From Flavobacteriales bacterium (GTDB taxonomy: Bacteria > Bacteroidota > Bacteroidia > JACJYZ01): a DNA stretch of 61,022 nucleotides. Where the stretch lies: contig JAGQZQ010000008.1 in the NCBI GenBank assembly GCA_020435415.1, forward strand, positions 1-61,022. The letters are read 5' to 3'. Under the pieces are notes generated by a model that saw nothing but the letters and a program-made list of their open reading frames with translations, was not told the DNA's origin and did no database searches. Shown here one piece after another: positions 1 through 61,022 of the stretch; within the stretch, counting starts at the first letter, position 1, and each line of letters opens with the position of its first letter. The position numbers were made by a program, and so were the translations under genes.

Positions 1-130
1 ATGGCAGATCGCTCTGGTTAAATTTATTCTGTTCATTTGGGTACGTCTATGTGTTAATAAGGTCTTGATTATTTAAATCATAACAGTCGATGTCGTTTGA
101 TTCAATGCTTAGGTTTAATTGACAAGAAAT

Positions 131-171
131 CCGGCTTGCCAGATGGCGCCATGCATCACCTGGCAAGCCGG
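131..171. repeat. 12-bp perfect stem-loop in the gene-free left end
   Basis: CCGGCTTGCCAG (131-142) is exactly complementary to CTGGCAAGCCGG (160-171). The 17-nt loop contains a second palindrome, ATGGCGCCAT (143-152). It lies downstream of the minus-strand coiled-coil gene and could end its transcript, but no clear U-run follows on either strand, so a factor-independent terminator is not established. I see no credible gene in the rest of bases 1-275. Confidence 0.6.
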
Positions 172-275
172 GATGTCTTCCCTTATTCGTAATGGATGGT
201 TGTAAATTTGTTTGCATCCACTCCTGATTTGGTTTCGCAGATCCGATGCCACCCTTTTGATAGGGGTGGTAAAGA

Positions 276-905
276 TCAGGATGTCACCGATTTTTTGATA
301 TGCTTCCATGCTTCGGACATCTCGGAAGAAAAATTATTCCAGCCGGAAGATGCGGCGTCTTCCGCTTTTTCAAGCTTGGAATTGAATTCCTGAAGGGATC
401 GTGAAAGCTCCTTTTTCTTGTTCTGCCACACATCCGAGGCTTCCTGTTTACCAAGCTGAAGTTGCAGCTTGAACAGATCAAAGCGTGTGTGGAACTGGTC
501 CAGTTGCTCATCGATGTCCTCCGCTGTGTCTTTTAAATTGCCACGGGTGTTTTTGTAAAGCGTTTCTGCCTGAGCTCTTACTTCGCCCATCTGATGCATG
601 ATCTTTTGTTGCTCTGCTTTGAAACGATCTTCAGTATCTGCTTTTTTTTCGGCAGCCTGCTCGCGAAGCGTTTCTAACTTTTGTTTCAGTTTTTTTAGCT
701 CATCTCCACCGGTATCCTGTAAATCGTCCAGGCGTTCCCTGGTTTGATCGACCCATTGATGAAGGGTCTTTTTCTGATCTTCAAATTCATCCCTCGCTTC
801 GCCGGATTTCAGTTCCAGTTGCGATTTCATTTGCCGCGCTGTTTTCTTCCATTCGTCCAGCTTTTGTTTGGCGGTTTCCTTTATCGTTGATTCTTTGGTA
901 TCCAT
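276..905 (-). CDS. Coiled-coil protein of unknown function
   Basis: This 209-residue protein starts at an ATG at 905. It is very rich in Glu, Lys, Gln and Asp, contains almost no glycine or proline, and has heptad-like spacing of Leu/Met/Trp through nearly its whole length. That predicts one long helical or coiled-coil rod. There is no signal peptide or membrane segment, so it is probably cytosolic. It follows dps on the same strand after 45 bp, with a LapA-like gene further upstream. The neighbourhood suggests a stress or stationary-phase role, but that is inference from context only. I do not recognise a named family; it superficially resembles cyanobacterial/Bacteroidota coiled-coil stress proteins, but low-complexity composition makes such resemblance weak evidence. 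Confidence 0.75.
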   Translation of the reverse strand: MDTKESTIKETAKQKLDEWKKTARQMKSQLELKSGEARDEFEDQKKTLHQWVDQTRERLDDLQDTGGDELKKLKQKLETLREQAAEKKADTEDRFKAEQQKIMHQMGEVRAQAETLYKNTRGNLKDTAEDIDEQLDQFHTRFDLFKLQLQLGKQEASDVWQNKKKELSRSLQEFNSKLEKAEDAASSGWNNFSSEMSEAWKHIKKSVTS

Positions 906-950
906 GGTGATTTGGTTTTATTTATTGGTTTATAACTGAAGGTTGATAGG

Positions 951-1469
951 CTACGCCGTTTCATACACACGCTCTTGCTTGAGCCAGGAGGAATACATCC
1001 AGTGTTTCTTTTCCATGCGGCGGATGAATTTGGTAACCATGTCCACCGTACCAGTGTCGCCGATCCGGTTAGCGGACCCGATGACATCCATCATATATGA
1101 GATCAGTTTCTCAAAATCGTAAAGTACTTCCTGCATCATTTCCCTTGAGGTGAGGGCGCTCGATGTTTCCTCGATGCCGGCAGTTTCCAGATATTCTCTT
1201 AGAGTGCTTTGCGGTTTTTTACCGAATACCCGGATGCGTTCTGCAACAGCATCGATGTTGAGCTTCACTTCGTTGTACTGCTCCTCGAACTTCTGATGCA
1301 GGTCAAAGAAATCGGGACCTTCCACATTCCAATGGAAGTTTCTGAGTTTCTGATAGTGTATGTGGTAATTGGCCAGAAGAATGTTGAGGTTTTCAACGAT
1401 CTCTTTTGTTTCCAAATGGGAAAACCCGAGTTTGGCGTAGGTCTTCATTGGTTTATCTTTGGTTTTCAT
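951..1469 (-). CDS. dps: Dps-family ferritin-like DNA-protection protein
   Basis: Dps proteins form 12-subunit shells that oxidise Fe(II), usually with hydrogen peroxide, store iron and protect DNA under oxidative stress. The whole 172-residue protein fits the family. The dinuclear ferroxidase ligands are recognisable with family spacing: His46 in NFHWNVEG, His58 in FDLHQKFEEQY, Glu62, Asp73 and Glu77. These match Listeria Dps His31/His43/Asp47/Asp58/Glu62 at a constant offset of 15, with Glu replacing one Asp. The start is either the ATG at 1469 or an in-frame ATG at 1448 that removes a short charged N-tail. A coiled-coil gene follows 45 bp downstream and a LapA-like membrane gene lies upstream, all on the minus strand. 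Confidence 0.93.
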   Translation of the reverse strand: MKTKDKPMKTYAKLGFSHLETKEIVENLNILLANYHIHYQKLRNFHWNVEGPDFFDLHQKFEEQYNEVKLNIDAVAERIRVFGKKPQSTLREYLETAGIEETSSALTSREMMQEVLYDFEKLISYMMDVIGSANRIGDTGTVDMVTKFIRRMEKKHWMYSSWLKQERVYETA

Positions 1470-1498
1470 GGGTGTTGATTGTGTTTGATTAGGGTGTG

Positions 1499-1780
1499 TT
1501 AATTTTTGTTGGTGCTTTTCTGTATCGATTGTTTTTGAAGAAGGCTGTATTTTTTATTAGTTTCCCTGAGCTCATGCCTGAGCCGGATAATTTTTGGTAG
1601 CAGGGCAAGGATGGCAACCAGAATGCCCGATGTAAATGTCAGCGCGATCATCATGGCCAGAGAGCCTTGTGACTCCCAAAAAAGAATTTTCAGCGGTATG
1701 TCAGCTGAATTTTGCAAGGTAAAGGACACGACAAAAAGAAATATGATCGTGGCTGCTATCAGGGTGATCGTGTTTTTCAT
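1499..1780 (-). CDS. LapA-domain (DUF1049) small inner-membrane protein
   Basis: This 93-residue protein has two predicted transmembrane helices (about residues 5-24 and 39-63) and a basic, coiled C-terminal tail. The second helix ends in PKIIRLRHELRE. Helix, short loop with PLKILFWE, helix and charged tail is the layout of the lipopolysaccharide-assembly protein A (LapA/YciS) domain. In E. coli the relative works with LapB to control LPS synthesis. In Bacteroidota such single-domain proteins are common but functionally untested, so a role in envelope homeostasis is inferred. Dps starts 30 bp downstream on the same strand, so they may be co-transcribed. Confidence 0.8.
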   Translation of the reverse strand: MKNTITLIAATIIFLFVVSFTLQNSADIPLKILFWESQGSLAMMIALTFTSGILVAILALLPKIIRLRHELRETNKKYSLLQKQSIQKSTNKN

Positions 1781-1929
1781 AAATCATCCCTCGTCATCGG
1801 TTTCTTCTTTCCTCGCTGCACATTTACAAAGGTTCTTAAAAGGAATGCAATCTCATTTGATATAGATCAATTGGGGTTGTTGATTCCGCTCATGGTGCCT
1901 GTTTTTAGGTGAATTTGTTTTCATTATAT

Positions 1930-1959
1930 TTTGAAAATACAATAATGTTGCTACATTTG
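1930..1959 (+). promoter_or_regulatory. Bacteroidota-type promoter of the GbsR-like gene
   Basis: TTTG (1930-1933), an 18-bp spacer and TACATTTG (1952-1959) match the phylum's -33/-7 consensus TTTG/TAnnTTTG. The start codon at 1964 begins only 4 bp after the -7 box, so transcription should start at or within a few bases of the ATG. This predicts a leaderless or nearly leaderless transcript. Confidence 0.7.
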
Positions 1960-1963
1960 TACT

Positions 1964-2470
1964 ATGGATTATAAACAAGCACGGGAGGAGTTTATACAGG
2001 CATGGGGTAGCCTTGGCTCAAGCTGGGGAATCAATCACACCATGGCCCAGATTCATGCGTTGCTCATGATCTCACCCGATGCTATGACCACCGATGAGGT
2101 GATGGAGCAATTGGGTATTTCAAGAGGGAATGCGAACATGAACCTGCGGGCACTCATCGGATGGGGCATCGTACGAAAGGAAAGCCGTCCCGGAGACCGC
2201 AAGGAGTACTTCTCGGCTGAAAAGGATGTTTGGGTGCTGGCAACGCAAGTGGCGCAGGAGAGGAAGAAGAGGGAACTGGACCCTGTGTTGCGTATGCTTA
2301 ACCAGGTGAAGGCCATTCCGGAGAACAAGAAGTCAAAAGAGATCACAACCTTTAAGAAGGTAACTGCAGACCTTTCCGATTTTGCCGGAAAGATGGATAT
2401 GACGCTGGGTACGTTCGTTAAGGCAGAGCAGAACTGGTTCTTCGGAAAGCTGCTTAAAATGTTCAAGTGA
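1964..2470 (+). CDS. GbsR/MarR-type winged-helix transcriptional regulator
   Basis: The 168-residue protein opens with an amphipathic segment (EFIQAWGSLGSSWG), followed by a winged helix-turn-helix at about residues 25-85 (TDEVMEQLGISRGNANMNLR and GWGIVRKESRPGDRKEYF). The C-terminal helix is long. This is the GbsR subfamily of MarR-like regulators; B. subtilis GbsR responds to choline and controls glycine-betaine synthesis. The ligand here is unknown. The methyltransferase gene begins within or just beyond its stop codon, suggesting one transcript and perhaps that the regulator controls it. The promoter is 4 bp upstream of the ATG and no ribosome-binding site can fit, so translation may be leaderless. 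There is no nearby alternative start. Confidence 0.85.
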   Translation: MDYKQAREEFIQAWGSLGSSWGINHTMAQIHALLMISPDAMTTDEVMEQLGISRGNANMNLRALIGWGIVRKESRPGDRKEYFSAEKDVWVLATQVAQERKKRELDPVLRMLNQVKAIPENKKSKEITTFKKVTADLSDFAGKMDMTLGTFVKAEQNWFFGKLLKMFK

Positions 2471-2508
2471 TTTTTTTTGCACATAAGTTTCAATTAAAGT
2501 TGAAAATA

Positions 2509-3432
2509 ATGAAAGGTATAATGGTGGTTGATCAGGTGGATAACCGCGAATTGGCTTATAAGCAGCCCATGCAGTTGTCTACACGACAGAAAATTCTGAA
2601 GTATTATGAGGAGGCAGGTCCCGACTACCAAACATGGAGTCCGTCGTACAATATGCATTTCGGATACTTTCACTGGGGTATGAATCCCTTTTCCCGGGAG
2701 AAAATGCTGGACCGGATGAACCTTGAAATCTTCAGATCAATGGATATTTCAAAGGATCAATCTGCTTTGATAGGGGACATGGGCTGCGGCCTGGGAGCCA
2801 CCGCCCGATACATCGCAAAGCATTTTCCTGCCATGTCATTGAAAGGGATTACCCTCGTGCCATGGCAGGTGGATCAGGGAACACGCCTTGCCAGGGAGTC
2901 TGGCCTGGATGGCCGGGTGAAGATTGTGGAGGGGGACTATACCTCCACGCCGTTTGAAGATAATTCGTTGGATGGCGTGTATGCTGTGGAGAGTGGTTGC
3001 TATGCCGGGGGAGCATCAAAGGAAGACCTGATCCGGGAAATGGCCCGGGTGTTGAAGCCCGGAAAGAAAATGGTCATGGCTGATGGGTTTGTTAAAACCG
3101 AAAAGATGACAGGCTGGACGGCATCCATATACCAAAAGCTTTGCAGTTGCTGGGCACTGAAGGAGCTTGGTCATATTGACAAGGTGCGGGAAGCGCTGCT
3201 CCGGCATGGCTTTACGGATATTCGGATAAGGGATGCATCCTGGCGTGTGGCACCTTCCGTGGCGCATGTCCCGTTTACCGTACTGTGGTTTCTTGTAAAA
3301 CGCATGTTTTCATCAAACGGCATCATGACGAAAGAGCGCTGGAACAATCTGATGGCACCCATGCTGACCATGTTCCTGGGCTTGTCCCGCAGGAACTTCA
3401 GTTATTACATCATCAGCGCCAGGAAAATGTGA
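2509..3432 (+). CDS. SAM-dependent methyltransferase, sterol/tocopherol C-methyltransferase-like
   Basis: With the ATG at 2509 the protein has 307 residues. A GTG overlapping the upstream stop at 2467 would add 14 unlikely residues, and an ATG at 2521 is also possible. SAM-binding motif I is GDMGCGLGATAR (about 89-100), followed by an acidic strand end, GDYTSTPFEDNSLDGVYAVE, and a post-motif region RVLKPGKKMVMADGF. The N-terminal region HFGYFHWGMNPFSREKM resembles sterol 24-C- and gamma-tocopherol methyltransferases, which act on isoprenoid or quinone-like lipids. No lipid-biosynthesis neighbour is seen, so the substrate is open. It probably shares a transcript with the GbsR-like regulator. 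Confidence 0.82.
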   Translation: MKGIMVVDQVDNRELAYKQPMQLSTRQKILKYYEEAGPDYQTWSPSYNMHFGYFHWGMNPFSREKMLDRMNLEIFRSMDISKDQSALIGDMGCGLGATARYIAKHFPAMSLKGITLVPWQVDQGTRLARESGLDGRVKIVEGDYTSTPFEDNSLDGVYAVESGCYAGGASKEDLIREMARVLKPGKKMVMADGFVKTEKMTGWTASIYQKLCSCWALKELGHIDKVREALLRHGFTDIRIRDASWRVAPSVAHVPFTVLWFLVKRMFSSNGIMTKERWNNLMAPMLTMFLGLSRRNFSYYIISARKM

Positions 3433-3576
3433 TGTTTCCTTATACAGAGTGAGTGGATTACAGCGTGATCCAGGAAGGGGGGGGGCAAAACCAAAGCCCT
3501 CCTGGCGTCGGCCTTTCTTTTTTCTTGATTCGCTTCCACTTAAACGCAAGCGTTACGTGTATGCTCTTCAAGAAAA

Positions 3577-3600
3577 AAAGCCATCTCATCCGATGGCTTT
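3577..3600 (-). terminator. Rho-independent terminator of tRNA-Pro
   Basis: AAAGCCATC (3577-3585) pairs with GATGGCTTT (3592-3600) around a 6-nt loop. Read on the minus strand, the stem is followed by a run of seven T. It begins 8 bp after the tRNA 3' end. The adjoining plus-strand region 3433-3576 holds a run of nine G (3477-3485) and no gene that I can support. Confidence 0.8.
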
Positions 3601-3607
3601 CATTTTG

Positions 3608-3682
3608 TCGGGGTGAGTGGATTCGAACCACCGACCACACGCCCCCCAGACGTGTACTCTAACCTGGCTGAGCTACACCCCG
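3608..3682 (-). tRNA. tRNA-Pro (anticodon GGG)
   Basis: The minus strand folds into a complete cloverleaf of 75 nt. The acceptor arm is CGGGGTG/CACCCCG with discriminator A. The D-arm sequence is TAGCTCAGCCAGGTTAGAG, the anticodon stem is CACGT/GCGTG with loop CTGGGGG giving anticodon GGG, and the T-arm carries GGTTCGAATCC. CCA is not encoded. A terminator follows directly. Confidence 0.95.
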
Positions 3683-3709
3683 ATATTCCCCGAATTATTT
3701 CCGGGCTGG

Positions 3710-3717
3710 CAAAAATA
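3710..3717 (-). promoter_or_regulatory. Possible -7 element for tRNA-Pro
   Basis: On the minus strand TATTTTTG lies 28 bp before the mature tRNA 5' end and matches TAnnTTTG exactly. I found no convincing TTTG about 20 bp further upstream, so only half of the promoter signature is present. Confidence 0.35.
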
Positions 3718-3946
3718 GCAATATTTCTGGTTGTGGGAAAAATATATCCTTCCGACCGGCATCCCCAGCCGGAGGATTTGTGACATGGCATCCAGGCATT
3801 TGGGAAATTATTCTTTTATCCCAGATTATGCATTAGGAGGCGCCTTTTTGCGCTGAACTATATGTATTAGCTGGGGTTATCCCGCATTAGAAAATCAAGA
3901 ATTTATTTCGAAGCAAACAATCGGTATCCTATGATTTTCTTATGCG

Positions 3947-4007
3947 TCATGCAATAGTCTTTTTCTATTGCATGATTTGGGTTTATGGAATTCCAAAAAA
4001 TCATGCA
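3947..4007 (+). promoter_or_regulatory. Leader with two mutually exclusive hairpins before the RnfD-like gene
   Basis: TCATGCAATAG (3947-3957) pairs perfectly with CTATTGCATGA (3965-3975) across a T-rich 7-nt loop. The second arm also overlaps TGCATGATTT (3969-3978), which is perfectly complementary to AAATCATGCA (3998-4007). The two stems cannot form together. The element ends 29 bp before the likely start codon at 4037. The layout resembles an attenuator or RNA switch, but could instead be a set of operator half-sites, since the TCATGCA/TGCATGA heptamer occurs three times. The remainder of 3683-3946 holds no gene I can support. Confidence 0.5.
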
Positions 4008-4036
4008 TCCCACCCATAGAACCAAAACGGAATGTT

Positions 4037-4873
4037 ATGATTTTTACCTCATCACAAAGAGCCGCTTTCAGAAAGGGATACCGCCAAATGGATCCACGGT
4101 ACGGACAGATCATCTGCCAATCCATATTCATGGCTTTCGGGCTGGCATGGCTGGGGTGGGAAGCCCGCATTGTTGACTTCCTCCTGATATTCGCATCCTG
4201 CCTGACCTTTCAACGCCTGTTTGAAAAGTGGTTCAAGACCGGACGCAATGCCTGGCAAAGTGCGATGATCTCTTCCCTCAGCCTTTGCCTTATGTTTAAA
4301 GCCGGGGCATGGTGGGCCTTACCGGTGTGCGGACTACTCACTGTGGGGAGTAAATTCCTCATCCGCTACAACGGCAAACATATTTTCAATCCTACCAATT
4401 TCGGCATCCTGGTCACGATTCTGATCACCCGCATGGGTTGGGTATCGCCCGGACAGTGGGGGAGTGCGCTCATCTTCATGATCCTGATAGGTGCACTGAG
4501 CCTGGCTGTGTTGTTCCGTGTGGGCAGACTTGATGTGGCCTTTTCCTTTCTGGGTGTGTATGCGATGATGCACTTCTTTTACAACTACGTGATCCTGGGC
4601 TGGCCGATGGACTATTTTCTGCATCAGCTAAGCAGTGGTACACTCCTGTTGTTTACTTTTTTCATGATCACTGACCCCATGACCACACCCCGTCATGCAG
4701 TGGCCCGTGTGGCCTGGGCAGGGCTTACAGGTGTTTTGGCCTTCGTGCTTTCCGGTTATATGTACATCCATACCGCACCCTTATGGGCACTGTTTTTCAT
4801 GTCGCCCCTTACCCCGCTTTTCGATACCATTTTCACTGCACCCCGCTTTACCTGGCAAAAGGTGCAGGCATAA
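4037..4873 (+). CDS. Stand-alone RnfD/NqrB-like membrane protein
   Basis: The 278-residue protein has about eight to ten predicted transmembrane helices. It carries the family signature HIFNPTNFG (about residue 115) and the C-terminal SSGTLLLFTFFMITDPMTTP segment, which corresponds to the ATDPVT region of RnfD and NqrB. In Rnf and Na+-NQR complexes this subunit carries covalent FMN on a threonine and takes part in ion-coupled electron transfer. I cannot find the usual D/S-G-A-T flavinylation motif, and no other rnf/nqr subunit is nearby. It may therefore be a divergent, flavin-free or differently loaded homologue. The ATG at 4037 is preferred over a TTG at 3968, which lies in the hairpin leader. 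The DUF2330 gene follows after 35 bp, so the two probably form an operon. Confidence 0.8.
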   Translation: MIFTSSQRAAFRKGYRQMDPRYGQIICQSIFMAFGLAWLGWEARIVDFLLIFASCLTFQRLFEKWFKTGRNAWQSAMISSLSLCLMFKAGAWWALPVCGLLTVGSKFLIRYNGKHIFNPTNFGILVTILITRMGWVSPGQWGSALIFMILIGALSLAVLFRVGRLDVAFSFLGVYAMMHFFYNYVILGWPMDYFLHQLSSGTLLLFTFFMITDPMTTPRHAVARVAWAGLTGVLAFVLSGYMYIHTAPLWALFFMSPLTPLFDTIFTAPRFTWQKVQA

Positions 4874-4908
4874 AAAACCAAACCATGTTTCACTTAAAAT
4901 CAACTGTT

Positions 4909-6432
4909 ATGAAAACCAAAGCGATCATTTTACTTGCAACCCTGGGGTTGATCTCCGGACAAGCAAGCGCATTCTGCGGCTTCTATGTAGCCAAAGCAGA
5001 TGCCACCCTGTTCAACCAAAAATCCCAGGTCATCCTGGTGCGGGATGGCGACCGCACCATCATCACCATGTCCAGCGACTTCAAAGGCGATGTGAAGGAT
5101 TTTGCCATGGTGGTACCGGTGCCTGAAGTGCTGCAGCGAAACCATATCCGCATTGCAGACAACAGCATCTTCGACAAACTGGATGCCTATTCCTCACCGA
5201 GACTGGTGGAATATCATGATGCCAACCCCTGCTATGAAGTGCTTTATAAAGATAAAATGCTAAGAATGGCACCGGTGTCAATGGAAGCGAACGGTTTTGA
5301 CCTTGAGGAAAAAGCCGAAGCCGATTATGGTGTAACGATCGAAGCTTCCTATACCGTAGGGGAGTACGACATCCTTATTCTTTCTGCACAAGAGTCGGGT
5401 GGTTTGAAATCGTGGCTCACGGATAATGGTTATAAAATCCCTGCCAACGCACATGAGGTACTGGACCCATACATCAAGGACGGTCTGAAATTTTTTGTGG
5501 TGAAAGTAAACCTGGATGCACATCGTATGTCGGGTTATAACTCCCTGCGCCCACTTCAGATCGCGTTTCGCAGTCCGCGTTTCGGTTTGCCTATTCGTTT
5601 GGGCATGGCCAATGCCACCGGAGACCAGGACCTCATCGTCTATGCCTTCACCCGTAAAGGCCGCGTGGAACTGGCAAATTACCGCACCATGGAAATACCT
5701 TCCAACAGAAACGTTCCGGAATTCGTTCAACAGAAGTTCGGTGATTTCTACCGCGACCTGTTCAAGACCAGTTACAAAAAAGAGGGTGGAAAGGCCGCCT
5801 TCCTGGAATATGCCTGGGACCTCAGCTCCAATAATTTTGTAAAGTGCGACCCGTGTTCCACCACCCCACCAGACTATGCCGAGCTGCGTGAAGCCGGTGT
5901 ATTCTGGGTGAACAACGGCCAGCAAAACCGCTCCTGGGGAGGATCCAATTATCAGGGAGACCTGTTCTTCACGCGGATGCACGTTCGTTACAACCGGAAA
6001 AACTTCCCGCAGGATCTGGCCTTTATCGAGACTCCGAACAAGGAATCATTTCAGGGCAGATACATCATCCAGCATGCTGTAACCGAAGATGTGACCTGTG
6101 ATGCCGCGCAAGATTACTATCAAACAGTGACCACCCGCCGGAAGAAAGAACTTCAGGAACTGGCGGCACTTACCGGATGGTCCGTGGCTTCTCATCAATC
6201 GTATGTGGATGAATATGCTCGGCGAATTACCAATCCCAACGGCTGGTTCGGGGAAGATGATTTCATCAACAAAAATGGTTTTGACATACTGCCTGCAACG
6301 GACAGTGATAACCGTCAAAAAGGCCACATGGTATCGTTACTGGCCGGCGCTATGTCACTGCTGATCACCCTTGTGATATTTGCTGCCGTGATGTTTGGTT
6401 TGAAGCAACGGCGCAATGAGCGATCATCCTGA
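4909..6432 (+). CDS. DUF2330 family secreted, C-terminally membrane-anchored protein
   Basis: The 507-residue protein begins with a signal peptide ending near SGQASA, then the DUF2330 opening AFCGFYVAKAD and DFAMVVPVPE, which the family shares. One hydrophobic helix near the C-terminus, followed by LKQRRNERSS, would anchor it in the inner membrane with the large domain outside the cytoplasm. Cys residues are conspicuous (CGFY near the mature N-terminus, KCDPC around residue 310, and DVTCDAA). Biochemical function is unknown. It sits 35 bp after the RnfD-like gene and before a strong terminator, so the pair appear to be a dedicated transcription unit, perhaps an extracytoplasmic partner for the membrane protein. 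A start at 4885 is possible but gives a poorer signal peptide. Confidence 0.82.
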   Translation: MKTKAIILLATLGLISGQASAFCGFYVAKADATLFNQKSQVILVRDGDRTIITMSSDFKGDVKDFAMVVPVPEVLQRNHIRIADNSIFDKLDAYSSPRLVEYHDANPCYEVLYKDKMLRMAPVSMEANGFDLEEKAEADYGVTIEASYTVGEYDILILSAQESGGLKSWLTDNGYKIPANAHEVLDPYIKDGLKFFVVKVNLDAHRMSGYNSLRPLQIAFRSPRFGLPIRLGMANATGDQDLIVYAFTRKGRVELANYRTMEIPSNRNVPEFVQQKFGDFYRDLFKTSYKKEGGKAAFLEYAWDLSSNNFVKCDPCSTTPPDYAELREAGVFWVNNGQQNRSWGGSNYQGDLFFTRMHVRYNRKNFPQDLAFIETPNKESFQGRYIIQHAVTEDVTCDAAQDYYQTVTTRRKKELQELAALTGWSVASHQSYVDEYARRITNPNGWFGEDDFINKNGFDILPATDSDNRQKGHMVSLLAGAMSLLITLVIFAAVMFGLKQRRNERSS

Positions 6433-6452
6433 CAGGAAGGTTGTGGTTTAGC

Positions 6453-6483
6453 AAAAAAGGACGATGTGTATCGTCCTTTTTTG
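6453..6483 (+). terminator. Terminator of the RnfD-like/DUF2330 operon
   Basis: AAAAAAGGACGAT (6453-6465) pairs with ATCGTCCTTTTTT (6470-6482) across a 4-nt GTGT loop, and A/T runs flank both arms. It lies 21 bp after the DUF2330 stop. Bases 6484-6722 beyond it are AT-rich and contain no supported gene. Confidence 0.9.
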
Positions 6484-6722
6484 TTTTTATCACGGTGAGA
6501 AGGGGTCATTCACATGCTATTCGGAATGGTAGTAAAATTAAACCCTTGACATGCTTTGTGCTTTAATGGGAGTTTAAGGTTTTGTCAAAATGAGATTATA
6601 CAAAGTGTAGTAGGGTCTTTATTTTTTGTCGGTCCTAATATTGAAGGGCTTTGCACATCACCAGGTTAAAAAAAAGTGTTAAACCTTACATGCAAATAGA
6701 AAAGTTTATATAGCTTTCGGGC

Positions 6723-6980
6723 ATGACCGCCGCGGAGTATAATCTGCTTGATATGGATCAGAAGACCCACCTGTTATGGACCTACGGGGAACTTCTGGAT
6801 GAGCGTGTGGACTACGGTAAATCACGCACTTTCATGTATCACCTTCAGGGATTTTATGTAGAGATCTCCATCAACGTGAAAGATGAAAGTATTCGCCGTG
6901 TGCGTGCTCTGGAAAGTCCCGGCGACTGGAATGGTTATCTGAAAAGCGTGAGTCTGGAGGAACTACTGAGCAGCAGTTGA
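6723..6980 (+). CDS. Small conserved-type hypothetical protein (85 aa)
   Basis: This is a compact 85-residue ORF with a balanced composition and a plausible alpha/beta pattern: MTAAEYNLLDMDQKTHLLW, then YHLQGFYVEISINVKDESI, then a C-terminal helix. It has no signal peptide or membrane segment. Its 3' end overlaps the 3' end of lspA by 18 bp on the opposite strand. A TAGCTTTC sequence, one mismatch from TAnnTTTG, ends 4 bp before the ATG, but no -33 partner is clear. It resembles the many 80-90-residue cytosolic Bacteroidota proteins of unknown role; no function can be assigned. Confidence 0.6.
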   Translation: MTAAEYNLLDMDQKTHLLWTYGELLDERVDYGKSRTFMYHLQGFYVEISINVKDESIRRVRALESPGDWNGYLKSVSLEELLSSS

Positions 6981-7619
6981 GACCACTTCGGCATTCTCTT
7001 TCTCTTCATCCACTTTTACTTTCTTCTCCTGCGGAAAATACCGCTTTTGAAACAGCAGGATCATGAACACACCGATGCTGATGGATGAATCTGCAACATT
7101 GAAAATGGGCCGGAAGAACAGGAAGCGTTCACCGCCCCACCCGGGCACCCAATCGGGGAACGTCCCTTCCATCAGCGGGAAGTACAGCATATCTACTACC
7201 TTGCCATGCAGGAAGGTGGCATACCCTCCTTCATCGGGCATAAAAGTCGCCACCCGGTGGAAGCTGTCTGTAAAGATCACTCCGTAAAAAGCGCTGTCGA
7301 TGATGTTGCCAACAGCACCGGCGAAGATGAGGGCAATGCTGATGATAAGTCCGGATGGTGCTTTCTTCTTTACAAGTGTTGTCAGGTAATAGAAGATTCC
7401 TCCAACCGCTGCGATCCGAAAAAGGCTGAGAAATAATTTGCCCCATTTACCACCCCATGTGATCCCGAAGGCCATTCCGTTGTTTTCGGTGAAATGGATG
7501 TAGAACCAGTCACCGAAAACCGAAAAATGGTCCTCGATCATCATGTGGGTTTTCACCCAGAACTTCAGGGTCTGGTCGATCAGGAGGACCAGTAAAATGG
7601 TAATGAAGGCTTTTTTCAA
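6963..7619 (-). CDS. lspA: Lipoprotein signal peptidase (signal peptidase II)
   Basis: LspA is the inner-membrane aspartyl protease that cleaves prolipoproteins just before the lipid-modified Cys. The protein has four predicted transmembrane helices and the family blocks LLIDQTLKFWV, FTENNGMAFG, GAVGNIIDS and FNVADSSISIG. Asp108 and Asp177 are the expected catalytic pair. At 218 residues it is longer than E. coli LspA (164), mainly through a periplasmic insertion (about 120-170) and a charged C-terminal tail, both usual in Bacteroidota. It is the last gene of an ileS-dksA-like-lspA run. Many lipoproteins encoded in this window would be its substrates. Confidence 0.96.
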   Translation of the reverse strand: MKKAFITILLVLLIDQTLKFWVKTHMMIEDHFSVFGDWFYIHFTENNGMAFGITWGGKWGKLFLSLFRIAAVGGIFYYLTTLVKKKAPSGLIISIALIFAGAVGNIIDSAFYGVIFTDSFHRVATFMPDEGGYATFLHGKVVDMLYFPLMEGTFPDWVPGWGGERFLFFRPIFNVADSSISIGVFMILLFQKRYFPQEKKVKVDEEKENAEVVSTAAQ

Positions 7620-7639
7620 AACGCGGTTCTTTCGGTCGT

Positions 7640-8047
7640 TTACCGGCCGTCAGACTGTTGTCGTTTTGCGTCAATGCTCAACGTTGCATGAGGCACTGCA
7701 CGTAGTCTCTCCTTAGAGATCAGCTTACCTGTTTCTCTGCAGATACCATACGTTTTATTCTCGATACGCACCAAAGCGTTTTCCAGATGCTGGATAAACT
7801 TTTTCTGGCGGGTGGCGAGGTTGGCCACTTCTTCCTTGGTGAGCACCTCAGATCCATCTTCCATTGGTTTGAAAGAATGGTATGTATCATCGGTACCATG
7901 GTCATCCTTACGGGAGATAGAACTGCTCAACAATTCGAGGTCCTTCTTTGCTTCAGTCAGTTTATCCATGATCAGCGCCTTGAACTCCTGGAGTTCCGCA
8001 TCGCTGTAGCGATTCTTTTCGCTTTCGGCTTTTCCTTTTTTTGCCAT
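7640..8047 (-). CDS. TraR/DksA-family protein with a degenerate zinc finger
   Basis: The 135-residue protein has the long charged coiled-coil N-terminal half of DksA-like proteins and the C-terminal block YGICRETGKLISKERLRAVP. DksA binds the RNA polymerase secondary channel and, with ppGpp, redirects transcription. Classical members bind zinc with four Cys; here only one Cys remains in the finger region, so the fold must be stabilised without zinc, as in many Bacteroidota homologues. It starts 3 bp after the ileS stop and is followed 20 bp later by lspA, indicating one operon. The acidic segment SSSISRKDDHGTDDTYHSF lies at the coiled-coil tip region and could be the polymerase-contacting site. 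Confidence 0.88.
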   Translation of the reverse strand: MAKKGKAESEKNRYSDAELQEFKALIMDKLTEAKKDLELLSSSISRKDDHGTDDTYHSFKPMEDGSEVLTKEEVANLATRQKKFIQHLENALVRIENKTYGICRETGKLISKERLRAVPHATLSIDAKRQQSDGR

Positions 8048-8050
8048 GTC

Positions 8051-11000
8051 TTAGTTTTTCTGGTACTTCAAAATTTGTATTCGCGTTGTCACGCCTTCAT
8101 CTACATCCACATCCACACTGCCGTCGCCGCTGAGCTCTCCTACCATTTCAAGGGATGCTGCCAGGGTCTCGGCACAAATGTAATCCTTGTTGTTATTAAT
8201 TGCTTTGCTGATCCCTTCGTGTTTCAGGATCCTCAATGCGATCTGATCCGTTACTTCAAAATTCAAATCTTTCCTGAGATTCTGTACTTTATTCACGACT
8301 TCCCGCGCAATTCCCTCTTCTTTAAGTTCGTCGGTGATATTGATATCCAACGCTACCGTAATACGATCCAGGTGGGCCACCAACCATCCGGGAATGTCTT
8401 CCGAGAAAACTTCCACATCAGCGAGTTCAACCACGGCCTTAAAACCGTCAAGATTCATCTCATACGACCCTTCCCGCTCGAGGGTTGCAATCTCCTCCTG
8501 GTTCAGCTTTGCAATGGCCTCACTCACCCTTTTCATATCCTTCCCGAAACGAGGTCCGAGCTTCTTGAAATCCGGCTTCACGCGCTTTACAATCACGCCC
8601 GATCCTTCTTCCAGGAATTCCATTTTCTTCACATTCACTTCTGAAAGAACAAGGTCTGCGATGGATTGTACCTGATCCTTGAACTTCTTGTCCAGCACCG
8701 GGATTGTAATACGGTTGAGTGGTTGACGTACCCTGATCTTTTCTTTCTTCCGGAGTGACAACACCATGTGTGATATCTTTTGTGCCAGCTCCATGCGTTC
8801 TTCCAAATCCGTATCGATCACGGATTGATCGGCTTTCGGGAATTCTGCCAGGTGCACCGAAGTATGTTTCTCCAGTCCTGTGATCCCGTTCAGATCCCGG
8901 TAAAGGTGTTCTGCGTAGAACGGTGCGATGGGCGCCATCATCTTTGCCAACGCCACCAGACATTCGTAAAGTGTCTGATAGGCGGATATCTTGTCCGTTG
9001 AATAATCCCCTTTCCAGAAACGGCGTCGGCTCAGACGAACATACCAATTGCTGAGGTGCATATCCAGAAATTCCTCCAGAAGCCGGCCTGCACGGGTTGG
9101 TTCATAATCATCATAGCATGCGGCCGTCTTACCGATCAGCGTGTGCAACTCAGAAAGAATCCACCTGTCAATCTCCGGACGATCCTTCACTGGAACGGGC
9201 GCTTCCTTACCCGTGAATTCATCAATATTGGCATACAAAGCAAAGAATGCATAAGTGTTATGGAGGGTGCCGAAAAACTTTCTTTGCACCTCGGCCACAC
9301 CTTCTATATCAAAGCGAAGGTTATCCCACGGCTGTGCATTGGTGATGAGGTACCAGCGGGTAGCATCCGGACCATACTGTTCGATGGTCTTGAACGGATC
9401 CACCGCATTGCCCAGGCGTTTCGACATCTTGTTGCCATTCTTGTCCAGCACGAGTCCGTTGGACACCACATTCTTAAATGCCACTGAATCGAAGAGCATC
9501 ACCGCAATGGCATGAAGGGTGAAAAACCACCCACGCGTCTGATCCACCCCTTCGGCGATGAAGTCTGCCGGGTAATTTTTTTCAAACAGTTCTTCATTCT
9601 CGAAAGGATAGTGGAACTGTGCGTAGGGCATCGCACCGGAATCGAACCATACGTCGATCAGATCGCTTTCACGGTGCATGGGCTTCCCACTATCGGAAAC
9701 CAGCACCACATCATCCGCATAGGGCTTGTGCAGATCGAAGCGATTGTAGTTCTCTTCGGAGAAATCGCCCGGTTTAAATGACTCCAGCGGATTGGAGGTC
9801 ATCACCCCGGCCTTCACGGCTTTCCCGATTTCCGTTTTCAACTCTTCCACGGAACCGATACATTTCTGTTCTGACTTGTCTTCACTGGTCCAGATAGGGA
9901 TGGGTATACCCCAGAACCGGGAGCGCGACAGGTTCCAGTCCACCAGGTTTTCCAGCCAATTCCCGAATCGTCCGGTTCCGGTAGAGGCAGGCTTCCAGTT
10001 GATGGTCTTGTTATGCTCGATGAGCTTGTCCTTCATCGCCGTTGTGCGCACAAACCAGGAGTCGAGCGGATAGTAAAGCACAGGCTTGTCGGTACGCCAG
10101 CAATGAGGATAGCTATGCGCATATTTCTCTACCAGAAAGGCCTTGTTATCTTCCTTGAGTTTGATGGCGATGAGCACATCGGTGGGTTTGTAATCCGGTT
10201 GATCCGTTACACCTGGGGCTTCGTATTCTGCCTTGACGTAGTATCCGGGGAAGTCTGTCACCTCTTTTACAAAGCGCCCTTGCTTGTCCACCAGCGGCAT
10301 GGGCTGACCGTTCTCATCTTTAACCAGGATAGACGGCACGTTGTTGGCCTGGCATACACGGAAGTCATCCGCACCGAAGAGAGAAGCGGTATGCACGATG
10401 CCGGTACCATCTTCTGTGGTCACGAAGTCGCCGAGGATGACGCGGAATGCTTCACCTTCGGACTCGTCGGGCTGTACATAGGGCATGAGTTGCTCATACT
10501 TGACGCCCTCGAGGTCTTTGCCGGTGAAGGTTGCTTCCACTTTACAGGGAATCAACTTATCCCCTTCTTTGTAGGAGGCCAGATCCGCAGATCGGGCCTC
10601 CTCTGAAAAATATTTGTTCACCAGGTCCTGCGCCAGGATGATGGTCACCGGTTGGAATGTATATCGGTTGAAAGTGCGTGCTTTCACATACGTGATCTTC
10701 TCTCCGACGGCCAGGGCACAGTTGGATGGCAGGGTCCAGGGCGTGGTTGTCCAGGCGAGGAAGCGTACATCTTCATCTTCGGAAGAAAACAGGAAGGCCG
10801 ACTTCTCATTCTTCACCACCTTGAACTGGGCAATGATGGAGGTATCCTTTACTTCACGGTAGCAGCCGGGTTGGTTGAGTTCGTGCGTGCTGAGTCCGGT
10901 GCCGGCTGCAGGTGAATATGGTTGTACGGTGTATCCCTTATACAGCAGATCCTTGTTGTAAAATTTCTGCAACAGATTCCATACAGACTCGATGTAGCTG

Positions 11001-11464
11001 TTCTCAAATGTGATGTAGGGGTGATCCAGGTCCACCCAATAGCCCATTTTCCGGGTCAGGTCATCCCAAACGTCCTTATATTTCAGAACCCCTTCACGGC
11101 AGGCCTGGTTGTACTCCTCCACGCTCAACTTGGTGCCGATATCTTCCTTGGTGATGCCGAGGCTTTTTTCCACATCCAGTTCAACGGGCAGTCCGTGGGT
11201 ATCCCATCCTGCCTTTCTCTTCACCTGAAAGCCCTGCATGGTTTTGAAGCGGCAGAAGAGGTCCTTGATGGTCCGGGCCATGACATGGTGAATACCCGGC
11301 ATGCCGTTGGCGGATGGCGGTCCTTCATAAAATGAGAATGCAGGTTTTCCTTCCTTTTCCGCGATGCTTTGCTCAAACGTATTTTCCCGTTCCCACAGCG
11401 CTAGCATGTCCACCCCGATCTGGGGCAGGTTCAGTTTCTGATATTCTTTGTACTTATTCTCCAC
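8051..11464 (-). CDS. ileS: Isoleucyl-tRNA synthetase
   Basis: IleS charges tRNA-Ile and edits mischarged valine. The 1137-residue length and motifs fit the longer, eukaryote-like IleS clade found in Bacteroidota. The HIGH-region sequence is GPPSANGMPGIHH near residue 48, and the KMSKS loop is NGNKMSKRLGN near residue 680. There is a large CP1 editing domain in between, an anticodon-binding domain, and a long C-terminal extension without a zinc-finger cluster. This clade is often intrinsically mupirocin-tolerant; that is family knowledge, not shown here. The start is a GTG at 11464, 25 bp below a good promoter, and it is the first gene of the ileS-dksA-like-lspA operon. Confidence 0.97.
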   Translation of the reverse strand: MENKYKEYQKLNLPQIGVDMLALWERENTFEQSIAEKEGKPAFSFYEGPPSANGMPGIHHVMARTIKDLFCRFKTMQGFQVKRKAGWDTHGLPVELDVEKSLGITKEDIGTKLSVEEYNQACREGVLKYKDVWDDLTRKMGYWVDLDHPYITFENSYIESVWNLLQKFYNKDLLYKGYTVQPYSPAAGTGLSTHELNQPGCYREVKDTSIIAQFKVVKNEKSAFLFSSEDEDVRFLAWTTTPWTLPSNCALAVGEKITYVKARTFNRYTFQPVTIILAQDLVNKYFSEEARSADLASYKEGDKLIPCKVEATFTGKDLEGVKYEQLMPYVQPDESEGEAFRVILGDFVTTEDGTGIVHTASLFGADDFRVCQANNVPSILVKDENGQPMPLVDKQGRFVKEVTDFPGYYVKAEYEAPGVTDQPDYKPTDVLIAIKLKEDNKAFLVEKYAHSYPHCWRTDKPVLYYPLDSWFVRTTAMKDKLIEHNKTINWKPASTGTGRFGNWLENLVDWNLSRSRFWGIPIPIWTSEDKSEQKCIGSVEELKTEIGKAVKAGVMTSNPLESFKPGDFSEENYNRFDLHKPYADDVVLVSDSGKPMHRESDLIDVWFDSGAMPYAQFHYPFENEELFEKNYPADFIAEGVDQTRGWFFTLHAIAVMLFDSVAFKNVVSNGLVLDKNGNKMSKRLGNAVDPFKTIEQYGPDATRWYLITNAQPWDNLRFDIEGVAEVQRKFFGTLHNTYAFFALYANIDEFTGKEAPVPVKDRPEIDRWILSELHTLIGKTAACYDDYEPTRAGRLLEEFLDMHLSNWYVRLSRRRFWKGDYSTDKISAYQTLYECLVALAKMMAPIAPFYAEHLYRDLNGITGLEKHTSVHLAEFPKADQSVIDTDLEERMELAQKISHMVLSLRKKEKIRVRQPLNRITIPVLDKKFKDQVQSIADLVLSEVNVKKMEFLEEGSGVIVKRVKPDFKKLGPRFGKDMKRVSEAIAKLNQEEIATLEREGSYEMNLDGFKAVVELADVEVFSEDIPGWLVAHLDRITVALDINITDELKEEGIAREVVNKVQNLRKDLNFEVTDQIALRILKHEGISKAINNNKDYICAETLAASLEMVGELSGDGSVDVDVDEGVTTRIQILKYQKN

Positions 11465-11489
11465 GTTTCCGGTGTCAAAAAAAGGGTAG

Positions 11490-11520
11490 CAAATATACCT
11501 TTCCGGGGGGAGAAAACCAA
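11490..11520 (-). promoter_or_regulatory. Promoter of the ileS operon
   Basis: On the minus strand TATATTTG (11490-11497) matches the -7 box exactly, and GTTGG (11516-11520) sits 18 bp upstream as a partial -33 box. The expected transcription start leaves a leader of about 20 nt before the GTG start codon of ileS. Confidence 0.6.
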
Positions 11521-11545
11521 CAGGGAGGATGGGACGGGAGCCGCA

Positions 11546-12430
11546 TCACACAAAGCGTCTCAGAATGTCCTTGACCTGAGACAGATACCCTCCTCCGAAC
11601 AGATTCACATGTACCATGAGTGGGTAGAGATTGCATAGGTCCATGCGTTCCTGCCAACCGGATTGAAGCGGCCAGACTTCCTGATAGGCCCGGTAAAACT
11701 TTGCTTCAAAGCCACCAAAAAGCCGGGTCATCGCGAGATCCATTTCCCGATGTCCGAAATATACCGCCGGGTCAATGAGGCAGGGTTCTCCCTGAGGTCC
11801 GATGAGAAAATTACCGCTCCATAGATCCCCATGCAGCAGCGATGGCTGTTCCACGGGAAACATGTCTACCATACGACTGAAAAGGGTTTTGAAAGATGCG
11901 GTGAGCGAATCACTGATCAATCCGGCATTGCTGGCCAGACGGAGTTGTGGCTCCAATCGTTCTTCAATAAAAAAGGTATGCCAGTGGATATGGCCGGTGT
12001 TGGACTGGGTCAGAGAGCCTATGTAGTTGCTGTGGTCAAGGCCGAACTGATCAGAAGAGCAGCGGTGTAAAGCAGCGAGTTTGCGACCGAATGTTTCCCA
12101 AAAATCCTTTTGCTGTGGGGATCTGTCCAGAAATTCCAGGATGAGAAAGACATGACTTTGTGTTGATCCGACATACACCACATTGGGAATACGAATGACA
12201 CCGGCATTGTTAAGCAGCCTGAGGCCGCGTGCCTCCGCTTCGAACATTCCAGGGAAACGGTTGGCTGTATTGTATTTCAGGAAGAAGGATCCCAGGCTGG
12301 TCTCCAAACAAAAGGCTTGATTGATAGAACCACCTGAGAGAGCTCGCAGACGATTCACACCGACATCTGTGCCGGTATCTTCCGACCATATCTTAACCAT
12401 TTGTTGAACCAATCCGGACATTTCCATCAT
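11546..12430 (-). CDS. Fructosamine/ketosamine-3-kinase family protein
   Basis: The family phosphorylates sugar adducts on lysines (Amadori products), leading to protein deglycation. The 294-residue protein has the kinase-like fold landmarks: nucleotide-loop LSGGSINQAF, lysine in FFLKYNTA, catalytic LLHGDLWSGN and the metal-binding IDPAVYFGHREMDLAM. The longest frame starts at 12469, but that codon lies inside the upstream gene's terminator hairpin. I therefore place the start at the ATG at 12430, with ATGs at 12427 and 12421 as alternatives. It seems to be transcribed alone. Some small aminoglycoside-phosphotransferase-like kinases share these motifs, but the YFGHRE and HTFFIEERL blocks favour fructosamine kinase. 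Confidence 0.88.
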   Translation of the reverse strand: MMEMSGLVQQMVKIWSEDTGTDVGVNRLRALSGGSINQAFCLETSLGSFFLKYNTANRFPGMFEAEARGLRLLNNAGVIRIPNVVYVGSTQSHVFLILEFLDRSPQQKDFWETFGRKLAALHRCSSDQFGLDHSNYIGSLTQSNTGHIHWHTFFIEERLEPQLRLASNAGLISDSLTASFKTLFSRMVDMFPVEQPSLLHGDLWSGNFLIGPQGEPCLIDPAVYFGHREMDLAMTRLFGGFEAKFYRAYQEVWPLQSGWQERMDLCNLYPLMVHVNLFGGGYLSQVKDILRRFV

Positions 12431-12445
12431 CCTGCCAAGATAAAA

Positions 12446-12475
12446 AAAGGGGTGCAGCATATGCCACACCCCTTT
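12446..12475 (-). terminator. Terminator after the carboxypeptidase-regulatory lipoprotein gene
   Basis: Read on the minus strand, AAAGGGGTG (12475-12467) and CACCCCTTT (12454-12446) form a 9-bp stem, and the T-run continues to 12442. The loop holds a small inner palindrome, GCATATGC. Its position argues against starting the downstream kinase gene at 12469. Confidence 0.85.
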
Positions 12476-12514
12476 AACCTAATCACCTATTTGCCTAATC
12501 CCTCATCCAGGTGA

Positions 12515-14347
12515 TTATTGTTGCCGGATGGCTGCAAACTTGCCATTGGATATGGTGTATTGGGTATTCGAGACGGGATCTTTAACTGTTCCTGAGAACG
12601 TACCCTGTACGATCCCACCGACCGCAGGATAATCAGTAATCTCCATGGTCATGTCCTCCGCGCGCAGGTTTACAGTATCCTGAGGCGTGGCCAGGTCACC
12701 AAGGAAAATATTGACGGTGAGGTCTCCCGAAAGACTTGTGTATGTTCCGGTTGTAGTTGCCTTCACACCAAATATCATATTATCATAATACACTCCGTTG
12801 TTATCATCCGCATAGGCCGTTATCCCCAGAATCGGGCTATTGTAGTTTGCCCAGGCGGTTGCCGTTGGCGCGAAGATGGTTGGAAAAATGATCTTTTCAT
12901 TGGAGTAAATACCTCCGTCGATCACGAACGAATTTTCATAAGCAGATGGGCACGCAGCAAAATCTCCCATATCGGTTATGCCACCCAGTGCGCCGCTCGT
13001 TACACTTATCGGATCACTTATTTCATTGTGATTTGTGAGTCCTGTCAACGTATAATCTTCATTTGGTGCAACGTATGTTTTGAAAACGCCATTTGTGGTG
13101 AATACCACCTGGACTGGATCGGTGGAATGAGATACATATACCATTCCATCGGCTACGTTACCGTCACAGTCGGTCAAACGTCCTGAGATATAGGCTGGAC
13201 ATACTGTCAATTTAAAGTCAGGAATCGTGTATAACTCATCAGCAGACAGTGGTCCTACCATTTCAATCTGACTTTTTATACCCAGCTCTGGCAGCTCGGC
13301 ATGCAATTCATAGGTTCTTCCTTCTATAACACGTGTCGAGAAATTCCCGTTGCCATCGGTCCAGGCTCCCGAACCACCCAGCTTATCGTAGATTCCCACA
13401 CCAACTACAGGATCCCCGTTACAATCCACAACCCTTCCTTCGATATATGCAGGATCAAAAGCCATATCGCAGTTCCACCAGGTGAAGTGCTTCACTTTCC
13501 CTACATACACACTTCCGTTGAACTGTGCTTCACCTTCTTCCTTCCACATGCCCAACACCTCATCAAAATACCAAAGGGGCAGGGTGGACGGCGCCTCACC
13601 CTGGAGGCCGGCAGGCACCGCTACGGTTAATTCCGCTTCCTCCCCGTCCTTGATCTGTAATGACTGGCCTGAGGTTCCGGTCAGTTCCACATTCAGCATA
13701 CCGAAGGATTTAAGCACGGCTTCACTTCCATCGGTACGTTCTGCACTCAGGTCTCCGGGCAGAAGTTCCCCGAAGAATGCATCGCCGGGTGCCAGGTATT
13801 GAATGGCCAATTGTACAGTGCCCGAGTAACTGTTCCCTTGTTCATCCACGACTGCATTAGCCGGGAACTTCACTTCAGACCCGTTTGACAGTGTTGCCGT
13901 ACCACCCGTTTGTGCATTGATGGTGTGGGTCGGATTGTTCTTTACCATTTTAACACTCATGGTATACTGTGAGCCTTCTCTGGGAATAAAGGCACGGAAT
14001 GCCTTGAAATAACCCGCTCCCGATGCATTGAGGACCGCACGTTTGGCATTCACACGGATGTCGGGTAAGGCATAAACCCCGGACTGATCTGTTGTGGTCT
14101 GGTGACCGTCAATGGTAACAGTGGCTCCTTTGACCGGATTGTTGCTCTGGTCTGTTACCGTTCCGTACAGGTCTATGGAGACCAGTTGGGTAGGTGATGG
14201 TCCGGGTGTTATCACCGGTGGACCCTGTATTTCTTTTTCCTTTGTGCAGGCACCCATCATCATGGTTCCTGCCATCACCAACATCAGGGCGCCCTTTCCT
14301 AATGGGAAGCGCCTATGTTGCTTTCTTCTGTTTTGACTTGTTTTCAT
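12515..14347 (-). CDS. Large lipoprotein with carboxypeptidase-regulatory-like repeats
   Basis: The 610-residue protein has a basic N-terminus, a hydrophobic stretch and a lipobox MMGAC, so it is a predicted LspA substrate. After a Pro/Gly linker comes a CarboxypepD_reg-like beta-sandwich (about 57-130, YGTVTDQSNNPVKGATVTID). The middle region contains a ZU5- or GAIN-like stretch around PANAVVDEQGNSYSGTVQL. Further short beta domains begin VEGRVVD-like at IEGRVVDCNGDPVVGVGIYD and ISGRLTDCDGNVADGMVYV. The C-terminus resembles a Bacteroidota surface beta-domain. No catalytic motif is seen; an envelope-surface structural or binding role is likely but unproven. The divergent 198-bp region upstream (14348-14545) is AT-rich with only a weak 6-bp hairpin. 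Confidence 0.82.
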   Translation of the reverse strand: MKTSQNRRKQHRRFPLGKGALMLVMAGTMMMGACTKEKEIQGPPVITPGPSPTQLVSIDLYGTVTDQSNNPVKGATVTIDGHQTTTDQSGVYALPDIRVNAKRAVLNASGAGYFKAFRAFIPREGSQYTMSVKMVKNNPTHTINAQTGGTATLSNGSEVKFPANAVVDEQGNSYSGTVQLAIQYLAPGDAFFGELLPGDLSAERTDGSEAVLKSFGMLNVELTGTSGQSLQIKDGEEAELTVAVPAGLQGEAPSTLPLWYFDEVLGMWKEEGEAQFNGSVYVGKVKHFTWWNCDMAFDPAYIEGRVVDCNGDPVVGVGIYDKLGGSGAWTDGNGNFSTRVIEGRTYELHAELPELGIKSQIEMVGPLSADELYTIPDFKLTVCPAYISGRLTDCDGNVADGMVYVSHSTDPVQVVFTTNGVFKTYVAPNEDYTLTGLTNHNEISDPISVTSGALGGITDMGDFAACPSAYENSFVIDGGIYSNEKIIFPTIFAPTATAWANYNSPILGITAYADDNNGVYYDNMIFGVKATTTGTYTSLSGDLTVNIFLGDLATPQDTVNLRAEDMTMEITDYPAVGGIVQGTFSGTVKDPVSNTQYTISNGKFAAIRQQ

Positions 14348-14545
14348 GGTTCCGTTGTTTTTGTTTCACAACGACAAAATTGCGGCGCCATATACAAAAA
14401 ACACAGTCAATGAAGGCGATCATCTTACGCACTTAACAAATAAGCGTTTCACTCTAAACATTCTTATAAATGCTATATATCAGCATTAAAATGCCCGTAA
14501 ATTCTTACGCGTTCAGTTTAGAACTATAATGAAAATAACCGGGGA

Positions 14546-16006
14546 TTATTCGGTCATAATAGGTAAGTAGGTCTCCTCTATCCAGCCAGTGTAACTGATC
14601 AGATCGTTTTCCGCTGCGTCCGTTGCAGACCTTACCTTCTCCGTTAACCCGAGCAATCTCTTTGTCAAAGATCGTTTTCCGCCGCCGCTTTTTAGCAGAC
14701 TGATCATGGCTTTCTCACGCTGCAGTTCTTCATGCGTAAGCAGATGCTTGAACTCCCGTTGTACCTGATCCAGCCTATATGACACGTATAACCAATCGGC
14801 AGCAGCAAAACGGATAATGCCCTCCATCACGGCGATCTTGAGACGGAACACTCTGTCCAGTCTCGGGTAGCCTGACTGTCGCATCAGGGCAGCCACCGCA
14901 GAAATGGCTTTTTTGAAGTTCTTCATCCCATAGTAGGAGAGGGCAAGGTTCAGATGCACATACACGATGTGAAAGGGATGTCGCGCTATGGCAGGTTCCT
15001 TTTTGATGCTTTCCAGGATCTCGATGGCCCTTCCGAGGTTCAGGATGGAATAATTGTTCACCTGAATATTGTAATAGTTGAACAGGTATTTCTCTCGCCC
15101 ACTGGTTCCCAGGGCATCTATCACTTTTTTCAGTTCCTCCGCCCTATCAAGCGATTCCTGATGGTGTCCGATCTTGTTGAGTGCATTGGCAAGGTAGATC
15201 AGCATTTCCACCTGCAACTCATTGTTCTCCCGGTTGAACCAACCCGCATCCTGAAATGTCCGGTAGGTTTCGGAAAGGTATTGTTCCAGGGCGGCGAATT
15301 CGTTTTGCTGGAGAAGTAAGCGGCTGAGTGCACGATACATTCTGATATGAAAACCCATGGAATGCTGGTGTTCGGATTGTCCGCCCATCTCCTTCATTAC
15401 TTTCTTCAGCAACTTGATCATGCCTGCCTTTTCCACCGAAAAGTTCTGGGCTTTTTTGATGCGATACCGCACGACGGCCAGGATGTCGTCAAACTCCCGG
15501 TTACGCAACATCTTGTCCCAATTTGACTTTCTCAGTTGTATGTACTGCTCCGGATCTACGAGGAGGGTCTCATGGGAAACACCCACGAATTCATGATATA
15601 CGAGATCCAGAAGTTCGTGGTACTCTTGTTCTATGGCTTTCTTTTCCGCTTTCTTGAGGAAGTATAAAGACAACTCCGGCAGTGACCTGTCTTTGTAATG
15701 CCGTGCCAGCATGAGGTAATGTACTATGGTATTGAACTCCGTGCTGGTTTGGTTTTGCAATACCAGGCTTTTCCCTATCTCCTGTGTAAGGCGGTTCCGC
15801 AAGCGATAAAAGGTGTTGTCGGTCATTTCCGGCCACTTCGTTTTCAGGTCCGGCTCGCCAACTTTACCCTTCACTTGTTTTCTGATCGCATCAAGGAGTT
15901 CCATATCCTTTCGTCCATCAGAAGCTTTTGTTCTGCTCAGGTATATTTTCAGATGCCTCAACTCTTCTTTCTCAAGAGATTGGATCATCTGCTCCAGAAT
16001 TTCCAT
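14546..16006 (-). CDS. Helical-repeat (TPR-like) protein of unknown function
   Basis: This 486-residue cytosolic protein has no signal peptide. The N-terminal 90 residues (LEKEELRHLKIYLSR, NTFYRLRNRLTQEIGK) look like a conserved helical domain. The remainder is a series of paired amphipathic helices with TPR-like spacing, for example ANALNKIGHHQESLDRAEEL and LNLALSYYGMKNFKKAISA. Such proteins usually act as scaffolds or sensors. There is no DNA-binding or enzymatic motif that I recognise. It is followed by the large lipoprotein on the same strand after 198 bp, and diverges from a T9SS cargo gene 86 bp upstream, but no functional link is evident. Confidence 0.72.
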   Translation of the reverse strand: MEILEQMIQSLEKEELRHLKIYLSRTKASDGRKDMELLDAIRKQVKGKVGEPDLKTKWPEMTDNTFYRLRNRLTQEIGKSLVLQNQTSTEFNTIVHYLMLARHYKDRSLPELSLYFLKKAEKKAIEQEYHELLDLVYHEFVGVSHETLLVDPEQYIQLRKSNWDKMLRNREFDDILAVVRYRIKKAQNFSVEKAGMIKLLKKVMKEMGGQSEHQHSMGFHIRMYRALSRLLLQQNEFAALEQYLSETYRTFQDAGWFNRENNELQVEMLIYLANALNKIGHHQESLDRAEELKKVIDALGTSGREKYLFNYYNIQVNNYSILNLGRAIEILESIKKEPAIARHPFHIVYVHLNLALSYYGMKNFKKAISAVAALMRQSGYPRLDRVFRLKIAVMEGIIRFAAADWLYVSYRLDQVQREFKHLLTHEELQREKAMISLLKSGGGKRSLTKRLLGLTEKVRSATDAAENDLISYTGWIEETYLPIMTE

Positions 16007-16092
16007 TTTGGATGCGTAATGTTTTTATAAAAATAGGGAGAAAGTATAAATAAAAGGTCACTACCTTTATTGTGTTCTGGAAAGATTGAATA

Positions 16093-16791
16093 ATGAGAAA
16101 GTTACTATTTGCCTTTACGTATTGCTTCCTGACCCTTTCAGGTATTGCCTATGCACAGACAACGCTGAGTGTCTCACCTAACTATATTCAGGGACATCCG
16201 GATAGCATCTACTATAATGATACCCTTCAGTATACGGTATATATCAAGAACACGGGTTCAGCAGTTTTTAACGGAGATATTATTGTGTCTGCCGGTGTGG
16301 ACAATGGTGGTAGCATTACAACGGTGGCGAATGATAGTACCCTGACATTAATCACTAACATGGCACCCAATGACAGCCTGCCGGTGACCCTCAATTTTCC
16401 TTGCAAGGATTCCATTGGATTCGGAATTGGTATCAACACCGTAGTGATCTGGCCGGCTACGGATATACCCGGAACACAATACGGGGATTCGCTCAGAGAC
16501 AGTGTATATGTGATCGGATTTGTAGGTCTGCCCCCGTCCGACCCGTGGTATGACCGGTGCGGAAACATAAGTGTTAACCCAAATCCTGCCTATACTTATT
16601 CGTGGTTAGGTATGGATCATACCTGTACCCCTACATACCTTCGAATACGCGATCTGTTCGGGCGGCTGGTTAAGGAACTTGACATAAACGAGCGCCAGTT
16701 TTACGTTGATGACCTGCCGTCGGGCATATACCTTATCGAAGCAGGGTGGCCAAGCGGCCACCGAACAACGCTGAAACTATTGAAGCATTAA
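16093..16791 (+). CDS. Secreted protein with T9SS type A sorting domain
   Basis: The 232-residue protein has a clear signal peptide (MRKLLFAFTYCFLTLSGIAYA). It has a CARDB/invasin-like beta-sandwich body (about 25-150, YYNDTLQYTVYIKNTGSAVF, MAPNDSLPVTLNFPC) and a T9SS C-terminal domain of about 75 residues (ISVNPNPAY, LRIRDLFGRLVKEL, DDLPSGIYLIEA, LKLLKH). This type A domain directs export through the type IX system and anchoring at the cell surface. The function of the small passenger is unknown. A TACCTTTA sequence about 23 bp before the ATG could be its -7 element. The next gene converges on it with an 8-bp gap. Confidence 0.88.
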   Translation: MRKLLFAFTYCFLTLSGIAYAQTTLSVSPNYIQGHPDSIYYNDTLQYTVYIKNTGSAVFNGDIIVSAGVDNGGSITTVANDSTLTLITNMAPNDSLPVTLNFPCKDSIGFGIGINTVVIWPATDIPGTQYGDSLRDSVYVIGFVGLPPSDPWYDRCGNISVNPNPAYTYSWLGMDHTCTPTYLRIRDLFGRLVKELDINERQFYVDDLPSGIYLIEAGWPSGHRTTLKLLKH

Positions 16792-16799
16792 CCTCCTGA

Positions 16800-17837
16800 T
16801 CAGAAATTCCACTTGTGCTTGTCCAGATCCTGGATGCAATGTTTCAAAAGGTTTACAGCCTGATCCACATCCTTCTTATTCACCATTTCTATGGTTTGAT
16901 GGATGTGCCTTGTTGGGATGGAAACCGCACCGGCGATAGCTCCACCGGCTGTCATGCGCTGTATGCCGGCGGTATCTGTCCCGCCTGCAGGCAGGATCTC
17001 ACTTTGCCACTTGATCTTGTTTTTATCCGCGGTCTTTTTCATAAACTCCACCATACGATAGTCGCAGATTGTGCTCGCATCCATCACCTTGATTCCCGCA
17101 CCATCACCCAATCGTGTAACGGACTCATGTGCTTGAGAACCGGGTACGTCAAAAGCGATGGTGGTATCCAGGCCGAATCCGAAGTCCGGTTGAATTTGCA
17201 GGGCGGCAACGGATGCACCGCGGATGCCCACTTCTTCCTGTACCGTAAACACGCCGTATACATCATAAGGAACGGTCTTGAGTGTTTTCATCACCTCAAT
17301 CAGGATATACACGGAAATCCGGTTGTCCAGGGATTTGCAGCTCACACAGTCGCCAATCTCGATCAGGTCCCGGTCCCTGGTAATGGTATCTCCTACCTGC
17401 ACAATTTTTTCCACCTCCTTTTTGGACATTCCTGCATCCACAAAGTAGTCGGTAGCCGGCACCATTTTGGTGCGTTCTTCGGCAGACATAATGTGGAGCG
17501 GTTTACATCCGATCACTCCTGGAATGTCTTTCTTTCCATGAATCCATACTCGTTGTGAAGTCAGGGTCTTGGGATCAAATCCACCGAGGGTATGAAAGCG
17601 AATAAAACCGCGGTCATCTATATGGGTAACGATGAAAGCAATCTCATCCATGTGGGCAGCCACCATGACCTTTTTGTCTTTTCGTCCCTTTTTAACGACG
17701 GTCATATTGCCCATGTTATCGGTTAGAATCTCGTCAGCCGCATTTTTCAACTCTCGTTGTACAATCTCGCGAATGCGTTGCTCACGGCCCGGTGCACCCG
17801 GGGTTTCAGTGATCTCCTTTAATAGTTTGATATTCAT
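16800..17837 (-). CDS. M42-family metallopeptidase (aminopeptidase/glutamyl aminopeptidase type)
   Basis: M42 enzymes are cytosolic, large-assembly, two-metal aminopeptidases that trim peptides. The 345-residue protein keeps the expected residues: metal His in AHMDEIAFIV, bridging Asp in KSLDNRISV, the general base pair in VQEEVGIRG, Asp in GLDTTIAFD and the last His in PTRHIHQTIE. Length and motifs match the family throughout. It begins 25 bp after pyk on the same strand and is probably the last gene of the acpP-fabF-rnc-IPExxxVDY-pyk operon, although no shared function is known. M42 and related deblocking or cellulase-annotated enzymes cannot be separated by sequence alone. Confidence 0.92.
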   Translation of the reverse strand: MNIKLLKEITETPGAPGREQRIREIVQRELKNAADEILTDNMGNMTVVKKGRKDKKVMVAAHMDEIAFIVTHIDDRGFIRFHTLGGFDPKTLTSQRVWIHGKKDIPGVIGCKPLHIMSAEERTKMVPATDYFVDAGMSKKEVEKIVQVGDTITRDRDLIEIGDCVSCKSLDNRISVYILIEVMKTLKTVPYDVYGVFTVQEEVGIRGASVAALQIQPDFGFGLDTTIAFDVPGSQAHESVTRLGDGAGIKVMDASTICDYRMVEFMKKTADKNKIKWQSEILPAGGTDTAGIQRMTAGGAIAGAVSIPTRHIHQTIEMVNKKDVDQAVNLLKHCIQDLDKHKWNF

Positions 17838-17862
17838 TTGATGCGGGAATATGCGTGTTCAA

Positions 17863-19296
17863 TTATTCTACGTAGCTAAGTTTTAACATGTTGGTGCGTC
17901 CCTTTTCACTCAAAGGAATACTTGCGATATTAATGATCAGATCACCTTCCTGTATATAACCATGCTTTTTCAGAAAGTACTTGATGTCTGCAATGGTATG
18001 ATCCGTGCTTATCTCCTTACTATAAGAAAAACCTCTTACACCCCATACCAGGTTGAGCATGCTTAGGATGCCCGGGTTATCCGTGAAAACGAAAATGTTA
18101 GCATTGGGCCGGTGACTTGCCAGTTTGAAAGCCGTATAACCCGAATGGGTCATCCCCAGGATCGCCTTTGCGCCGGTCCGTTGAACCACCTTACATGCAC
18201 TGTAGCATATCGAATCAGAGATGAATTTTTCTGTGCGTTCCTGTTCCGGCGGATATTCATGGTTGTAAATGTCGGCGCTGCTTTCCACATGCGTGATGAT
18301 GGATTGCATGGCTTCAATAACCTTAACCGGGAATTTTCCTACTGACGTTTCACCACTAAGCATCAAGGCGTCTGCGCCATCCATGACGGAGTTAGCGACA
18401 TCATTCACTTCTGCACGTGTTGGGTGGATGCTGGTGATCATGCTCTCCATCATCTGGGTTGCAATGATCACGGGTGTGGAATACTTGAGACATTTTTTAA
18501 CGATGTCTTTCTGAATAAGTGGGAGTTCCTTTGCAGGTACTTCTACACCAAGATCTCCACGTGCCACCATGATCGCGTCTGTAGCCTTGATGATGTTATC
18601 GATATCCTCAATGGCTTCTGGCTTTTCAATTTTTGCCACCACGCGGGTTTTGCGTTTATGGCTGGCGATGATATGCTTCAATTCAAGCACATCGCTGGCC
18701 GAGCGAACAAAGGACAAACCGATCCACTGAACATTCATCTTCAGGGCAAACTCGAGATCTTTCAGATCCTTTTCTGTCAGGCATGGAAGAGAGATCTTTG
18801 TGTTTGGCAGGTTCAGGCCTTTTTTGGAGCGAAGTTCACCGCCATGCAACACTTTGGCTGTGACGGACTGGCCATTCTTCGAAGAAACCTGAAGCAGCAA
18901 CTTCCCATCATCTATCATGACATTCTCGCCCACTTTTACATCCTTCACAAAGGAAGAATATCGGACACCAAGACGTTGGGCATTTCCTATTACTTCCTCT
19001 GTGGTTATCTCAATGTCCTGACCATCTTCCAGCACGACCATGCCATTTTCAACATCGCCTATTCTTAACTTGGGACCCTGAAGATCTGCCAGAATGGCGA
19101 TGTAAAAACCTTGTTCTTCATTAATGGCCCGGATATTCTGGATGATCTTTTCATGCTCATCATAAGAACTATGTGAAAAGTTGATCCGGAATACATCCAC
19201 ACCAGCCCGCACCATTTCTTCAAGAACCTCTTTGGATGATGAAGCTGGTCCGACCGTGGCTACGATCTTCGTTTTACTTTGAATCTTTCTCATCAT
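17863..19296 (-). CDS. pyk: Pyruvate kinase
   Basis: Pyruvate kinase converts phosphoenolpyruvate and ADP to pyruvate and ATP, the last step of glycolysis. The 477-residue protein spans the full A/B/A/C domain order: TKIVATVGPAS and RINFSH at the start, a B-domain lid, then the catalytic Lys region VVAKIEKPEAIEDIDNI and the magnesium/substrate loop MVARGDLGVEVP. It also has the ATQMMESMI block and a C-terminal regulatory domain (GMTHSGYTAFKLASHRPNA). Two consecutive ATGs open the gene 4 bp after the IPExxxVDY stop, so it is part of the same operon. The allosteric activator cannot be predicted from this sequence. Confidence 0.97.
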   Translation of the reverse strand: MMRKIQSKTKIVATVGPASSSKEVLEEMVRAGVDVFRINFSHSSYDEHEKIIQNIRAINEEQGFYIAILADLQGPKLRIGDVENGMVVLEDGQDIEITTEEVIGNAQRLGVRYSSFVKDVKVGENVMIDDGKLLLQVSSKNGQSVTAKVLHGGELRSKKGLNLPNTKISLPCLTEKDLKDLEFALKMNVQWIGLSFVRSASDVLELKHIIASHKRKTRVVAKIEKPEAIEDIDNIIKATDAIMVARGDLGVEVPAKELPLIQKDIVKKCLKYSTPVIIATQMMESMITSIHPTRAEVNDVANSVMDGADALMLSGETSVGKFPVKVIEAMQSIITHVESSADIYNHEYPPEQERTEKFISDSICYSACKVVQRTGAKAILGMTHSGYTAFKLASHRPNANIFVFTDNPGILSMLNLVWGVRGFSYSKEISTDHTIADIKYFLKKHGYIQEGDLIINIASIPLSEKGRTNMLKLSYVE

Positions 19297-19300
19297 TATA

Positions 19301-19723
19301 TTATATCAATAAATTGTGCGCAGACTTTAACTTGTTAGGGTCTATTTCGTAGGCGGTCAACACATTCGGGATCGCCTTCAGATTACTGATCAACGCAGTT
19401 AGGGATTTGCGTGGCATATGGCCTTTGATCATCAGGAAGTAATCGGCCTCACGTGCTTCAGCCACCAGCCAGCCTTCGCGGCTTTTGTTGGCAATGACAT
19501 GGAACGTTGCGTGATCCTCCAGGTCTTCAAATGTATAGAAAGAAAATGAAATAGACGCAACTTGCCCCGATGGCCATATCTCCAAATCATCCTCCCGCTC
19601 CAGTTTCAAATCACACTGTTTGTTGATGGCCCAACACAAACGATAGTCTTTCAATGGGCTGCTGATCCCGATCAGGATAAAATCAAACCCCGTATCCAGG
19701 GTCAGTATTTTTTTCTTGGCCAT
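19301..19723 (-). CDS. IPExxxVDY family protein
   Basis: This 140-residue protein belongs to a Bacteroidota-specific family named for a short C-terminal motif; here that region reads IPNVLTAYEIDP. The fold is probably a small alpha/beta domain related to nucleotide- or ligand-binding sensor domains, but no function is established. The longest frame reaches 19804, inside rnc, but the ATG at 19723, 1 bp after the rnc stop, gives the normal family N-terminus (MAKKKILTLDTGFDF). It sits between rnc and pyk, its usual location in the phylum, which supports both the identification and co-transcription. Confidence 0.88.
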   Translation of the reverse strand: MAKKKILTLDTGFDFILIGISSPLKDYRLCWAINKQCDLKLEREDDLEIWPSGQVASISFSFYTFEDLEDHATFHVIANKSREGWLVAEAREADYFLMIKGHMPRKSLTALISNLKAIPNVLTAYEIDPNKLKSAHNLLI

Positions 19724-19724
19724 G

Positions 19725-20447
19725 CTACGATGAAGTGGTGCCGTCCAACTTCTCCAGGGCTTGAAGGGCAGCTTCAAATTCGGCTGCCTTTTTGGATACC
19801 GCACTGCCCTGTCCGCACTTTTCTCCGTTCACGACCACCACCACCTCAAATATATCCTTTCCTTCTGCCAAAGTGATCTTTTTACTCCGGAATGAGATCT
19901 GTTTACGCTCCCTTTGTCCCCATTCCAGCAACCGGCTTTTGGCATTCTTCTTTAGCGACGCGATTTCATCTGGATGAATATGGTTGGGGACCAATGCTTT
20001 CACAAGTGCCTTTCGGGTTTTCTCATAACCCTTATCTATATAGATTGCTCCGATCAATGCTTCCAGCGCATTCCCTGCCAGGGATGTATGTGGTATTTCT
20101 GAATCGGTCGCGTGGTCGATCAAAGGCTCAAAGCCCATTTCCAATGCGATATGATTCAGGTTATTTCGTTTAACGATTTGTGCGCGGATCTCGGTCAATT
20201 CTCCTTCAGATTTTTCAGGGAAGGTGTCACAAAGATAGTCTGCGATAATAGCTCCGAGAATGGCATCTCCCAGGAACTCCAGGCGCTCGTTGCTCATCAG
20301 TGCATCGTTGCCATGATTAAGGGCATATGATTTGTGGGTAAAGGCCTGTCGGTAAAGTTCAATCTTTTTGGGACGTGTTCCGAAGGTGTTGATAATAAAT
20401 TGCCTGATAATCTTGTCCCTGGGATTTTTATGGACGAGAAAGGCCAA
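19725..20447 (-). CDS. rnc: Ribonuclease III
   Basis: RNase III cleaves double-stranded RNA in rRNA and mRNA processing. The 240-residue protein has the catalytic domain with the signature NERLEFLGDAILGAIIADYL, the second acidic cluster GNALEALIGAIYID, and a C-terminal dsRNA-binding domain (about 160-235, KSRLLEWGQRE, GSAVSKKAAEFEAALQAL). The reading frame has no ATG between its upstream stop and the conserved region; translation probably starts at TTG 20447, 4 bp after the fabF stop, implying coupled translation. The fabF-rnc order is common in bacteria and links fatty-acid and RNA-processing genes in one operon here. Confidence 0.95.
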   Translation of the reverse strand: MAFLVHKNPRDKIIRQFIINTFGTRPKKIELYRQAFTHKSYALNHGNDALMSNERLEFLGDAILGAIIADYLCDTFPEKSEGELTEIRAQIVKRNNLNHIALEMGFEPLIDHATDSEIPHTSLAGNALEALIGAIYIDKGYEKTRKALVKALVPNHIHPDEIASLKKNAKSRLLEWGQRERKQISFRSKKITLAEGKDIFEVVVVVNGEKCGQGSAVSKKAAEFEAALQALEKLDGTTSS

Positions 20448-20451
20448 TGGA

Positions 20452-21702
20452 TTATTCGAATTTCCTGAAAATTACAGACGCGTTGTGGCCGCCAAAGCCG
20501 AAAGTATTACTCAGGGCAGCCCTCACTACCTTCTCCTGTGGTTTACCGAATGTAAAATTCAGATCGGGATCAAAAGCAGGATCGTCTGTAAAATGGTTAA
20601 TAGTAGGAGGTATGATATTATTTTGGACGGCGAGTATGGAGGCTATGGCCTCGATAGCACCGGCCGCACCGAGCAGGTGTCCGGTCATTGATTTGGTAGA
20701 GCCGATGTTCAGCTTTTTACTGTGTTCCCCAAAAACAGTGATGATTGCTGCAACCTCCGCAATATCACCCAGCGGGGTAGATGTACCATGAACATTGATA
20801 TAGTCTATCTCATCTGCATTCATACCTGCATCTTGCAAAGCATCGCGCATGACATTGCTTGCACCCAGTCCTTCCGGATGAGGCGCTGTGATGTGGTGGG
20901 CATCCGCCGTCATGCCGGCGCCTACCAATTCCGCATAAATATTCGCACCACGCTTTTGTGCGTGCTCCAGCTCTTCCAGAATTACGCATCCTGCACCTTC
21001 TCCCAGAACGAATCCGTCACGGTCCAGATCAAAAGGCCTGGATGCCGTTTCGGGTGAGTCATTCCGGACAGACAAAGCGTGCATGGCATTGAATCCACCG
21101 ATACCTGCTTCATTCACTGCTGCTTCGGATCCTCCTGCTACAATGGCATCCGCACGTCCTGTTCTGATATAGGTAAAGGCATCTATCAAAGCATTCGTTG
21201 AAGATGCACAAGCCGATACCGTGGTGAAATTAGGCCCACGGAATCCATACTTAATGGAAATGTGCCCTGAGGCTATATCAGCGATCATCTTCGGAATGAA
21301 GAATGGATTGAAACGCGGGTTTTTGCCTCCTTCAATGTAATTCGTGCATTCGGTCAGGAAGGTCTCCAATCCCCCGATTCCCGAACCCCAGATCACACCA
21401 ATGCGATCCGGATTCAACGAAGCATTATTCAAGCCTGCATCCTCCACACCCTGTGTTGAGGCGACCATCGCATATTGCGCATATGGGTCCAGCCTTCTGA
21501 GTTCCTTCTTCTCTATATATTGAAGAGGGTCAAAATTCTTGACCTCACAGGCAAACTGGGTCTTGAACAATGTCGGATCGAAACGGGTTATGCGTGCCGC
21601 TCCGCTAACTCCTTTAAGTAGCGCGGCCCAATAATCCCCGACGGTATTACCCAACGGGGTTAAGGCACCTAAGCCGGTGACAACAACCCGTTTGAATTCC
21701 AT
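20452..21702 (-). CDS. fabF: 3-oxoacyl-[acyl-carrier-protein] synthase II (KASII)
   Basis: FabF condenses malonyl-ACP with acyl-ACP during fatty-acid elongation. The 416-residue protein shows the thiolase fold with active-site Cys165 in TVSACASSTNAL and the two catalytic His in NVHGTSTPLGD and STKSMTGHLLGAAG. The C-terminal GFGGHNASVIF block is intact. It is positioned 21 bp after acpP and 4 bp before rnc, which is the classic acpP-fabF-rnc arrangement. KASI (FabB) is excluded mainly by this context and by the GGLETFLTE region typical of FabF-like enzymes. Confidence 0.97.
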   Translation of the reverse strand: MEFKRVVVTGLGALTPLGNTVGDYWAALLKGVSGAARITRFDPTLFKTQFACEVKNFDPLQYIEKKELRRLDPYAQYAMVASTQGVEDAGLNNASLNPDRIGVIWGSGIGGLETFLTECTNYIEGGKNPRFNPFFIPKMIADIASGHISIKYGFRGPNFTTVSACASSTNALIDAFTYIRTGRADAIVAGGSEAAVNEAGIGGFNAMHALSVRNDSPETASRPFDLDRDGFVLGEGAGCVILEELEHAQKRGANIYAELVGAGMTADAHHITAPHPEGLGASNVMRDALQDAGMNADEIDYINVHGTSTPLGDIAEVAAIITVFGEHSKKLNIGSTKSMTGHLLGAAGAIEAIASILAVQNNIIPPTINHFTDDPAFDPDLNFTFGKPQEKVVRAALSNTFGFGGHNASVIFRKFE

Positions 21703-21723
21703 GAATAAAGGTAGGAAATATGA

Positions 21724-21960
21724 CTATTTTGCGTTTTGCTCGATATAAGATATCGCCTCGCCCACCGTACCGATCTTCTCTGCCTGATCATCCGGGATGG
21801 CAATGTTGAATTCCTTTTCAAATTCCATGATCAATTCCACGGTATCTAAGGAATCTGCACCAAGGTCATTGGTGAAGCTAGCTTCCGGAGTCACTTCGTT
21901 TTCATCAACTCCAAGTTTGTCTACGATGATGGCTTTTACTCTTGATGCTACGTCAGACAT
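21724..21960 (-). CDS. acpP: Acyl carrier protein
   Basis: ACP carries growing acyl chains on a phosphopantetheine arm. The 78-residue acidic protein has the four-helix pattern and the attachment motif [12 protein letters not shown] with Ser37 as the modified residue. An AGGAG Shine-Dalgarno-like sequence precedes the ATG by about 7 nt, which is unusually strong for Bacteroidota and fits a very highly translated gene. It is the first gene of the operon with fabF, rnc and pyk, and diverges from rnr across 161 bp. Confidence 0.98.
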
Positions 21961-21999
21961 AGCTGCTCCTTTCTTTAGTTAGTTAGTTAAAAACAGGTG

Positions 22000-22031
22000 C
22001 AAATAAATGAATTAATCCATACAAATTCAAA
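22000..22031 (-). promoter_or_regulatory. Candidate promoter of the acpP operon
   Basis: On the minus strand TTTG (22028-22031), a 20-bp spacer and TTTATTTG (22000-22007) resemble the TTTG/TAnnTTTG consensus with one mismatch in the -7 box. It lies 40 bp upstream of the acpP start codon. An alternative TTTG at 22022-22025 gives a 14-bp spacer, which is too short. Confidence 0.45.
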
Positions 22032-22121
22032 AAATTTTTGCCACCGCCAACCCTTGGTGATCGCGTTATTCCAAGTAACTTGCTTATCTTTCAGACTAAT
22101 TCGACAAGACCGTCATCCGAT

Positions 22122-24257
22122 ATGGGCAGAAAAGGCCGTAACAGTCCACAAAAAAACACGCAAACTTCTTTACTTGAACAGGTTCTTGCGGTATTCAAAA
22201 AATCCCCGACCAAAGTTTTTAATCATAAACAGGTAGCTGCGGCAATCGGTTCCAGTGACCCGGAGATCCGTGAAAAAATCATAAGTATTCTGGATGCATT
22301 GGAGGAAAAGAATCTGATACAAAAGCAGAAAAGAGGGTCTTTTCAATTGAAAAAAGGTCCGGCATACCTGGAGGGAACCATTCAGATCACATTGTCAGGT
22401 TCTGCATTTGTTATCTCACCAGAGAGTAAAGAAGACATATACATTCGCCCCCGCTATGTAGGAACCGCGCTCAACGGAGACCAGGTGAAAGTATACCTGT
22501 TCGCCAAAAGGAAAGGGAACAGGCCGGAAGGAGAAGTGGTAGAGGTGGTGAAAAGGGCCAGGGAGAAATATGTAGGTACAATCCACATCAACAAGAAAAT
22601 GGCGTACCTGGAAGTTGATGACCTGAAGATGCAGCTTGATATCATGATCCCGGTAGATGAATTGAAAGGCGCGGAAGATGGTCAGAAAGCTGTTGCCAGA
22701 ATCACGGATTGGCCGGATGCCGGTCTGAATCCGATGGGTGAAATAACCGAGGTACTTGGATATGCGGGGGATAAAATTGTGGAACGACATTCCATATTGC
22801 TGGAATTCGGCTTCCCGACATCGTTCCCGGAGGAGGTGGAGAATGAGGCCAACCGCATCCCGGAAGAAATCACAGAAGAAGACTTAAAAACACGCAGGGA
22901 TTTCCGGGATGTCACCACATTCACCATCGATCCTTTTGATGCGAAAGATTTTGATGACGCTTTGTCGATCCGGTCATTGGAGGACGGTACATGGGAGATT
23001 GGGGTGCACATTGCAGACGTTTCCCATTATGTACGTCCGGGGAGTGCATTGGATACAGAAGCCTATGAACGCGGAACTTCCGTTTACCTGGCAGATACCG
23101 TCGTGCCCATGTTACCGGAAAGGTTATCCAATGGCATTTGTTCATTGCGCCCTAAAGAGGAAAAGCTTTGTTTCTCCGCTGTATTCCTGATGAACGAAGC
23201 CGGGAAGCTCACCAACAGGTGGCTGGGACGAACGGTGATCTATTCCGACCACCGTTTTACATACGAAACCGCCCAGGCCATTCTGGAAGGAGAAGAGGGT
23301 CCCTTCGCAAAAGAACTGCGGCAACTGGATAAGCTTGCGAAGCTCTTGCGAAAGGAGCGGTTTGAAAAAGGCGCCATCGCATTTGAGACCATTGAAACGC
23401 GGTTCCGGTTTGATGATGCTGGTAACCCCGTAGAGGTTTACCTGAAGGAATCGAAAGATAGTAATCACCTGATCGAAGAGTTCATGCTGCTTGCCAACCG
23501 GCAGGTTGCCGAATACGCCGGCAAAGAATTACGCAGACCGTTTGTGTATCGTACACATGATTCCCCAAGGCAGGAAAAACTGGATGTATTCTCTAATTTT
23601 ATTGAACGCTTCGGTCATAAGATCAACACACGTTCAAAGAAGGAGCTGTCGGGATCGCTGAATAAACTGATGGAAGACATCAAGGGTACGAATGAGGAGA
23701 ATATTATCGAACAGCTTTCCATTCGTACCATGGAGAAAGCGGTATATACGACAGAAAATATCGGACACTACGGCCTGGCTTTCGCCCATTACTCACATTT
23801 CACCTCACCCATCAGGCGTTACCCGGACATTATGGTACATCGCCTTTTGGAACGATACCTTTCAGACAAACCGAGTCCGAAGGGCGAAGATCTTGAAAGC
23901 CGTTGCAAACATGCTTCGGAAATGGAAAGAAAAGCGGTGAGCGCAGAACGCGCTTCCATCAAGTATATGCAGGTGCAGTTTCTGGCGGATAAGGTCGGAA
24001 ACACTTATGAAGGCATTATCTCCGGTGTGACCGAATGGGGATTGTATGTTGAGATCCTGGAAAACAAGTGTGAAGGCATGGTTCGCCTGCGCGATATTGA
24101 TGATGACTATTATGTTTTCGAGGAAGAGAATTTCCGTGTGGTCGGGCAAAGGACCGGGAAAAACTATCAACTGGGAGACAAGGTGGCCATCATCATCAAG
24201 AAGGCCGACCTGGTGCGAAAACAATTGGATTTCGGATTGATCTCCGAAGCGTTTTAG
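22122..24257 (+). CDS. rnr: Ribonuclease R (RNase II/VacB family)
   Basis: RNase R is a 3'-5' exoribonuclease that degrades structured RNA. With the ATG at 22122 the protein has 711 residues: an N-terminal winged-helix region (KVFNHKQVAAAIGSSD), cold-shock domains (about 75-225), the catalytic RNB domain (about 235-575) and a C-terminal S1 domain (EGIISGVTEWGLYVEI). The catalytic Asp cluster is in TIDPFDAKDFDDALS, and the conserved HYSHFTSPIRRYPD block is present. A TTG at 22038 would extend the frame, but the added residues lack family character. It converges with the LytTR gene downstream with a 1-bp gap. Confidence 0.96.
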   Translation: MGRKGRNSPQKNTQTSLLEQVLAVFKKSPTKVFNHKQVAAAIGSSDPEIREKIISILDALEEKNLIQKQKRGSFQLKKGPAYLEGTIQITLSGSAFVISPESKEDIYIRPRYVGTALNGDQVKVYLFAKRKGNRPEGEVVEVVKRAREKYVGTIHINKKMAYLEVDDLKMQLDIMIPVDELKGAEDGQKAVARITDWPDAGLNPMGEITEVLGYAGDKIVERHSILLEFGFPTSFPEEVENEANRIPEEITEEDLKTRRDFRDVTTFTIDPFDAKDFDDALSIRSLEDGTWEIGVHIADVSHYVRPGSALDTEAYERGTSVYLADTVVPMLPERLSNGICSLRPKEEKLCFSAVFLMNEAGKLTNRWLGRTVIYSDHRFTYETAQAILEGEEGPFAKELRQLDKLAKLLRKERFEKGAIAFETIETRFRFDDAGNPVEVYLKESKDSNHLIEEFMLLANRQVAEYAGKELRRPFVYRTHDSPRQEKLDVFSNFIERFGHKINTRSKKELSGSLNKLMEDIKGTNEENIIEQLSIRTMEKAVYTTENIGHYGLAFAHYSHFTSPIRRYPDIMVHRLLERYLSDKPSPKGEDLESRCKHASEMERKAVSAERASIKYMQVQFLADKVGNTYEGIISGVTEWGLYVEILENKCEGMVRLRDIDDDYYVFEEENFRVVGQRTGKNYQLGDKVAIIIKKADLVRKQLDFGLISEAF

Positions 24258-24258
24258 G

Positions 24259-25008
24259 TTATATAAAGCTCAACCTGCTCATCAGGTCTTCCTTATATGA
24301 ACCGCCAATCGGAATAACCTTTTTATCCACCCCAATGATCAGGTTGGAATCCTCAATAATATCAATCTTATCGATGTTCACAATAAAGGATCGGTGTGCC
24401 CGGACAAAATGCTTCGTTGGCAGTTTCTTTTGTATGTCCTTCATCGTGGAATGGATCGTATACCTTTCGGAAACGGTATTTACCACTACGTAGTCTTTGA
24501 GAGCTTCCACATAAAGGATATCCTCAACTTTCACCCTTTTCTGTCTGGAATTGGATTTTACGAAAACACTGTCGGCCGTTGTATTGCTGATAATAGCGGA
24601 ATAAATGTCCCTTTCCTTGCGAACATTGATATCCAGGGCATACTTATGCAGTGCGATCTCAATGGTCGTCTTCAGGTCCACCTCCTTGAACGGTTTAATG
24701 ATGTAGCCGAAAGGTTCCGCATGCTTTGCGCGGTTGATGGTACTCTCATCCGCGTATGCTGTGAGGAAGATGACCGGAATGCTCATGTCTTTCCACATTT
24801 CTTTGGCGGCTTCAATGCCATCCATATCTCCCTTTAACATAATATCAACCAGCGCCAGGTCTGGTTTCACTTCACCCGCTGAACGCAGGGCGTCTTCTCC
24901 GGAGGAAACAACATCGGTAATCTTATACCCTAATTTGGAGAGGCTATTTTCAATGTCCTTCGCTACAATTTTTTCATCCTCGACGATCAAAATAGATGTC
25001 TGTGCCAT
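24259..25008 (-). CDS. LytTR-family response regulator
   Basis: The 249-residue protein has an N-terminal receiver domain (about 4-120) with acidic pocket EDE near residue 11, phospho-acceptor Asp55 in ALVDIMLKGD and the conserved Lys in IIKPFKE. A LytTR DNA-binding domain occupies the C-terminus (about 150-247; FVKSNSRQKRVKVEDILYVE, FVRAHRSFIVNIDKI). LytTR proteins bind pairs of short direct repeats one or two helical turns apart. It is encoded 14 bp after a multi-PAS histidine kinase, which is its likely phosphodonor. The nadA and YwqK genes lie upstream in the same run. I did not find a convincing LytTR repeat near this operon. Confidence 0.93.
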   Translation of the reverse strand: MAQTSILIVEDEKIVAKDIENSLSKLGYKITDVVSSGEDALRSAGEVKPDLALVDIMLKGDMDGIEAAKEMWKDMSIPVIFLTAYADESTINRAKHAEPFGYIIKPFKEVDLKTTIEIALHKYALDINVRKERDIYSAIISNTTADSVFVKSNSRQKRVKVEDILYVEALKDYVVVNTVSERYTIHSTMKDIQKKLPTKHFVRAHRSFIVNIDKIDIIEDSNLIIGVDKKVIPIGGSYKEDLMSRLSFI

Positions 25009-25022
25009 ATGCCTAGTCAGTC

Positions 25023-27251
25023 TTAATTATGCAATGTGCTATCCACATCAAATGCTATCTTAAAATGACTTCCTGCGTCGGAAGTTTGCAAGGTCAGTTT
25101 TCCCCCTATCTGTTCTGCCAGCGCCATTACCAGCCGTAGTCCAAGACTCTTGGTTTGCTTGATGTCAAGGTCTTTTGGTAAACCTATTCCATCGTCTTCT
25201 ACCTTCAGAATTGCTTTTCTACCACTTATCGTCATTGAAACGTCAACTGTTCCACCCTTCTTGCCAACAAATGCATACTTAAGGGCATTGGCAATCAACT
25301 CATGAACGATAAGGCCACATGGTATGGCGATGTCCAAATTTAGAAATACATCGCCTATCTGCCGTTTGATTTCGATAGAACCATCCACAACACCATATGA
25401 ACGAAATAAATTATCAGACAAATTCTCAATGTACTCAGCAAAGTTTATATGTGAAAGGTTTTTTGCCTGGTACAAACTTTCATGAATAAAGGCCATCGCT
25501 TTGATCCGATTCTGGCTTTCCCGGAGTATGTTAAGGGTGTTCTGATCTTCCACATAGGAAGATTGCAGATTGAGAATGGATGAGATCACCTGAAGATTGT
25601 TCTTCACCCTGTGGTGTACTTCCCGAAGAAGAACTTCCTTTTCCCGGAGCGATTCCTTGACCTGTTGTTCGGCACGTACGTGTTCTGTTATATCTTCCAG
25701 ATATACGGTCACATAAGGCTTTCCGTCCAATTCACGAAGTGAACTTTTATAGGACCAGAACAGGTCTTTGCCCTTGTTATCCTTCACCCTCACGACACCT
25801 TTTGTAAATTTATCCTTCTTAAGTTTGCGAACGTAGTCCGTGTATTCTTTCTGGTATTGCTTGGCAATAAAATTCACTGTTTTCTTACCTATGATCTGTT
25901 TGGGTTCATAGCCAATCCATTTTGCAGAAAGAGAATTAATGGTCAGAATCTCCCCATCGAGGTGGTGAGAAAGGATCAGGGTTTGACTGTTTTCTATCAG
26001 TTCCCTGTATTTTTTCTCACTGGCCAGGATTTGTTCTTCCCTCTTCTTTTCCTTGGTGATGTCTCTTGCAATGGTGACCGACCCCATGCGTTTTTTGTCC
26101 TTGTCCAGAAGAACCGATGTGGAAATATATAAAGGAAACTTCTCGCCGTTTTTCCGAACGCCCACGATCTCAAATTCAGAACGGGCCTTGTTTTGGAGTG
26201 TCGTTTTCACATTGGATACAATCTGTGGGCCGCCTGCAAGCATACCGATATGTTTTCCCAGGACTTCCTTTTCCTTGTATCCGAATATGCGTTCCGCGGC
26301 CAGATTGAAACTTGTGATACTGCGTTCATCGTCTAACCCCACAATGGCATCCGGTGAACTGTTGATCATGTTTTCAATATAGTTCTTGGAATCATCCAGC
26401 TCTTTCTGAACACGTATGCGTTCATTGATCTCATTCTTGAGTTCAACATTGGTCGCCTCAGCTCTTTCCGCCCGGAACCGCTGCTCTTCCGCATTCTTTT
26501 GTTCCGTGATGTTACTTGAGATACTGACCACATTGATCACTTCTCCATCTTCGATATTGGGAATCAGGATGCTACTATACCAAAGGGTATCTCCCTCAGG
26601 TGAATCCACCGCAGTCTCAAAAGTGACGCTTTTGGCCTTCTTAAAAGCCTCTTTGGTCTTCTTTTTTACAATGTCAGCAAATTTCTCGGGAACAAAATTG
26701 TACGTGTAGCCGCCAATAACATCCTCCCTTTTGAAGCCAGCCGCCATATTGCTGATATCAATAATCCGACAGTCTTTATTGATCACCACAAAACTCTCTC
26801 TGAGGTTTTTCATGATGTTTCCCCAATACCTTTCGGTCTTCGCCAGTTCTTCATTGCGATCAATTTCTTCGGTGACATCAGACAACCGGATAACAAGAGA
26901 CTTTTGCTTTCCCACCTTCATAATCTGGGCACTCATATTGGCCCAAACACGGCCCCTCACCGGAACCTTGAACGCTACATTCTGAATGAAAACACCCTTC
27001 TTCCTGAGGATACCCAACATCTTTTTGTGCCAGGCTTCCGACCATTTACCCATCATTCTGGGTATCCCTTTCTTGCCTAATAGGTTTTTCCTGCCTTTAT
27101 AACCCAACATCCGCACCGCACTGTCATTCACATCCAAGATCAACATCCTGGTCAGGTCCAAGATCATATATGCATCTACGGATTGTTGTACGATCTGCTC
27201 GTACAATTGGGCGACCTTATTTGCTGATTTCTCCGGGTCAGAGGTCTTCAT
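25023..27251 (-). CDS. Multi-PAS sensor histidine kinase (HisKA_2 type)
   Basis: The 742-residue kinase has no transmembrane segment and is probably cytosolic. PAS domains are seen at about 15-130, 140-255, 290-405 and 415-530, with a helical linker at about 255-290. Then comes a HisKA_2 dimerisation domain with the phospho-acceptor in REVHHRVKNNLQVISSILNL and a HATPase_c domain (VHELIANALKYAF as the N-box, VEDDGIGLPKDLD, and SLGLRLVMALAEQ). HisKA_2 kinases commonly pair with LytTR or other regulators, and a LytTR regulator is encoded 14 bp downstream. Its 5' end overlaps the 3' end of the YwqK gene by 14 bp, so the genes are translationally linked. The signal is unknown; PAS domains could bind heme, flavin or small molecules. 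Confidence 0.92.
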   Translation of the reverse strand: MKTSDPEKSANKVAQLYEQIVQQSVDAYMILDLTRMLILDVNDSAVRMLGYKGRKNLLGKKGIPRMMGKWSEAWHKKMLGILRKKGVFIQNVAFKVPVRGRVWANMSAQIMKVGKQKSLVIRLSDVTEEIDRNEELAKTERYWGNIMKNLRESFVVINKDCRIIDISNMAAGFKREDVIGGYTYNFVPEKFADIVKKKTKEAFKKAKSVTFETAVDSPEGDTLWYSSILIPNIEDGEVINVVSISSNITEQKNAEEQRFRAERAEATNVELKNEINERIRVQKELDDSKNYIENMINSSPDAIVGLDDERSITSFNLAAERIFGYKEKEVLGKHIGMLAGGPQIVSNVKTTLQNKARSEFEIVGVRKNGEKFPLYISTSVLLDKDKKRMGSVTIARDITKEKKREEQILASEKKYRELIENSQTLILSHHLDGEILTINSLSAKWIGYEPKQIIGKKTVNFIAKQYQKEYTDYVRKLKKDKFTKGVVRVKDNKGKDLFWSYKSSLRELDGKPYVTVYLEDITEHVRAEQQVKESLREKEVLLREVHHRVKNNLQVISSILNLQSSYVEDQNTLNILRESQNRIKAMAFIHESLYQAKNLSHINFAEYIENLSDNLFRSYGVVDGSIEIKRQIGDVFLNLDIAIPCGLIVHELIANALKYAFVGKKGGTVDVSMTISGRKAILKVEDDGIGLPKDLDIKQTKSLGLRLVMALAEQIGGKLTLQTSDAGSHFKIAFDVDSTLHN

Positions 27252-28779
27252 AGGCAGGACTTTCGGGCTTGACTTTTACACCGTCAATTTTTACCTCGGC
27301 ACCTTGTTTGAACTGTATTACTACCAGGATACTCCCGTCGGGATTGTACTTGATCCATTTGCCAGATTTACGTCCCGATTTGTATTTTCCCTCTTCCTTC
27401 AAACGTTTATTGTCGTAATACCACTTGTGTTTTCCCATCGGGATTCCGGCAAGAAACTCTCCTTCGAAACGCAGTTCTCCGTTCTTGTGAAAATGTTTCC
27501 AAACACCATCTTTTTGTCCGTCCTTGTATTGTCCTTCCTCCCGGTAATGTTCCAGTTCATATACCCAGGGGCCCTCTTTGTAACCGTCCAGGTATTCGCC
27601 TTTTGTAATCACTTGTCCGCTATCTCCATACTCCACAAACTCACCATCTTCTTTCCCCAACCTGAATTGTTCAATTCTTAGTGGTTTGCCATCTCGGTAA
27701 TACCATTTCCATTCCTTGTGGGGTTTTCCATCTACATATTCACCGGTTTGTTCAAGTTGACCATTGTCATGGTAATATTGCCATTTACCCACTTTCTTTC
27801 CATTCTTGTAAGTACCACGAGCGCGAATGTTGCCGTTCGGCCAATTTTCTTCCCAGGGACCCTGCTTTATTCCGCCACCATCCATAAGGCCTTGTCCAAT
27901 CACGGTTCCCTGACTGTAGACTGTGGTCGAAACGATTGAACCATCCGGGCCATATTCTTTAAAAATTCCCTCAGGCTTACCATCTTTATTATACGTTCCT
28001 CTGGATCTCACCCTGGCGCTATCATCATATTCTTCTTTTACCTTCATGACCACGAGTTCATCGACATCCTTTAATTCCACTCCATTTTCATACTTCTTAA
28101 TGTCAAGGAGATTTCCCTCAGGACTGTAGTATTTGAAAATACCATGTCTGAGATCATCCTTGTAATCACCTTCCCACTTCATCTGTCCGTTTTCGTAAAA
28201 GTCTTTCCACCTTCCTTGTTTTCGTAGATTTTTGTCTTTCCTGTTAATTTTTTCCTGCTTCACCATAAATCCTTTCTGGAATTTCCAGATGGTAATGATG
28301 GTGCCGTCCTTGTCGTATTCATAACCGGTACCCTCTTCTTTTCCGGTAACAAAAGGGATGAATTTGTGCGTAGCTCCACCGGCATAATAGTGCATGGTAG
28401 GTCCATCCTTCACATCATCATGAAAAGCTTCCGTCATGGTCAATTGTCCCGTCGTATCATAGGAATTTTTGGGACCTTCTTTTTTTCCTTCCCGATAGGT
28501 CACTTCCAATTCTATGTTTCCATTTTCTCCATAGAATTTCCAGATACCATCCAGTTGATGATTCACCCGATTGCCTTCGGATTTTAATTGCCCTTCCTCG
28601 GTATAGTTTTTCCAAAGTCCTTCGGGTTTGCCGTTTTTCATCAACCCTTCACTGGCCACTTTACCATTGGAATGAAACAATTGTACAAAGCCATCATCAG
28701 TTTGTGCCATCAATGATCCGAACAAAATCATTGAGAACAATGTGGCTAAAAGTGCGCTATGTTTCTTCCTGGTTTTCAT
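27238..28779 (-). CDS. Secreted YwqK/MORN-like repeat protein
   Basis: The 513-residue protein has a signal peptide (ALLATLFSMILFGSLMAQ) and then about eighteen repeats of roughly 22-25 residues. Typical units are YYENGQLxxEGxYxxGxxxGxW-like, such as FYENGQMKWEGDYKDDLRHG and YHDNGQLEQTGEYVDGKPHK. These are the MORN_2/YwqK-type repeats, which form extended beta-hairpin rods, often at membranes. The 'antitoxin YwqK' label given to such proteins is unsupported here: no toxin gene is adjacent. It is sandwiched between nadA (directly adjoining stop and start) and a PAS kinase (14-bp overlap), so it is probably co-transcribed with them. The ATG at 28779 is preferred over a TTG one codon upstream. 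Confidence 0.87.
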   Translation of the reverse strand: MKTRKKHSALLATLFSMILFGSLMAQTDDGFVQLFHSNGKVASEGLMKNGKPEGLWKNYTEEGQLKSEGNRVNHQLDGIWKFYGENGNIELEVTYREGKKEGPKNSYDTTGQLTMTEAFHDDVKDGPTMHYYAGGATHKFIPFVTGKEEGTGYEYDKDGTIITIWKFQKGFMVKQEKINRKDKNLRKQGRWKDFYENGQMKWEGDYKDDLRHGIFKYYSPEGNLLDIKKYENGVELKDVDELVVMKVKEEYDDSARVRSRGTYNKDGKPEGIFKEYGPDGSIVSTTVYSQGTVIGQGLMDGGGIKQGPWEENWPNGNIRARGTYKNGKKVGKWQYYHDNGQLEQTGEYVDGKPHKEWKWYYRDGKPLRIEQFRLGKEDGEFVEYGDSGQVITKGEYLDGYKEGPWVYELEHYREEGQYKDGQKDGVWKHFHKNGELRFEGEFLAGIPMGKHKWYYDNKRLKEEGKYKSGRKSGKWIKYNPDGSILVVIQFKQGAEVKIDGVKVKPESPAYEDL

Positions 28780-28782
28780 CAA

Positions 28783-29769
28783 CTATAACTGAAGCTTTTT
28801 TGAAATATCAAGCATGGCACGAATGGATTTTTCCGCCTTCTTTCTAAGACCTTCTTCCAAAACGATATCCGGTTGCTCGTATTTCAAAGCTATGAACACT
28901 TTTTCAAGCGTATTTAATTTCATATGCGGACAGTCATTGCATGCACATGCATTGTCCGGAGGTGCAGGAATGAATGTTTTATGCGGCGCCGCTTTTTTCA
29001 TCTGGTGCAGTATACCGGATTCTGTAGCAACAATAAAACTTGAGTGATCGCTATTGGTGGCATATTTCAGCAAACCGGTGGTTGATCCTATATAATCGGC
29101 CATACTAAGAATCGCATCCTCACATTCCGGGTGGGCAATCAGTAACGCCTCCGGGTGTTGTTCTTTCAGGGAGATGATCTTTTCCAATGAAAATATCTCG
29201 TGCACCATGCAGCTTCCATCCCAAATGACCATGTTTTCACGGTTGGTCTTTTTCTTGATGTATGCTCCCAAATTTTTATCCGGTGCAAAAATAATGGGGG
29301 TATCTGCCGGGATGCTTTCTACGATTTGCAGGGCATTGGTGGAGGTACAAACGATGTCAGTAAGTGCTTTGATCTCCGCAGAACAATTTACATAAGAGAT
29401 GACCACGTGTCCGGGATGCTGTTCTTTGAATGCGGCAAATTCATCCGGTGGACATGAATCAGCAAGGGAGCAACCGGCATTCAGATCCGGCAATAAAACC
29501 TTCTTGTCCGGAGACAATATCTTCGCCGTTTCTGCCATAAAATGAACACCGGCAAACAAAATGATATCAGCCTTTGTTTCCGCAGCTTGTTGGGATAATC
29601 CCAAACTATCCCCTACATAATCTGCAATATCCTGGATGTCCGGATCCTGATAATAATGAGCCAGAATGATGGCATTCTTTTCTTTTTTCAATTGCCCGAT
29701 CTCACGGAAAAGGTCCATTGTCGGATCAACCGCAACATCCAGATAACCTTTATCCATATCCAATTTCAT
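28783..29769 (-). CDS. nadA: Quinolinate synthase
   Basis: NadA is a [4Fe-4S] enzyme that condenses iminoaspartate with dihydroxyacetone phosphate to quinolinate in de novo NAD synthesis. The 328-residue protein shows the triplicated fold and the expected cluster ligands in [22 protein letters not shown] and the C-terminal [10 protein letters not shown]. Substrate-site blocks [19 protein letters not shown] and [12 protein letters not shown] are intact. No nadB or nadC is nearby. It heads an unusual run with a YwqK-type protein, a PAS kinase and a LytTR regulator; the neighbours have no known link to NAD metabolism. Confidence 0.96.
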
Positions 29770-30364
29770 TTCAGTGCGTTTTTATTTCAGCGTTGCTAAT
29801 TTATAAACTCTGACAAGACCCGACTATGCTTTCATACACAACATTACTATACATTTTTTTAAAGATGATTTAAAGTTGTGTATATATTATTAGTCTGTTG
29901 AAACGGTCGGTAAATAATCCCGGACTTGTTAGGTAATGTGCTTTATCAAAATTATATGAACAAATTTCTTTTGGGTTGTTAATTTTAACAGTCAAGTAAA
30001 CAATCCTTTAAGTAGTTTATCAACGACCAGTTCATAACAAAGTTATGGATAAATAGCTTGTGGTTTTAGCCGAGCGGAATACCTGATAAACTGTTCATTA
30101 ATACCTGAAACTTTACAATAATATCACTTGTAGGATTTGTGAGATTGTCTAAGCAATTTCTCTTTGGTGCTTTCCAAACTTAATTATCGCGAATAATGAA
30201 CATTCTATTCACGGGTTTGTTAATTGTATCGTTGGTATCTGATCAAAGTCCCTGGAGAAAGAGCGTGCAAGGTATATGCAGACATATTTCATTAAGCAGC
30301 GAATTTATCCTGTAATGCGTCTCTTATAAGGTTGGCACCACTTTTTAGTACGGTGCAGAAGCCT
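29770..30364. other. AT-rich gene-free region between nadA and rpiB
   Basis: This roughly 595-bp region is the longest stretch without a gene in the window. No frame of useful length was found. It must contain the divergent nadA and rpiB promoters. It has several TTATCAA-like, GTTATGGATAA-like and TGTGTATA-like sequences reminiscent of DnaA boxes, but none matches TTATCCACA exactly. A small RNA gene could be hidden here, but I see no strong terminator or structure to support one. Confidence 0.4.
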
Positions 30365-30372
30365 TACTTTTG
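30365..30372 (+). promoter_or_regulatory. -7 promoter box of rpiB
   Basis: TACTTTTG is an exact TAnnTTTG match. An imperfect -33 box (TTTT, around 30343) lies 18 bp upstream. The start codon at 30383 is only 10 bp after the box, so the leader would be under ten nucleotides. Confidence 0.5.
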
Positions 30373-30382
30373 TTTTAATCTT

Positions 30383-30826
30383 ATGAACAATCCTGAAAAA
30401 ACCATCGCGATTGGAAGTGATCATGCCGGATTTTCTCTGAAGAGTATATTGGTAGAGTACCTCCGCAAAAATCATTTCGAAGTATTTGATGTGGGTCCGG
30501 CATCGGAAGACCGGGTAGACTATCCCGATTTTGCTCACCCGGTCGCTTCCGCTATAGAATCCGGAAAGGCACATTTCGGTGTATTGCTCTGCGGAAGCGG
30601 GAATGGCATTGCAATGACTGCCAATAAACATTCGGGCATTCGTGCGGCCGTTTGCTGGAACCGTGAGATTGCTGCCCTAGCAAGACAGCATAATGATGCC
30701 AACATCCTGGCTATTCCGGCTAGGTATGTGACCGAAAACGAAGCTCTTGAAATGCTGGATGTATTTATAGGTACTTCCTTTGAAGGAGGAAGACATACAC
30801 AACGTGTTCAAAAAATACCATTATGA
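30383..30826 (+). CDS. rpiB: Ribose-5-phosphate isomerase B
   Basis: RpiB interconverts ribose-5-phosphate and ribulose-5-phosphate in the pentose phosphate pathway. The 147-residue protein carries the family blocks IAIGSDHAGFSLK, the active-site Cys70 in GVLLCGSGNGIAM, KHSGIRAAVCW and HNDANILAIPARY. Length is typical. An upstream TTG frame start at 30332 lies before the promoter's -7 box and is unlikely. The M28 peptidase gene overlaps its stop by 4 bp (ATGA). LacA/LacB sugar isomerases share the fold, but the active-site Cys and absence of lac genes favour RpiB. Confidence 0.93.
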   Translation: MNNPEKTIAIGSDHAGFSLKSILVEYLRKNHFEVFDVGPASEDRVDYPDFAHPVASAIESGKAHFGVLLCGSGNGIAMTANKHSGIRAAVCWNREIAALARQHNDANILAIPARYVTENEALEMLDVFIGTSFEGGRHTQRVQKIPL

Positions 30827-32424
30827 GAAATCAACTGAAAGTGCTTGCCACATTGATATCGTTTTGGTCTGTTTTTGCGCCCGCAAATGCGGATACCCCT
30901 ATAGATACCCTGGCATTGAAGTATGCAGCCACGATTACCAGTGAACATATCAGCAATCATATGCATGTGCTGGCATCTGATGATTACGAGGGGAGGGAAA
31001 CGGGTAAGCACGGGCAAAAAAAGGCAGCAGCCTATCTGGCGGAGCAATTCCGTTCCCTGGATATACCACCGTATCGCGACTCAACTTATTTTCAGGAATT
31101 CCCGTTGATTGTTCAACAATCTTCATCAGGTTCCACCATCACCATTAATGGCAAAGCATACACCTTCATGAAGGACTTCTTTTATATGCCCGGCTACGAA
31201 GAACAGGAATGGTCCACAGACCAGATCACGTTTGCCGGTTTTGGTATAGAAGAAGAGAACTATAATGATTACAACGGGCTGGATGTTGCCGGCAGATCAC
31301 TTCTGATGTGGGTTGGTGAACCTATCGATGCAGACAGTAACTCGGTGATTACCGGAAGTACCAAAATGTCTTCCTGGACAACCAATTATAGAAAGAAAAG
31401 TCGCACTGCGGCAAATAAAGGTGCCAGGGCATTGTTTATGGTGACGTCGCAGATGGAGGAAAACATCAGGAACTTCAAACATTATATAGAGAAGCCTTCT
31501 ATGAAGCTTGATATCGGCGGTGAAGAAGAACACGGTGAAGGCCAAATGCCCGTCTTCTATATTTCAGTTGATATGGCCAATGCCATGCTCACCAACGCCA
31601 AAAGGAAAGATGTACAGGATTTGAAGGACAGGATTGCCAAGCGCAAAAAGCCTTATTCATTCGAATCAAAAACAGATGTCATGGTGTCTGTTAAGAAAAC
31701 GACGGACCGGCTCACTTCCGAAAATGTACTGGCCTTTATTGAAGGTGGGGATAAGAAGGATGAGATCGTTGTACTTACCGCACACTATGATCATATAGGG
31801 ATCGACGGGGATGAGGTGTTTAATGGTGCCGATGACGATGCATCAGGAACAACCGCATTGCTGGAACTGGCAGAGGCGTTTATGCAGGCCAAGAAAGACG
31901 GGCATGGTCCGCGTCGGAGCATCCTTATCATGCCGGTAGCCGGAGAGGAAAAAGGATTGCTCGGTTCAAAGTACTATACTGAAAATCCTGTGTATCCGCT
32001 TGAGAATACAGTGGCAGATCTGAACATCGACATGATCGGCAGACTGGACGAAAAACATGCGGATAATCCCAATTACGTTTACCTTATCGGGTCGGATAAA
32101 CTGAGCAATGAGCTGCACCGCATCAGTGAAGAGGCGAATAGCACCTATACCAACCTGGAACTGGACTATACCTATAATGATCCGAACGACCCCAACCGCT
32201 TTTATTACCGTTCCGATCACTACAACTTTGCGAAGAAAAACATCCCGATCATATTCTACTTTAACGGTACGCATGAGGATTATCATAAGGCAACCGACAC
32301 CGTAGACAAGATCGATTTTGAGAAAATGGAAAAGATCACCCGGTTGGTATTTTATACCTGCTGGGAACTGGTGAATCGTGAAGAACGCATTCAGCTGAAT
32401 GAAGAATTAAATCCCAAAAATTAA
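30823..32424 (+). CDS. Secreted M28-family zinc peptidase
   Basis: The 533-residue protein has a signal peptide (cleavage near ANADTPI), so it acts outside the cytoplasm. M28 peptidases are di-zinc aminopeptidases/carboxypeptidases. The metal ligands are visible in order: TAHYDHIG, GADDDASGTTALLELA, GEEKGLLGSKYY, LNIDMIGRLD and SDHYNFAKK, with the catalytic Glu in GEEKG. A PA-like insert domain (about 135-260) precedes the catalytic part, as in Bacteroidota homologues. It overlaps rpiB by 4 bp, a coupling with no obvious biochemical reason. Substrate preference cannot be told. Confidence 0.93.
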   Translation: MRNQLKVLATLISFWSVFAPANADTPIDTLALKYAATITSEHISNHMHVLASDDYEGRETGKHGQKKAAAYLAEQFRSLDIPPYRDSTYFQEFPLIVQQSSSGSTITINGKAYTFMKDFFYMPGYEEQEWSTDQITFAGFGIEEENYNDYNGLDVAGRSLLMWVGEPIDADSNSVITGSTKMSSWTTNYRKKSRTAANKGARALFMVTSQMEENIRNFKHYIEKPSMKLDIGGEEEHGEGQMPVFYISVDMANAMLTNAKRKDVQDLKDRIAKRKKPYSFESKTDVMVSVKKTTDRLTSENVLAFIEGGDKKDEIVVLTAHYDHIGIDGDEVFNGADDDASGTTALLELAEAFMQAKKDGHGPRRSILIMPVAGEEKGLLGSKYYTENPVYPLENTVADLNIDMIGRLDEKHADNPNYVYLIGSDKLSNELHRISEEANSTYTNLELDYTYNDPNDPNRFYYRSDHYNFAKKNIPIIFYFNGTHEDYHKATDTVDKIDFEKMEKITRLVFYTCWELVNREERIQLNEELNPKN

Positions 32425-32441
32425 TCAAGGCAAATTTGCCC

Positions 32442-33833
32442 ATGAGCCAAAGTCTGCAGGAAAAGTTCCACAAAGATGCTGAGGTAAAATCCTTTGACAA
32501 GGAACATCGCCGGAAGCTTCGTTTTAACATCTCCCAATACGATAAAACCGTCGTCAAAGGGAAACACCAATTTGCCAATCTGGAACTTGCCAAGGAACGG
32601 GCCGCATCCAAAAAGTTCAAGGCCATCGAAAACCTGGATAAGTATCTGATCGAGTTCGAGGCTAACTTCACAAAGAACGGAGGCAAGGTTATCTGGGCTC
32701 AGAATGATGAAGAAGCACGCCAGGAAATCCTTAAAATTTTCAAAGAGGCCAACGCAAAGCTGACTGTCAAGTCAAAATCCATGACCACGGAGGAGATTCA
32801 CCTGAATCATTTTCTGGAAGGGAATGGCATTGAGGCTGTAGAAACGGATCTGGGTGAATACATCGTGCAGCTTGCCGGTGAAACACCTTATCATATTGTG
32901 ACTCCAGCCATGCACAAGTCCAAAGAAGATGTGGCGGAACTCTTTCATGAGAAAGCTGGATTACCGGCCGGCAGCACGCCGCAGGAAGTCACGGCATATG
33001 TGCGGAAAGTATTGCGTGAAAAGTATCAGCAGGCCGGCGTGGGAATTTCCGGTGGAAACTTTCTGATTGCGGATGCAGGCGCCATTGCGCTTACGGAAAA
33101 CGAAGGAAATGCCTACCTGAGTGTGGGTTTTCCCAAGATTCACATTGCCATAGTGGGGATAGAAAAAGTAATACCCTCTGTAAAAGACCTGGGACTTTTC
33201 TGGCCCTTGTTGTCAACACACGGCACAGGTCAGAATGTTACGGTCTACAACCATATTGTCAGCGGACCCCGCAAGCACAATGAGGTGGATGGCCCGGATG
33301 AAATGTATGTGATCCTGCTTGACAATGGTCGCAGTGACCTACTTGCCGAGCTTGAACAACGTCAGGCTTTGCATTGCATACGTTGTGGTGCGTGTCTCAA
33401 CGGATGTCCCGTTTATCAGAGCGTTGGCGGTCATACTTATGGAACCACCTACAGCGGTCCGATCGGCTCCGTCATCACTCCCCACTACAAAGGGATGGAA
33501 TCCTTCAAACACCTGAGCTATGCATCGTCGCTGTGTGGTAAGTGTACCGAAGTATGTCCTGTACGTATCGATCTTCATAAATTGCTAATCACCAATCGCA
33601 GCGATGCTACGCAGGCCGGACAGGTAACCACGCTTGAAAAACGCATCATTTACTTCTGGCGGAAAGGAATGCTGAGTCGCAAAATGATGGACATGGGGAG
33701 TTCAGGCATCAAGAACATGGTGCTGCACTATGCGCTCAAAGGTTCATGGGGAAAGCATAGAAGCATTCCTCAGATCGCACCGAAATCATTCAGCAAATTA
33801 TACCGGGAGCGGAAAGGATTCTTTCCCGAATAA
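32442..33833 (+). CDS. LutB/LldF-type iron-sulfur protein (LUD domain)
   Basis: The 463-residue protein has an N-terminal LUD domain (about 60-290) and a C-terminal ferredoxin-like domain with two [4Fe-4S] motifs, HCIRCGACLNGCPVY and LCGKCTEVCPVRIDL. In B. subtilis LutB works with LutA and LutC to oxidise L-lactate to pyruvate. Neither lutA nor lutC is adjacent here, so partners must be elsewhere or the protein works alone. The ATG at 32442 is preferred over a TTG two codons upstream. It follows the M28 gene by 17 bp on the same strand and ends 4 bp before a convergent lipoprotein gene. Confidence 0.9.
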   Translation: MSQSLQEKFHKDAEVKSFDKEHRRKLRFNISQYDKTVVKGKHQFANLELAKERAASKKFKAIENLDKYLIEFEANFTKNGGKVIWAQNDEEARQEILKIFKEANAKLTVKSKSMTTEEIHLNHFLEGNGIEAVETDLGEYIVQLAGETPYHIVTPAMHKSKEDVAELFHEKAGLPAGSTPQEVTAYVRKVLREKYQQAGVGISGGNFLIADAGAIALTENEGNAYLSVGFPKIHIAIVGIEKVIPSVKDLGLFWPLLSTHGTGQNVTVYNHIVSGPRKHNEVDGPDEMYVILLDNGRSDLLAELEQRQALHCIRCGACLNGCPVYQSVGGHTYGTTYSGPIGSVITPHYKGMESFKHLSYASSLCGKCTEVCPVRIDLHKLLITNRSDATQAGQVTTLEKRIIYFWRKGMLSRKMMDMGSSGIKNMVLHYALKGSWGKHRSIPQIAPKSFSKLYRERKGFFPE

Positions 33834-33837
33834 GCGG

Positions 33838-35082
33838 CTATTCATCCAGAAGTTTTTCAAGGAGGGAAATGGTTTCTTTTCTCAGGTTGTCGTACGCTTC
33901 ACCCGTACCGGGTCCTGAAAAAGCAGTATGGATCTTCCTCACATTTCCATTCCGATCTATATATAACGCCGTTGGGTAAGCCATGACCCTGGACATCATA
34001 GGCAGGGCGCGCGATGCCGCATCTTTGTCTGACTGTCCTGCGATCAGGAAGGTATAGTCAAGCCCGGGAATACGTGCACGCAATCTGTTTACATTTTTGA
34101 TGGATCGTTCCAACTCCGGTGTTCTTTCAAAGCACAGGGCAACGATTTCCAATCCGCGTTCACGGTAACGACCATATAGCTCTGCAAAGAAAATGGATTC
34201 ATCGAGGCAGTTGGGACACCAGGTGCCCATGATCTGAACGATCATTACTTTGTTCAGAAAACGTTTATCGGTCATGCGAACCGTGTCCCCATCCAAACCT
34301 GGAAATGCGAATGAAAACCTGTCATAACCTTCCTTCAAAAAGGTGAGGGAATCAGGTGGCCTTAGTGTAAAGCGATCATCCCGTTCTGCAAAAATGCTTT
34401 CGACCGAATGAATACCAGACCAGTAGGTTCCGGTAAATGAACTATCCGTTTCCGCCTGGTGTTTAAAAAGATAAGCATGGCCACCGTCAAAACGGCCTAC
34501 GGTAAATCCATCTTTATCCGCTTCACCGATCAGTACACCATAATCACCTGTTTCCGTAAGATAGGTTCCGGTGATCTGGTTGCCCGCCTGTGTAAACTGA
34601 GCAATGGCATTGTATTCCGTTTCCTTTCCCTTGTCAAAGATGGTGTGCCAGCGTCCGCCCGCATCAAAAACGGCTTCATTGCTATTCCTTTTTTCAATGG
34701 TGTCCGGCCAGGCATGAAACCGAAGGATGTAATCATTGCCTCTGGAATAATCCTGCCATTGACCTTGCATTTGCCCGTCTGGCGTGATGGTGCCTTTGAT
34801 CTCGGAATCGAACGGATCAACCGGAATGAAAAAGGAATCGGAGGTGAAACGGATGTTGTTTAAGTAGATGATTTCGTTCGCATGGCGCAGCGAGATCAGT
34901 GTATCATCTCCCAGGGTGAGGTGAAACGAAAACGGAAGCTGCACCTCATTGGTGATCTCCAGTTCCGCGTGCCAGTTTCCACTGGCAAGAGGTTCCCGGT
35001 TTCCATCGCCGCTGTTACATGCAACGATGACCAGGCCGAAATACCAGATTCGTTTAATCACGATAACGTGTTTTAACAGCAT
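33838..35082 (-). CDS. TlpA-like thioredoxin-fold lipoprotein
   Basis: The 414-residue protein has a lipobox near VIVACNSG (Cys22). It has an N-terminal beta-rich DUF4369-like region (about 30-240) and a C-terminal thioredoxin/TlpA domain with active site GTWCPNCLDE (Cys289 and Cys292). Such Bacteroidota proteins are membrane-anchored thiol:disulfide oxidoreductases, often of unknown partner. The helix after the active site and the IPGLDYTFLIAG and AYPTALYIDRNGNVRKI blocks complete the fold. The 5' end overlaps the upstream lipoprotein gene by 29 bp; a GTG at 35061 is an alternative start with a shorter hydrophobic leader. Confidence 0.88.
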   Translation of the reverse strand: MLLKHVIVIKRIWYFGLVIVACNSGDGNREPLASGNWHAELEITNEVQLPFSFHLTLGDDTLISLRHANEIIYLNNIRFTSDSFFIPVDPFDSEIKGTITPDGQMQGQWQDYSRGNDYILRFHAWPDTIEKRNSNEAVFDAGGRWHTIFDKGKETEYNAIAQFTQAGNQITGTYLTETGDYGVLIGEADKDGFTVGRFDGGHAYLFKHQAETDSSFTGTYWSGIHSVESIFAERDDRFTLRPPDSLTFLKEGYDRFSFAFPGLDGDTVRMTDKRFLNKVMIVQIMGTWCPNCLDESIFFAELYGRYRERGLEIVALCFERTPELERSIKNVNRLRARIPGLDYTFLIAGQSDKDAASRALPMMSRVMAYPTALYIDRNGNVRKIHTAFSGPGTGEAYDNLRKETISLLEKLLDE

Positions 35083-35620
35083 ACTTCGTGGATGGCAGAC
35101 CGGTCACATCCTGCTGACCTTCCAGTTCATAACCCTTATCCGGATCATAGGACCGATCAGAAACGATACCATACAAACGACTCTCCGTTCGGGCTTTGAT
35201 TTGGACGCCAACACAACGATCATTTTCAAAATGCACACGTATTTCCTGCACCTTGAGATCTGCCTTCAGGCTTTGGTAAACCACGGTTAAACGTTCTGTA
35301 GTTCCGGTGCTATCAACCTGGTATTTGTCCCACAATGCGGGTTCATTGATGTTGCATGAAGTGAACGGTGCCAGCTCTGTGGTCCAGTCCACAGCATCTA
35401 CATTTTTTTCTTCAATTTGTCCATCAAGCGTCACCGTTTTCGTCACGTTCGGGTGTTCGCGGGTCAGGCGGTTGGCTTCCGAAGCAATGTATTGTTTCAG
35501 ATCAAAGAAGGTCTTGTGTTGCGTGGTTGTTTGTTCATGGGATTGGCATGAGAACATTAACGCGGGCAGCACCCATAAAAGCCGGATGAGCCGGAAAGAA
35601 TATCGCAGGATAGCACTCAT
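35054..35620 (-). CDS. Small lipoprotein of unknown function
   Basis: Started at the ATG at 35620 the product has 188 residues with a textbook prolipoprotein leader ending in LPALMFSCQS. A longer frame upstream runs through purN and is rejected. The mature part is a single soluble domain with alternating strands and helices; blocks include FFDLKQYIASEANRLTRE, TTELAPFTSCNINEP and VHFENDRCVGVQIKARTES. I do not recognise a family. It overlaps the TlpA-like gene, so the two envelope lipoproteins are likely co-expressed and may act together. It diverges from purN across 45 bp. Confidence 0.78.
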   Translation of the reverse strand: MSAILRYSFRLIRLLWVLPALMFSCQSHEQTTTQHKTFFDLKQYIASEANRLTREHPNVTKTVTLDGQIEEKNVDAVDWTTELAPFTSCNINEPALWDKYQVDSTGTTERLTVVYQSLKADLKVQEIRVHFENDRCVGVQIKARTESRLYGIVSDRSYDPDKGYELEGQQDVTGLPSTKYAVKTRYRD

Positions 35621-35665
35621 AGTCCCTGTAAATTTATAATTTGCCGGCCAAAAGGCAGCATAAAC

Positions 35666-36247
35666 ATGCAGCATATCGCCATATTTGCTTCCGGATCGGG
35701 TACCAATGCGGAAAAGATCATCGCACATTTCAAGGGGCATTCGGACATTAACGTTGCACTGATCCTGTGCAATAAACCCGATGCATATGTGCTCCAGCGG
35801 GCAAAAAATCATCACATTCCGTATGTGTTGGTAAATCGTGAGGGCTTTTATCAACCAGGCGCCATGGTGGAGGTGATGCAAAAATCAAACATAGATTTTA
35901 TCGTGCTGGCCGGCTTTATGTGGCTGATCCCGGCAGACCTCACCCGCGCTTTTGACAAACGCATGATCAACATACATCCTGCCTTGCTGCCACGCTATGG
36001 TGGCAAGGGAATGTACGGCAACCGGGTGCATGAGGCGGTTGTGGCTGCAGGTGAAACGGAAACAGGCATATCCATTCATTGGGTGAATGAGCATTATGAT
36101 GAAGGTGATATCATCTTCCAGAAAAGCGTCGCCGTTTCTCCGGATGATGATGCCGAAGCGGTTGCAGAAAAAGTACATGCCCTGGAGTATGAGTGCTACC
36201 CGGGAGTGATTGAAAATATTTTAAAAGAAAGAGTACAGCATGGCTGA
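35666..36247 (+). CDS. purN: Phosphoribosylglycinamide formyltransferase
   Basis: PurN transfers a formyl group from 10-formyl-THF to GAR in purine synthesis. The 193-residue protein contains the phosphate-binding N-terminus FASGSGTNAEKI, the folate/catalytic block INIHPALLPRYGG with its His, and the Asp-containing HYDEGDIIFQK. All are in the family order. It overlaps rnhA by 8 bp, so the two genes are co-transcribed. A TATAATTTG stretch (35635-35643) could contain its promoter, but the spacing departs from the phylum consensus by one base. Confidence 0.95.
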   Translation: MQHIAIFASGSGTNAEKIIAHFKGHSDINVALILCNKPDAYVLQRAKNHHIPYVLVNREGFYQPGAMVEVMQKSNIDFIVLAGFMWLIPADLTRAFDKRMINIHPALLPRYGGKGMYGNRVHEAVVAAGETETGISIHWVNEHYDEGDIIFQKSVAVSPDDDAEAVAEKVHALEYECYPGVIENILKERVQHG

Positions 36248-36713
36248 GGTGGTGATATATACGGACGGTTCTGCAAAGGGAAATCCCGGGCCGGGTGGTT
36301 ACGGTATCATCCTGATGTCAGGGCAACATCGTAAAGAGATGTCACAGGGTTACCGGCATACCACGAATAACCGCATGGAATTACTGAGTGTGATCGTTGC
36401 TCTGGAATCGTTAAAAGGCGAAGGTCATGCGGTGACCATCTTCTCGGATTCAAAATATGTGGTGGACTCTGTGGAAAAAGGCTGGCTGTTCGATTGGTTC
36501 AAAAAAGGATTCAAGGGAAAGAAAAATGTGGATTTGTGGATGAGGTTTCTGAAGATCTACAAAAAGCACAGGGTGAAATTCCGCTGGGTGAAAGGTCATG
36601 CGGATAACCCACTAAACGAGCGCTGCGACGAACTTGCCGTGGCTGCATCCGACGGCCACCTGAAAAGGGATGATGGGTATGAGGCTTCCGAAGACGGGCT
36701 ATTCGCCGGATGA
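36240..36713 (+). CDS. rnhA: Ribonuclease HI
   Basis: RNase HI cleaves the RNA strand of RNA-DNA hybrids. The 157-residue protein keeps the four acidic catalytic residues Asp9 (YTDGSAKGNPGPGG), Glu47 (NNRMELLS), Asp70 (FSDSKYVVDS) and Asp130 (NERCDELA), and His120 in WVKGHADN. It is translationally coupled to purN by an 8-bp overlap. The 3' end overlaps a convergent M1 peptidase gene by 15 bp, so antisense interference between the transcripts is possible. Confidence 0.95.
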   Translation: MAEVVIYTDGSAKGNPGPGGYGIILMSGQHRKEMSQGYRHTTNNRMELLSVIVALESLKGEGHAVTIFSDSKYVVDSVEKGWLFDWFKKGFKGKKNVDLWMRFLKIYKKHRVKFRWVKGHADNPLNERCDELAVAASDGHLKRDDGYEASEDGLFAG

Positions 36714-39410
36714 GGATAACTCATTGATGGAGGCCAGTTCCCTTTTTACATAGTTCGCCAGGATCTCATTCTCTTCACCGGATGCGATGTCTTCCAGCAT
36801 CTGATGAAGCCGGTCTTTTCGATCCTTGGCCAACTGAAGTTCCCGGCCTACAAAAGTATCTCTGGCATTTTCACCGCCCATGCGAACGGACTCCTTCATT
36901 TCCATCTTCAGTTTTTTCTCAATCACATAGTAGCGGATCCACAGTTGCAAAATTCCCTGTACGGCGGCATAACGGATCTGCCAGTGGTTTTCTTCCGTGG
37001 CGCCCGTAAAGAGCCGCTGCATGCCTTTGTCCACCACTTTATCCGGCTGCTTTGAAAGGTAAACGCCATAGGAATCGTAAAAATCATAACGATCGAATCC
37101 GCTGAGCTGTGGGTAAATGGCATCAAAGAAATTATTCTTGTCCGGTACACCATAACGGGCCAGCAGATTGGCAATGGTCAGAAGAATGGTGGTGTTGGTC
37201 CCATCTTCAAACTGCCGCGTGTACTTGTCGCAGTTCATGGAATCCATCGCACACGCGGTGCGCAGGGAAGCGGAGATCACCCTGTAGCTTGAATCCGCCA
37301 GGCCTTTTGTTACAATATCCTTGAGGGATGAATCATCGGCATGGAATGTTCCGATAGACCGAATGCCGGCTGCACGCAGATAAGAATCCTGTTTTCCCGA
37401 CAAGGTGATCAGTTGTTGTCGAATATCCAAAGAGTCGCCAACCTCGTACATTTCAAGACCGTCCAGCGCGGTATTCACAATGTCAGGTTGGGTGTCGCTC
37501 AACGCTTCGATAAGCAGGGCCTTGTTCTCATCACTTTGCGTTTCAATGATGGCTTCAACAGCTTCGAGTCGGTCCATCACCAGGGGCGCTTTGCGGTATT
37601 GGAAGCGCCATTGTTCATCAAGCTTGGTGTCACGCTTCTCACAGAGCAACATTTTTTCTGCGTCCACATTCACCAGATCTGGTTTCGAATCCACGTTGAA
37701 ATCAAAATTTTGCATGGATTGCCTGAACACAATATCGTGATGCTCCACGTTGCCATTCACATAAATATCCACCCGCATCGGCAACTTATAAATGAATGAA
37801 GAATCCGTATTGCGCGTCTGTGAAAGCTTTACGGTCAGTTGCTTCTTCGTTGAGTTGTATGCATATTCGATAAGTATACTGGGATGTCCCTTGTCCAGAA
37901 ACCATTGGTTGAAGAACCAGTTGAGGTCTTCCCCGGTGACTTCCTCAAAGACCAGTCTGAGATCATGTATTTCAGCGGTTTTGAAGCGATACTTTTCGAG
38001 ATACCGGTGAAGGGATTCAAAGAAAGCCTCATCACCAACATACTTCCTGAGCATATGTAATACGCGTCCGCCTTTCTGGTATGAATGGCCGTCGAACATA
38101 TCCTCCCTGTCGGAATAGCGGTAGCGGATCAGGTCCTCTTGCTTGAACCGCGACTCTTGTAGGTATTGGCCCAGGTCGTCGTTCAGATGAATGTCTGCTG
38201 CTTCGCGCCCGTATTTGTGTTCGAACCAAAGGTATTCACCGTAGGTAGCGAAAGATTCATTCAGCGGTAGGTTGGACCAGCTTTCGCAGGTGACCAGGTC
38301 CCCGAACCAGTGGTGGAAAAGTTCATGCGAGATCACGTCCTCATCATTCCGGTCGATTAACTCTCTTGCTGTTTTCTGAACAAAATCTCCGTGGATGACG
38401 GCCGTGGTGTTCTCCATGGCGCCTGATACGTAGTCGTGAACAGCCAGCTGAGAATACTTGTCCCAGGCATAATCCACGCCGAGTTTCTTTGAATAGAATT
38501 CAATCATTTCCGGGGTGTTGCCAAAAATCTGTTGGGCATATTTTCCGTACTCCGGATCCACGTAGTAGTTAACCTCTTTGTCTCTCCACTTGTCTTTCGT
38601 TTCAGAGAAATGACCCACGGCAATCATGGCCAGGTAAGGGGCATGCGGCAGGTCCTGTTTCCAGACATCCGTGCGTGTGCCGTCGCCGTTCTCCGTTTGA
38701 TACATCAGTGTACCGTTTGATACGGTCTTAAAGGAGCTATCCACGGTGATGTGGAATTCCTGTGTCATTTTTTCGTTGGGTGCATCGATGGTGGGGAACC
38801 AGCGTGAGTTTGACTCGGTCTCACCTTGTGTCCAGATCTGTCTGGGCTTTTTCTTATCGCTGCCGTCCGGGTTGATGAAGTACAAACCTTTGTCGTCTGT
38901 GATGGCCTCGCTTCCGCCGGACGCTCCTTCATTTGGTTTGGCAGTATACCGGATACGGAGGGTGTAGGTGTCGGTTCTTTGGAACTCGTGCCCGAGGTTA
39001 ATGTGAATCTGAGCTGTATCATAGGTGTACTCCAGGGATGCGGCCATTTGTGGTGTGGCATTCACCTGGATCATTTCCACGGACTGGATATCAAAACCTT
39101 TGGCATCCAGGTCCAGTGTGGAGGTGGGGTAGAAATAAGGTTTGAGGGTGAGGTCCGCTTCACCGATCGCCCATTGGTTGGACCAGTCGAACCGTATTTT
39201 CAGATTGGTATGGATCAGGTCGTTGATGCGTTTCTCGGAGGGTTGATATGGCATAGGCCTGACCAGAATAGCAGGCAGGTCCATTGTTTCTTCCGCCATT
39301 TCTTCACCTGTATAGGCGGTTGTTTTTTTATTGGTATGGCATGAAGAGCCGAAGAGGATGGCCGTCGCAAACAGTGCACACCATCCGATGCGAGAAAACC
39401 CGTGTATCAT
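36699..39410 (-). CDS. M1-family zinc aminopeptidase, lipoprotein
   Basis: The 903-residue protein has a lipobox LFGSSC (Cys24), placing it on the envelope. The central catalytic domain has the exopeptidase motif GAMENTTAVI and the zinc site HELFHHWFGDLVTCESWSNL with the downstream ligand Glu in LNESFATYGEYLW, which together define M1 aminopeptidases. An N-terminal beta-domain (about 50-260) and a C-terminal HEAT-like helical domain (about 590-880) complete the family layout. The start at 39410 (ATG) is three codons inside the longest frame. Substrates are peptide N-termini; specificity is unknown. It converges on rnhA with a 15-bp overlap. Confidence 0.94.
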   Translation of the reverse strand: MIHGFSRIGWCALFATAILFGSSCHTNKKTTAYTGEEMAEETMDLPAILVRPMPYQPSEKRINDLIHTNLKIRFDWSNQWAIGEADLTLKPYFYPTSTLDLDAKGFDIQSVEMIQVNATPQMAASLEYTYDTAQIHINLGHEFQRTDTYTLRIRYTAKPNEGASGGSEAITDDKGLYFINPDGSDKKKPRQIWTQGETESNSRWFPTIDAPNEKMTQEFHITVDSSFKTVSNGTLMYQTENGDGTRTDVWKQDLPHAPYLAMIAVGHFSETKDKWRDKEVNYYVDPEYGKYAQQIFGNTPEMIEFYSKKLGVDYAWDKYSQLAVHDYVSGAMENTTAVIHGDFVQKTARELIDRNDEDVISHELFHHWFGDLVTCESWSNLPLNESFATYGEYLWFEHKYGREAADIHLNDDLGQYLQESRFKQEDLIRYRYSDREDMFDGHSYQKGGRVLHMLRKYVGDEAFFESLHRYLEKYRFKTAEIHDLRLVFEEVTGEDLNWFFNQWFLDKGHPSILIEYAYNSTKKQLTVKLSQTRNTDSSFIYKLPMRVDIYVNGNVEHHDIVFRQSMQNFDFNVDSKPDLVNVDAEKMLLCEKRDTKLDEQWRFQYRKAPLVMDRLEAVEAIIETQSDENKALLIEALSDTQPDIVNTALDGLEMYEVGDSLDIRQQLITLSGKQDSYLRAAGIRSIGTFHADDSSLKDIVTKGLADSSYRVISASLRTACAMDSMNCDKYTRQFEDGTNTTILLTIANLLARYGVPDKNNFFDAIYPQLSGFDRYDFYDSYGVYLSKQPDKVVDKGMQRLFTGATEENHWQIRYAAVQGILQLWIRYYVIEKKLKMEMKESVRMGGENARDTFVGRELQLAKDRKDRLHQMLEDIASGEENEILANYVKRELASINELSSSGE

Positions 39411-39496
39411 AGTCGTCAAAGATGCTTAAAAAACGGTACATTTCATAGACGGCCTTATTTTTAGCACTGATGCACGGCTTGCCACACAATCCATCC

Positions 39497-39533
39497 TTTG
39501 TCCGCCACTTAATCGCTCCATTCATTATATTTG
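39497..39533 (+). promoter_or_regulatory. Promoter directly abutting the biotin-carrier gene
   Basis: TATATTTG (39526-39533) matches the -7 consensus exactly and ends 3 bp before the ATG at 39537. TTTG (39497-39500) is a possible -33 box, though the 25-bp spacer is longer than usual. If used, the transcript would begin at about the start codon. Confidence 0.5.
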
Positions 39534-39536
39534 TGC

Positions 39537-40049
39537 ATGCCTGAATACCACATTACCCATCATAACGGTACGGAGATCAAGGTCGAGACCGGTTCGGGGC
39601 CCGAATGGGAAGGAAACCTGAACGATCAGCCTTTTGCGCTGGACGTATCGGATCATGGTCCCGGCGTATGGCATGTGATTCGTGACGGTCAGTCATACCG
39701 GGTTTACCTGGTGTCATGGGACCAGGAAAGCAAAACGTGCATTTTGGATGTGAATGGTTACCGCATGACCATGAAGGTGGAAAATGCATTTGACCAGTTG
39801 CTGCATTCCATGGGTCTTGATGATCTTATCTCCAAAAAGGTGAATGAGGTCAAAGCGCCGATGCCGGGTAAGGTACTGGCCATTCATGTGGAGGATGGTT
39901 CCGAGGTGAAAGAGGGCGATTCTCTTCTTGTGCTTGAAGCGATGAAGATGGAGAACGTCATCAAATCACCGGTGGATGCGACCGTTCGCCAGATCCGTGT
40001 GAAGGCGGGTGGTACTGTGGAGAAAAATGAAATTCTCATCGAGTTTTAA
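39537..40049 (+). CDS. Stand-alone biotin carboxyl carrier protein
   Basis: The 170-residue protein ends in a biotinyl domain (about 103-170) with the attachment motif EAMKMENVI, Lys137 being the biotinylated residue, and a hinge APMPGKV. The N-terminal region resembles the carrier subunit of propionyl/acyl-CoA carboxylases in Bacteroidota. No biotin carboxylase or carboxyltransferase gene is adjacent, so partners must be elsewhere. The next gene, a YceI lipoprotein, starts 17 bp later and may be on the same transcript. A decarboxylase biotin subunit is also possible. Confidence 0.88.
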   Translation: MPEYHITHHNGTEIKVETGSGPEWEGNLNDQPFALDVSDHGPGVWHVIRDGQSYRVYLVSWDQESKTCILDVNGYRMTMKVENAFDQLLHSMGLDDLISKKVNEVKAPMPGKVLAIHVEDGSEVKEGDSLLVLEAMKMENVIKSPVDATVRQIRVKAGGTVEKNEILIEF

Positions 40050-40066
40050 TCTAATTCAACCAGATC

Positions 40067-40732
40067 ATGAAAATGTTATCCCCCCAAACACTATGGGTTG
40101 GTGTTGTCGCTGTATTGTTATCGGCATGTGGCGGTGAACCCGGCCAGCAAGAAACAACAACAGAAACGGAACCTGCACCAGCAGCACAACCTGTTTGCCA
40201 TTATTCCTATGACGGTGCCACCACAAAGGCCTTCTGGACCGCATACAAGCATACGGCAAGGGTGGAAGTGAAAGGTACTTTCGATAGCCTGACGGTGATG
40301 CAGGACAAATCCGTTGAATACCCACAGGAAGTGTTGAATGGTGCCACGTTCAGCATCTACACCTCGAGCGTGAATTCTTCAGATGCGGATCGTGATAAGA
40401 AGATCGTAGAAAAATTCTTTGGCACCATGGCCGGTGGCGATGTATTGACCGGAACAGTTAATGGCGTTGAAGGTGGCCTGGACAGCGGTCGTGTGAATAT
40501 CAGTCTGAATATGAACGGCACCAGTCAGGACTTTGGCGGCACCTATACCATTAAAGGTGAAGAACTTTCTCTCCGGGCGCACATCGAATTTGATCATTGG
40601 AATGCCCAGGATGCGGTGGCCGCTTTGCAGGCTGCTTGCTCAGAGCGTCACACAGGAACTGATGGTGTAAGCAAGTTCTGGCCGGAAGGCGAGATTCTTG
40701 TAAAGACGACGTTGGTTAAGACATGTGATTAA
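40067..40732 (+). CDS. YceI-family lipoprotein
   Basis: The 221-residue protein has a lipobox VLLSAC (Cys21) and a Thr/Pro/Ala-rich linker, then a YceI-like beta-barrel domain. Fold landmarks include AFWTAYKHTARVEVKGTFD, ATFSIYTSSVNSSDADRDKK and the C-terminal RAHIEFDHWNAQDAVAAL. YceI proteins bind isoprenoid lipids such as polyprenyl quinones, but ligands are mostly unproven. It follows the biotin-carrier gene by 17 bp. A long perfect palindrome lies immediately downstream. Confidence 0.82.
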   Translation: MKMLSPQTLWVGVVAVLLSACGGEPGQQETTTETEPAPAAQPVCHYSYDGATTKAFWTAYKHTARVEVKGTFDSLTVMQDKSVEYPQEVLNGATFSIYTSSVNSSDADRDKKIVEKFFGTMAGGDVLTGTVNGVEGGLDSGRVNISLNMNGTSQDFGGTYTIKGEELSLRAHIEFDHWNAQDAVAALQAACSERHTGTDGVSKFWPEGEILVKTTLVKTCD

Positions 40733-40733
40733 A

Positions 40734-40847
40734 TAGTACAGAGTAGATAGTAGTTAGTAGATAGTATTGGACATTAGAAGAATCGAGCAGCTATAGACGA
40801 ATCTACCCTCTAACTACTTTGTACTAACTACTATCTACTCTGTACTA
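40734..40847. repeat. Intergenic palindrome with 26-bp perfect arms
   Basis: The left arm (40734-40759) begins TAGTACAGAGTAGATAGTAG and its exact 26-bp reverse complement is at 40822-40847, separated by 62 bp. It fills the gap between two convergent genes and is built from TAGTA-like units. It may be a repeated intergenic element (MITE/REP-like) and could serve as a bidirectional transcription block. The inner segment contains GGACATTAGAA, also found in the degenerate element near 44660. Confidence 0.85.
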
Positions 40848-40850
40848 ACA

Positions 40851-41780
40851 TCAACCTTCCACCAGGTCGATGTCAAATTGAACCAGTTGGATAAAATCGT
40901 TGATACGGTTGTCCAGTTCGTCGGTTCCGATCTCGGTGATTCTTTCGGTTCCGAATTTCTCTACACAGAATGAAGCCATAGCACTTCCGTAGATCACGGC
41001 GCGCTTCATGTTCTCAAAGTCAATGGCGTTGCGGCTGGCCATATATCCGATAAAGCCTCCTGCGAAGGTGTCTCCGGCTCCGGTGGGATCGTAAACCTCT
41101 TCAAGGGGCAGGGCCGGCGCGAAGAATACGTGTTTCCCGTGGAACAACAGGGCACCGTGTTCGCCCTTTTTGATGATCAGGTAGGACGGTCCCATTTCCA
41201 TGATCTTGCTGGCGGCTTTTACGAGTGAATATTCGCCGGACAGCTGGCGCGCTTCTTCATCGTTGATGCTAAGAACGTCAACCATGGTAAGGGTCTTACG
41301 CAGTTCGTCCATGGCAATGTCCATCCAGAAGTTCATGGTATCCATCACGATCAGCTTGGGACGGTTCTTCAGTTGCTCGATCACCTGACGTTGGATGGCC
41401 GGGGCGAGGTTACCCAGCATCACGAAATCCGGATTCTGATAGCCGGAAGGGAGTTGCGGGTTGAAAGTCTCCAGTACGTTGAGCTCGGTGACTAGCGTGT
41501 CGCGGGAGTTCATGTCATTGTGGTAACGACCCGACCAGAAAAAGGATTTTTCTCCTTTGCGAATCTCGAGTCCGTCCAGATTGATGCCGCGTTTGCTCAT
41601 CATGTCCATGCCGGACTGAGGAAAATCGTCACCGACAACGGAGACAAGGTTGATGTTTTTTGTGAAGTAGGAGGCGGAAAGTCCGATGTAGGTAGCTGCA
41701 CCACCGATGATGCGATCTGTCTTTCCGAAAGGGGTTTCGATGGCATCAAAGGCCACTGTTCCGATAACTAATAAGCTCAT
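40851..41780 (-). CDS. PfkB-family carbohydrate or nucleoside kinase
   Basis: The 309-residue protein has the ribokinase-type fold: an N-terminal GTVAFDAIETPFG, the GGAATYIGLSASYF substrate region and the C-terminal signature DPTGAGDTFAGGFIGYMASR, which forms the anion hole with the catalytic Asp. Family members phosphorylate sugars, adenosine or related substrates. None of the substrate-specificity residues I can read identifies one. It is probably monocistronic, and its 3' end abuts the 26-bp palindrome. Confidence 0.9.
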   Translation of the reverse strand: MSLLVIGTVAFDAIETPFGKTDRIIGGAATYIGLSASYFTKNINLVSVVGDDFPQSGMDMMSKRGINLDGLEIRKGEKSFFWSGRYHNDMNSRDTLVTELNVLETFNPQLPSGYQNPDFVMLGNLAPAIQRQVIEQLKNRPKLIVMDTMNFWMDIAMDELRKTLTMVDVLSINDEEARQLSGEYSLVKAASKIMEMGPSYLIIKKGEHGALLFHGKHVFFAPALPLEEVYDPTGAGDTFAGGFIGYMASRNAIDFENMKRAVIYGSAMASFCVEKFGTERITEIGTDELDNRINDFIQLVQFDIDLVEG

Positions 41781-41861
41781 AACTATTTACGATTTTGCCC
41801 AAAGATATCGGTTACAAATTGCAATGCCTAACAAATACCCGAGGGGTAACTACAGGAAATT

Positions 41862-42473
41862 TTACTGGCGACGCAGATCATATTTGTACTCCATCTGCAT
41901 GAGTAGATGGTATAGGAAATCTTCAAATGCCTTGCTTTGTCTGATCGTTCGCTTCTCATAGTTTGCAAAGTAACCAGAAGAGGTTGCAGCCATGGGGATT
42001 TTATCAAGTTTCGACTTATTTATATTGGTAGAGAGAGATACTGTCATTTTGGTGTAATTCATTGGTGTGACCCAGAAAAAGATGACAAAATCAGCATCGG
42101 TATTCAACAAAAGCAGCGGCAATCCCACCAATCCGATAGTGGAGGCTATGGCGCTTCCCGTAACATTGCCTGAACTTACAATCCTGATCGTATCGATTTC
42201 TATATTCATGAAATGGCTTGAAGCTGTGTCCGAACGAATGGCACGAAATGACTGGTGTTGCTTGTTGAACCGGGAGATACTGTTATTTAATCTCTGGTCA
42301 AATATTGTAACAAACGTGGAGTCAATGGAGTTGTCATAATGCACCCTTAAGTACAATGTATCGATATTTATTGCAGGGTTCAGGATTGGTTTGGGAGTGC
42401 CGCAGGAAGCCATAAGTATCCCGCCAAACAGGATAATAATGAGTAGCCACCTAATGTACGTATTGGATTTCAT
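41862..42473 (-). CDS. Lipoprotein of unknown function
   Basis: With the ATG at 42473 the product has 203 residues. The leader ends in a strong lipobox GGILMASC (Cys24). The mature part contains YLRVHYDNSIDSTFVTIFDQ and a mid-protein hydrophobic stretch (about 116-140, GSAIASTIGLVGLPLLLLN) that may be a membrane helix or a buried strand. I do not recognise a family. It is a single gene, opposite to the tRNA-Asn region, with the PfkB gene downstream. Confidence 0.75.
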   Translation of the reverse strand: MKSNTYIRWLLIIILFGGILMASCGTPKPILNPAINIDTLYLRVHYDNSIDSTFVTIFDQRLNNSISRFNKQHQSFRAIRSDTASSHFMNIEIDTIRIVSSGNVTGSAIASTIGLVGLPLLLLNTDADFVIFFWVTPMNYTKMTVSLSTNINKSKLDKIPMAATSSGYFANYEKRTIRQSKAFEDFLYHLLMQMEYKYDLRRQ

Positions 42474-42524
42474 AGGCAAAAGGTACAAAAATCAACATTC
42501 TTCACTGAAAATCAGTGGAGCGTA

Positions 42525-42556
42525 GTTGCAAAAGTTTCAGCATTGCCGTAATATTG
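42525..42556 (+). promoter_or_regulatory. Probable promoter of tRNA-Asn
   Basis: GTTG (42525-42528), a 20-bp spacer and TAATATTG (42549-42556) resemble the TTTG/TAnnTTTG promoter with one mismatch in each box. The tRNA starts 25 bp downstream. Confidence 0.45.
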
Positions 42557-42580
42557 CAGTCCCTTTAAAATAGGGAACAC

Positions 42581-42654
42581 TCCTCCTTAGCTCAGTTGGT
42601 TAGAGCATCTGACTGTTAATCAGAGGGTCCTTGGTTCAAGTCCAAGAGGAGGAG
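42581..42654 (+). tRNA. tRNA-Asn (anticodon GTT)
   Basis: The 74-nt cloverleaf has acceptor arm TCCTCCT/AGGAGGA with discriminator G. The D-arm is TAGCTCAGTTGGTTAGAG, the anticodon stem TCTGA/TCAGA with loop CTGTTAA giving anticodon GTT, and the T-arm carries GGTTCAAGTCC. CCA is not encoded. A toxin-antitoxin pair and a small secreted protein gene lie just downstream. Confidence 0.96.
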
Positions 42655-42728
42655 CAAAATACAGAGTGAGTCTGAGTATGGAGAGTGGAGAACGCTATCG
42701 CCAGAACTCACACTGGAAATCCGAATAG

Positions 42729-42760
42729 AAACCCTGCCTCGAAAGAAGCGGGGTTTTTTT
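42729..42760 (+). terminator. Terminator downstream of tRNA-Asn
   Basis: CCCTGC (42732-42737) pairs with GCGGGG (42748-42753), with one T-G wobble, extended by AAA/TTT, and a run of seven T follows. It is 75 bp after the tRNA; the intervening DNA shows nothing else. Confidence 0.7.
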
Positions 42761-42835
42761 GTGAGCAAAGGTGTGAGTATGGAACAACGGATGTGGCTTC
42801 GGGTTACACCTTTGTTGTTTTTGTTGAGGATATAT

Positions 42836-43147
42836 TCACCGATGTCCCAATTCTTTTTCGAAAGAATCAGCGGAAATGGATATGTCATTCTTAAAGTACC
42901 AAATCATTCCAACCGGATGAATCACCTTTTTGAAGATATGACGTTGTCCTCCGGCACATTCTAACTCATAGCAAATGACCTTGACATTCTCTGGTGAATT
43001 GTCCTGAGTCCCATCAAATTCCCGTATAACCTTAAGGCTGTCGCAGGGTTGATGGCCTTCAGCATCAATCCTACCCAGGTGCTCCCTATTCTGACACCAT
43101 GCCGGAAAAGCATAGCAAAGCATAGTACAAATGAGGAGGACACGCAT
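42836..43147 (-). CDS. Small secreted protein of unknown function
   Basis: The 103-residue product has a clean signal peptide (LLICTMLCYAFPAWCQ) and a short mature domain with four Cys, including DGHQP-like EGHQPCDSLK and CYELECAGGQRH. Cysteine count suggests a disulfide-stabilised secreted protein. I do not recognise a family. It lies between tRNA-Asn and a toxin-antitoxin pair on the opposite strand, a context common for accessory genes. Confidence 0.6.
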   Translation of the reverse strand: MRVLLICTMLCYAFPAWCQNREHLGRIDAEGHQPCDSLKVIREFDGTQDNSPENVKVICYELECAGGQRHIFKKVIHPVGMIWYFKNDISISADSFEKELGHR

Positions 43148-43244
43148 TATTCTAATAGCTTAAAATCATCCAAAAAATAGTCATATTCGGCTTAATTAAA
43201 AAGTTTCACAAAGGGAAACATTTTATCTACCTTCGCGTTAGATT

Positions 43245-43577
43245 ATGAGAGTTCACCTGATTAAGAAACAATCCATAGAGGATTATGCTGTGGCAAATGT
43301 CCAAAGCAGACAACCCTTTATGATTTGGTTGTCGGTCATCAGGAGAGCTGATTGGAATGAACCCAATGATATAAAATCAACCTTTGGAAGCGCGGATATT
43401 CTGGGTGGTGGTTCGGAAAGGGTCGTATTTGATATTGGGGGCAACAAGTACCGGATGATATGCAAGTATCATTTTGGAAAAACCAGGGTTCATTTATTTG
43501 TCAAATGGATAGGAACACATGCGGCTTATACAAAGCTGTGTGACAAAGGAAACCAATATACAGTTGGTGAATATTAG
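43245..43577 (+). CDS. higB: HigB-type mRNA interferase toxin
   Basis: HigB toxins are ribosome-dependent RNases that cleave translated mRNA. The 110-residue protein shows the family sequence order MRVHLIKKQSIEDYA, ADWNEPNDIKSTF, ERVVFDIGGNKYRM and VHLFVKWIGTHAAY. The region is the RelE-like beta-sheet fold seen in the HigB_toxin family. The antitoxin-like gene follows after 17 bp, the usual toxin-first order of higBA. The pair sits beside tRNA-Asn and is probably accessory DNA. Confidence 0.92.
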   Translation: MRVHLIKKQSIEDYAVANVQSRQPFMIWLSVIRRADWNEPNDIKSTFGSADILGGGSERVVFDIGGNKYRMICKYHFGKTRVHLFVKWIGTHAAYTKLCDKGNQYTVGEY

Positions 43578-43594
43578 TTTTTTAGGGCGTTAAT

Positions 43595-44041
43595 ATGAAA
43601 CAGTTAAAATACACCATCATCAAAACCAGGAAGCAATACAACGACTATTGCCGTATCCTGGAAGATTTAATATCTCAGGATAAAAAGGTTTTATCCGACG
43701 AGATCGAACTGCTTACCTTACTGATCGAGAAGTGGGATGAGGCGCACAATACCTTTGATGATCGGGACCCTGTACAGCTGATCAGATCGCTGATGGAAGA
43801 GAACAGCCTGAAACCGAAAGACCTTTTGGAAATACTGGGGCTGTCCAAAGGCACCGTTTCCAAGATCCTCAATTACCAAAAGGGCCTGTCCAAAGAAACC
43901 ATCCGTGCCTTGTCCAAACATTTCAAGGTTAACCAGTCGGCGTTCAACCGTCCTTACCCACTTGTCAATGAAGTGAACAAACACTTTCGCAATGCCCGCC
44001 TGATGAATACAAAAAAAGATTTGGACGGGGCAAAGGCGTAG
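43595..44041 (+). CDS. higA: HigA-type antitoxin with XRE helix-turn-helix
   Basis: The 148-residue protein has an N-terminal helical region (about 1-55) that probably wraps the toxin, and a helix-turn-helix at about 60-115: MEENSLKPKDLLEILGLSKG, VSKILNYQKGLSKETIRALS and SKHFKVNQSAFNRPYP. HigA antitoxins neutralise HigB and repress their own promoter. It follows the toxin by 17 bp. This larger, HTH-containing antitoxin form with an extended N-terminus is common in Bacteroidota. Confidence 0.9.
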   Translation: MKQLKYTIIKTRKQYNDYCRILEDLISQDKKVLSDEIELLTLLIEKWDEAHNTFDDRDPVQLIRSLMEENSLKPKDLLEILGLSKGTVSKILNYQKGLSKETIRALSKHFKVNQSAFNRPYPLVNEVNKHFRNARLMNTKKDLDGAKA

Positions 44042-44127
44042 GCTTCGGATTCACACCCTTGTTGTTTTGCTGTTGCTGAAACTTTCACTTCTTTTATCAT
44101 AATCATAGCAATAATAATTTTTTTGAC

Positions 44128-44193
44128 GTCGCATTTTGCGACCTCAAACTTTCCCTCCGCTATTCTTTTATTCCCCAAAACAAAATACCTTTG
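44128..44193 (+). promoter_or_regulatory. Operator-like hairpin and -7 box before the CHGKCH gene
   Basis: GTCGCA (44128-44133) and TGCGAC (44137-44142) form a short inverted repeat after a run of T. TACCTTTG (44186-44193) matches the -7 promoter box exactly and ends 6 bp before the ATG at 44200. No clear -33 TTTG was found. The inverted repeat could be a regulator site, for example for a metal-responsive repressor, but this is a guess. Confidence 0.35.
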
Positions 44194-44199
44194 CAGTGC

Positions 44200-44589
44200 A
44201 TGCGCGGCATTGTTTCCATATCGCTGCTTACCCTGTACCTATCCATTCTGCTCAGGCCGGCGGTTCCCTACATTGAATATGCCGTGAACAAAGACTACAT
44301 CGCAAAGGTGCTTTGTATCAATAAGGACAAGCCCCAAATGAAATGCCACGGGAAATGTCACCGTACCGCACAGATCAAAAAAATCGCCGACGAAGATGCA
44401 GGTACCGATCAGAATAAACTACCCGTAACACCCATCAAAGAAGTACTTGCCTTTTTTGTGACAAGCGAAACCGGATGCGAGGATTTTGGTACGCTCCATA
44501 ACGGCGCGCGTTTGATTACAAATGAAAACAGCCTCACCACCTACACCGGCAAACCTGACACCCCGCCACCCCGCCACTCCTTTTCATAA
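44200..44589 (+). CDS. Small membrane or secreted protein with a CHGKCH metal-ligand motif
   Basis: The 129-residue protein has a hydrophobic N-terminal helix (about 3-24, either signal peptide or membrane anchor) and then Cys39, Cys49, His50, Cys53 and His54, in VLCINKDKPQMKCHGKCHRT. CxxxC with flanking His is a plausible soft-metal site. The tail is Thr/Pro-rich. Similar small proteins with the K-CxGKC core are encoded beside TonB receptors in Bacteroidota, but none has a known function. It is followed after 173 bp by the TonB receptor on the same strand, which suggests functional connection. Confidence 0.72.
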   Translation: MRGIVSISLLTLYLSILLRPAVPYIEYAVNKDYIAKVLCINKDKPQMKCHGKCHRTAQIKKIADEDAGTDQNKLPVTPIKEVLAFFVTSETGCEDFGTLHNGARLITNENSLTTYTGKPDTPPPRHSFS

Positions 44590-44645
44590 GGATGAACAGC
44601 ATCTTTCCGAACCGGAAGGATGTGTCTCAATGTTTTAAAGCTAGT

Positions 44646-44739
44646 CATTAGACAAAGGACATTAGAAATCAGACAATGGTCATTGGATAACCGTCGCTAG
44701 ATGGTGACCCTTCCAATAACCGATGTCTTTTGTCCATTG
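44646..44739. repeat. Degenerate palindromic element before the TonB receptor gene
   Basis: CATTAGACAAAGGACATTAG (44646-44665) and the reverse complement of 44720-44739 (CAATGGACAAAAGACATCGG) agree at about 15 of 20 positions. The element sits in the 173-bp gap between two co-oriented genes. It shares GGACATTAGAA with the palindrome at 40734-40847, so both may be decayed members of one intergenic repeat type. Confidence 0.5.
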
Positions 44740-44762
44740 CCAATTTCCATTAATCAACATCA

Positions 44763-47075
44763 ATGAAACCACTACATAACCTCATTGCGGTCATGTTCAT
44801 GGTGGTGATCAGTTCGTATACCGCGTATGCCCAGCAAACCATTTCGGGCAAGGTCATCGACGATCAGACCAAAGAACCACTGACAGGCGTAAGCGTGGTG
44901 ATCACCGGTACACAAACCGGCGCAACCACGGATTTGAACGGAATTTTTGAAATCAAAGCGGCAAAGGCCGACAGCATCACCGTTTCCTATATCGGCTACC
45001 AGGGACAAACGTTTGCATGGAAGGGAGGTACGATTATTTCCCTTAAGCCATCTGTGATGCAGCTCGGACAGGTCATCGTCTCTGCCAGCCGTGAAGTGCA
45101 GGAACGGAAAGATGCGCCGATCGCCATTGCCACACTCACACCGGCAGTCATCAACGATGCCAAGCCGAACTCACTGGAACAGGTGCTGAACAAGGTAAGC
45201 GGCGTGTACATGATGAACCTTGGCAACGAGCAACACGCCATGTCCATCCGCCAACCCCTGGGATATAAAAGCCTTTTTCTATATCTCGAAGATGGCATTC
45301 CCATCCGCACGGCCGGCCTGTTCAACCACAACGCACTGATCGAGATCAACATGGCCACGGTGAAGAATATCGAGATCATCAAAGGACCCGCTTCATCGCT
45401 CTACGGCCAGGAAGCCATTGGTGGTGCCGTGAATTTCATCACCTTCGGTCCGAGCGCCGTCCCGACTGCCAAGGTCGCGGTTCAGGCCAACAACCTGGGC
45501 TTTAAGCGAACCGACTTCCAGGCATCCACCACCATGAAAAAACTCGGGGTCTCCGTTGCCGGGTATTATGCCAAAAGAAAAAACGGCCTCATGGAGCATA
45601 GCGATTTTGATAAACTGGGCCTGACCCTTCGTGCAGATTACCATTTCAGCGACAAGACCGACCTGAGTAACAGCGTGTCATTCATCGACTATTACTCGGA
45701 CATGACCGGTAGCCTGGACAGCAACAAGTTCGCCGAACACAACTATACCAATCTGCATACCTTCACCTACCGGGATGTATCTGCATTGCGTGCCCGGTCT
45801 ACCCTGACCCAACGCTGGAACCCGAAAAGCAAGACCACATTCACGGCATTGTTCCGCGACAACAGCATCAAACAGAATCCTTCGTATTTCGTTTCGGACG
45901 ATTACAAACCCTGGAATGGTACCGGAGATCCCTTGCTGGCCCATGGCCAGATCAACGATGCGTACTTTCAAAGTTATGCGGGGGTTATACAACATCGCCA
46001 ATCGTTTGACTGGAAAAATGTAGTAGCGATCATTGGTGTGTCTGAAGATTTCAGTCCCTCCGGCTACTACGCCAAATACATTCCTATTGCAAAGAGCCCG
46101 AAAGGCAAGTACATCAGCTATGAGACCACGGATTCGCTGTTGTCCGACTATACCGTGGATGTGCTGAACTCAGCCGCCTATGCACAATTGGAGCTATCTC
46201 CTTTGGAACACCTGCGTGTGGTGGCCGCCGTACGCTACGACAACTTTGTGTATGATCTGGACAATGCACTCGACCCTTCGGCGTATTCCGGATCACCGGA
46301 TAGCAGGAACAGCTTTAATGCGCTTTCACCCAAGCTGGGCTTCACGTATGATATCAAAGGGAAGTCCGGTGTTTATGCAAACTACAGCCAGGGTTTCGTG
46401 CCACCCCAGATCACAGAATTGTACAAAGGGGTAAAAGTACCTGTACTTAAGCCATCCACATTTTACAATTATGAGATCGGTGGATGGGCCAAATTGGTGA
46501 AGGACAAGCTCTACCTGGATGCCAGCATTTACCGGTTGGATGGCACGGATGAAATCATTTCCGTTCGCCTCGATGATGGCACTTATGAGAACCGGAATGC
46601 CGGGCAAACCAAACATCAGGGCGTTGAATACGGTGTCACAGTCACGCCAAGGAAGGATATTTATGTGCGCATTAGCGGTACCAACGCCATTCATCGTTTC
46701 GTGGATTTTGTAGAACAGGGCAAGGACTACTCCTGGAACGATATGGCCAATGCACCAGGCTTTATCGCCAATGCGGAGGTCATGTACAAACCGCTTCGCC
46801 TGAAAGGCTTCCGCATCGGAGTAGAGATGCAGCACATGAACAGTTATTACATGGACCCGGCGAATACGGTGGAGTATGATGGATTTACCGTTTTTAACCT
46901 CAGAACAGGTTACGAGTGGAAGGGCCTGGGTTGCTGGATCAACTGGCTGAACGTGGCCGACAAACATTATGCGGTGGTGGCCAGCAAGTCGCAATGGGGG
47001 TACAGTTATACGCTGGGTGATCCTTCAAATGTGAACATCGGACTGAGCTATGCTTTTCAGGGAAAAAACAAATGA
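44763..47075 (+). CDS. TonB-dependent outer-membrane receptor
   Basis: The 770-residue protein has a signal peptide (ending TAYAQQ) and a CarboxypepD_reg-like domain (about 25-100, ISGKVIDDQTKEPLTGVSVV). A plug domain follows (about 110-230, VIVSASREVQERKDAPIAIA; IEIIKGPASSLYGQEAIGGA), then a 22-strand beta-barrel to the C-terminal residue region VNIGLSYAFQGK. Such receptors import siderophores, metals, cofactors or oligosaccharides using TonB energy. There is no SusD partner downstream, which argues against glycan uptake. Its neighbours are Cys/His-rich proteins, so a metal or metal-chelate is my inferred substrate. The barrel itself does not reveal the ligand. Confidence 0.94.
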   Translation: MKPLHNLIAVMFMVVISSYTAYAQQTISGKVIDDQTKEPLTGVSVVITGTQTGATTDLNGIFEIKAAKADSITVSYIGYQGQTFAWKGGTIISLKPSVMQLGQVIVSASREVQERKDAPIAIATLTPAVINDAKPNSLEQVLNKVSGVYMMNLGNEQHAMSIRQPLGYKSLFLYLEDGIPIRTAGLFNHNALIEINMATVKNIEIIKGPASSLYGQEAIGGAVNFITFGPSAVPTAKVAVQANNLGFKRTDFQASTTMKKLGVSVAGYYAKRKNGLMEHSDFDKLGLTLRADYHFSDKTDLSNSVSFIDYYSDMTGSLDSNKFAEHNYTNLHTFTYRDVSALRARSTLTQRWNPKSKTTFTALFRDNSIKQNPSYFVSDDYKPWNGTGDPLLAHGQINDAYFQSYAGVIQHRQSFDWKNVVAIIGVSEDFSPSGYYAKYIPIAKSPKGKYISYETTDSLLSDYTVDVLNSAAYAQLELSPLEHLRVVAAVRYDNFVYDLDNALDPSAYSGSPDSRNSFNALSPKLGFTYDIKGKSGVYANYSQGFVPPQITELYKGVKVPVLKPSTFYNYEIGGWAKLVKDKLYLDASIYRLDGTDEIISVRLDDGTYENRNAGQTKHQGVEYGVTVTPRKDIYVRISGTNAIHRFVDFVEQGKDYSWNDMANAPGFIANAEVMYKPLRLKGFRIGVEMQHMNSYYMDPANTVEYDGFTVFNLRTGYEWKGLGCWINWLNVADKHYAVVASKSQWGYSYTLGDPSNVNIGLSYAFQGKNK

Positions 47076-47093
47076 TTTAAGAGACAATAGGTT

Positions 47094-48332
47094 ATGAGAA
47101 CCTCTTTGATGTTAATGATCGTTTTGACCGGGGTGGGTTGTAACAATCCACCGCCTCAAAATGATCCCGGGCATGCTGCCGATGTGGTGCAACCGACCGT
47201 ATTAACGACCGATAGCCTGGAAGCAAGTGATCCCTTCCTCATCACGGATCATGAAGGCAGACCGGTGATCTGTTGGACGGAGAAACTGCATGATCAGGAT
47301 GCCTACGTCCTGAAGTATGCGGTGTCCGGTGATGGTGGAAGAACTTTCGGTCAACCGGTGACGGTCACCCCTTCCAAAGGAACCAAGCCGCATCCGGAAA
47401 GCATGAACAAGGTAGCTTTCAAGGCGGATGGTACTGTGGTTGCCGTGTATGCCGTAAGTCTGGCAGACAGCATTCACAAGTATGCCGGAGAAATACGTTA
47501 TGTGATGTCGGAAGATCAGGGAAAAAGCTGGACAGAACCACGTACCGTTCACAACGATGCCACACCCGGAGCGGGTCACTCATTTTTTGATCTGGCCAGT
47601 CTGCCAACCGGTGAGGTGGGCTGCGTGTGGTTGGATAAATCCAATAAAGGCGGTGGCCGGCCCGTGTTGTTTGCCAGCACGAAGGAAGATTTCCGTAACG
47701 AGGTGGTCATTGATAGTCTGGCCTGTGAATGTTGCCGCACAGAGTTGTATGTGGATCCCCTCGGGGAAGTTCATGTGGCGTACCGAGACATCATCAACGA
47801 CAGCATCCGTGATATGGCCATGGTCAGATCCGTGGATTCCGCCCGAAGTTTTACCAACCCCATCCGCGTTAGCCCTGACAACTGGTTTGTACATGGTTGC
47901 CCGCACACCGGTCCATCCATGACCTGGAGTCAGGGTAACCTGCACTTTTTCTGGTTCACCGCAGGTGGCAAACCGGCGGTATACCGTACCGTTTCTGAAG
48001 ATCAGGGGGCACATTTCGAGGAAAGAAAACAGGTCAATACCGATGCCCGTCATCCACAGGTATCGTCATTGGAAGATGGGTCGATCGGCGCTGTATGGGA
48101 ACAGTCTTTCGGTGAAGGAGACGAGAGCTATAACCGGATCGTTCTGGAAGTGATCAACCCGGACGGCATCGGTACGCAGTATAACATCAGCCAAAAAGGT
48201 ATGCAGGCTTCCTTTCCTGTTATACTAGGGTTGGATGGAAGTTTTCTGGTTGCGTGGACGCAACAGGAATCCGGCAGCAAAAGGGTGTACTACAAGTTGG
48301 TCAAGCCGGACTCAACCGTTCCGATGCCCTAA
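47094..48332 (+). CDS. BNR-repeat lipoprotein with CECC and HxCxH motifs
   Basis: The 412-residue protein has a lipobox LTGVGC (Cys16). The body is a sialidase-like beta-propeller with Asp-box blades: SGDGGRTF, SEDQGKSW, SVDSARSF and SEDQGAHF. Sialidase catalytic residues (Arg triad, Tyr/Glu) are not evident. Instead Cys211, Cys213 and Cys214 in ACECCRTEL, and His267/Cys269/His271 in FVHGCPHTG form two potential metal-ligand groups, which could come together in the propeller. It is 18 bp after the TonB receptor and so is co-transcribed. I infer surface metal or metal-chelate capture. The 3' end overlaps the convergent gene by 21 bp. Confidence 0.83.
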   Translation: MRTSLMLMIVLTGVGCNNPPPQNDPGHAADVVQPTVLTTDSLEASDPFLITDHEGRPVICWTEKLHDQDAYVLKYAVSGDGGRTFGQPVTVTPSKGTKPHPESMNKVAFKADGTVVAVYAVSLADSIHKYAGEIRYVMSEDQGKSWTEPRTVHNDATPGAGHSFFDLASLPTGEVGCVWLDKSNKGGGRPVLFASTKEDFRNEVVIDSLACECCRTELYVDPLGEVHVAYRDIINDSIRDMAMVRSVDSARSFTNPIRVSPDNWFVHGCPHTGPSMTWSQGNLHFFWFTAGGKPAVYRTVSEDQGAHFEERKQVNTDARHPQVSSLEDGSIGAVWEQSFGEGDESYNRIVLEVINPDGIGTQYNISQKGMQASFPVILGLDGSFLVAWTQQESGSKRVYYKLVKPDSTVPMP

Positions 48333-49280
48333 ATAAAAGTAGCGTTGCAACTGGATTTGAAAGAAGGGATAATCTTTGTTGTATGACCGGTTGTACAACG
48401 GAAACCCTGTGACCAGGTCCACGCGAGTATTGGAACCAAAAATGAACTGAATGCCGGGAGCTGCCTCAACATAGTTCCCGGCGATCAGATCAGGGTATGA
48501 TTTCTTTGAGACGGGTACGTTTTCGTCATGAAGATAAATTTCTGCATCCTGGTACCAGCGGCTTAACATTTCCACATACAGATTCACATTCACCTGGTCA
48601 TAGCTTTTATAGCTGAATGGAAATGTAAGTACACCCAGAGAACCATGCATGTACAAGGATCTGCCGTATTTAAACAGGAGTCCTGCCGGGTCATCCCGGT
48701 AATCAAAGGGATACTCAACACCAGCATTGAGTGAAAGAGCAACCCGCTTGTACAAGCCTGTAACCATACCGCCGCCGCCGCATCCGCTGTTCTGACCATT
48801 CAGATTTCCTTCGGCGAGGTGCGGAGCGATGTTCAGCCAGGCACCTTGCATATACAAGGCTGCCCTGAGATGGCGCTTTTCTCCATCGCGTTTTAAGAAC
48901 ATCCACTTCGGGGATAAGATAAAGCCGTTGAATACATACGGATAATCACCGATGTGGCCGATGTGGTTATGTATATGGTAGCCACCGGATAGACCTCCGT
49001 TCGGCTGGATGAAGTTTTCCGGAAGATTCCTGCCATGGTGGTTTGATGCGGTGGATTGCAACATGATCGCCCATCTGGGGGAGATGCCGTATGACATACG
49101 GAGCATGGACATGTGCTTTACATCCCCCAATTCATTCTTGTAAAAATTGTTTGATAGTCGTATGCTGAGCGCACCCCTTGGAATGTTACTTGCGGGATCG
49201 TTCAAAGGAAACAGTTCCTGTGATTTCAGGGAAAAAGAAATGCTCAGAAATATAAGACCGGTAAAAAATCTGATTCTCAC
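48312..49280 (-). CDS. His-rich outer-membrane protein of the metal-like cluster
   Basis: The 322-residue protein has a signal peptide (ending SLKSQ) and a beta-strand-rich body suggestive of a small outer-membrane barrel, ending in an aromatic-rich strand. His81-His82 and His102/His104/His106/His109 (SNHHGRN; GGYHIHNHIGHIGDY) and the segment NSGCGGGGMV are notable potential ligand clusters. The start ATG overlaps the stop of the HMA gene by 4 bp, so the two are translationally coupled. It converges with the BNR lipoprotein gene. I do not recognise a named family; metal binding is inferred from composition and neighbours. Confidence 0.78.
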   Translation of the reverse strand: MRIRFFTGLIFLSISFSLKSQELFPLNDPASNIPRGALSIRLSNNFYKNELGDVKHMSMLRMSYGISPRWAIMLQSTASNHHGRNLPENFIQPNGGLSGGYHIHNHIGHIGDYPYVFNGFILSPKWMFLKRDGEKRHLRAALYMQGAWLNIAPHLAEGNLNGQNSGCGGGGMVTGLYKRVALSLNAGVEYPFDYRDDPAGLLFKYGRSLYMHGSLGVLTFPFSYKSYDQVNVNLYVEMLSRWYQDAEIYLHDENVPVSKKSYPDLIAGNYVEAAPGIQFIFGSNTRVDLVTGFPLYNRSYNKDYPFFQIQLQRYFYLGHRNG

Positions 49281-49786
49281 AGCTTCACGTGATAGGTTGT
49301 ACTACCCGGGGTCTGGCATGAATCCTTGATCACATTCTTCCACTTCTTGAATTCTTTGGGAGTAAGGTATGCTTCGCCGATCAGCTGTAACTCTTTCTCA
49401 CCGTTTAGTACCGGGGTTTCAGGTTCAATGAAGTGGAAAATCCATTGTTCGGTCTGAAGGCAGGCTCCTTCAGGGACAGATTCATTATCGAATTTGTATA
49501 CAATATTTAAATAACGAACAGAAAAGCCCGCATCAACCACTGCCTGTGCGATCTTTTCAAAGGACACGACTGCTCCTTCCTTGAAGGTGATCACACCGTT
49601 GGTATGTTCCAGGTCCATTTCCACCTCCTTTACAAAATCGAGCTTGCGTAGGGAAAGCTCCGTGCTCCGCGTGCATTGTGAACAGGTGAGGCCGTTCACC
49701 CCGATCTTTACGGATTGCAGCTGAGCAGAAGCCGTTGCCGTGATGAAAGTGAAAAGCAGAAGGAGGTGTTTGACCGGAGTACGCAT
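49277..49786 (-). CDS. Secreted heavy-metal-associated (HMA) domain protein
   Basis: With the ATG at 49786 the product has 169 residues. It begins with a signal peptide (HLLLLFTFITATASAQ), then an HMA domain (about 24-90) with the metal-binding loop NGLTCSQCTRSTE (Cys35, Cys38). HMA domains bind Cu(I) or other soft metals and are usually cytosolic chaperones or P-type ATPase modules; a secreted one would work in the periplasm. A C-terminal extension holds further Cys (GACLQTE, KDSCQTPG). It is the first gene of a two-gene operon with the His-rich outer-membrane protein. A longer frame to 49834 lacks a signal peptide and is rejected. Confidence 0.86.
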   Translation of the reverse strand: MRTPVKHLLLLFTFITATASAQLQSVKIGVNGLTCSQCTRSTELSLRKLDFVKEVEMDLEHTNGVITFKEGAVVSFEKIAQAVVDAGFSVRYLNIVYKFDNESVPEGACLQTEQWIFHFIEPETPVLNGEKELQLIGEAYLTPKEFKKWKNVIKDSCQTPGSTTYHVKL

Positions 49787-49864
49787 ACATGGATCGTATG
49801 TACACAAATTACGCCAATCACGGTATATGTGCAAGAAATGAATGTAGAATCGAACGGTCCGGGT

Positions 49865-52174
49865 TCACTTCCCATCTTTGCCCATCACCCCATCCAGTTC
49901 CCTGATCACCTTCGGGTGGAGGTTCAACAGCAAGCGTGTATTATCGGCAATCCGGTGTATTGGCTCTTTGTCCGCTGCCCAGTGTTCGATCTCCCGGAGA
50001 AGCCGGAAGGCTGCCTTGGCACCTAACATCTCATACGATGATTTGAGGCTGTGACCGATCTGACGCAACAGGTCGTAATCCTTCTCTGCAACGGCATTTT
50101 GTAATCGTTGCAGTTCTCTCGGCGCATCCTCGAGAAAGATGGTCACCAGCTCTTCCATCACTTCCTTGTTGCCGAGTGTATTCCGTTCCAGTTCGGTCAG
50201 ACTGATATGCTGGTAGCCGGAGGCGGCTTTCTTTGTCTTTCGTTTTTTGGTGGTACCCTTTGCGTTTAACAACATACCCAGTACCCCCATCAGTTGTTCT
50301 CTTTTAAATGGCTTGGAGATGTATTCGTTCATGCCCACGGCCAGGCATTTTTCCCTTTCCCCGGCCAGGGCATGGGCGGTCATGGCTACAATGGGTACCT
50401 TGTCCTCAAGTTCGTTGCGGATCACTTTTGTGGCGGTGTAGCCATCCATTTCCGGCATTTGCATGTCCATCAGTACCACATCATATTGCTTCTTGACCAT
50501 CATGGCCACTGCGATCTTACCGTTGATGGCGAGGTCCACGTGGGCTTCGGTATCTGCAAGGTAGGCCATCACCAGTTTGCGGTTCATCCGGTTGTCATCC
50601 ACCAGTAGAATCTTGCGTCCGGCCAGGTCCACATGATCCAGTTCGATTCCCTTTTGAAGTTTGTTTGACCGGCTGTCTTCACCTTCGGTATCAAAGGGAA
50701 GCTCCACCAGGAAGGTCGATCCTTTGTCCACCTGGCTTCTTACCCTGATCTTTCCGCCCTGGAGATCTACCAGTTTGCTCACAATGCTCAAACCGAGCCC
50801 CACGCCTTCATATCTTCGGGCATGGTCACTTTCTACCTGTGTGAACCGGTCAAAAATGGATTCCAGTTTTTCGATGGGAATACCGATGCCGGTGTCTTTC
50901 ACATAAAATTGGAGAATGGCTTTCCCTTTCTTTTTGGAGATCGTTTTCGCACCAACTTCTATCTTGCCCTGATCTGTAAACTTGATTGCGTTGTTTAAAA
51001 GGTTGATCAGGATTTGAGTAAGCCTTACAGGATCGCCATAGATCACCTTTGGTAAATTCTTGTCGCACTTTGCCGTCACCTTATTGCCATACATCAACGC
51101 TTTGCTGGACATCATGGTGATCACGGAATCGATGAGTTCGTCGGGATGAATGGCCGCCTTCTGGAACTCGATGTGACCGGATTCGATCTTTGAGAAATCC
51201 AGGATGTCGTTGACAATCGCAATAAGCCTTTCTGTGGATTCCCGGATAATGGAGGTATAGTCGGACTGTACCTTGTTGAGGCTGGTGTCGGAGAGCAGAT
51301 CGGCAAATCCCAGCATAGAATTGAGTGGTGTGCGAATCTCATGGCTCATATTGGAGAGGAAAATATCCTTGATACGCAATGAGTCTTCTGCCATTTGTTT
51401 GGCTTGCTTCAGCTCCTTTTCCCGCGAGATCAGTTCCGTGATATCAATGGCTGAGCCTATAACTGTCATCTTCCCATCTTCTTCATGGGTTACGTTACTA
51501 TATTTCCAGTAAAGTATTTTTCCTGTACGTGATACCATCTTCATAACCCCTTCACTCCGGTGGTTGGCCAGGATGTCTTTGATGTAAAGTCCGAAAGCCT
51601 GTCGGGTATTGTCTGCCAGTAAATCTCCGATACTGGTCCCGATCAGTTCTTTTTCTGTGTATTCCAATGCATTGCAGCACGCCTCGTTTACGGTGAGGAC
51701 AATACCGTCCATGTCATGTGTACAGAGCAATCCATTGGAGTGCTGGAAAAGCTTCCGGTATTTCTCTTCGGATTTTTTGCGATCGCTGATATCGATGATG
51801 GCCACCCGCCGGGTGATCAGGTTTCCCTGGGTGTCTTTGATGGCGTTGACATGGATGCCTCCCCAAAACAGGGAACCGTCTTTTTTGATCATCTCCGTTT
51901 CCAACCGGACCTTGTTTTTCCCGTCGGCATACTGGTCAAATACGTGTTGCGCCTTTGCACCTCTGATCTTACCGATAGCATACAAATCGGTGGCATTGAG
52001 ACCCACTAATTCTTTCTTATACCGGTATCCAAATAAGCTGAGCGCTGCCTGGTTTACGTTGTTGATCTTCCCTTCATTGTTTACGGCCAGATAGGCCATA
52101 GGCGCATCTTCAAACAGCGTTTTGTAATCGATGTTTGCCATGTCAGATAATAGGATGGCGGAGGTAGCTTTCAT
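49865..52174 (-). CDS. Hybrid PAS histidine kinase with receiver and HPt domains
   Basis: The 769-residue cytosolic kinase has two PAS domains (about 15-130 and 140-255), a HisKA domain with SHEIRTPLNSMLGF, and a HATPase_c domain (NNAIKFTDQGKIEV, GTGIGIPIEKLESI-like DTGIGIPIEKLES, GVGLGLSIVSKLV). A receiver domain (about 520-640, VVLMDMQMPEMDG) and a C-terminal HPt domain (about 670-760, IGHSLKSSYEMLGA) follow. This multi-step phosphorelay layout normally passes phosphate to a separate output regulator. A LytTR regulator is encoded 2 kb upstream on the same strand, beyond two T9SS genes, and is a good candidate partner. An ATG at 52141 is an alternative start. No transmembrane helix is seen. 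Confidence 0.93.
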   Translation of the reverse strand: MKATSAILLSDMANIDYKTLFEDAPMAYLAVNNEGKINNVNQAALSLFGYRYKKELVGLNATDLYAIGKIRGAKAQHVFDQYADGKNKVRLETEMIKKDGSLFWGGIHVNAIKDTQGNLITRRVAIIDISDRKKSEEKYRKLFQHSNGLLCTHDMDGIVLTVNEACCNALEYTEKELIGTSIGDLLADNTRQAFGLYIKDILANHRSEGVMKMVSRTGKILYWKYSNVTHEEDGKMTVIGSAIDITELISREKELKQAKQMAEDSLRIKDIFLSNMSHEIRTPLNSMLGFADLLSDTSLNKVQSDYTSIIRESTERLIAIVNDILDFSKIESGHIEFQKAAIHPDELIDSVITMMSSKALMYGNKVTAKCDKNLPKVIYGDPVRLTQILINLLNNAIKFTDQGKIEVGAKTISKKKGKAILQFYVKDTGIGIPIEKLESIFDRFTQVESDHARRYEGVGLGLSIVSKLVDLQGGKIRVRSQVDKGSTFLVELPFDTEGEDSRSNKLQKGIELDHVDLAGRKILLVDDNRMNRKLVMAYLADTEAHVDLAINGKIAVAMMVKKQYDVVLMDMQMPEMDGYTATKVIRNELEDKVPIVAMTAHALAGEREKCLAVGMNEYISKPFKREQLMGVLGMLLNAKGTTKKRKTKKAASGYQHISLTELERNTLGNKEVMEELVTIFLEDAPRELQRLQNAVAEKDYDLLRQIGHSLKSSYEMLGAKAAFRLLREIEHWAADKEPIHRIADNTRLLLNLHPKVIRELDGVMGKDGK

Positions 52175-52208
52175 ACAAATGTAGTTGAGATAGATGAGAG
52201 ATGGGCTA

Positions 52209-52862
52209 TTATCGCGTCAGGATTTTTTGTGATTTCGAGGAAGTGCCCGATACCAGTGTGACTTCGTATTTATATTGAGGTGTCAGGTTCAGATTCTGTA
52301 GGTCTACCTGATTCAGGCCGGTCTGGCTTTGAATATGTTTGTCTGCGAACATTTTTCCATTGAGATCGGTGATTACGATATAGGCAGGTGCATCGGAATT
52401 GTGAAGGAAGGAGATCCGAAGGTCGCCGTTGTCAGGTGTTTGCTGAACCCGAAATTCGCCAACTTCTGTTGCCGGTGCCACTGCGATCACATCTGAAAAA
52501 CTGCTTCTACCATCGAAATTGGTTTGGCGTATTCTGAAGTAGCGGAGGAACGATGCGGCTTCCACGGTTTGGTTATAGTAGTTTGTCATCGGGCTGGTTC
52601 CGCTTCCCTTCACCTTGGCGATGGCTTCGAAGGAGTTGCCGTCTGTGCTCACCTCCACAGTAAAGAAGTCATTGTTTACTTCTGCATCAGTGATCCATTT
52701 CACATCCACGAGGTTTTCCGAAGTATTGGCATCGATGTACAACCAGCTTACGGCGAGGGTATCCGTGCCCTTTATGATTTGTGCGTTGGAGGAAGAGATA
52801 TGCATCATCACGATGCAGAAGATCAGGGTGGCAGCTTGGCGGAGATTCATATACTGGTTCAT
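52209..52862 (-). CDS. Short T9SS-exported surface protein, paralogue 1
   Basis: The 217-residue protein has a signal peptide (MMHISSSNAQ region) and a fibronectin-like/DUF-type beta-domain (about 35-130, VSWLYIDANTSENLVDVKW; YFRIRQTNFDG). A T9SS type A sorting domain ends it (about 135-217, RISFLHNSDAPAYIVITDLN; LVSGTSSKSQKILTR). It is a close paralogue of the next gene upstream, which has an extra N-terminal module. Its promoter region carries LytTR-like 21-bp-phased repeats at the same distances from the start as in that paralogue. It lies between the hybrid kinase (34 bp downstream) and the paralogue. Confidence 0.88.
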   Translation of the reverse strand: MNQYMNLRQAATLIFCIVMMHISSSNAQIIKGTDTLAVSWLYIDANTSENLVDVKWITDAEVNNDFFTVEVSTDGNSFEAIAKVKGSGTSPMTNYYNQTVEAASFLRYFRIRQTNFDGRSSFSDVIAVAPATEVGEFRVQQTPDNGDLRISFLHNSDAPAYIVITDLNGKMFADKHIQSQTGLNQVDLQNLNLTPQYKYEVTLVSGTSSKSQKILTR

Positions 52863-52923
52863 GGTCTGATAGTTTTAGTAAGTATGTTTACTTAAAAAGT
52901 TCACCTGATCAATCGGATTTTGG

Positions 52924-52974
52924 TTGGTTGGAGCCCGGTTCTCGTTGAATGGTATTTTATTCTCGTTGAATGGT
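52924..52974 (-). promoter_or_regulatory. LytTR-like repeat array upstream of paralogue 1
   Basis: TTGAATGGT occurs at 52945-52953 and 52966-52974, exactly 21 bp apart, inside a perfect 16-bp direct repeat TTCTCGTTGAATGGTA (52939-52954, 52960-52975). A third, weaker unit TTGGTTGGA occupies 52924-52932 in the same 21-bp phase. On the gene strand the core reads ACCATTCAA, close to the LytTR consensus [TA][AC][CA]GTTN[AG][TG], which binds as repeats with a 12-bp spacer. Units begin 62, 83 and 104 bp before the start codon. Confidence 0.75.
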
Positions 52975-53023
52975 AATCAGGGAAATCACCTATAAACAGG
53001 ATAGAAGGTGGGGTAAAATGCAA

Positions 53024-53053
53024 TGATGGTATGGAAAGGCTTCCATACCATCA
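53024..53053 (-). terminator. Terminator-like hairpin after paralogue 2
   Basis: TGATGGTATGGAA (53024-53036) and TTCCATACCATCA (53041-53053) form a perfect 13-bp stem with a 4-nt loop, 23 bp after the stop of the 362-residue gene. Only a weak T-rich tail (TTGCATTTT) follows on the minus strand. Confidence 0.65.
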
Positions 53054-53075
53054 CCGTGCTGAGACAGGCCTCAGA

Positions 53076-54164
53076 CTATCGTGTCAGGATCTTTTGGGAC
53101 AGGACTGAATTTCCTGACACCAGGGTAACCACGTACATGGTGTGACCATTCAGGTTCACGTCATACAGGGTTACACTGTTCATACCTTCCTGGCTTTGGA
53201 GGCTGCTGGTAGCGATCGTTCTTCCACTGAGGTCAGTGATCATTACACGAGCAGGTGCATTGTTGTCCTGCAGGAAGGAGATTTGCAGAAGACCTTCACC
53301 ATCTGATTGGCGTACGGTGAGGTCATTGATGCTTGCTGAAGGAGCTACAGCCACTACTTCAGAGAAGCTGTTCTTTCCGTTGAAGTCTGTTTGGCGGATG
53401 CGGAAGTAGCGTGTGAAGGGAGCAGCCTCAACATTCATGTTATAAGTGTTGGTTGTTGTGCTGTTTCCTGCACCTTGTACAGTTGTGATGGCTTCGAAAG
53501 ACACACCATCAGTGCATACTTCAACGGAGAAGAAGTCGTTGTTGATCTCGGTGGCAGTGGCCCACTCGAGGTTCACTCCGTTGTCGTTGCTGGTGGCATT
53601 CAGGTACAACCAGCTGACAGGCAGTGCGCCGGGGGTGTGAGAGAGACCATGAACTTCCATTTGCTTTACCGCACCGGCAACGCCACCGTACAATTTCACT
53701 TCAATTTCATCGAAGTCTGCATCTGCGAAGAAATATACTTCATAAACGGTCAGACTTGAAGCCTGAAGTTGAACAGTCATATCGGAACCGGTGAAGGTGC
53801 TTCCTACCTGAACACCGTCGTTATACAGGGTCACTTCAAGAGAGCTGAGCTCTGTTGCGGTCAGGGCAGCGGACCCTGAAGCGGCTACGGCTACCTTGTT
53901 ACCGGCGATACCGTCTTCGGTGAAGGAAAAGCGCTCGTATACAAAAGTACCGGTTTTGGAAGCGTGGCTTTTCAGTGTTGCTGAGGTAGCCATATCAGAA
54001 CCAAGGGCGTCATCTGCGTTGAGCACTTTGCAACCTTTGCACTCGTCGTTCATTCCGTTGCTTTGAGCTGCGGCATAAACAGTAGCGTTAGCATTGGAGA
54101 TCATCAATGAGAGGTAGGCGAGGATCAGGGTTGCTTTTTTCACGGTGTTGATTTGTTGGTTCAT
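53076..54164 (-). CDS. T9SS-exported surface protein, paralogue 2
   Basis: The 362-residue protein has a signal peptide (LAYLSLMISNANA) and a jelly-roll-like N-terminal module (about 30-180, TFVYERFSFTEDGIAG, VYFFADADFDEIEVKLYGG) that includes a CKGCK motif. The second module, about 185-280, matches paralogue 1 (VSWLYLNATSNDNGVNLEW; YFRIRQTDFNGKNSFS). A T9SS type A sorting domain ends it (LVSGNSVLSQKILTR). Both proteins should be surface-displayed through type IX secretion. The extra module could bind carbohydrate, but no ligand is known. It is preceded by a LytTR-like repeat array and then by the LytTR regulator gene. Confidence 0.9.
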   Translation of the reverse strand: MNQQINTVKKATLILAYLSLMISNANATVYAAAQSNGMNDECKGCKVLNADDALGSDMATSATLKSHASKTGTFVYERFSFTEDGIAGNKVAVAASGSAALTATELSSLEVTLYNDGVQVGSTFTGSDMTVQLQASSLTVYEVYFFADADFDEIEVKLYGGVAGAVKQMEVHGLSHTPGALPVSWLYLNATSNDNGVNLEWATATEINNDFFSVEVCTDGVSFEAITTVQGAGNSTTTNTYNMNVEAAPFTRYFRIRQTDFNGKNSFSEVVAVAPSASINDLTVRQSDGEGLLQISFLQDNNAPARVMITDLSGRTIATSSLQSQEGMNSVTLYDVNLNGHTMYVVTLVSGNSVLSQKILTR

Positions 54165-54226
54165 GGTTTTGATTGTTTAATCACCCATGTTTACCGGAAA
54201 GCGTTCCCCTTTAGAAGGGATATTAG

Positions 54227-54277
54227 TTGACCGGGTCCAACAACTCGTTGAACGGTATGTCGACCTCGCTGAACGGG
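54227..54277 (-). promoter_or_regulatory. LytTR-like repeat array upstream of paralogue 2
   Basis: Three units with 21-bp phase are seen: TTGACCGGG (54227-54235), TTGAACGGT (54248-54256) and CTGAACGGG (54269-54277). On the gene strand they read CCCGGTCAA, ACCGTTCAA and CCCGTTCAG, separated by 12-bp spacers, the geometry described for LytTR sites. Units begin 63, 84 and 105 bp before the start codon, within 1 bp of those at paralogue 1. GTAAACAT also occurs 22-23 bp before both start codons, a candidate core promoter element. The LytTR gene lies directly upstream, so regulation by it, including feedback, is plausible. Confidence 0.78.
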
Positions 54278-54311
54278 GAGGGCAAAAATGTTCGAAAAGC
54301 AGTGTTTGTGG

Positions 54312-55010
54312 CTATTTCAGCAGGTTGAGCTTGCTTAGTAAGGCCTTCTTGTTTGATCGGCTGACCGGCACATTATGCCCATCCATAACGGCCACGAAAT
54401 CGTCTATGGCCATGATGCGATCAATGCGTGCAATATAGGAGCGGTGTGTTTGGAAAAAATTCTCTTCTCCGAGTTTTTCACTGATCTCGGCCAGGGTGGA
54501 ATATACGGTGTATTTGTGGTTGGCGGTGTGGATGGAAATATAGTCTCCAAGAGCCTGCACATAGAAGATATCCGCTTTTCGGATACGGACAAGGGCTCCG
54601 TCTGCTTTCACGAATATCTCATCCTTGTCGGGGGCTTTGGTGGTTTCAATTTCCTTCCCTGCCTGCTCCTGCGCCTTTTTCACGGCTTTCAGAAAACGTG
54701 CATAGTTCACAGGTTTTACGAGGTAGTCCACTACGTTGTATTCAAATGCTTCCAGGGCGTATTCTTTATGGGAGGTCACCAAAATGACCATGGGTAAATC
54801 CGGCAAGTTCTTGATCAGATCCATTCCGGTCATGTCGGGCATTTCTATATCCAGAAAGATCAGGTCAGGGGGGGATTTCATCAAGCCTATGGTTGCTTCG
54901 GTACCGTTATCGTAAATCGCCTGAAGGCTCAGTTCGTCGGTTTCCTCGATAAAATTCTTGAGCATGCTTTGTGACATGCGATTGTCATCAATGACTGTAC
55001 AGCTTAGCAT
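54312..55010 (-). CDS. LytTR response regulator beside the T9SS paralogues
   Basis: The 232-residue protein has a receiver domain (about 3-120) with an acidic pair VIDDN, phospho-acceptor Asp54 in LIFLDIEMPDMTGMDLI and Lys in LVKPVNY. A C-terminal LytTR domain (about 135-230, FVKADGALVRIRKADIFYV; FFQTHRSYIARIDRIMAID) follows. No kinase gene is adjacent, but the hybrid kinase three genes downstream is a likely partner. The repeat arrays in both paralogue promoters are good candidate binding sites. The gene's own upstream region (55011-55105) shows no copy of the repeat, only a terminator for the previous gene. Confidence 0.93.
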   Translation of the reverse strand: MLSCTVIDDNRMSQSMLKNFIEETDELSLQAIYDNGTEATIGLMKSPPDLIFLDIEMPDMTGMDLIKNLPDLPMVILVTSHKEYALEAFEYNVVDYLVKPVNYARFLKAVKKAQEQAGKEIETTKAPDKDEIFVKADGALVRIRKADIFYVQALGDYISIHTANHKYTVYSTLAEISEKLGEENFFQTHRSYIARIDRIMAIDDFVAVMDGHNVPVSRSNKKALLSKLNLLK

Positions 55011-55109
55011 GTTTTTAGGTATTTCTACTTACTCTGGCAAGGGTTTTCCCTTCTAAGTTAATAGGTAAATGTGAAAGGAAAAAATGAAAAACGGGCGGGT
55101 GCCAAACAA

Positions 55110-55137
55110 AAAAAGCGGAGAATGCTCTCCGCTTTTT
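55110..55137 (-). terminator. Terminator of the sigma/anti-sigma/DUF4097-like operon
   Basis: AAAAAGCGGAGA (55110-55121) pairs with TCTCCGCTTTTT (55126-55137), a perfect 12-bp stem with loop ATGC. On the minus strand it is followed by a T-run, 37 bp after the stop of the DUF4097-like gene. Confidence 0.92.
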
Positions 55138-55174
55138 CGTAACCAATTACCGCTACGCTATCATCAGTAATTGA

Positions 55175-56251
55175 TCATGGATTGAACTTAAGCTTTACGC
55201 TACCGTATTTACATTCACTTACTTTTACCCGTGCCGTTGGTGCCTTGTCTTCACCTACAACCCCTGATACCTGGTAGGTGGTTGCTCCTTTGGATTCTTT
55301 GGTAAGGTTGGTGGCTTCACGGGGAAAGTCCAGCCCACCCATGGAACAGGAGCCGGAGAATTGAAAGGATGCATCGTCTTCAAAGTAAATCACGGCACTA
55401 CCAAACTTGCAGTCAATATCCACTTCATCGAAACCTTTGGGGATATTTTTTACGGTGCAGTTTCCGTAATCCACTTTCAGGCTCAAGTATTCATCTACCC
55501 TGCCGATGTTATGGTTGGAGAACTTGCAATCAATTCGGGCCTCGCTTACCTGTCCTACCTGAACGAGCTTATCGTACTCAGAAATGTTATATAATTTATG
55601 GGTTTTATCCACCTGAAGACTGGAATACTTCGAATCTGCATCCAGGTGGTTTACCTCTGATATCTGGATATCCGAATAGCGGCTATTCATTTTGCAGGAA
55701 GTAATCTTATCGAGGTGGGCCTTTCCGAAGGACAGATCTACAACGTTGCTTTGCCCGGACAGACTGCCACATGTGAGTGTTCCATAAGAAACGTTCAGGT
55801 CACAGTTTCCGTCAAGTGCATTCACGAATACATCCCCGAATTTGTTTCGTACAACGAGGTTGTTGCTTTTCGGCATGGAGATGGTGTAATCTATCTTAAG
55901 TTTATTGCAGGTTTTTCCTGTTAATTGACAGTTGATCTCCGTGATGGCCTTCACATGGTCCGCGCTGCCGGACATGGTCACATGAATATCGTCGAGAAGT
56001 TTCTGCCCTTTTTCCTTATTATCTACATCCACATAGGCAACGGCTTTGATATCCACTTTGTTCTGATCCCAGGTATTGATGTGTACTTTTCCGTATTTAT
56101 TCTGGATCTCTACCGTGGCGTCTTTGTTCACCTCGTAGGATTGTTTCCACTCCCGGGTAAGCTCGTCTATGACGATGGCCCACGCATTGGCCACCAGCAG
56201 GGTAAGGGCGAGACCGAATGCAATTAGTGATTTAGCTTTCCATGTTTTCAT
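55175..56251 (-). CDS. Secreted DUF4097-like repetitive beta protein
   Basis: The 358-residue protein has a signal peptide (LALTLLVANAWA) and a repetitive beta structure of about 20-residue turns: VEIQNKYGKVHINTWDQNKV, VVRNKFGDVFVNALDGNCDL, ARIDCKFSNHNIGRVDEYLS and VDIDCKFGSAVIYFEDDASF. This resembles the DUF4097 (YvlB-like) putative adhesin/beta-helix fold. There are many Cys for an exported protein (about ten). Its start overlaps the anti-sigma-like gene by 20 bp, so it belongs to the ECF operon and may be a regulon member or a sensor partner acting outside the membrane. Confidence 0.82.
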   Translation of the reverse strand: MKTWKAKSLIAFGLALTLLVANAWAIVIDELTREWKQSYEVNKDATVEIQNKYGKVHINTWDQNKVDIKAVAYVDVDNKEKGQKLLDDIHVTMSGSADHVKAITEINCQLTGKTCNKLKIDYTISMPKSNNLVVRNKFGDVFVNALDGNCDLNVSYGTLTCGSLSGQSNVVDLSFGKAHLDKITSCKMNSRYSDIQISEVNHLDADSKYSSLQVDKTHKLYNISEYDKLVQVGQVSEARIDCKFSNHNIGRVDEYLSLKVDYGNCTVKNIPKGFDEVDIDCKFGSAVIYFEDDASFQFSGSCSMGGLDFPREATNLTKESKGATTYQVSGVVGEDKAPTARVKVSECKYGSVKLKFNP

Positions 56252-56831
56252 CTTCGTAGGTATTTTTTAGTTCTTCTCCCTGACTTTTCAAATTCAGAAT
56301 ATGTTCAATGAGGTCAAGCCTCAGCCGGTAGTTTTGTATCATCGCATTGATCACCTGTTCACTGGTCTGATTTCCTGCCAGGTCCCGGCTCAATTCATTG
56401 TAATCCTTTTCCAGGCCTTTCAGCTGATCCACAATTTCTTTGTACATCAGGCTGTCCTTCTCCTTATAGGGTGACAGATCAGCCATCTTTTCCCTGAGCA
56501 TGCGGTCGAAAAAAGTCTTTGCCTCTGCAAGTTCAGGGGAGACGGTGCTTAAGTCGAGGCTTGCCTGGGCAATACCCTGCTCTTGTGCTGCTTTGTTTAA
56601 ACCCATGGGGTCATTGGCGTAGTACAGGTATCCCAGCATGAACCCGATCAAAAGAACGGCGGCAATTCTGGACAATGGGGTAAAGAAATTACCTCCAGGT
56701 CCATGCTTCCGCTGATCGTGCTGATCTTCTTTCAGGCGACGTTCAAAGCGTTCCAGGTGACCGGCAGGTGGTTCTGCCTGATCAAACTCAGCGCGTTGGT
56801 CTCTGAACAATTTTTCTAATGGGTCTGCCAT
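56232..56831 (-). CDS. Single-pass membrane protein, probable anti-sigma factor
   Basis: The 199-residue protein has a cytosolic N-terminus (about 1-50), one transmembrane helix (about 53-70, IAAVLLIGFMLGYLYY) and a periplasmic helical region with heptad-like spacing (about 95-190, EIVDQLKGLEKDYNELSRDL). It overlaps the sigma gene by 16 bp and the DUF4097-like gene by 20 bp. Position and topology are those of ECF anti-sigma factors, but no canonical anti-sigma (zinc-binding HxxxCxxC) motif is present. The identification is therefore by context. Confidence 0.75.
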   Translation of the reverse strand: MADPLEKLFRDQRAEFDQAEPPAGHLERFERRLKEDQHDQRKHGPGGNFFTPLSRIAAVLLIGFMLGYLYYANDPMGLNKAAQEQGIAQASLDLSTVSPELAEAKTFFDRMLREKMADLSPYKEKDSLMYKEIVDQLKGLEKDYNELSRDLAGNQTSEQVINAMIQNYRLRLDLIEHILNLKSQGEELKNTYEDENMES

Positions 56832-57379
56832 GTGTTTTCCCTTAAAATGGTTCTTAATTTATTTTTAGCCCGGTTAAATTGTGACCGGGATGTAGAGCTT
56901 GATATATCCATGATAGAAGCAATTTCATCATGATCATAACCTTCAAGAAGGTACAGGCTTAGTATGGTCCTGTATCCATCCGGCAATTCAGAGATGGCTT
57001 CTCTCACCCTTGCAACTTCATAATTCAAATTATCGGGCTCACTTTCATTCTCATCGGACCTCACCTGGCCGGTATGATCATCAAGGCTTTCCCAAACAAT
57101 TTTCCTTTTCTTGATCGTGTCGAGACTCTTGTTAATGACGATCCTTTTCAACCAGGAACCGAAGGATGCATCACCTTTGTAACTGTCCAGTTTCCGGAAG
57201 GCATCCAGAAATGCTTCCTGCATCAGGTCTTCGGCCTCAGCAACATCCTTTACAATTCTTAAACTGGTGTTATACATTGCCTTGTAATACAGTTTATAAA
57301 GTTGCATCTGTGCGCCGGCATCTCCATGCCTGCACCGGTCAATAATATCCTGGTGTATGTTCTGATAAACCGACTTCAA
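56816..57379 (-). CDS. ECF sigma-70-family RNA polymerase sigma factor
   Basis: The 187-residue protein has sigma2 (about 25-95; YNTSLRIVKDVAEAEDLMQE, FLDAFRKLDSYKGDASFGSW) and sigma4 (about 125-180; ISELPDGYRTILSLYLLEGY, EIASIMDISSSTSRSQFNRA). These are the hallmarks of group 4 (ECF) sigma factors. No ATG occurs in the open frame upstream of the conserved region, so translation likely starts at TTG 57379. A perfect 16-bp palindrome abuts that codon. It is the first gene of an operon with the anti-sigma-like and DUF4097-like genes and may control it. Confidence 0.93.
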   Translation of the reverse strand: MKSVYQNIHQDIIDRCRHGDAGAQMQLYKLYYKAMYNTSLRIVKDVAEAEDLMQEAFLDAFRKLDSYKGDASFGSWLKRIVINKSLDTIKKRKIVWESLDDHTGQVRSDENESEPDNLNYEVARVREAISELPDGYRTILSLYLLEGYDHDEIASIMDISSSTSRSQFNRAKNKLRTILRENTWQTH

Positions 57380-57394
57380 ATTGAGCTCAATTTT
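57379..57394. promoter_or_regulatory. 16-bp perfect palindrome at the sigma-factor start codon
   Basis: AAATTGAGCTCAATTT is self-complementary and overlaps the first base of the TTG start codon on the minus strand. It occupies the position of a ribosome-binding site, so it could be an operator or a hairpin limiting translation. Confidence 0.45.
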
Positions 57395-57524
57395 TCTGGT
57401 TGTCGCAACGGTGAATTCCGGCCGTGCGGCCTGCCAGGATCATTTACCGGTTATACAAAAGACGAGGAGGTTTTTGATGTGTTGCACGAAGATACGATCG
57501 TATCAACAATTAGGAAGGAGTGGG

Positions 57525-58256
57525 TCATTCATTGTGGTACGGACTGTTCCATACCATGCCACTGAAATGGTGATTATAGCTGAAACACACAAAGGCAGTG
57601 ATGCCACAGAATGCGATATAGCTGTGGAAAAACAGGTATCCCCTTATATAGAAACTGGATTCACCACCCAAATTCAATACTTTATAAGGAAAGAGCATAC
57701 AGAAAGCAAATGAAAGCAGGGTAAGAAATCCAAGCATGTGCAGGATACTGCGCATGGGCAGGCTCAAAAGCCTGCGGTACCAGGCAAGATCTTTTCCCCA
57801 CCGGTGAATGAGCAAATACTTTTCGTTACCCAGGGCGGCAAACAACAGGGGGTCGGCATTGGCATCCCCCAGCCTGAATGCCTTATCCGGACCGGCAATA
57901 AAATATTTGGCATTGGCGAAATCCGGATGCAAATCTTCAAGTCGTCGTATTTTATGAAGGGCAGGTTGAGGTATGTTTCCTCTGTAATAGGAAGAGGGCA
58001 GAAAACGAAGTCTGAAACGTGTGCACACGGCTCTAAGGTCCGAAAGACTGTAAACCTGATCCGGATTCAGGTTTTTATAACTGGCCATATGTGAAGGGAT
58101 GCCACTCGTACCAAGACGGGATGAAATCTCCTGTTCCCGGGATGCCTCCTGTGCAATTTGTGACCTTGCTTCGGATACCAGCTGGTCCATCATTTTCAGG
58201 GACCGGTCTCTTTCCCTTTCCAATTCACGCTGTATATTAAGTGGAGAAAACAACAT
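57525..58256 (-). CDS. Membrane protein of unknown function with N-terminal helical region
   Basis: With the ATG at 58256 the protein has 243 residues: a charged helical N-terminus (LNIQRELERERDRSLKMMDQ), a soluble middle (about 55-165, LSDLRAVCTRFRLRFLPSSY; LEDLHPDFANAKYFIAGPD) and two C-terminal transmembrane helices (about 175-195 and 208-232). I do not recognise a family. A frame extending to 58331 adds a basic stretch that looks unlike a coding start. It is not closely linked to the sigma operon, being separated by 145 bp without a terminator. Confidence 0.65.
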   Translation of the reverse strand: MLFSPLNIQRELERERDRSLKMMDQLVSEARSQIAQEASREQEISSRLGTSGIPSHMASYKNLNPDQVYSLSDLRAVCTRFRLRFLPSSYYRGNIPQPALHKIRRLEDLHPDFANAKYFIAGPDKAFRLGDANADPLLFAALGNEKYLLIHRWGKDLAWYRRLLSLPMRSILHMLGFLTLLSFAFCMLFPYKVLNLGGESSFYIRGYLFFHSYIAFCGITAFVCFSYNHHFSGMVWNSPYHNE

Positions 58257-58501
58257 ATATAAAGATATGAATCCTCTTTGAGAAGTGGTAGTCTTACATG
58301 GTGGTTTTGACCTTGTTTCAGGGCCGGTCAAACCGGATTTTGATGATGTCGTTACATGAATGTCACGGAACTTATTAAGAATATATATGGGGATGAGCTG
58401 CCGGATATAAGTAAAAAGAATTGATTATCAAGTGTTTGAAAGCGGGATTTTTTCGACGGAAATTCGGTTGAAAATTTTTTCAATAATTCCGTAGCTATTT
58501 T

Positions 58502-58533
58502 CTTGGAGTTGATAGGGGCGACACCTATATTTA
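58502..58533 (+). promoter_or_regulatory. Probable promoter of the HU gene
   Basis: CTTG (58502-58505), a 20-bp spacer and TATATTTA (58526-58533) match the -33/-7 layout with one mismatch in each box. The start codon is 47 bp downstream of the -7 box, giving a normal leader of about 40 nt. Confidence 0.6.
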
Positions 58534-58580
58534 CTGGTGTTTCAAACCAATCACCATTATTAATCAAAAAAATCAATAAC

Positions 58581-58853
58581 ATGAACAAAGGAGATTTGAT
58601 CAACAAAATCGCCGGTGATGCCGGGATTTCAAAAGCTCAAGCTGAAAAAGCCCTGAACTCTTTCATTGATGGTACTGTTGCTGCCGTAAAAAAAGGTGAC
58701 AAAGTAACCCTCGTTGGTTTCGGTACTTTCTCTTCTGCTAAGAGAGCTGCACGCACAGGCCGCAATCCTCAAACCGGTGCAACTATTAAAATCCCTGCCA
58801 AAAAAGTGGTAAAATTCAAAGTAGGTACTGAATTCGCTAGCAAAGTGAAGTAA
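58581..58853 (+). CDS. hup: HU-family nucleoid DNA-binding protein
   Basis: HU dimers bend and compact DNA. The 90-residue protein has the family pattern throughout: MNKGDLINKIAGDAGISKAQ, the VGFGTFSS beta-arm entry, RTGRNPQTGATIKIPAKKVV and the C-terminal helix. The arm tip proline region NPQTG is intact. The ATG at 58581 is preferred to an in-frame upstream start at 58503, which overlaps the promoter. A strong terminator follows 18 bp after the stop, so it is a single, probably highly expressed gene. Confidence 0.97.
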   Translation: MNKGDLINKIAGDAGISKAQAEKALNSFIDGTVAAVKKGDKVTLVGFGTFSSAKRAARTGRNPQTGATIKIPAKKVVKFKVGTEFASKVK

Positions 58854-58871
58854 TTGTACCCTCGTTCTTTT

Positions 58872-58904
58872 AAAGGGGCTGTTCAAAAGACAGCCCCTTT
58901 TTTT
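58872..58904 (+). terminator. Terminator of the HU gene
   Basis: AAAGGGGCTGT (58872-58882) pairs with ACAGCCCCTTT (58890-58900) and the T-run continues to 58904. Confidence 0.93.
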
Positions 58905-58982
58905 ATTCATGGTAATGCCGGTTCCGGCGGAGTATAGCCTTGGCATGCTTCTTGTTTTTTATCTTCGCCGAAACATTAAACA

Positions 58983-59687
58983 ATGAGAATGATGCGGAAA
59001 ATTTTAGCGATCGTCGTACTTTGCTTGTTGACTTCAGGGTTAAAAGCTCAAAAACAAGCCATAGTTCCAAAAATTCCAAAGGGAGGTAAGTCAGATGAAA
59101 AACTTGTATTCACTGTTGCTTTGGAAAAGTGGATGGATGCGCCGTCCGGACCTGAATTTGATCTGGGAAAATCCCGTGGTGTGGGTATATATAGTTTTAA
59201 AACCATCCAGTTTGGAGATGGTCCTATGGGACTCAGGATTGGCTACGGTGTGACCAACCACGCGGTAAACTCCAATATTAATTGGTCAAAGACGGATACT
59301 ATTGGAAGTGTTACCAGCTATTCGTTTGAAACTTATCCGTCTGATCTGAAGGTAAAGAAGAACAAATTCAACACAACGTATCTTGATATCCCGCTTGAGC
59401 TGCGTTTTCAGTCCAAAGCCAACGAGAAAGGAAAAAGTTTTGTGGTAGCTGCCGGTTTCAAAGCAGGATATCTTGTAAGTAGTCGTGTCAAGTATAAGGA
59501 TGAAGATAACAAGTATAAAGAGTATAATCTCAAGAACCTTAACAAACTTCGCTATGGGTTAACCGGCCGCATAGGTTATGGTCACATGACGTTTTTCGGA
59601 TACTATGCGCTTTCCAACCTTTTTAGCAAAGGCAACGGCGGAGAAATCATACCGGTTTCCGGTGGCCTCGCGTTTTCCTTCTTATAA
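58983..59687 (+). CDS. Outer-membrane beta-barrel protein
   Basis: The 234-residue protein has a signal peptide (ILAIVVLCLLTSGLKAQ) and about eight predicted amphipathic strands ending in a terminal aromatic residue (SGGLAFSFL), as expected for a small barrel of the OmpA/PorT-like type. Blocks such as LDIPLELRFQSKANEKGKSF and GLTGRIGYGHMTFFGYYALS are typical of Bacteroidota outer-membrane barrel proteins. A TATCTTCG sequence (58960-58967), near the -7 consensus, lies about 15 bp before the ATG. The function is unknown. Confidence 0.85.
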   Translation: MRMMRKILAIVVLCLLTSGLKAQKQAIVPKIPKGGKSDEKLVFTVALEKWMDAPSGPEFDLGKSRGVGIYSFKTIQFGDGPMGLRIGYGVTNHAVNSNINWSKTDTIGSVTSYSFETYPSDLKVKKNKFNTTYLDIPLELRFQSKANEKGKSFVVAAGFKAGYLVSSRVKYKDEDNKYKEYNLKNLNKLRYGLTGRIGYGHMTFFGYYALSNLFSKGNGGEIIPVSGGLAFSFL

Positions 59688-59695
59688 TATCAGAA

Positions 59696-60307
59696 TCAAA
59701 GGGCTGAGATAGTCAGCCATTCACAGCATAATCCAAGCGCGAAGCCGGCATATACCTGTGCCGGCTCGTGCATTTTAAGGGATAGCCTGGCGGTAGCTAC
59801 AATTCCGGCAACTACAAGGGCTGCTGCAAGAAGCAATCGAAGATCTGTGCCTAACTGAAAGGCTATCGCTAGAATGGCGCCAATAAATCCGCCAATACCT
59901 ACCATATGAATGCTGATCTTCCAGCGCAGGTTGATAAGTAAAACACCGATGACCGCGAGACTGGCACCAAGATGTAACAGCACCACCAGTCTTGGCAAGG
60001 CAAACTTTGAAAGTACATAGTAGGCCGCCATATAAGACAAGGCGGTCGCAAGCATAGGTACCCGCCGCTCCTCCCTGGTGGGCATATGCAGTGAAGTGAT
60101 CATCCCGTTTCGCAGCAGGGACAGGGAGATGATCAACGGCATAAGCGCGGTAAACGTAAAGAGGGTGAAATAGATCACCGCTTTGCCGGCAGTCGTAAGG
60201 CTGAAAGCGACATATGTCCTGGTATTGAGTAAGACGAAGGCGGATAGCAATGGAAGGCTGATCGGGTGGAACAGATAAGAAATGAAACGGGAGAGGCGTT
60301 CGTTCAT
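59696..60307 (-). CDS. PAP2-like integral membrane protein
   Basis: With the ATG at 60307, immediately after the rpoN stop, the product has 203 residues and about six transmembrane helices. The region KISIHMVGIGGFIGA and LKMHEPAQVYAGFALG at the C-terminal end resembles the PAP2 superfamily arrangement with a late His-containing motif. A full set of phosphatase motifs (KxxxxxxRP, PSGH, SRxxxxxHxxxD) is not visible, so catalytic activity is doubtful. The gene is coupled to rpoN by a 1-bp gap, so it is probably co-transcribed with it. Confidence 0.7.
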   Translation of the reverse strand: MNERLSRFISYLFHPISLPLLSAFVLLNTRTYVAFSLTTAGKAVIYFTLFTFTALMPLIISLSLLRNGMITSLHMPTREERRVPMLATALSYMAAYYVLSKFALPRLVVLLHLGASLAVIGVLLINLRWKISIHMVGIGGFIGAILAIAFQLGTDLRLLLAAALVVAGIVATARLSLKMHEPAQVYAGFALGLCCEWLTISAL

Positions 60308-60308
60308 A

Positions 60309-61022
60309 TCAAAGTTCTTTTCTGAGCCGGGCAACGGGAAGCCCCATTTGTTCTCTGTATTTTGCAACCGTCCGACGTGCGATGTTATATCCTTTTTCCT
60401 TCAGGATACTCGCCAGCTTTTCATCCGTCAGCGGTCGTTTTTTGTTTTCCGCTTCTATGCATTCCTCCAGTATCTTTTTCACTTCGCGCGTTGAAACTTC
60501 TTCCCCTGAATCGGTTTGTAAGGATTCTGAGAAGAAGGTCTTCAGAAGAAAAGTCCCGAATGGCGTTTGTACATACTTACTGTTGGCTACCCTTGAAATA
60601 GTCGAAATATCCAGTTCCACCCGTTCAGCAATATCTTTTAGGATCATTGGCTTCAAGCGGGTTTCGTCGCCTTCGAGGAAGTAATCATATTGGTATTCCA
60701 TGATGGCTGTCATGGTTTTCATGAGCGTTTGCTGGCGCTGTTTGATGGCATCAATAAACCATTTGGCTGCATCCAGCTTTTGACGCACAAACATGACCGC
60801 CTCCTTTTGTGCCTTGTCTGCCTTGTCCTTTGATTTGCTGTATCCTTCCAGCATGTTGGCGTACGTCCGGCTTACCTTGAGGTCCGGTGCGTTCCGGGAA
60901 TTAAGACTCAGATTCAGAACCCCGTCATTGTTCTCGATCAGAAAGTCGGGTACAACGGTTTGGGCAGATTTGCTGCTTTCGGTGAGGGTATTGCCGGGTT
61001 TGGGATTCAGTTTAAGAATGAG
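60309..61022 (-). CDS. rpoN: RNA polymerase sigma-54 factor, 5' end outside the window
   Basis: The frame stays open to the right edge, so the gene is truncated here; 237 codons of its C-terminal half are visible. They include the core-binding region (NMLEGYSKSKDKADKAQKEA, VMFVRQKLDAAKWFIDAIKQ), the helix-turn-helix (MILKDIAERVELDISTISRV) and the C-terminal RpoN box ARRTVAKYREQ, which recognises the -24 promoter element. The catalogue of sigma-54 target genes cannot be judged from this window. The PAP2-like gene follows directly. Confidence 0.97.
   Translation of the reverse strand, partial: LILKLNPKPGNTLTESSKSAQTVVPDFLIENNDGVLNLSLNSRNAPDLKVSRTYANMLEGYSKSKDKADKAQKEAVMFVRQKLDAAKWFIDAIKQRQQTLMKTMTAIMEYQYDYFLEGDETRLKPMILKDIAERVELDISTISRVANSKYVQTPFGTFLLKTFFSESLQTDSGEEVSTREVKKILEECIEAENKKRPLTDEKLASILKEKGYNIARRTVAKYREQMGLPVARLRKEL

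Follow-up and report, generated by a model that had tools for sequence, protein, structure and literature searches.

What controls two tandem surface-protein genes that lie between a LytTR response regulator gene and a hybrid histidine kinase gene, each with the same kind of repeat array ahead of its start codon? Little is known about how the transcription of single T9SS cargo genes is controlled. Bacteroidota genomes have about ten or more LytTR regulators each, but few binding sites of this little-studied regulator class are known in the phylum, and the publications that we found describe only the Bacteroides LRS-like repeats. Here, we analysed the window (the whole stretch of DNA, 61,022 nucleotides), which is contig C8 in the draft genome (3.48 Mb, 194 contigs) of an uncultured member of the Bacteroidia.

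Genes and products at the locus

On the minus strand, the order is LytTR regulator, paralogue P1, paralogue P2 and hybrid kinase (Table 1), and the gene positions in the first-pass annotation are correct. The regulator is a LytTR response regulator by its Pfam domains, both of which exceed their cut-offs (PF00072, 71.5 bits; PF04397, 74.9 bits), and it contains an FFQTHRS motif. Against the BtsR equivalog NF008677 it scores 116.5 bits for a threshold of 246; by this profile score it is similar to BtsR but not a BtsR. The genome encodes ten LytTR domains. Another LytTR-domain gene is found in the window at 24259-25008 (-) (78.4 bits); no intergenic ACCRTTCA array was detected in its vicinity.

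P1 and P2 are tandem paralogues with 55% identity across 182 aa. P1 scores 24.6 bits with TIGR04183, above the cut-off of 23; P2 scores 16.4 bits, under the cut-off, in a part that is 55% identical to P1. The inverted repeat between them is a possible P1 terminator, although the terminator scan did not pick it up. An exact Bacteroidota -10 (TACATTTG) is found at 52176-52183 (-), one base before the listed kinase start at 52174. Translation is more likely to start at the ATG at 52141. The kinase may be transcribed from a promoter of its own, which makes a P2-kinase operon less likely.

Table 1. Coordinates of genes, repeat units and promoter elements at the locus
Feature	Position	Strand	Remarks
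LytTR response regulator, 232 aa	54312..55010	-	receiver + LytTR; nearest NCBIfam profile BtsR, under its cut-off
Paralogue P1, 362 aa	53076..54164	-	signal peptide-like start; T9SS type A sorting domain
Paralogue P2, 217 aa	52209..52862	-	55% identical to C-terminal half of P1
Hybrid histidine kinase PAS-PAS-HisKA-HATPase-receiver-Hpt, 769 aa	49865..52174	-	alternative start ATG 52141
P1 distal unit 1, CCCGTTCAGCGAG	54265..54277	-	
P1 unit 2, ACCGTTCAACGAG	54244..54256	-	
P1 weak proximal unit 3, CCCGGTCA	54228..54235	-	2/8 mismatches
Putative -10 of P1, GTAAACAT	54187..54194	-	TA 55 bp after unit 2; 4/6 match to TAnnTTTG
Perfect 13-bp inverted repeat	53024..53053	-	between P1 stop and P2 promoter
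P2 distal unit 1, ACCATTCAACGAG	52962..52974	-	perfect copy of unit 2, 21-bp step
P2 unit 2, ACCATTCAACGAG	52941..52953	-	
P2 weak proximal unit 3, TCCAACCA	52925..52932	-	3/8 mismatches to ACCRTTCA
Putative -10 of P2, GTAAACAT	52884..52891	-	TA 55 bp after unit 2; 3/6 match to TAnnTTTG

Direct repeats shared by the two promoters

Both paralogue promoters contain two strong units ACC(A/G)TTCA(A/G)CGAG at matching positions, spanning 52941-52974 ahead of P2 and 54244-54277 ahead of P1. The conserved repeat is the 13-mer ACCRTTCARCGAG. On the gene strand the pair reads ACCATTCAACGAG-8bp-ACCATTCAACGAG before P2 and CCCGTTCAGCGAG-8bp-ACCGTTCAACGAG before P1, so that either promoter can be described as an 8-bp core plus 13 bp or as a 13-mer plus 8 bp, with a step of exactly 21 bp.

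The first-pass annotation had reported plus-strand units related to TTGAA(C/T)GGT, and direct reading of the sequence bears out their positions: TTGAATGGT at both 52945 and 52966 (9/9 each) and TTGGTTGGA at 52924 (6/9) in the P2 array, and TTGAACGGT at 54248 (9/9), CTGAACGGG at 54269 (7/9) and TTGACCGGG at 54227 (7/9) in the P1 array. The distances given to the start codons (62/83/104 and 63/84/105 bp) are also right, and GTAAACAT is indeed present before both paralogues. The spacing is that of LytTR operators, namely direct repeats of about 9-11 bp placed 10-13 bp apart with a step of about 21-22 bp. The LytTR repeat consensus, [TA][AC][CA]GTTN[AG][TG], is loose; ACCGTTCAA fits it at 8/9 and ACCATTCAA at 7/9 positions.

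The description of a three-unit array stands for the placement of the third unit and overstates its quality, this unit being degenerate in both promoters. For an 8-mer at a given position, the chance of at most three mismatches is about 0.05 and that of at most two about 0.01. Judged on sequence alone the third unit is weak, yet it falls in the expected slot. The proposal that the regulator occupies three faces of the helix does not hold: a step of 21 bp corresponds to two turns of B-DNA, and the units therefore share one face.

After the boxes, the longest conserved block in the P1 and P2 promoters is GTAAACAT. Its TA lies at a gap of 55 from unit 2 in both promoters, a fixed position for an element that is itself a weak match to the Bacteroidota -10. 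A gap of 55 from unit 2 is a gap of 34 from the weak third unit, and this fit of the promoter geometry (34 bp to the GTAAACAT TA) supports the third unit. The poor -10 would fit activator dependence. Scans for sigma-70 promoters and terminators gave no excess over shuffles, as expected in the case of sigma-70 given the Bacteroidota promoter type, and no Rfam family was matched close to these arrays.

Occurrence in the genome and conservation

Searching the window for the exact two-unit pattern gave a single match, and 100 dinucleotide shuffles gave zero. Single units occur at chance frequency (39 observed, 37.7 expected), so only the pairing is meaningful. In the whole 3.48-Mb genome, the extended pair with up to three mismatches is found at only these two promoters, with 0 matches in the control, and the suggested test for a genome-wide T9SS regulon came out negative. 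The looser 8-mer pair gives 202 matches genome-wide compared to 108 in the reversed control. Further targets in the same genome were considered and rejected: among the matches to the 8-mer pair listed at up to two mismatches, all others judged fall in coding frames, two contig-end loci being left out. In this genome, the two promoters seem to make up the entire regulon.

Between P1 and P2, the two 13-mers are identical at 22/26 positions, the spacers at 5/16 and the other upstream positions at 52/107 (strong units versus the rest of the upstream regions, Fisher P = 0.0009). We take the boxes to be under purifying selection. P1 and P2 being tandem paralogues, the matching position by itself might simply go back to their common ancestor, and with just two to three units per array the repeats might be a leftover of the duplication or a functionless short tandem repeat. 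Inheritance from the duplication does not, in our comparison, explain why the boxes are far better conserved than the remaining upstream DNA. Together with the occurrence of the motif at a constant distance from the -10 in promoters of unrelated Bacteroidota genes (below), this makes such an origin extremely unlikely.

A related motif in Bacteroidota promoters

We gathered ACCRTTCA pairs in 60 relatives of the same class, the level at which the nearest relatives are found, and then in 295 genomes of the class. Steps of 21, 24, 27 and 33 bp all peak in the raw counts. Raw spacing counts were discarded as evidence, being misleading through coding periodicity, probably ACC-ATT read as codons. Splitting coding from intergenic sites resolved this confounding effect, and many short-step matches that are microsatellites, for example (ACCATTC)n, were dropped. 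Pairs with the 21-bp step are intergenic at 35 of 54 sites, typically 59-110 bp ahead of a start codon; all nine pairs with the 24-bp step are coding.

We also searched 84,980 genomes for ACCGTTCA-13-ACCRTTCA with TAnnTTTG (the Bacteroidota -10) 22-52 bp further on and obtained 24 loci, 17 of them in Bacteroidota/Kapaibacterium. The gap is exactly 34 in 7 of these 17 loci (31 gaps allowed; binomial P = 5e-7). The fetched locus set, which overlaps with the result of this search, has its main peak at a gap of 34 (12 sites) and another at 55, equal to 34+21 (4 sites). The window promoters are best classed, by their sequence geometry, with the 55 group, having a degenerate proximal unit. Two other loci (L174 and L176) likewise belong to this class, their degenerate unit being GCCGTTCG.

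LytTR genes are found in 7 of the 31 intergenic motif loci compared to 1.3 expected (P = 4e-4), and in none of the eight 24-bp control loci. For example, two LiaF-like operons with a LytTR gene (L178 and L133) have the box 82-101 bp upstream of the liaF-like gene, and at L211 a LytTR regulator gene lies 206 bp behind its own box. T9SS or surface proteins are also among the targets elsewhere, namely a GH39-like protein (L199; TIGR04183 22.3 for a cut-off of 23) and a secreted protein of more than 2266 aa (L200).

The LytTR-type operator reading put forward in the first-pass annotation is thus upheld by three lines: a core that agrees with BtsR/YehT DNA at 7/8 positions with the same 13-bp spacer, the fixed distance to the -10 in Bacteroidota promoters and the enrichment of LytTR genes near such sites. 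We regard the arrays as a predicted but real LytTR operator array, a further case of a known operator type. Another family with 21-bp direct repeats, such as an AraC-type hybrid two-component regulator or a SusR-like protein, is very unlikely to be the reader. Its appeal lies in the spacing, as Bacteroides HTCS sites are direct repeats of 16+5 or 12+9 bp, also a 21-bp step (PMC3878776), and the 13-bp conserved unit with an 8-bp spacer is near this design. The core matches BtsR DNA, however, LytTR genes lie near homologous sites (the two LiaF-type operons and the LytTR gene directly behind its own box among them), and there is no AraC-type gene among the annotated neighbours.

The search also uncovered several loci of separate interest. 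At L175:3919-4700, 4 bp separate the end of a LytTR gene from the array that follows, which is the regulator-then-array order of the window. At L180:3769-4800, a LytTR-type pair lies 62 bp before a ligand-gated ion channel-like gene (LGIC_1 59 bits, below cut-off). In three genomes of one genus (G038, G078 and G112) we found an intergenic stem-loop RNA of about 60-90 nt with the core GGTTGATTCCCCARTGGGTTGAGTCCC and a U-run end (L123:5893-6110, L124:6107-6500, L126, L218, L219 and L221). Each genome has 1-4 copies, all of them immediately downstream of a 21-bp array of 3-4 ACCRTTCA-type units with a TAnnTTTG-like -10; the RNA has no Rfam match and is apparently a LytTR-controlled multi-copy small RNA. 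The genome G038, which has this array-driven RNA, also carries a 3-unit array 83 bp before a D-2-hydroxyacid dehydrogenase-like gene (L125:5077-6141). Finally, L127:1962-2242 (G006:C64) contains at least 10 ATCGTTCA-like units in 21-bp steps with a 42-bp higher-order period; this would be a minisatellite or else a LytTR-type array of giant size.

Regulator and proposed phosphorelay partner

The kinase at 49865-52174 contains HisKA, HATPase, receiver and Hpt domains, and in the window the two paralogues separate its gene from that of the regulator. Hpt domains are rare, with 1-4 per genome in the nine genomes checked. In most genomes, hybrid kinases or Hpt proteins flank the best matches of the regulator in relatives (at most 46% identity), and an Hpt gene lies within about 6 kb of the best match in 8/8 relatives, these having been chosen after their neighbourhoods had been seen. 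A kinase with both receiver and Hpt, together with this linkage in relatives, makes the phosphorelay partnership proposed at the outset plausible.

The next question is which LytTR protein reads the arrays. With ten LytTR domains in the genome, another regulator could do so while the neighbour controls something else. In other genomes, the proteins that best match the neighbour (46% identity or less) have no such array close by, and co-evolution of regulator and operator is consequently not seen; moreover, most motif sites elsewhere are not beside a LytTR gene (none within about 9 kb in 24/31 loci). Against this, the genome has just these two arrays, both no more than 1.4 kb away from the regulator gene 54312-55010, and LytTR genes are enriched near such sites elsewhere. 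We consider it unlikely that another of the ten LytTR regulators is the reader.

Proposed mechanism

We consider it likely that the neighbouring regulator, phosphorylated via the hybrid kinase, binds the arrays and activates both T9SS paralogues. The arrays would serve as operators for a LytTR response regulator, and the product of the gene immediately upstream (54312-55010) is the most likely one. Phosphorylation would probably proceed through the receiver-Hpt relay of the kinase. The phosphorylated regulator would then bind the two strong ACCRTTCARCGAG units on one DNA face and extend onto the weak third unit, beside RNA polymerase, thereby activating both paralogous surface-protein genes from the poor GTAAACAT elements. 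Binding by this regulator, phosphotransfer, activation rather than repression and surface display of the products are inferred.

Repression by the same regulator has a precedent in CoxC, a LytTR protein with a three-repeat operator that acts as a repressor (PMC11347149). The CoxC repeats overlap the -35, whereas at P1 and P2 a distance of 34 bp separates the end of the proximal unit from the putative -10, which is the slot of activating LytTR sites. The -10 elements are also poor, and we judge a repressor role quite unlikely.

A wider reading, on which we are evenly divided, is that ACC[AG]TTCA-13bp-ACC[AG]TTCA at 34 (or 34+21) bp before TAnnTTTG constitutes a general operator code of Bacteroidota. 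Many different LytTR regulators would read it, recognising a common core and owing their specificity to a 3' extension that differs between lineages (CGAG in this case). Its targets would range from surface and T9SS proteins through LiaF-type envelope operons to a multi-copy small RNA, and the window would represent an Hpt-phosphorelay branch with a private two-promoter regulon. A motif at a fixed distance to the Bacteroidota -10 makes LytTR regulons predictable from sequence, and the locus would link a two-component phosphorelay to named T9SS surface proteins.

Comparison with known LytTR operators

One of the closest known counterparts is the operator of BtsR (YehT), a LytTR response regulator, at E. 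coli btsT/yjiY. Our comparison rests on the oligonucleotide printed in PMC4847170, in which the bound DNA is ACCGCTTA-13bp-ACCACTCA with a step of 21 and a related unit 20 bp upstream. The spacer and step are the same as in the window, and the core agrees with the BtsR type ACC[GA]CT[CT]A at 7/8 positions, the difference being T instead of C at position 5. The partner of BtsR is the LytS-type kinase BtsS compared to what is probably a hybrid HK-receiver-Hpt protein here, and the system belongs to another phylum and has other targets.

The Bacteroides LRS-like operators (B. thetaiotaomicron, B. ovatus) are also direct repeats ahead of a promoter, in which the last 11-bp repeat is followed by TGTA and 19 bp and then TATCTTTG (PMC6193735). 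This spacing computes to 11+4+19 = 34, equal to the main Bacteroidota gap found here. They differ in having 11-bp repeats with an 11-bp spacer (step 22), and their regulators are membrane-bound LytTR proteins with no receiver and no T9SS target.

LytTR sites generally consist of two direct repeats 10-13 bp apart, and RcoM1 and CoxC have three-repeat operators, with all three repeats needed for efficient binding of CoxC (PMC11347149). Like the arrays in the window, these are three direct repeats about two turns apart; their repeat is TTCNNGCA/TTNNNGCN, and the proteins are CO-sensing one-component regulators, CoxC being a repressor (PMC11347149). Finally, S. aureus AgrA also places LytTR domains on direct repeats, with the promoter-proximal repeats centred near -60 (PMC4227749), although its repeat sequence is different and it serves quorum sensing.
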